The notes beneath the pieces are model-generated. The model saw only the letters and a program-made list of their open reading frames with translations, had not been told where the DNA came from and did not search any database. Positions 1-23,459 of a DNA stretch of 23,459 nucleotides are shown here, in pieces; positions within the stretch are counted from its first letter, which is position 1, and every line of letters starts with the position of its first letter. The stretch is from assembly GCA_025201865.1 (NCBI GenBank), contig MU602948.1, forward strand, positions 7,580-31,038. The letters run 5' to 3'. This stretch comes from Ramicandelaber brevisporus. Taxonomy: Eukaryota > Kickxellomycota > Ramicandelaberales > Ramicandelaberaceae. Position numbers and translations under genes: made by a program.

Positions 1-382
1 GGATATCCGCAGTACAGCGTGAAGATTTAATCTAAACTCAGAGTTATCATGAGTAGCGAGCATTGACAACAAATGAAACGACCAAATGAGCGACCCTGAA
101 TGGTGACCGTATCCACTCTGGGTCTTCTCTTCATTACAATTGTTGTTCAAGTTGAACTCATTCCACATCGTCTGATCACACAGTGTATGAATTTTTGTTA
201 CTGCGATATAATGTGGATGATGAAGCCGATTTGTCGATTTTATTCGCGTTATTTGTTACCAAAGTGACTGGTTTGCTCTCTCTGATCTCAACTACTCGAC
301 TGAAGATTAACCACCACTACCAACAGCAGAACAGAGAAGAGCAGAACAGCTGATCTACCCAGCGGCCAGCGGCCAGCCAGCC
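1..382. other. Upstream region of the zinc-finger gene, no gene seen
   Basis: No convincing reading frame or RNA gene is visible. The last 80 bases before the ATG at 383 are purine/CA-rich and end in a short direct repeat of agcggcc, consistent with a 5' untranslated leader. No clear TATA element was found. The left part may belong to a neighbouring gene outside the window. Confidence 0.4.
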
Positions 383-2386
383 ATGTCGAGCGTGAAGATC
401 AAGACAGAGCCGACAACAACAGCAACAGCAACAGCAGCAGTCGACGGTGTGCAAGTCAAGCTCGAGCCGAGTCTCTCAGCAGCTGATATCAATTTCGAAC
501 AGCATACTTCAGATATTGACACCAAAGTCGAGTATGACTCAGAGGCTGATATCAAATCCGAGAACGATGATAACAGTGATGATGGAGACACCGATCAGGA
601 CCAAGCATCAGAAGCTCCCAGCAGTCGGCGACAATATATCTGCGAATATCCTGGATGTGGTCGTGGTTTCAAGCACTCCAACCGCCTGGGAACACATCGA
701 CATGAACACAAACTCCAAGTAGAATTCAATATCCTCGGAAAGACGTACATTCTAACACGACATTCGTTAGATGATCGATGGTCATGTACTTTTCCGGATT
801 GTACAACAACACTCAATACAATTGATAGTGTACGTAGCCATTTTCGAAACACTCATAGTGATACTACGGGACAGCATCAACAGTCTTCAGCAAAGAAAAT
901 TCAGCGTACACGCTATTTTGTTGATGTGGATTTCTTTTATGTGAATGGAGTTCGCTGTAGCTATCATACTAAGATTGGAGTGTTCATTTGTCACGTGTGT
1001 AAGCTGGTGCCGGAATGTCTGCTCACACATTTGCAGCAGAGGCATGGATTTGATGAGAAGTCGATTGACAACTCTGTGCTGCCAGAGAGTGCAATAAATG
1101 CAAATGCTGATCCCAGTGTTAATCAGCACACTAACAATCCGCATCTCGCAGCAGCAATTCGCGAACCATACCGGCAGCAACATCAGAATATTGTCCAAGG
1201 CTGGATGTGTGTTACATCTAAGTGTGGCTACTGTGGCCACACAGCTGAAAATAAGAGTGATCACAAGAAAAAGATGCATCGAGGCGAACAATTAACAACT
1301 GTCCCAGCACTGGTACTGCGCCTTGTTTCTGCGAAATCAAGCTCGTGCTATTTTCTCGTTGCTCGGCTGGATACTGCCATCAATAGAGCGAATCAGCACA
1401 GAATCGACTACAGCCACGATGGATTGAACGCTCAAGATGAGAATGGAGTTGATATCGAACAGAATGAGACTGCAGATGTATCCATTCAAAAGCAAAAGTG
1501 GAAATGTGAATATCATGATTGCGAGCGGCTTTTCAACTCAACTTATCAACTTAGTGGGCATCGGCGCGAACACAAACTGGAAGTGGTAGTTACAGTACAA
1601 GGTACGACTTTCACTCTTAGCCGTCAGTCTTTGGAAGATCGATGGTCATGTCCACTTTCAAATTGTAAAGTGATGTGTAAAACAGTTGATAGTACTCGTG
1701 TGCATATTCAGAGAGTCCATAAAGCATTGGTGATTAAAAAACGAGCTAATAGTGAAGACGACAATAGCCAGCAGGTGCAAGTTGTCATGAAGAAACAACG
1801 CATCCTATTTTACTTAAATGTAAATGATATTTATATTGGCGGTACTATATATGGCTATCATACTACAACTAAAGTTTTCATATGTCATATATGCAGGTTG
1901 GTGCCAGACTGCTTACTTACACACTTGAAACAGAAACATGGATTTGATGAAAAGTCGATTGATAATTCGGTTCTGCCGGAGAGCGCCAGGATTAATGGAA
2001 GCGATCCCAATGAAAACCAGCACACCAGCAACTCACATCTTTCAGCAGCAATTCGCAATCCATATCAATGGCGGAATCCAGATATTATTCAAGGTTGGCT
2101 ATGCATTGCAACTGATTGCGGGCATTGTTGTTCCACTAAAGAGACTAGAAATAAACATCAGCGCTTAATGCATAGAGGCAAACAAGAATCGACTGTTCCT
2201 GCTCTTGTACTGCGATTGCTTTGTGGGAAAATACAAACTTCATGCTTTCTCATTACACGGTTGGACACAATCACCAGCAATGTCAACTCAAATAACTCTG
2301 CAAGTCAGCAAGGAAACGAACGTGATGAAGATGATGGCGATGAACTAGTCCTGAGTGACTACAGTGACGACGATGATATCTATTAA
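383..2386 (+). CDS. Tandem C2H2 / OrsD-like zinc-finger protein
   Basis: 667 residues, starting at the first ATG of the frame. An acidic N-terminus (1-80) carries three SUMO-acceptor consensus motifs of the psi-K-x-E type: IKTE 6-9, VKLE 25-28, IKSE 57-60. A module of about 260 residues follows and is then repeated. Copy 1 has a C2H2 finger (C87, C92, H105, H109), a second finger (C135, C140, H153, H158), a C-x2-C/H-x4-H segment (C203, C206, H216, H221) ending in HGFDEKS, and a last Cys/His cluster (C276, C281, H294, H299). Copy 2 begins at C375, with its C-x2-C at C501 and last cluster from C574. The second half of each module resembles the fungal OrsD/DUF3505 domain in Cys/His spacing and in the trailing VPALVLRL strand. 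The C-terminus is acidic. A nuclear DNA- or protein-binding role is inferred; targets are unknown. It converges on the methyltransferase gene. Confidence 0.8.
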   Translation: MSSVKIKTEPTTTATATAAVDGVQVKLEPSLSAADINFEQHTSDIDTKVEYDSEADIKSENDDNSDDGDTDQDQASEAPSSRRQYICEYPGCGRGFKHSNRLGTHRHEHKLQVEFNILGKTYILTRHSLDDRWSCTFPDCTTTLNTIDSVRSHFRNTHSDTTGQHQQSSAKKIQRTRYFVDVDFFYVNGVRCSYHTKIGVFICHVCKLVPECLLTHLQQRHGFDEKSIDNSVLPESAINANADPSVNQHTNNPHLAAAIREPYRQQHQNIVQGWMCVTSKCGYCGHTAENKSDHKKKMHRGEQLTTVPALVLRLVSAKSSSCYFLVARLDTAINRANQHRIDYSHDGLNAQDENGVDIEQNETADVSIQKQKWKCEYHDCERLFNSTYQLSGHRREHKLEVVVTVQGTTFTLSRQSLEDRWSCPLSNCKVMCKTVDSTRVHIQRVHKALVIKKRANSEDDNSQQVQVVMKKQRILFYLNVNDIYIGGTIYGYHTTTKVFICHICRLVPDCLLTHLKQKHGFDEKSIDNSVLPESARINGSDPNENQHTSNSHLSAAIRNPYQWRNPDIIQGWLCIATDCGHCCSTKETRNKHQRLMHRGKQESTVPALVLRLLCGKIQTSCFLITRLDTITSNVNSNNSASQQGNERDEDDGDELVLSDYSDDDDIY

Positions 2387-2636
2387 CCGAGTAACTCGTA
2401 TTTTGCTTATTAAACAATTTGAAAATATAATATCGCCATCTAGTGCGCCGATTGTGTCTAATCTTCGTCTCTTATCCCTTTCACTTCTGCATAGACTATA
2501 TTCTCTTTAGTTGGGTCCGCCGGATTGATCAACCCTTCTTGTTAAGAGTTCTGCACTACGCACTCATTTTTAATCTTTTGCAACTGCTTCTTATTAATTC
2601 AAATGTGATTGTTATTTTTTTTTATACTTTACTTCT

Positions 2637-3455
2637 TCAATTCTTGAATGCACGGAACGTTAAATAGTTGACAATCGACTGCCATTTACCGTTTCGATAG
2701 CATACCAGTCGCAACTCATTGCGCATTTCTTCCAAAATCTCATCCTTTACATCCTCGCTCACCATGTCCAATCGCTTTCTCACAAAAGTGTCGAAATGCG
2801 AGTCGATACCATTTGCAAAAATCATGGGCTCGAATCGATTCTCCATCACGTCCACCGTGAAACCGCAGCTTTCAAGCATTTCCTTGTACTCCTCGGCATC
2901 GGGCATGTAGAATCCATCCCATCGCTTCCGCGCAAACCCGCGGCGCTCCATAGCGTTTGCCAGTGCCGCGAAAATCTCCGGGCTACTCACGTTGCCGACA
3001 AACTGGGCAACAAAGACTCCACCAGGTTTGAGCGCCGAGTTGATACCTCGCAAAACTTGCTCGGGGTCACGAGATGTCCAGTGCAAAACCAAGTTGGAGA
3101 ATACGACATCATATAAGCCAACTTCACCGCGCTCTTGGAGATGGCTCTGTAAATCATGCCCATCCACTACACGTAAATCTGGCAGGCCGTTCTTGCTAGC
3201 AGCAGCAAGCATTTCTGGGCTAAGGTCAGTACCTGTAAAGTATTTGACATTGTCGACAAGCATTAACGATACCACGCCATTGCCGCAGCCAAAGTCAAGC
3301 AAACGCGTCGCTGATTTGTCCAAGTGCGGTGACACCAATTGGAGAGCACGCTCTGGCGAGGTTGGCAAGGACTTGAAGTTCAAATTGTACTTTTCCAGTG
3401 GACATGTATCCTGTTCACGCTTTTCACGCGCTGTGCTGGTGGTTTCTGATGTCAT
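2637..3455 (-). CDS. Class I SAM-dependent methyltransferase
   Basis: 272 residues from the ATG at 3455. The fold is a Rossmann methyltransferase: motif I LDFGCGNG binds the SAM methionine/ribose side, GTDLSPEML ends strand 2 with the acidic ribose ligand, then YDVVFSNLVLHW (motif IV region) and LKPGGVFVAQF (post-motif). The C-terminal part has the signature FYMPDAEEYKEMLESCGF and ends in a GKWQSIVNYLTFRAF stretch. This pattern matches a Methyltransf_11/25 family found in bacteria and fungi whose substrate I do not know; trans-aconitate methyltransferases are distant relatives. The frame stays open upstream to a stop at 3651-3653 but has no ATG there, only a GTG at 3641, so the longer 334-residue reading is not accepted as it stands. 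The gene is convergent with the zinc-finger gene and divergent from NUP43. Confidence 0.8.
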   Translation of the reverse strand: MTSETTSTAREKREQDTCPLEKYNLNFKSLPTSPERALQLVSPHLDKSATRLLDFGCGNGVVSLMLVDNVKYFTGTDLSPEMLAAASKNGLPDLRVVDGHDLQSHLQERGEVGLYDVVFSNLVLHWTSRDPEQVLRGINSALKPGGVFVAQFVGNVSSPEIFAALANAMERRGFARKRWDGFYMPDAEEYKEMLESCGFTVDVMENRFEPMIFANGIDSHFDTFVRKRLDMVSEDVKDEILEEMRNELRLVCYRNGKWQSIVNYLTFRAFKN

Positions 3456-3856
3456 GGTTGTGGTGGTGGTAGCGGTGGTTACTGACTCAAGCTTAACCTT
3501 CTGGTCAATATTTAGATGTCCTGCTTTGCTGTAGTACTGCTGTCGCAAAATATACGTAGTATCAAACAGAGGAGGTATGCGAGATGGAGATCTACGCAAA
3601 GAAGCTTCGACAGAAAACGAGCTAGGTGACGACGGTCGCACAAGGGCCGCCTATTCGCACGATTTCCTTTCCTGTCCACATGCGTACTTCCCGATACTGG
3701 ATGATTCTGATTCGAGAAGCCCAACGTCAACACTGTGAACCGATTGATATACATTTGAAACCACAATGTTAATCTGAGTGATATCTTTTCTTCTAGTGAT
3801 CCGACCATCAGTTATCCATTGATAAAGAAACTGTCACTGGGTGTAGCACTGTGTTA
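3456..3856. other. Divergent intergenic region with methyltransferase leader
   Basis: About 400 bp lies between the methyltransferase ATG (minus) and the first NUP43 ATG (plus). The part up to 3650 is open in the methyltransferase frame and reads as an Arg/Ser-rich peptide without an ATG. A candidate minus-strand 3' splice site is present at 3540, with a TACTAC branch-like motif upstream and an AG in phase with the frame. The region presumably holds both promoters. No other gene was seen. Confidence 0.4.
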
Positions 3857-5344
3857 ATGAAACGACGTATGTCCTTTGCAACATCCATGACTCAAATGTC
3901 GATAATCTGCCAGTATGAAGGACATGTTGTAAACAAACACACTTCCTATTTTTTGTTATTTATTTTTTTTTACTTTTTCCTGGCTTTGAAAATTGATCGC
4001 CCAGTGATGAACACGTCCTCGAGCGCGACGCTGCTGATCGGCCGTACCGAGCGTATGGTGGCTGGTGCACGCTGGCTCCAGCGCGAGGCCGGCAGCACTG
4101 CCACTAGCACCTACGCCGCCTCCGACGCGCTCTTCGTTGCCGGATCGTGGGGTCGCACTCTGTTTACCTCCGAGCAATCTGGCAACTCTGGCGCTGGTGG
4201 TGGAGGAACGCTGTCAGTGTGGAAAGTTGCATTGTCCGATATCTCTCGACTCAGCCGACATGCCTTAAAGGCTGCAACCAGCGGACGCGCGAGGCTAAAC
4301 AGCAAACTTCCACTAGAATGCTTGGCCGAGATTGAACTTGACAATGGTGCCGATGTAACTGATGTACAGGCACTTGGATCGACGCGAGTGATTGCTGCCA
4401 CAAATGCTGGTCGAGTTGAGGCATTCTCATTGGGTCCAAACGAAGCTGGAGATGGTGTCGAAATCGTAAGAAACAGCTCGATTCTTGCCCATCGGCATTA
4501 CATTTCCAGCTCTTCTTCATCAGCAAAGCCAGCCATGGTGACTGCATTGGCAGTGCAGCCGGTTGTCGCTCATCAATCTCGTGGCAATATGCCTGAAACT
4601 ACCGAAAGCAGCTACGACCCAGAAATTGCAAGCGTTGGCTCCGATGGTCGCCTGGTCTTTACAAAGCCATTCAGCTCATCCGACGTAGTTGATCACTATG
4701 TGGCTGATCAGTCAACACTCAATGATGTGGCATGGATTACATCGACCCAGCTGGCAGTGGCCACAAGCGGTGGCCTAATCAAACTATTTGACCGACGCCA
4801 GCCTAATCAACCGATTGAAAGCAGAAAAAGAATCGATTTTGGCAGCCAGGTTATCAAACCATTCCAAGTGTTTACCCATCCGGTTAAAGACAGGTTTGCG
4901 CAGCTTGGTACATCAGTAACGTGTTTAGATGTGCACAAATTCCAAGCAAATTTGATTGCAACCGGTGATAATCACGGAACTGTATTATTGTGGGATATGA
5001 GAAATGCATCTGAACCAGTCCTGTCATCCGAGCAACATGAGCAGACGGCGTATAGAGTTATGATGGACAAGAGTATGGATGCTGAGATGGGTGTCGCTGT
5101 AAAGAGTGTAATGTTCCATCCAAATCATGCATCGCAACTATTTGTGTCATTCGCAGATGGAACGTGCAGTGTGATTGACTGGACAAAGAAGAATTCAATA
5201 GATGAGAAGCTGCCCATGCAAGTGACATTGAGAAATAGCAGATCGGTATTGCCGGTTAACTCGTTGGATTACCACAGACAATCACAGACATTGCTATGTG
5301 GTAGCGATGGCGAATCAGTTTTGGCATGGCAGGGCAATCTTTAA
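3857..5344 (+). CDS. NUP43: Nucleoporin Nup43 homologue (WD40 propeller)
   Basis: WD40 protein of the Y (Nup107-160) complex of the nuclear pore. The conserved protein starts at MNTSSS (ATG 4007, 445 residues). If the intron at 3867-4004 is removed, an upstream ATG at 3857 adds four residues (MKRL). Nup43 features include the opening GRTERMVAGARWL followed by a VAGSWG blade, PEIASVGSDGRL, LIKLFDRRQ, HKFQANLIATGDNHGTVLLWDMR, VKSVMFHPNH and the diagnostic end PVNSLDY...LLCGSDGESVL, which parallels the C-terminus of animal Nup43. Ser- and Gly-rich loops lengthen it beyond the animal protein of about 380 residues. Nup43 is missing from S. cerevisiae but kept in many other fungi. Read without splicing, residues from the intron would form a spurious hydrophobic stretch near the N-terminus. 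The gene converges on the kinase gene. Confidence 0.85.
   Translation: MKRRMSFATSMTQMSIICQYEGHVVNKHTSYFLLFIFFYFFLALKIDRPVMNTSSSATLLIGRTERMVAGARWLQREAGSTATSTYAASDALFVAGSWGRTLFTSEQSGNSGAGGGGTLSVWKVALSDISRLSRHALKAATSGRARLNSKLPLECLAEIELDNGADVTDVQALGSTRVIAATNAGRVEAFSLGPNEAGDGVEIVRNSSILAHRHYISSSSSSAKPAMVTALAVQPVVAHQSRGNMPETTESSYDPEIASVGSDGRLVFTKPFSSSDVVDHYVADQSTLNDVAWITSTQLAVATSGGLIKLFDRRQPNQPIESRKRIDFGSQVIKPFQVFTHPVKDRFAQLGTSVTCLDVHKFQANLIATGDNHGTVLLWDMRNASEPVLSSEQHEQTAYRVMMDKSMDAEMGVAVKSVMFHPNHASQLFVSFADGTCSVIDWTKKNSIDEKLPMQVTLRNSRSVLPVNSLDYHRQSQTLLCGSDGESVLAWQGNL
3867..4004 (+). other. Probable intron at the 5' end of NUP43
   Basis: 138 nt with donor GTATGT (3867-3872), a T-rich tract (about 3953-3980) and acceptor CCCAG ending at 4004. 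Splicing joins ATGAAACGAC to TGATGAAC and keeps the frame, giving MKRLMNTSSS. It also removes a low-complexity hydrophobic translation (FLLFIFFYFF) that has no place in Nup43. The alternative is simply 5' UTR with initiation at 4007. Confidence 0.5.
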
Positions 5345-5401
5345 GTCATCTTTTTTGTTTTTTTAATACAAACTAATTAACTGTTAACTTAAACGGTTTC
5401 T

Positions 5402-5415
5402 AATGATTAATCATT
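5402..5415. repeat. 14-bp perfect palindrome between convergent genes
   Basis: AATGATTAATCATT is its own reverse complement. It lies 58 bp past the NUP43 stop, between two convergent genes, just before the purine-rich tract. Confidence 0.6.
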
Positions 5416-5418
5416 GGA

Positions 5419-5606
5419 TGAGAGAGAGAGAGAACTTTTTATTAAAAAAAGAGAGCGTTAAAGATTTGAGAGAAAGAGAGAAAGAGAAAGAAAGAAAGAG
5501 AAAGAGAGAAAGCAAACGAGAACATTGAAGAGCTACGAGAATGAACTACGAATAAGAGAGTGATAGAGAAGCGTATGATCAGAGAGAGTGTCAAATTGAG
5601 AAGAGA
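5419..5606. repeat. GA-rich polypurine microsatellite tract
   Basis: Imperfect (GA)n/(GAAA)n runs on the plus strand occupy most of the space between the NUP43 and kinase stop codons. In the kinase transcript this would be a CU-rich 3' UTR. One AT-rich break at 5435-5451 contains a minus-strand AATAAA. Confidence 0.85.
5438..5443 (-). terminator. Candidate poly(A) signal AATAAA for the kinase gene
   Basis: Reading the minus strand gives AATAAA about 170 nt after the kinase stop codon, in an AT-rich break within the CU-rich 3' region. The call rests on the hexamer and its position only. Confidence 0.4.
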
Positions 5607-5613
5607 GGATCGT

Positions 5614-8600
5614 TTAGTTTGGCTGATCGCGGTCCTTGACAAAGCTCTGGATAGACACAGACAGTCTGCGCAGACCCTGCTTAAATCTTGACCCAATGGA
5701 TGGTGTGGTTGGCACTGGAGGCGGCGGTGGCAGGCCGGAGATCTGGGCTGCCAAATTGGTCGTGCTCAATCGAGATGGAGAAGCGGCTGTGGCTGTTGTT
5801 GATACAGAGGTTGGAGTGCGAGCATGACGAATGTGGCCGATAGAAGAAGAGAAATCACCCGTGTCGCCAGGCACAGGCAGTACGTGAGGAGAACATTCGC
5901 CACCAGCTGGAACATGAGATGGGGGTAGAGGTAGCTGCGGAGGTGGATACGTCGCGATGCCGTTCACAAACGGATGAGCCTTGATTTCATCCATGGTAAT
6001 GCGCGTGCGATAGTCAGGATCCATCAAGCGAAGAATGAGGTGTTTGACCTCCAGAGGAATGCCGCCTTCGTTAAGACGGACTGCACCAACCTTGGCAATG
6101 AGCTCATGAGAGACACAGCCAGTCTCATCCTCATCTGGGAAACGTGGCTCGCGACGCGGAATGACACTGAGCAACTCAATTTCTGTATCAGCGAGGAATG
6201 GAACACGACCATAGACAAGGCAGTAGAGAGTCACACCCATTGCCCACAAATCGATGCCTTTACCAACTACATTTGGAGCGACAGATGATGATGATGTGGC
6301 TGACGAAGATGGTGGCATGAAGGGTGGCATAATCTCGGGGAATGTGAGCTGGACTGGCGGGTTGATGATGAGGGGCTCTGGCGGAGGTGGTGGTTGCAGA
6401 ATGGAGGCAACGTAGCTATCAAGGTTCGCTTCACTGATACTCACAGCATCTACAGGGCCAGTAGCAGTGGCCATCGGCACAGGTGGCATTTGAGGGAATG
6501 CGCTCACACCAGAGCTGCCTCCAACATATGTGGATGCATGGCGAATGTGGCGAACACCACTTGCTTGAAGAGGCGGAGAGAGCGAAGTTGGATGCTGGGT
6601 GCCCAAACTAGTCGGTGCGTAAAGAGACCGGCGGTCGCGCTGAGGCGTCAAAGTGTTCGAATGGGTAGCCTGGCTGAGAGTCAACGAACCCATGCTTGGA
6701 ACCAACCCAGTGAGTCGCTCAGGCTCATAAACAGGTGGCAAAATGGTAGTGGATGGCGTCGTCGGCGCTCGCACCACGTCAACTGTAGTCATTTGGCCTG
6801 AACCAGCGTCGTATTCAAGTGCCGAGTTGGCAAACTGATTTTGTTGCTGCTGAAGACTGTTGATGGTCTCTGAACGTTTGCGGCGTTCTCCAAACAGCAG
6901 CGCAGTGATGGATGGACGACGACTGCTCTTCTTTGACTTGATGCTCTCTGCATGACTGGGTGAAAGGGGAGGTTGAATCTGCTGCTGCTGCTGTTGCTGT
7001 TGCATCAATGTGGTAGAAACTCCAGAAGCAGCGCTGACTATTGAGACAGACGAGCGATTACCAAAAAGTGCAGGGAAGATTCCACGCGGCGTAGCTGGCG
7101 ACAGAGTCGATGGTGGTCTGCCACCTTGCTGCTGCTGTTGCAGTTGCAGTTGAGAGTTCTGAGCAGTCTGGATCGGGTGAGGTGGTTGCGGTGGTGGAAC
7201 AGATACCATGATCTTGATGGCGAGCGGGGCACGGTGGATGCGAGAAGCCAGGATGGACGATAAATCCGCAGCAGTAGCGCACTGCTCAGGAGCAAAGAAC
7301 GCCGGAGTACCAACCGTACGAGCCAACTCACGCTCATCAGCTTCTAGCATCTGCTGTTGCATTGCTTGATGACGCCGGCTACGAGATTGCTGCTTCGTCA
7401 ATTGGACTTCGTGAGGGTGCACATCATCACCTGGTGAAAACACTTCGTCAATGGCGGTAATATCCAGCGAGGGTCGTGCGCTGTACTGCTGAGCCAAGTG
7501 GAATGTACGCTGACCATAGCCGCGAGTTGTGGTTGAAGCTGAGGAAGGAACATCGCTGTCGCTGTCGCTTTGATCTGCTAGATGGATATTGCCGCTGCTG
7601 CCAACTGCATCGAGCTCAGTGATTGGAACAGCGCCTGCTCTATGAGAGTCATCTTCACTGCCACTGCTTTCCGATGTAATAGCACCTCCGCCAATCACAC
7701 GCAGTCCAAGTTGTGGCGTTCGACGTCCACCACCACCGCCACCACCACTACCACTAATAACACCTCCAGTGCTGGCAGCACCGCCGCTGCGTGAGCTGTG
7801 AAGACTTCTCAAGCTGCGCAAACTTTGGCGACTGCGAGTTGAGCGGATGCTGTGGGATCGAGCGCTGGCTACAGAAACTGCCTGAAGCTGATGCGAAATG
7901 GACTGAGTCGGCACTCGACGCAGAGAAGATGATGAAGGAAGCAGTGGACCACTTTCATGATGGAATGGACGGGGAAGATCAAGTGATTGCCGAGCTGATA
8001 CTGGCGCTCCGCTAACACCACTGCCTCCACCACCGCCGCCACCAAAGAAGAAAGCACCTTGATCCATCGTCTCTTCATCATCGCCAGCATAGTCTGTAAC
8101 AATTACATTATTATTTTGCTGATGGGATTCCTCGTCGCTGCTTGAAGATGGCTGCGGATGCACCATAGATGGCTGAACCATGTCTTCAAAGTATTCGTCG
8201 CTGTCTGTGCTGTCAAATGGCTCATATTCATCCTTAGTATCTGGTTGAGCAGCCAAGCTCTGGTTGGTTGAAGTTCGTACAGGCGAAGCCAGGAGAGATC
8301 GCATTTCTTCAACAGTGACGCTGCGGGCACTTTGGAAGCTGGCTCGACCAACACTGCCTCCATTGCTCTGAGAGCCTTCGTCGAGCATAACAGGCGAAAC
8401 TGCAAATCCAGCTGAAGACGACTGATGCGATAACCGAGATGTAACTGGTTGTTGATGTTGCTGAGAATGATGCTGATGTGAGAATGAGGGTCTGTTACTC
8501 ACACTACCGCTGCCTATCGAACTGTTGCTGCCGCCACCGCCGCCACCGCTGTTGATGAAACCCGATGTGGCAATAGAAGGGGGAGTCGGCAACTGCGTCG

Positions 8601-11157
8601 ATCGGAGCGCACCAATGGAACGGACGGATGCTGCCGTCATTGGAGCTGGAGAAATTGGACTTCCAACAATGCTGGAGGGAACCATTACTGCCGGAGAGCT
8701 GCCTGATGAAGAAGCCAGCTCAGTGACATTGGATGCGGCTGCTGGCTGAATGAGATCGGTGGCTCGCACAGATGAGAGTGACAGTAGAGATGGCTTCCTA
8801 AGAGGAGACGGGCCAGCTGAGTTTGCAGCGTTGACCGATCCAGACACGGGTAATGCGTGAGATGATGGGCGGCGCTGAATGGGCTGATGAGGCATTTGGT
8901 GCTGTAGTAAGTGGATATGGTGAGAATGATGGTGGTGTGGATGAGAATGACTGCCCGCAGCATTGCCACTCATTGAACCACTCGAGTCAATTCGTCTCAT
9001 TGCAGTGGTGTTATTGTGGTTACTAGTGCCGGAATCAAGTGAGCCCACAAGAGTGCCGCTATCAATGTTGCTCAATACTGGGCTGCGTGAGGAAGCTGGT
9101 CTCAGCAGCCGCTGTTGAGAGCGAGCACGAGCCAATCGAGATCCGGCAACTGAGATGGCGGCTGGCATTGTGGATGGACTTGGTGAATCAGATGCGATCG
9201 AAACGGGTGGTGTGGTTTGATCTTCAGGAACGCTGGCCATCATATTGGATGCCATTGCAAGTCTCATTGAACCAGATGATGCTGACCGGAGAGGAGGCTC
9301 TGGACGCAATCTACGTGCTGCAATGCTATCAATGGCTGGCAACGTTGGAGATGGGGTTGCACTGGAGTGGGTAATGGCTGCTCCATGCTGAGTCGGTGAG
9401 ATGCCAAGATCTTGACCGCGCTGAAGGGCAGACCGCGCAAGTGGCATTTGGCGAGCAGAAGATGAATGAATAAGAGTGGCTGATACTGAATGCGGGCTAT
9501 GAGGGCTGTTCAGATTAGAGTCATCACCGAAGGAAGTGTGGACAACTGCAGGAGACTCAGTTCTAGCCCGTCGTAGACCAGGAGTAGTTGCGGCCGATAT
9601 CACCATTGAGTCTAGACCATCTGAGCCATCTGTCAAGCCAGAATTCTGCTGCTGTTGCTGTTGCTGTTGTTGTTGCTGAAGAATTGCGCGTGATTCCAAG
9701 ATTGATTGACGCACTAATTTTCTCGGAATGAATGATACTCCAAAGTCTGATATCTTAACAGTGCCATCAACTGTGCATAGTAAATTTGCGGGTTTGATGT
9801 CACGATGGATAATGCCTTGACTATGCAGAAATTCAATTCCACGAGCCAATCCAATGAAGATGTGTCGAACGCTCGCCATCGGCAGCACTGGCTCATACTC
9901 TGATGCTGCACTGGTTGCACTTTGGCCGTGAATATCGTTATCATTGTCACTGTCATTATAATTATCATCATCAATGTTGTAGATACCGCTTGCATCGATT
10001 GATCGGCGTGATTGTTGCTCAACTTGGGCTCGCTGTTGTCTCCATACAATGTCTCTGCCATCGACATATTCCATTACCAGATATAATCTTCTTGCAGTTG
10101 GATCATCGATAACTTCAATCAGCCTCACAATATTGGGATGATCGCATCTTTTGAGGATTGCAATTTCTCTGCGTAATTTATCAATGTGATCGTAATCAAC
10201 TCGTGGATGGAAATATTGTGATTTGTGATGACTTGATGCTAGCAATCGATGTCCAGATTCTCTGATAATCAACGACTCACCACCACCGCCATTCAATGCA
10301 TAATTTCCGCTTCGCTGGCTATCTATACTGCTTCGAGGACTATCTCCTCCGTCAATGGCCATTCCGCCACCACCACCACCACCACCACCAAATGCAGCGG
10401 AGGATGGACCCAGTAATCTTCTCCTTGCTGGCATTTTGGATCTAGCCGAGCCACCCGCACTTCCAGTTCCACTTCCACCAAATAGAGAAGGAGTGGCGCC
10501 AGTTGCCAACTTTCTTCTGGCTGGAATCTTCTCAATGATTTTGATTGCTACCAAGTGGCGAGTCTCTGCTTGCTGAACAGCCTCTGAAACGCCACCACCA
10601 CCACCACCACCACTGCCACTTTGATCATCTCCACTGCCATCAATGCCAGTATCAGACTGATCAACGGGTAGAGTTTCATAGGCTAACTTGACTTTACCAT
10701 AGCTTCCTCGTCCAATCTCTTTGATCAGTGTGTACTGGTTTATTCTCTTTTGTCCCGTAACTGGATGAAAGGAAAGCGTCATTGTTGCAGTTTCTTTGAC
10801 TAACGATTGAGAGGAATGACTTTGACTCTGTTGATTTGTTCCGTTCACATTGCCAATCACCGCTGCCTGAGTAGATGATGAAGCCATCGATGATGTTGCA
10901 GATACTGGAATGTTGTAAGGATTCCCGTCATAAACATTGCTACTTCTTTGCTGTTGTTGTAATAAATGACTGTTGGATGATAGTGATCGATGTGAACCAA
11001 CACCTCCGCCGCCACTGCTGCTCTCATAAGTATTGTTGGAGCTGATGCGCTCGCATTCATGTGCTGTTTGATGTTGCTGTTGTTGTCGCTGTTGCTGTAG
11101 TTGCTGAAGAGAAGTATGATCGCGTTCGCGATCTGCCAGATCGCCGCCTTGTGGCAT
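5614..11157 (-). CDS. CaMKK/Sak1-like protein kinase with giant insertions
   Basis: 1847 residues from the ATG at 11157; the open frame continues to 11295 but only through a TTG. The kinase motifs are complete and Sak1/Tos3/Ssp1/CaMKK-like: Gly loop GRGSYGKV (from G149), VAIK lysine K206, alpha-C glutamate E331, HRDIKPAN with catalytic D453, DFG D471, [11 protein letters not shown] with E1291, [15 protein letters not shown] with D1636, and the subdomain XI arginine R1717. This family phosphorylates the T-loop of Snf1/AMPK-type kinases. The spacing is extraordinary: 125 residues from K206 to E331, 820 from DFG to APE, and 345 from APE to DLW, where typical kinases have about 15-20, 20-40 and about 20. 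The inserts are rich in Ser, Gln, Gly and His, with (CAG/CAA)n runs. A basic amphipathic tail (F1825, L1829, V1834) could bind calmodulin, as in CaMKKs, but this is inference. The CT-rich leader and 3' UTR are unusual. Confidence 0.85.
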
Positions 11158-11244
11158 CAAACAATGGAGAGAGAAAGAGAAAGAGAGAATGTGATAGCGT
11201 CGCTCAACAAGGACAAGCTGATCGGTACTGAGGCAAACAGAGAG

Positions 11245-11269
11245 GAACTGAACTGAACTGAACTGAACT
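11245..11269. repeat. (GAACT)5 pentanucleotide repeat
   Basis: Five exact copies of GAACT in the kinase leader region, 88 bp upstream of the kinase ATG. Confidence 0.9.
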
Positions 11270-11448
11270 AAAGAGAAGAAGAAAGAAACGAACAAGTAGT
11301 AGAAGAAGATGGAGAAGAAGAAAAGAAGATGGAGAAGAAGATGGAGTAGAAGTAGAGGCTATGTTGTGGAGAAAAGTGAGTTACAACAGTAGAAAGAGCA
11401 ACGGAACCAGGGACAAAGGCGGAGAATGGAACTGGAGTTTGGTCTGTT

Positions 11449-11490
11449 TGTCTGTCTACTTGTCTGTCTACTTGTCTGTCTACTTGTCTG
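11449..11490. repeat. 12-bp tandem repeat TGTCTGTCTACT
   Basis: Three exact copies at 11449-11484 and a partial fourth to 11490. It lies about 100 bp upstream of the AP-3 mu ATG, within the shared promoter region. Confidence 0.9.
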
Positions 11491-11585
11491 GCTGTTAGAT
11501 TGCAACTATTCTCGACAACAATAAACCGACAAAGAAGCCTGTTCTGCACTGTCTCACGCCTCAACTAGAAGCGAAGTCGACCAGA

Positions 11586-13613
11586 ATGGACGCCATCTTC
11601 ATCTGTTCAACTACCAAAGGCACGCTCGAACTATGTCAAGAACGAGTGTCATCTGCTGGCTCACGCGTAGTCATCAACCAGTTTGTGCAGCAGCTCAAAC
11701 AGTCAGCGACTGGCTTGACACCTTGGTGGACATTGAGCGATCACGGCGGTGACACAACAACAGACTCTCGAGTTGTTTCATCCGTAGTTCACGGTGAATT
11801 GCTCTACGGGGCAGTAGTGTCTCGCAATGTTCATCCTGCGGTCTCGATTCCCGTGTATCTCGATAGTCTAGCGACTTTGTTGTATGAATACTTTGGCAAT
11901 GTATCTTCAACATCATCTTCTTCTTCTTCATTATCATCCACATCATCAATTGTGTCTGGTGCGCCATCCGCATTGGTGCCAGCTGGATTGGGCCGTGCCA
12001 TTCCCTTGGATACTTTGGCGACATTCTCGAGATCGATGCGTGAACGAATGTCATCCACAGCCGATCCATCTCTGCCAGCATCGTCATCAATGACAGCTAC
12101 AGCATCATCCTATCTCACGAGATTACCAGCTGCGCTCAGGCAAACACTAGCTGATCCCAATATCACCATCACAACACCCGGTGGCTCAGCAGTATCTTCT
12201 AGCATCACACCTTTACTGCAGCCTTTGCAACTGCCATCTGCTCTCGTGAGTAAACGGCGATACTTGACCGTTCACCAGCTTCGAGATCACCTGCCTGCAA
12301 TCTACCTGTTGATTTCAGAAACGGTACATGTATCTGTAACATCAGGCACTGGCCAACCATTGTGTACATCGGCAGACTCCCTACGGCCACTCATCAAGCC
12401 CCCAGAAAGCTGGTGGAATGCGAGTGGTCTCTCTAGAGTTGCCGACACCCTGACCAGTGGGATTGTTCGAGCCAGCACTACTGTGTCGTCCGCCGTGTCA
12501 TCCATCACCACGACCCAGCAGCAATCACAGCAGCACTCAGTTCAAAACGTCAGACTTCCACCCACCGCGGTCACATCAACAGTGATTCCATCTTCCTCAA
12601 GTCGGGCACAGTCCCGCAGTTCAGCATCGCTTCTTGGCTACTCTCCTGCTGTCGATAACCCGGCAACAGCTGCAGCTCAGTTTCCATCAGAAATGTACCC
12701 TTGGCGGCCTGTTGGTATCTCGTATCCACTGGAGGAGATTTACTTTGACCTTGACGAACAGATTCACATGGCCATTGATGCTCGTCCACAGTCGTCATTA
12801 ACAGTAGATACTGACAGTGCGAATCGACATCGCTTAATCAATGTTGCGGTCACTGGCTCGATAGCATGTACTTCACGGCTCTCAGCAATGCCTGATGTGA
12901 AGGTTGAGCTGCAGAATTCTGCAGCGTTAACAGCCAACGCTGACAATATATCATTCCATCAGTGTATTAACTCGAAGCAATTCTGGAACTCGGCTGCAAC
13001 AAACCCTGGCAACACAGTGGTGACATTTGTGCCGCCAGATGGAGGTCCAACTACACTACTGAGATATGACTTGCAGCTACAACCGACCAAACAGCTCGAG
13101 ATGGAATTGCCAATACTTGTAGACGTTGCAGTTTCAACAGTCAAGAGCGACATAAGTTTACGCAAATGTGCAATCACTTGTTTGCCAAACACGCAGCCCA
13201 ACGCATTTGGCAGTGATCGTACCTTTGAAAATGTCTCGTTAGTTATCAATCTCCCAGCTGCTTGGAATGTGACATCATCGAACACCATAAAAGCGACAAT
13301 GGGCTACAGCTACCACGATGAATCCACACATCTCTTACACTGGCACATTGGTAACATCTCACCAAAACAGCAGCCACACAAACTTACAATCGAGTATACG
13401 ATGAATCAATATAGTCGCAGCGATCATCATCCTCTTGGTCTGTCTGCAAATGTGTCCTGGAAAATGGCACCGTTGACAAAAAGCGAAAAAGATCAATCGT
13501 GGTCAGAATTGCGCATCGGCAAGGTTAATGTGACCGGTCATGATGGGCAGCAGCAGCCAACTCGCGGAGTAAAATACACAATTCAATCAGGCGTATATTC
13601 TTTTAGATTTTAA
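11586..13613 (+). CDS. APM3: AP-3 adaptor complex mu subunit
   Basis: 675 residues from ATG 11586. The N-terminal longin-like domain (1 to about 105) opens MDAIFICSTTKG. A long Ser/Thr-rich linker follows, then the mu homology domain (about 385-675). AP-3-specific matches include LIKPP before the linker end, PWRPVGISYPLEEIYFDLDE at the domain start, SAMPDVKVEL, the stretch DNISFHQCI followed by a Trp, VTFVPPDGG..LLRYDL, and a C-terminus GVKYTIQSGVYSFRF that parallels the GIKY..KAG end of metazoan mu3. The subunit binds tyrosine-based YxxPhi sorting signals and acts in transport to the vacuole or lysosome-like compartments. It is longer than animal mu3 (about 418 residues) and yeast Apm3 (about 480), mainly through Ser-rich insertions at about 105-130, 155-170 and in the linker. 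It is divergent from the kinase gene. Confidence 0.85.
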   Translation: MDAIFICSTTKGTLELCQERVSSAGSRVVINQFVQQLKQSATGLTPWWTLSDHGGDTTTDSRVVSSVVHGELLYGAVVSRNVHPAVSIPVYLDSLATLLYEYFGNVSSTSSSSSSLSSTSSIVSGAPSALVPAGLGRAIPLDTLATFSRSMRERMSSTADPSLPASSSMTATASSYLTRLPAALRQTLADPNITITTPGGSAVSSSITPLLQPLQLPSALVSKRRYLTVHQLRDHLPAIYLLISETVHVSVTSGTGQPLCTSADSLRPLIKPPESWWNASGLSRVADTLTSGIVRASTTVSSAVSSITTTQQQSQQHSVQNVRLPPTAVTSTVIPSSSSRAQSRSSASLLGYSPAVDNPATAAAQFPSEMYPWRPVGISYPLEEIYFDLDEQIHMAIDARPQSSLTVDTDSANRHRLINVAVTGSIACTSRLSAMPDVKVELQNSAALTANADNISFHQCINSKQFWNSAATNPGNTVVTFVPPDGGPTTLLRYDLQLQPTKQLEMELPILVDVAVSTVKSDISLRKCAITCLPNTQPNAFGSDRTFENVSLVINLPAAWNVTSSNTIKATMGYSYHDESTHLLHWHIGNISPKQQPHKLTIEYTMNQYSRSDHHPLGLSANVSWKMAPLTKSEKDQSWSELRIGKVNVTGHDGQQQPTRGVKYTIQSGVYSFRF

Positions 13614-13941
13614 ACACAGTGAACTTGTCTAATACTTTTTGTTTCCTCTTTTACACAAATTATGTAGATAATTGCATGCAGTCATGTTAAATTATGAGAT
13701 TGGCTTCAAGGGGTAGGGGTTAAAGTGGAAGGAGGCACACACTCTTTGAACGTGTCGCAGCACTTGGGATATGGATGCACCTAGTTACTGATCCTTCAGG
13801 AAGTCACGGCCTGCCTCAGACAATATCAATGAAATGCACGCTCCACGCAAAGCGTTGCAACATTGCTCCTTCCGCACACGCTTTTAATCAAAACAATCAC
13901 CTCCCACCGATATCTACGACTGCCTGGAGTGCGTTGCCGCC

Positions 13942-14139
13942 ATGTCGGAAACCGAGCCACCGACCAAACACCCTCGTTTGGAGCGTGTAGCTGTATCTGC
14001 TTTACATGCTGAAGTTGACGCCATGGACTAGCCGGCAGCAGCCAAAGGGAATCCGCCGTCGGTGCCACAAATGCCTCATGAATTTACTGAGCTGAGTACT
14101 ACGCGCTGTGTGGCCATCTTGCGGTTCAAACAACACTGA
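13942..14139 (+). pseudogene. Small frame broken by one in-frame TAG, unrecognised
   Basis: An ATG in an excellent context (gccgccATG) starts MSETEPPTKHPRLERVAV and is open for 29 codons to a TAG at 14029-14031. The same frame then stays open for another 35 codons (PAAAKGNPP ... RFKQH) to a TGA at 14137-14139. The composition looks coding: charged, proline-rich, with KHPRLE resembling a basic nuclear-localisation type patch. Removing a possible 39-nt intron (gtatct ... ctag, 13993-14031) would fuse the two parts in frame, but that length is short for an intron. I do not recognise the product. It could be a gene remnant, an intron-containing microprotein, or chance. Confidence 0.25.
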
Positions 14140-14188
14140 ATCAGCTACAATTGCCTTCACACAAAAGCTCTTGTTCTCAGTTCAACAT

Positions 14189-14202
14189 TTCCCAATTGGG
14201 AA
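14189..14202. promoter_or_regulatory. Perfect 14-bp palindrome, possible regulator site
   Basis: TTCCCAATTGGGAA is self-complementary and is followed at once by another GGGAA half (in cactgggaacggg). It lies about 260 bp upstream of the ATP-grasp ATG, a position fitting a dimeric factor site. No factor is assigned. Confidence 0.35.
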
Positions 14203-14296
14203 TCACTGGGAACGGGTTCTTTCCTTCTGCATGAGCTGCTTCCAAAAAGAAACATGCTCTCTGCAACGTTAAACCAAAAGACCCAATAGAGAACAC

Positions 14297-14324
14297 TTTC
14301 ACACATAAATACACAGCTGTGAAA
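14297..14324. promoter_or_regulatory. Inverted repeat with E-box core
   Basis: TTTCACA and TGTGAAA form 7-bp arms separated by 14 nt. The right arm overlaps a 10-bp palindrome, CACAGCTGTG (14312-14321), which contains a CAGCTG E-box. It sits about 35 bp upstream of the TATA-like element. Confidence 0.35.
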
Positions 14325-14357
14325 ATGCAGTTACTCTCATCTTCGTTGAAGGCAATG

Positions 14358-14365
14358 CATATAAG
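14358..14365 (+). promoter_or_regulatory. TATA-like element of the ATP-grasp gene
   Basis: CATATAAG sits 95 bp upstream of the ATG at 14460 in otherwise GC-balanced sequence, followed by a CT-rich stretch typical of a fungal transcription start region. Confidence 0.45.
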
Positions 14366-14459
14366 CCGCGCACTGGCCGGTGCTGTTTCTTCTCTTCTGT
14401 ACTAACTACGACTCCTACTATCTACTCGTACTATCCACAAAGCAACAACAACTTCCAAT

Positions 14460-16004
14460 ATGCCGGTGACAGCCTCAACAAACAAGTCAGATAAACCATC
14501 GATCTCTGCCGCTCCAGTCAAACCAGGCACATTTGATCCCGTCAAGCATTGGCACCCACGCGCGTTCAATGCACAGATGCATCCAACTGTTGCAGCGTTC
14601 TTTTCACTGAGCAACGAGCGTATCGTTCAGCGCTATACGCACCTGAACCCACATGTCGATGCCAACAAGCTGCGTACACTGCTCAGTTACAAACCAACAC
14701 ACTTTCGCTGGGCAGGTAGCGACCTCTTTAACGTGAATACGATGGATGGCAAGCGACAGATGGTTCTGATTGAAATGAACTCGTGTCCTAATGGGCTATG
14801 GAAGGTGCCACGTCAGCAGCAGAAGCAGGAGGAGGCTCGTTCATTACCAGTAAGTCTGAATCCATATCACGTCTTGCTGAAGACGCTGCTTGGTGAATTG
14901 TCAGATTTTGAAACTGAAATTGATGGAGACTGGGCTGTGATTTATGAGAATGACTCGATAGAAGGATCTGGATACGCCGCTACATTGGCAGATTTGAGCG
15001 GTGAAAGTGTTTGGCTAGCTCAGTACCGTGAAGCTGATCCAGATCCACCATGCAAATGGGATGACGATGGTATTATGTATGTTCGGGATGCCGAAGGTGT
15101 GTGGCATCCAATCCGTGCCTGTTTCCGATACGTTAGTCTGTGTCCGTGGCGTCGTATCCCAATAACCACACGCACCCGTGTCGTCAATTCAATGGTGCCG
15201 TGCCTCGCCGGTGGATATAACAAGGCACTGGCCAGCAAGGCGTACACACAGTTCAATGACGAACACGATATCCAGTCGAGTGGATTGCAAATCAACTTTC
15301 CATACACAATCACTGACGTTGAGAAGGAACAAGTTCCACAGCTGGTCCGCGATATGGGTGGTCACGCTGTGATCAAGATTCCGTGTGGTCATTCTGGCAA
15401 AGGTGTCTACACCATTACAAACGAGATGGAGCTGGCTGATTTCATGGCAGAGGAGCACTACTACGGCAAGTTTATCGCGCAGTCATTGATCGGTGGCGCG
15501 GGATGGTCATCACAAACCAGCAAGGGTAAGTTCTTTCACGCTGGGACGATGCCCGACCAGAACGGTGACAAATACGTTTACGACGTGCGGATGATTGTGG
15601 CGAGTGACGATTGTGGTTTCCGGCCAACATCCTTGTTTGCTCGACGTGCTCGCAAGCCGCTTTCCAATGATCTTTCTGATACCACTGCTGACGGATCATC
15701 GTCATGGGAGATACTCGGCACAAACATCTCCAGCATAAATCCAATTGACGGATCACGAACTGTTGATGACCATCGTGTCATCGTGATGGATATAGATGGA
15801 TTTGACACACTGGGTCTCGGAATGGACGACTTGATTGATGGGTACATTCAAACTGTGCTTGCTACCATTGCGATTGATCGAGTGTCTCTTCAGCTCCAGC
15901 CGGCCGGCAGTGATTCGTTTGATCTGGAGAAGTTTCAAGAAATGAATCCAGATCCGGCTCTGATTGCAGAGCTCAAGATGCAGTTGAATAAGAATAATCA
16001 TTAA
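14460..16004 (+). CDS. ATP-grasp-like protein of unknown substrate
   Basis: 514 residues from ATG 14460. A Lys plus glycine-rich loop, VIKIPCGHSGKGVYTI (V304, K306, G313-G315), looks like the nucleotide-binding loop of ATP-grasp ligases. It is followed by KFIAQSLIGGAGWSSQ and by YVYDVRMIV (D375, R377), which fits the ATP-grasp strand that binds Mg-ATP. The segment LIEMNSCPNGLWKVP (E105, N107) looks like the E-x-N metal motif but lies N-terminal to the loop. SLCPWRRIPITTRTRV and VVNSMVPCLAGGYNK lie between them. ATP-grasp enzymes join a carboxylate to an amine or thiol via an acyl-phosphate; the substrate here is not known. No signal peptide or membrane segment is seen, so it is probably cytosolic. 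It could instead be a catalytically idle relative. Confidence 0.55.
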   Translation: MPVTASTNKSDKPSISAAPVKPGTFDPVKHWHPRAFNAQMHPTVAAFFSLSNERIVQRYTHLNPHVDANKLRTLLSYKPTHFRWAGSDLFNVNTMDGKRQMVLIEMNSCPNGLWKVPRQQQKQEEARSLPVSLNPYHVLLKTLLGELSDFETEIDGDWAVIYENDSIEGSGYAATLADLSGESVWLAQYREADPDPPCKWDDDGIMYVRDAEGVWHPIRACFRYVSLCPWRRIPITTRTRVVNSMVPCLAGGYNKALASKAYTQFNDEHDIQSSGLQINFPYTITDVEKEQVPQLVRDMGGHAVIKIPCGHSGKGVYTITNEMELADFMAEEHYYGKFIAQSLIGGAGWSSQTSKGKFFHAGTMPDQNGDKYVYDVRMIVASDDCGFRPTSLFARRARKPLSNDLSDTTADGSSSWEILGTNISSINPIDGSRTVDDHRVIVMDIDGFDTLGLGMDDLIDGYIQTVLATIAIDRVSLQLQPAGSDSFDLEKFQEMNPDPALIAELKMQLNKNNH

Positions 16005-16181
16005 GTCATTAATAGTTAAAGTCTATTGCTTTAGGTGTATCGATGGTGATAAAGTCTACTGCAGAGACAGCTGTATAGCTTGTAGACTCAATACTTGATA
16101 CATATCCACATGCTTTCGAATGCTGATTGATTCAATGTCATCCACAACAACCAGATAAACAAACAAAAGAAACTATCAAGA

Positions 16182-19103
16182 ATGACAACACAGCCGCTAC
16201 TACTACCGGATCGTGCAAACGAGCGCTTCCATCACGGCGACAACGACGCTATAGCAGCGATCTTTCAAGCCGACGACAGACTGCACACTCTCGGGCTGCA
16301 GAACCTCGATCATCCCTCACTTCAGCACAGCCTTCGTTCACTTGAAGAAGCCAGCAATCTCTCAAAAGTCTTTTCTCTACAAACTGTACACTTACCCAAT
16401 GTCAGCACAACATCACTTCCACAGCCGCTGCTCTTGCCTACCTTGTCAGGTGTGCCTGTTGGATTGCGCATTCCAGGCAAACGTCCAGCTCCTGCTCAAT
16501 ATGACCATGATTCAACCGAGCAACCACAGCAACCAGTGGCAGAGACTACTCAACTTTCACCTCAGCAACAGCAACAGCAACGGCAGCAGCAGCAATCAAT
16601 ATTCGATGTCGCACTAGAACAGCCTGCACCAAAGAAACAGATTATTGAATGGGACCGCATTCATTCACATACATCGGATGGTTTACAGGATTCAGTTCGC
16701 ACTATTTTCGTGTCAGAGCAAGGAGCAGCTGCATTTGACAAGCTCTACAAACGCACATATGAAGACGAGTTCAGCGCATTTGTCACATCATCAGCCTTTG
16801 ACAATGCATCAGTACGCGATGAACCTCATCTCATTCACTGCATCTCACAGCTATTACTTGGCTCTCCATCAGATGTATTTAGATTGGTGCAGCATGAAGA
16901 GACGGCACAGCCCCTATTTGTACTGAACGATGTCTACACAGAGCTGCGAGTAACTGACGTGTCTAGAGGCAGTTTACAGCAATGCATAGAGTCGTTTTTA
17001 GACTGTGGTACTCATGTCGTTCGGCTTGAAAATGTTGTGGCTACTGTGCGCGACAATCCCGCCGTGTTTGGCTCTACTGGATTATCATTTGCTGCAGCAT
17101 TGGGCGATGTTCTGCAGTATGTACGTGGAGAGTACATCAACATGGTGGATGAGGAGCACGGATTCACACTGGGTGAGGCAATACCTGACCATCCTGCCAA
17201 AGATCCAGCCACCATCTTGCCTCCCTCAGCCATGCGATTGAGCCAAATCATTGGGCCAATGAAACAGCTGCTCGAGCGACTGGCTTTGCTGTGCTGTTGC
17301 GATGCTGGTGGCATTGGCATTGCGGCGTGCTCATCTTCGGAAGCAAGTCTGTTATTTAGAGAGTTTGGCTTTGTGGTGTTCAAAGGTGCAAAACAGCTGG
17401 CAATCCTTTCAGATGTATTGACAATAATGTGCAATGTTGACGTCGAAATGCCTTTGGTTGTGAATGCTATCAAATACTTGCTTGAGCGTACTAGCGAACC
17501 TCTCATCAGCTGGATCAATGGACTGATTGGCAATGGCAATGGCACTGCCTGCATAAATGACGATCCATATCACGAGTTCTTTGTGAGTGAGCGATTGTTG
17601 GCAAATGGTAATGTGACACTGGACTTTGCCGCCACTAACTTGCCACTTCGATACGTGGATATTGACTTTGCGAGGGAGTTGATCATGTCGAGTGAGTGGG
17701 CACGATTGCTGCATATGCGGCACGCGCTAGCTCAGGAATCGACGCTATCCGTTACATCGCCGGCAACCACTGCAAAGAGTCTGTTTACTCAACCAGCAGT
17801 GGCGTTGATGAATTACGATTTTGACAATGCGATACTGATTGATGATAATACAGGCACTAATAATGCATTTGCCCAGTATATCGAAAGCAACATCACTGAT
17901 GCTACTCGGCTACCATCTCGCTGGACCATCTTCGACGTATCTCCAGCGGCCATCGAGAGTAGCATCTCTCGAATGCGCCAAATCCGTGAAGACATGCTGG
18001 CTTGGACTCTGGATGAGATGCGACTTGCTGATTTTATCGAGCTGGTGTGTTCAACGATTCTGCTACAAAATGGCACGTTTGCTCAGAAACTTGTTGACAT
18101 TTTGTTTGCCAGCACACGGCGTGGTCGTCCAACCGCATCATCAGCTGCTTCGTGGTCAGTCGAGTCTGGTGGATTGGTATTGATTGATGGTGGCATAGCT
18201 GAGCTCCGCTCCACTCTTGGCGAACTCATTGACCAAGTCATCAATAACTGGCGCAGACATCAACCGCAGCAATTGACATGCTCAGCATCATTGCTCGTTT
18301 CTGAAGAGGACATTGCGCGGCTGAAGCGGTCTCATGACGCTAACACTTTGCAGTCATGCAAGTTTGACTTTGTGCGATTCGACTTTACTTTGCCTGTGCC
18401 TATCAACGCTGTCGTCGATCCCAGCGTGTTATCCAAGCTCAACTCTGTTCTTCAGTTAATGTTGCGCTTGGAGCGCACAAACCGTTTGCTGAATGATGGA
18501 TTTCTGGCACTGCTCAAGATTCAGCGTGGCGCTGGCAATGCGGAATGCAAGTCTGCTTCTATTTTACACACCAAGATGCGTCACATCCTGGCTTCATTGC
18601 AGTCGTTTGTTTCCAACAATGTAGTCCACACAGCCCATAGTCGGCTATTGTCTGTGATTCGTAATGTTGACAGTGCTCGCGCTCATGGCATCACATCATT
18701 CTCACACGTCAAGGACCTGATCAGCGTGTATGCCACGGTACTGGCTCAACGCGCGTTCACACAGAGCAGAACGGTGTGCGACACGATTGCTGCCCTGCTC
18801 GAGTCAATGTGCGTGTTTGTACGATATGTGCGCATGCAGACATCGGCTGCTGAAGTGATCGACAAGGAGCGCATTGATGAGATTGGCAAGCAGCTCGATG
18901 ACCACGTACATCGGCTGATGCTTTTGATTGGTCAGTATTCGTCGTCGTCGCGTGATGATTGCCTTATTGCTACTGCTACTGCTGCTACTGTAGATTCTGT
19001 GGATACGAAATGGGCAGCAGTGCTGTTAACGGGCAACACAACAGTTGACGACTCTGCGCAGGAGCTCCTCTTCATGCTCGCACAACCGGTAGCTAAGAAA
19101 TAA
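16182..19103 (+). CDS. Gamma-tubulin complex component (Spc97/Spc98 family)
   Basis: 973 residues from ATG 16182. The N-terminus (1-150) is low in complexity with a glutamine run at about 127-140. The family core includes LLERTSEPLISWINGLIGNG and then DDPYHEFFVSE (D461), the classic GRIP1 signature (..EPYL..L..W...G...DPY.EF.V.E). The GRIP2 part includes FDFTLPVPINAVVDPSVLSKLNSVLQLMLRLERTNRLL, the gamma-tubulin-binding region pattern, and helical segments to the end. Gamma-tubulin complexes nucleate microtubules at spindle pole bodies. The length and divergence suggest a GCP4/GCP5/GCP6-type accessory subunit rather than GCP2 or GCP3; the exact class cannot be settled by eye. It lies 177 bp after the ATP-grasp gene on the same strand. 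Confidence 0.7.
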   Translation: MTTQPLLLPDRANERFHHGDNDAIAAIFQADDRLHTLGLQNLDHPSLQHSLRSLEEASNLSKVFSLQTVHLPNVSTTSLPQPLLLPTLSGVPVGLRIPGKRPAPAQYDHDSTEQPQQPVAETTQLSPQQQQQQRQQQQSIFDVALEQPAPKKQIIEWDRIHSHTSDGLQDSVRTIFVSEQGAAAFDKLYKRTYEDEFSAFVTSSAFDNASVRDEPHLIHCISQLLLGSPSDVFRLVQHEETAQPLFVLNDVYTELRVTDVSRGSLQQCIESFLDCGTHVVRLENVVATVRDNPAVFGSTGLSFAAALGDVLQYVRGEYINMVDEEHGFTLGEAIPDHPAKDPATILPPSAMRLSQIIGPMKQLLERLALLCCCDAGGIGIAACSSSEASLLFREFGFVVFKGAKQLAILSDVLTIMCNVDVEMPLVVNAIKYLLERTSEPLISWINGLIGNGNGTACINDDPYHEFFVSERLLANGNVTLDFAATNLPLRYVDIDFARELIMSSEWARLLHMRHALAQESTLSVTSPATTAKSLFTQPAVALMNYDFDNAILIDDNTGTNNAFAQYIESNITDATRLPSRWTIFDVSPAAIESSISRMRQIREDMLAWTLDEMRLADFIELVCSTILLQNGTFAQKLVDILFASTRRGRPTASSAASWSVESGGLVLIDGGIAELRSTLGELIDQVINNWRRHQPQQLTCSASLLVSEEDIARLKRSHDANTLQSCKFDFVRFDFTLPVPINAVVDPSVLSKLNSVLQLMLRLERTNRLLNDGFLALLKIQRGAGNAECKSASILHTKMRHILASLQSFVSNNVVHTAHSRLLSVIRNVDSARAHGITSFSHVKDLISVYATVLAQRAFTQSRTVCDTIAALLESMCVFVRYVRMQTSAAEVIDKERIDEIGKQLDDHVHRLMLLIGQYSSSSRDDCLIATATAATVDSVDTKWAAVLLTGNTTVDDSAQELLFMLAQPVAKK

Positions 19104-19196
19104 CCCAACGAGTTTTAAATAGTCCTCCTCCCCCAATATCAGGAGTAACAGAGCATCTTTTATTTATTTTGGGTCAACGTGAGTCGGAAATTCTGC

Positions 19197-19258
19197 GCTT
19201 GTTTGCGTGTTTGTGTGTGTGCTTGCGTGTGTGTGTGTGTGTGTTTGTGTGCGCGGAT
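19197..19258. repeat. GT-rich microsatellite upstream of the SET gene
   Basis: Imperfect (GT)n interrupted by TTG and GCG, about 140 bp before the SET ATG. It lies in the likely promoter or 5' UTR of that gene. The rest of the space from 19104 to 19398 is T-rich and then CT/CA-rich, with no other gene seen. Confidence 0.85.
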
Positions 19259-19398
19259 CGAGTTCTGTTCTTTTTTTCTCTGCTATCCTACCAACTTGAT
19301 CCACACAAAAACAATAAAAGTACATATACACCAACAACAAGTCTGTCGACTCTCTCTACCTACCTACCAAGTAAGTAAACAACTCAAGAATACAATCC

Positions 19399-20154
19399 AT
19401 GTCTGGCGCTGAAGATCTCCCAACCACCCTTCTTGCCCTCGGTGACCTGGAAAAGGAGCTGACGGCTGTTGACGAGAAGCGCGAGGTTGAGGAGCGCAAC
19501 CTGTTTGCCAAGTACGAGGGCGAGAAGGCTGCTCTGTACGAGAAGCGCGCCGAGCTCATCAAGCAGGTGCCAAAGTTCTGGGCCACCGTGCTCGAGAACA
19601 GCGTTGTCGTCGGCATGGTCAGCAAGGCCGAGGATATCGATGCCATTGTCGGAATTGAGGACATCAAGGTTACCTGGACCGACGGCACTCACTACAAGAT
19701 TGCATTCACCTTTGGCACCAACGAGGTCATCGCAAACAAGGAGCTGTCCATTGACGTTTCCATGTCCAAGAAGCCTGCCGCCGATGGTGAGGGCGACGAG
19801 GCCGTTTACGCCGTCAAGCCATCCAGCTCCATTGAGTGGCACTCGGGCAAGGCTCTGTTCAGCGCCGAGGATGTTGAGAAGTTTGTCGCCTTGAACAAGA
19901 AGGTTGCTGAGGAGGGCGTCGAGGTTGAGGGTGAGGACGACGAGGTTGACATTGGTCTGTTTGGCATCTTTGACGAGAAGGCTGGCCCATACTTTGGCGA
20001 GGTTCTTGAGGAAATCGTCACCAAGCTGTACCCATATGCCTGCGAGAGCTTCAACGGCGAGTCTGATGATGAGATCGACTCCGATGAGGACATTGGCTCT
20101 GACTCTGAGGGCGATGACGACGATGAGGTGCCAGCCAAGCGCGCTCGCGAGTAA
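19399..20154 (+). CDS. SET/NAP-family histone chaperone
   Basis: 251 residues. The long charged N-terminal helix (about 8-55: ALGDLEKELTAVDEKREV ...) is the NAP dimerisation helix, leading into KRAELIKQVPKFWATVLENS, which parallels SET/TAF-I (KRSELIAKIPNFW). The earmuff domain follows, with IEDIKVTWTDGTHYKIAFTF, a short acidic loop, SSSIEWHSGKALF and FGIFDEKAGPYFGEVLEEIV. The tail is acidic (DDEIDSDEDIGSDSEG) and ends in KRARE, a possible nuclear signal. It is shorter than Nap1 (about 370-420) and close to SET/Vps75 size, so SET type is preferred. SET proteins bind H3-H4/H2A-H2B and act in nucleosome assembly. Codon choice is strongly biased to C/G-ending codons (GAG, AAG, GCC, GTC) compared with its neighbours, suggesting high expression. 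Confidence 0.85.
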   Translation: MSGAEDLPTTLLALGDLEKELTAVDEKREVEERNLFAKYEGEKAALYEKRAELIKQVPKFWATVLENSVVVGMVSKAEDIDAIVGIEDIKVTWTDGTHYKIAFTFGTNEVIANKELSIDVSMSKKPAADGEGDEAVYAVKPSSSIEWHSGKALFSAEDVEKFVALNKKVAEEGVEVEGEDDEVDIGLFGIFDEKAGPYFGEVLEEIVTKLYPYACESFNGESDDEIDSDEDIGSDSEGDDDDEVPAKRARE

Positions 20155-20253
20155 AAAAAAATGATAATAATAATTGAAAAAATGTCTTATAGCCTCTCTT
20201 TGTTTACTCTTGAAGTATTCTTGTTTTGTAGCATTATCAGTTGCCAATCTGAA

Positions 20254-20336
20254 GTAAGTGCCTTTTGAAATGCTGCCCTTTTTGTCGTTTCGTTGGCTTT
20301 TAAAATAAGACCCTTTTTCGAATTTGAATAATACAG
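20254..20336 (+). other. Candidate 5' UTR intron of EFM7
   Basis: Donor GTAAGT at 20254-20259 in the context GAA|GTAAGT, T-rich tracts inside, and acceptor ATACAG ending at 20336, three bases before the ATG. Length 83 nt. No upstream ATG, so the protein would be unchanged. A clear branch-point motif was not seen. Confidence 0.45.
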
Positions 20337-20339
20337 GAG

Positions 20340-21317
20340 ATGACTTCGACTGTCGCTGCCACTGCTACCACTGCTGCTACAGCTGCTCATCAGCAAGGAG
20401 AGGAGTGCGGAACTGCGGTGGCCAATACAGCTGCTGCTACTGCTACGGTGGATGACTCCTACGACGACTTTGACACTGGCGACTTGTTCGCTGGAGATGA
20501 CGACCAAAGCTGTCCCGCAACACCAGTTCCGTCACACAGCTTCACTAGCCACACTCGTCTCGACGGTTCAAAGATTCGACTTCGACTGCCAGCTGCTCAT
20601 TCTCTGTGGTCCCATGTGCTTTGGAACGCTGCCCGAGCCTTCTCAGACTACATTGACAGCAATCCAGACACTGTCAAAGACCGAACTGTGCTGGAACTGG
20701 GCTCTGGCTCTGGATTGCCCTCGATCACAGCAGCTCTCAACGGCGCAAAGCGTGTAATTGCAACAGACTATCCTGAAAAGGCTATTCTTGATCACATTCA
20801 GCACAATGTCACAGAAAATAACGTCCAGAGGGCTGTCAATGTTCAAGGATATCTTTGGGGCTCCAATCCTTCGTCATTATTTGAGTCAGCCAGCGCCTCA
20901 TCGTTTGATGTCGTGATCATGTGCGACGTGATCCAGAACCATTCTGAACAAGCCAAGCTGTTCAAGACATGGGGCTCCAATCCTTCGTCATTATTTGAGT
21001 CAGCCAGCGCCTCATCGTTTGATGTCGTGATCATGTGCGACGTGATCCAGAACCATTCTGAACAAGCCAAGCTGTTCAAGACATGCCAGACTTGTCTCAA
21101 GAGACCTGGCGGCGTTGGATACGTCTTCTTTTCTCATCATCGGCCGTGGCTCACCGAAAAGGATATGCGATTCTTTGATGAATATGTACAGGCTGACCAA
21201 GACTTTGCTTGTGAGAAGATTTACGAGCGAAAAATGGCGCCAATGTTTGAGAATGATAGAGGCGATGCTGATGTAAGAGCAACTGTCCACGGATACAGAT
21301 TGACATTTAAGGCATGA
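20340..21317 (+). CDS. EFM7: EFM7/NNT1 eEF1A methyltransferase with internal duplication
   Basis: 325 residues from ATG 20340. The N-terminus (1-60) is Ala/Thr-rich then acidic. EFM7 features include LPAAHSLWSHVLWNAAR (about 83-99), motif I VLELGSGSGLPS (117-128), VIATDYPEK (139-147), QGYLWGSNPSSL, FDVVIMCDVIQNHSEQAKL (motif IV region), VFFSHHRPW and a C-terminus DVRATVHGYRLTF. In yeast this enzyme methylates the N-terminal Gly and an adjacent Lys of eEF1A. Residues 173-210 are repeated exactly as 211-248, so the strand-4/motif-IV segment occurs twice; without it the protein would be 287 residues (yeast 261). The extra strand and helix fall inside the Rossmann fold and might disturb it. Only 53 bp separates its stop from that of the convergent F-box gene. 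Confidence 0.85.
   Translation: MTSTVAATATTAATAAHQQGEECGTAVANTAAATATVDDSYDDFDTGDLFAGDDDQSCPATPVPSHSFTSHTRLDGSKIRLRLPAAHSLWSHVLWNAARAFSDYIDSNPDTVKDRTVLELGSGSGLPSITAALNGAKRVIATDYPEKAILDHIQHNVTENNVQRAVNVQGYLWGSNPSSLFESASASSFDVVIMCDVIQNHSEQAKLFKTWGSNPSSLFESASASSFDVVIMCDVIQNHSEQAKLFKTCQTCLKRPGGVGYVFFSHHRPWLTEKDMRFFDEYVQADQDFACEKIYERKMAPMFENDRGDADVRATVHGYRLTFKA
20857..21084 (+). repeat. Perfect 2 x 114-bp tandem duplication inside EFM7
   Basis: Copy 1 is 20857-20970 and copy 2 is 20971-21084. Reading both base by base I see no difference, including at third codon positions. The period is 38 codons, so the frame is kept. Confidence 0.95.
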
Positions 21318-21366
21318 CAAGATGAGTAACAGTTGTGTTCAGTTTGAAAATACAAAATGTGATAGT

Positions 21367-21372
21367 TTTATT
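21367..21372 (-). terminator. Poly(A) signal AATAAA overlapping the F-box stop codon
   Basis: On the minus strand the stop TAA (21373-21371) runs into AATAAA (21372-21367), so the hexamer begins at the second base of the stop. The 3' UTR would be only some 10-30 nt, fitting the 53-bp gap to the EFM7 stop. Confidence 0.55.
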
Positions 21373-23086
21373 AAACGTTAATATTGGGGAGAGCTTTCCT
21401 GATTTTATCAAGATCTTTTGTTGATTCGTATGACACGGTGAAGTTACAAAGACGCGGACATTGCTTACCAATGGCAATGATGAGATTTGGTGGATACGAG
21501 CCAACTCCTTTGGTTAGAGTTAAGTCAACCACAGCGGGTTTAACAGTCGACATTGACTGATTGAATTCCTCCACAAACAACTCTGATTCAGCCAGCTGAC
21601 ACCGAGTCAGTGATAGGAAAACCAGCGTTGGAGGTGACATGATTGCCGCGAGTGCTCTGCCATTGAGAAAGTCAAATCTTTCAAGCGACAGATTGGTGAG
21701 GAACGGAAGAACTCTTGTGCCGACTACGAAACCAGAGGAGACTGACATGGGGGCACTCGGGGTGCCTGAGTTGCCAAATCCAGCCAAATGGACGTGGCGA
21801 GCGTATCGCAAGCTGCTTGCCAATTTATCGGCGTAAACGAGAATATCGGGTTGCTCCGAAGGCACAATCTGCTTCACTGTGACAATGGATGCAATTGGGA
21901 AACATGCGAGCACGCGGTTGGCTGTAGCAAGCAGAATTGGGCCATCAAGCTCGAATGCGCGCACTTTGGGCCAGCTGTGTGCAAAGATGCTGGATGCGCT
22001 TGATGAATCACTGAACGCAGTCTGATGAGAAGCACTGTCTCGACAAGCACTGGTGTAAATATTGACGCGCATTGCTTGAAGCGATGGAAATACGGATGGC
22101 TGCCACTGAGAGTAGTCGCCAGTTGTACAATTACATACGTAGATTTTCAGCTCACGGAGATGCGAGAATGACACAGCATTACCAGAGGGATGGATGATGA
22201 TATTCTCGTTGATAATACTCAGGCAGTCACGAACTGACCAGCTGTTTAAATCGAGCGCCTCAAGAGCATCTGCAAAGTCCTGAAATGCAACATCATCCAC
22301 AGCCCTCTTTCCGGATGTATTTAGCATGTGTGATTTCAGCTTAATACGCAGCTTGATTCGATGGCGCACTGGCCGCAGGAGTTCAACACAGTTGGCAAAC
22401 AGCTGGAGCTTCTGTAAATCACCAGCAGGGAACGACATTCCAACCGACTTTAAGTTCGGCAGAGTTCCATCGTTGATCCAGGATACCAGATTCTTTACAC
22501 CTTCGACAAGATTGCTGTTGTCGTTCAAAGAATATGCACCGAGTTTGAGTTCGAGGTGCATCAGCAGTGGCAGCTTTGCAACACAATCGTCAAATATTTC
22601 CTTCAATACAGTCTTGATTGCCGAGACATGCATATCAATCGTGAAACTTGTCAGGTTCGGGAGCATCACCGGCCATTCACTCGGACGCGGCCACTGTTCG
22701 AATAGCCTTGGCGTGGTAAAGCCTCGTGTTAAATATCCAAACTGGCCAAGAAGCTCACGATTTGGGGCAGCCCACTGTCTCATTGTAAAGAACCATGGCA
22801 GCTTGTCGCGCCATGCCAAGTCTGTTAGGATATCGTACAGCAGACGACAGACGGTGCGATGTCGCCAAGGGTCGGTGGCGTCGGTATACTGCCAGCATAA
22901 ACGCAGCAGCTCTGGAGGCAAACGAAGCAGCAGACACTCGGTCTGGCTAGGGATCTGAAAAGGTGCTGAAGGTGTAGTCAATAAAGGACCGTCTGCTGTC
23001 GACAAAGGACTGTTTGCTGGCAATGGTCTAAACCGGCCCTTGACTCTGGCAACGAGCGACTTGTACAAACCTGCTAATCTTTGCAT
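21371..23086 (-). CDS. F-box protein with LRR-like C-terminal region
   Basis: 571 residues from the ATG at 23086; the frame extends to 23293 only via GTG and reads poorly there. An F-box-like motif is at about residues 51-90: LLLRLPPELLRLCWQY ... WRHRTVCRLLYDIL, with the LPPEL core, a conserved Trp and the CRxLYD helix. Beyond it, repeated leucine-rich strands (LPNLTSFTIDM, LPLLMHLELKLG, LPNLKSVGMSF, FSHLRELKIYV, FPSLQAMRVNI, LPFLTNLSLERF) suggest an irregular LRR solenoid. Such proteins link substrates to SCF (Skp1-Cul1-F-box) ubiquitin ligases; the substrate is unknown. Its ATG is 211 bp from the ATG of a divergent partial gene, so the promoter is shared or overlapping. Confidence 0.6.
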   Translation of the reverse strand: MQRLAGLYKSLVARVKGRFRPLPANSPLSTADGPLLTTPSAPFQIPSQTECLLLRLPPELLRLCWQYTDATDPWRHRTVCRLLYDILTDLAWRDKLPWFFTMRQWAAPNRELLGQFGYLTRGFTTPRLFEQWPRPSEWPVMLPNLTSFTIDMHVSAIKTVLKEIFDDCVAKLPLLMHLELKLGAYSLNDNSNLVEGVKNLVSWINDGTLPNLKSVGMSFPAGDLQKLQLFANCVELLRPVRHRIKLRIKLKSHMLNTSGKRAVDDVAFQDFADALEALDLNSWSVRDCLSIINENIIIHPSGNAVSFSHLRELKIYVCNCTTGDYSQWQPSVFPSLQAMRVNIYTSACRDSASHQTAFSDSSSASSIFAHSWPKVRAFELDGPILLATANRVLACFPIASIVTVKQIVPSEQPDILVYADKLASSLRYARHVHLAGFGNSGTPSAPMSVSSGFVVGTRVLPFLTNLSLERFDFLNGRALAAIMSPPTLVFLSLTRCQLAESELFVEEFNQSMSTVKPAVVDLTLTKGVGSYPPNLIIAIGKQCPRLCNFTVSYESTKDLDKIRKALPNINV

Positions 23087-23102
23087 AGAGATTAAGACGA
23101 CA

Positions 23103-23182
23103 CTGAGAAAACAAGAGTTCTGAGGTGAGTGAAATTGGTGGCTTGTCTGAAAAGGGCGTGGTCGGGTTCCTGTATACCTTAC
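23103..23182 (-). other. Candidate 5' UTR intron of the F-box gene
   Basis: On the minus strand: donor GTAAGG (23182-23177, context CAGA|GTAAGG), branch-like CTCAC (23129-23125) about 22 nt before the end, a T-rich tract and acceptor TTTTCTCAG ending at 23103, 16 bases before the ATG. Length 80 nt. The protein is unchanged. Confidence 0.5.
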
Positions 23183-23297
23183 TCTGTTCTCCAGTCGAAT
23201 TCCAAATAGATCACAATCAGCAATTATAGAACTGGCGTGATGTATGGTATTTTGGGAATGTTCGGTAGGACAGTGGCACTCAAGTACCAACACAACG

Positions 23298-23459
23298 ATG
23301 GCTCCACAATCTCGTACTAGTGTTGGCGCCTCAGCTAGAGCAAGTACCCGGATCCAGCAGTTGTCACTGTTTGGAAAGAATCACTACGAGTCATCCTTGA
23401 GTAGAAGTGCTAGCCTATTTGAGCCATACGTCAGTCTCGTTTTTGTTCTTGTTTCTACT
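23298..23459 (+). CDS. Partial gene running off the window, unrecognised
   Basis: An ATG at 23298 opens a frame of 54 codons to the window end. It begins MAPQSRTSVGASARASTRIQ and continues through QQLSLFGKNHYESS and SRSASLFEPYV. Basic, Ser-rich and without a recognisable domain. The last 20 codons or so turn T-rich (SLVFVLVST), so the coding part might end at a donor near 23429 (gtcagt). It is divergent from the F-box gene. Function cannot be called. Confidence 0.4.
   Translation, partial: MAPQSRTSVGASARASTRIQQLSLFGKNHYESSLSRSASLFEPYVSLVFVLVST

Follow-up and report, generated by a model that had tools for sequence, protein, structure and literature searches.

The window analysed here, a 23,459-nucleotide stretch of the Ramicandelaber brevisporus genome, encodes what looks, from its sequence, like an active protein kinase of the CaMKK/Sak1 type in which DFG Asp471 and APE Glu1291 are separated by 820 residues in a single frame without stops. 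Long segments, with DFG-APE distances of 209-527, are also present in all of the 35 Kickxellomycota orthologues that were retrieved, so that the window kinase has the longest version of a trait shared across the lineage. We consider it somewhat better than an even bet (probability about 0.55) that the greater part of this segment, insert 1, is a translated, disordered tether that presents a phosphorylatable docking motif.

The frame runs from position 11157 to position 5614 on the minus strand and comprises 1847 uninterrupted codons; residues are numbered from the first in-frame ATG, at window position 11157, which places the DFG Asp at codon 9747-9745 and the APE Glu at codon 7287-7285 (Table 1). 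The Pkinase domain matches the protein in three separate stretches. Three of the four best PDB sequence matches are to CaMKK2 and one is to CaMKK1; MARK2 is the next best, with a far lower score, and none of the 60 PDB matches listed is an AGC kinase, so that the domain is not of the AGC type and its best matches are to the CaMKK family. The orthologues carry names such as CAMKK/ELM, SNF1-activating kinase 1 and upstream kinase of the snf1 complex. Lys206, Glu331, HRD Asp453, Asn458, the DFG Asp and the APE Glu are all intact. The core sequence, the fold predicted for a Coemansia orthologue and the catalytic residues are those of the CaMKK/Sak1 kinases (CaMKK1/2, yeast Sak1, Tos3 and Elm1, fission yeast Ssp1), whereas two long, probably disordered inserts and the DFG-APE distance (820 residues compared to 31-179 outside Kickxellomycota) set the window kinase apart. 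Alignment reveals further, smaller insertions in the N-lobe and the post-hinge region. The same genome encodes AMPK-beta-type domains; other kinases encoded in it, on contig 108 and contig 10, have stretched activation segments too.

Table 1. Features of the kinase gene in the window
Feature	Window positions	Strand	Basis
Complete kinase gene, CaMKK/Sak1-type, 1847 residues plus stop	5614..11157	-	Pkinase match, PDB sequence matches
N-lobe and catalytic loop, residues 139-475	9733..10743	-	Invariant alignment columns
Insert 1 of the activation segment (residues 476-1276), flanked by DFGVS and ELARTVG	7330..9732	-	Length compared with orthologues
Conserved motif inside insert 1, residues 978-990	8188..8226	-	Motif count, profile score
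P+1 loop and APE motif, residues 1279-1293	7279..7323	-	Numbering of translation
Segment right after APE, residues 1292-1307	7237..7284	-	Counterpart helical in models of two orthologues
Insert 2, 338 residues (1294-1631), separating APE from helix F	6265..7278	-	Counterparts in orthologues
Conserved basic-Ser-Leu site in insert 2, residues 1413-1423	6889..6921	-	Counterparts in relatives
C-terminal basic stretch, residues 1828-1841	5635..5676	-	Similar in Dimargaris by eye

Most of what the sequence-only reading had claimed for this segment, namely an open-frame insertion of about 800 residues with clear boundaries, rich in Ser, Gly and Gln, bearing homopolymers and likely disordered, is borne out. 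The flanks DFGVSFIP and ELARTVG are typical of the family and enclose 798 residues, with 19.3% Ser, 8.9% Ala, 8.8% Gly, 7.3% Pro and 7.1% Gln; the homopolymers of at least five residues in insert 1 are a single Gln run (Q11) and three stretches of 6-7 Gly. In AlphaFold2 (AF2) models of two orthologues, built from shallow alignments of 42 and 31 rows, the kinase core is folded, insert 1 is predicted to be disordered, with block means of about 30-50, and the motif block (pLDDT 35-40) lacks secondary structure and appears undocked. When the model of the Coemansia orthologue was used as a Foldseek query, the first nine rows were CaMKK2, in line with a CaMKK2-like fold of this orthologue.

The insert is not one of a kind, however. 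Insert-bearing proteins come from Coemansia, Linderina, Mycoemilia, Spiromyces, Dimargaris, Dispira and Tieghemiomyces, and none of the 35 orthologues has reverted to a short segment; the copy in the window is the longest seen. Among 205 other proteins measured, the DFG-APE distance is 31-179, with a median of 46. The searches yielded the best 68 of 68, 120 of 1798 and 120 of 4517 matches, with about 8000 candidates scored in each, and no member of Harpellales is named among the matches listed. Removal of two kinase fragments from the window's own genome (P0186, P0187) reduced the 270 proteins to 268, and removal of 26 without the anchors (the low-scoring P0044-P0068, and P0249) left 242, that is, the window protein, the 35 relatives and 206 others. 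In P0249, DFG is followed by Ile instead of Val, and the segment is ordinary; P0051, a distant kinase also left out, has a segment of somewhat more than 100 residues by eye. An apparent Allomyces case, P0070, with a DFG-APE distance of 901, was rejected as chimeric because its gene model spans several partial kinase copies; it accordingly stands outside the length range (205 proteins) but inside the motif count (206). Two other Allomyces proteins have 125 residues. P0090 was grouped with the 35 by its place in the match list, and the core tree agrees. In this tree, the window kinase falls inside the insert-bearing clade (support 100/99) at the end of the longest branch (2.04, in a tree of CaMKK/Sak1 orthologues alone), so that relaxed constraint is possible. 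A literature search, with most subscription papers outside its reach, found no description of such an insert in the CaMKK family.

Insert 1 holds one conserved motif, of type YDPFDSSDSDEFF, comprising 13 residues and acidic, serine-rich and double-aromatic in character. The motif is present in all 36 insert-bearing proteins (the window and 35 relatives, many of them closely related Coemansia) and in 0 of the 206 others, a count to be read with the provisos that the pattern was drawn up from the same proteins and that the others, with their short segments, have fewer chances to hold it; the 26 proteins lacking the anchors have none (0/26). In each of the 36, the motif lies at 57-68% of the activation segment, and the profile score in the window is 14.4, compared to a maximum of 8.0 among 2000 shuffles. 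The linkers on either side scale together in length (n=8, r=0.99); scaling in the same direction is also expected from general low-complexity growth. Of the functions suggested for the insert by the sequence-only reading, the tether and phospho-sensor gain from this motif, whereas an autoinhibitory, docked element finds no support in the two models, a weak negative. The first Ser/Thr of the motif was rejected as a general CK2 site, given that the +3 residue is Ala in 7/36 and Asn in 3/36. A 14-3-3 mode-1 site has the form R-x-x-S/T-x-P, and sites of the RxASQP type occur in insert 1 of 21 of the 35 relatives; a shared function of this kind was rejected, the pattern being absent from insert 1 of the window.

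A second insert, between APE and helix F, had been overlooked in the earlier reading. A basic-Ser/Thr-Leu site within it, which we take to be PKA-like by its consensus, is found in the window and in 35/35 relatives, with P0074 and P0082, which lie outside the helix-F pattern, confirmed on re-reading.

So could anything other than a translated tether with a docking motif account for these observations? One alternative, that insert 1 is mostly intron and the long protein an artefact of the gene model, can draw on strong-consensus donors at residues 293, 886, 1276 and 1572 and on three donor-branchpoint-acceptor combinations that preserve the frame. However, these in-frame combinations (293-666, 886-1293 and 1276-1659) would each delete conserved core; the likely intron seen in the same genome, a gap in a 14-3-3 match on contig 51, is about 100 bases long; the motif is in frame in the relatives; and the probability of 797 open codons arising by chance, calculated from base composition, is 1.3e-14, with 22 and 47 stops in the two remaining forward frames. 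Among the forward frames, a synonymous-codon test prefers the coding one (0.113 compared to -0.001 and -0.039); this test is weak, as one of the reverse frames attains 0.099 and the N-lobe, although conserved, scores only 0.003. We infer that insert 1 is translated rather than spliced out, and deem the artefact exceedingly improbable. A possibility that deserves more weight, even if we place it on the unlikely side, is that low-complexity expansion in a repeat-prone genome lengthened permissive loops that have no role beyond an old short motif. The several insert sizes at several loops of the kinase, its homopolymers and long terminal branch, the other stretched kinases of the genome and the reported dispensability of the Greatwall insert in vitro (PMC5342071) are all compatible with such neutral growth; the preservation of the 13-residue motif in 36/36 proteins and the persistence of insert 1 throughout the orthologues retrieved argue against it.

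The other two alternatives concern what the motif does. FFAT motifs follow the consensus E-F-F-D-A-x-E behind an acidic flank, and their phospho form carries Ser/Thr at position 4 (PMC7610837); a FFAT-like or phospho-FFAT signal would make the loop a phosphorylation-gated tether to VAP/Scs2 on the endoplasmic reticulum. The likeness lies in two aromatics that follow an acidic/serine tract and are themselves followed mostly by Ser/Thr or acid: position 1 is E/D and position 2 F/Y in 36/36, position 3 is F in 32/36 (W in 4/36), and position 4 is D/E/S/T in 33/36. However, position 5 is never Ala (0/36), position 7 is acidic in only 17/36 and position 4 is Pro in 3/36; the conserved upstream Y and F are no part of FFAT; and an MSP (VAP) profile search of the window's own genome gave one partial match, below the cut-off. 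The window motif itself reads E-Y-F at positions 1-3, with Asp at position 5 and Val at position 7. We regard this identification as improbable. Folding back of a peptide onto a kinase, as by TPX2 on Aurora and by the hydrophobic motif on AGC kinases, offers precedents for the idea that the motif activates or inhibits its own kinase. Its location inside the activation segment and its acidic/aromatic make-up, reminiscent of such docking peptides, speak for this idea, as does the suggestion that residues of the Greatwall insert fill the hydrophobic-motif role (PMC5342071). Nevertheless, with the unstructured motif in the two AF2 models, where TPX2-like docking onto the own kinase is unsupported, it appears highly improbable.

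The reading that we prefer, the disordered tether with its docking motif, is supported by the open frame, the homologous position of the insert, the shared motif and the disorder predicted for the two orthologues. On the simplest view, the activation segment would have been opened once, before the split of Kickxellomycetes and Dimargaritomycetes. The insert-1 loop tolerates large changes in length but retains one 13-residue motif. The core would fold like CaMKK2, with the loop, probably translated in vivo, hanging outside and presenting the motif to a partner protein, which would dock there. Phosphorylation of the motif serines and of the insert-2 site might then allow other kinases to gate the contact or the activity of the enzyme, which would be an AMPK-activating kinase acting on Snf1/AMPK. 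Yeast Sak1 can be inhibited to some extent by PKA (PMC10376661), and mammalian CaMKKs are restrained by PKA and 14-3-3 (PMC7700312); against this scheme count the statements that PKA is not needed for glucose inhibition of Snf1 (the same review, PMC10376661) and that Greatwall is active in vitro without its insert (PMC5342071). A more far-reaching proposal, which we hold to be rather doubtful, is that, in one fungal phylum, the loop of an AMPK-activating kinase became a long tether with a phospho-gated docking motif, such that binding is coupled to the active conformation of the loop, a built-in switch of localisation and activity that would have arisen independently of the Greatwall insert and would differ from every CaMKK described in the literature searched.

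Of all parts of a kinase, the activation segment would be expected to be the last to accommodate hundreds of extra residues; Greatwall is the known exception. The AGC kinase Greatwall/MASTL in humans has a DFG-APE insert of about 500 (PMC5342071) or 548 residues (PMC6930252); its insert lies at the same place, so that the window kinase carries a variant of an architecture already known from a different kinase family. In both kinases, DFG and APE stand hundreds of residues apart, whereas the window kinase belongs to another kinase group and has a longer insert with its own motif as well as a second insert beyond APE. As late as 2016, the role of the Greatwall insert was described as an open question (PMC5342071). 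With a second, unrelated kinase family bearing such an insert in many related species, the question becomes a comparative one, for which segments of 209-820 residues around one constant motif provide a series. The finding also suggests that, in early-diverging fungi, the Snf1/AMPK pathway receives a lineage-specific input.

The CaMKK/Sak1-type kinase encoded in the window carries a genuine, very long insert in its activation segment (insert 1), which is lineage-wide and contains a conserved motif that the sequence-only reading overlooked. The claim of a huge insert within one open frame holds: 820 residues separate the DFG Asp (residue 471) from the APE Glu (residue 1291), and the stretch from DFGVSFIP to ELARTVG comprises 798 residues, with Ser, Ala, Gly, Pro and Gln abundant. 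Inspection of the sequence finds all catalytic residues in place; the Pfam Pkinase match is split into three stretches, and the best four matches among PDB sequences are CaMKK2 (three) and CaMKK1 (one). A second insert (insert 2), lying between APE and helix F and 338 residues long, was absent from the earlier reading.

Is insert 1 coding? Given its base composition, 797 open codons would occur by chance with p = 1.3e-14. A synonymous-codon test trained on seven further open frames within the window prefers the insert 1 reading frame among the forward frames; this preference is weak, one reverse frame being nearly equal, and the conserved N-lobe of the same kinase barely scores. Three in-frame donor-branchpoint-acceptor combinations can be drawn from strong-consensus donors, and every one of them deletes conserved core. 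Because the motif is common to the relatives in frame, insert 1 is very likely translated.

Relatives were taken from three protein searches (best 68, 120 and 120 rows), and 242 of the 268 proteins examined gave anchors: the window kinase, 35 Kickxellomycota rows (Coemansia, Linderina, Mycoemilia, Spiromyces, Dimargaris, Dispira and Tieghemiomyces, plus P0090) and 206 others. The sequence-only reading names no other CaMKK-family member with an insert of this size; the feature is not unique to the window kinase. Among the matches listed, the 35 rows have 209-527 residues from DFG to APE (median 327), compared with 31-179 (median 46) in the non-Kickxellomycota rows once a chimeric Allomyces model is set aside. 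In that model (A. macrogynus P0070) the distance of 901 is false, the gene model being an apparent chimera of several partial kinase copies. The unexpanded lineages include Syncephalis (70), Basidiobolus (81-84) and Entomophthora (62); of five genera looked up in the NCBI taxonomy, Mycoemilia, Spiromyces and Tieghemiomyces are Kickxellomycota, and Syncephalis and Basidiobolus belong to other phyla. In a tree of 47 kinase cores, the window protein falls within the clade of insert-bearing proteins (support 100/99) and groups with Mycoemilia and Spiromyces (92/79), its exact place being unsure because its branch is the longest. The simplest history would be a single origin of insert 1 in the ancestor that Kickxellomycetes share with Dimargaritomycetes.

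Insert 1 is not alignable end to end among relatives, and a single motif stands out, [ST][DE]S[DNA][DE][FY][FW], usually preceded by Y-D-P-F-D. The activation segments of 36/36 insert-bearing proteins, window included, contain it, against 0/206 others, the pattern having been derived from the same proteins in which it was counted; Ala replaces Asp/Asn at one position in seven. Independently, a profile built from the motifs of 17 distinct relatives, with the window left out, scores 14.4 on the window insert, against 1.0 at the next-best place and 8.0 at the top of 2000 shuffles. The motif lies at 0.57-0.68 of activation-segment length in all 36. The linkers flanking it scale together (r = 0.99, or 0.97 without the window, uncorrected for relatedness), with an N/C length ratio of 1.6-2.0 in the window and seven proteins, one per genus; the correlation between the lengths of inserts 1 and 2, likewise uncorrected, is looser (0.66, or 0.87 without the window). 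A 14-3-3-like site, RxASQP(L/V), occurs in 21 of 35 relatives, and RARSQQRLL of the window aligns with it.

In insert 2, the segment following APE is kept and forms a helix in the models of two orthologues. Its basic-Ser/Thr-Leu site, which reads [10 protein letters not shown] in the window and, for instance, KRHSTIVSLL or RRPSLSNLIL elsewhere, is present in 35/35 relatives versus 1/206 other proteins, most of which have a much shorter insert 2. Chytrids also have a long insert 2 (155-450 residues in most named rows, 54 in Boothiomyces); P0134, P0142, P0147 and P0151, for example, have 300-450 residues from APE to helix F and mostly short activation segments. Insert 2 therefore has a wider history than insert 1, and perhaps a separate one.

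AlphaFold2 models of the Coemansia (P0096) and Tieghemiomyces (P0099) orthologues, standing in for the window protein, show a core folded with high confidence, block means of about 30-50 across insert 1 and pLDDT 35-40 at the motif; with disorder in the majority of residues, the whole-model means are low (52 and 55). For the Coemansia model, Foldseek lists CaMKK2 chains in its first nine rows. Docking of the motif on the kinase finds no support in the two models, which is weak evidence against it.

The genome (17.9 Mb, 510 contigs, the window lying on contig 267) also encodes 14-3-3 proteins, two AMPK-beta-type domains and another CaMKK-like kinase, in which the activation segment reads as ordinary (33 residues D to E). 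Frames with a Pkinase match broken in the activation segment were surveyed from a table read by eye. Such stretching affects several genes, of which the window gene is the extreme case: its gap, covering both inserts, is 3459 bases, followed by 1194 (about 398 codons) in a kinase-like frame on contig 108 whose HRA and ADFS motifs are degenerate, 444 on contig 10 (DFG-APE 167) and 264 on contig 73. Equal-scoring pairs of kinase matches lie on contigs 344/484, 164/275 and 234/465, perhaps haplotype or assembly duplicates. Elsewhere in the window, a methyltransferase-like frame contains a perfect in-frame tandem duplication, either recent or an assembly artefact, and a zinc-finger-like frame, in which no Pfam family reaches its cut-off, has two similar halves, by eye an old internal duplication.

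Coordinates of features in the window and on two other contigs of the same genome
Feature	Position	Strand	Remark
Kinase gene	window 11157-5614	minus	1847 residues from first ATG of frame
RARSQQRLL	window 9103-9129	minus	residues 677-685
Zinc-finger-like frame	window 383-2386	plus	667 residues
Methyltransferase-like frame	window 20340-21317		
Tandem duplication	window 20856-21085	plus	114 bases, 38 codons
Kinase-like frame	contig 108 (L009), 15838-17514		
Second CaMKK-like kinase	contig 17 (L017), 1246-3204	minus	

Among the matches listed, the literature yielded no CaMKK-type kinase described as having an insert of this kind. The architecture of a long DFG-APE insert is common to the window kinase and Greatwall, although the former sides with CaMKK kinases whereas Greatwall is an AGC kinase. 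Greatwall is given about 500 residues from DFG to APE (PMC5342071), or 548 in an alignment of the human protein (PMC6930252), and retains full in vitro activity with the insert swapped for four residues (PMC5342071).

Positions 1-4 of the motif mostly agree with FFAT, which might permit a putative FFAT-like reading, but position 5 is mismatched in 36/36, and a search of the same genome for an MSP domain gave a single partial match, below the cut-off. The mechanism proposed as most likely is that a CaMKK/Sak1-type core would let the loop of insert 1 dangle outside, displaying a phosphorylatable acidic-aromatic motif, and that the second loop would bear a PKA-like site. PKA can somewhat inhibit yeast Sak1, although it is not required for inhibition of Snf1 by glucose (PMC10376661), and mammalian CaMKKs are partly inhibited by PKA and 14-3-3 (PMC7700312); phospho-input at flexible regions thus has precedent in the family.
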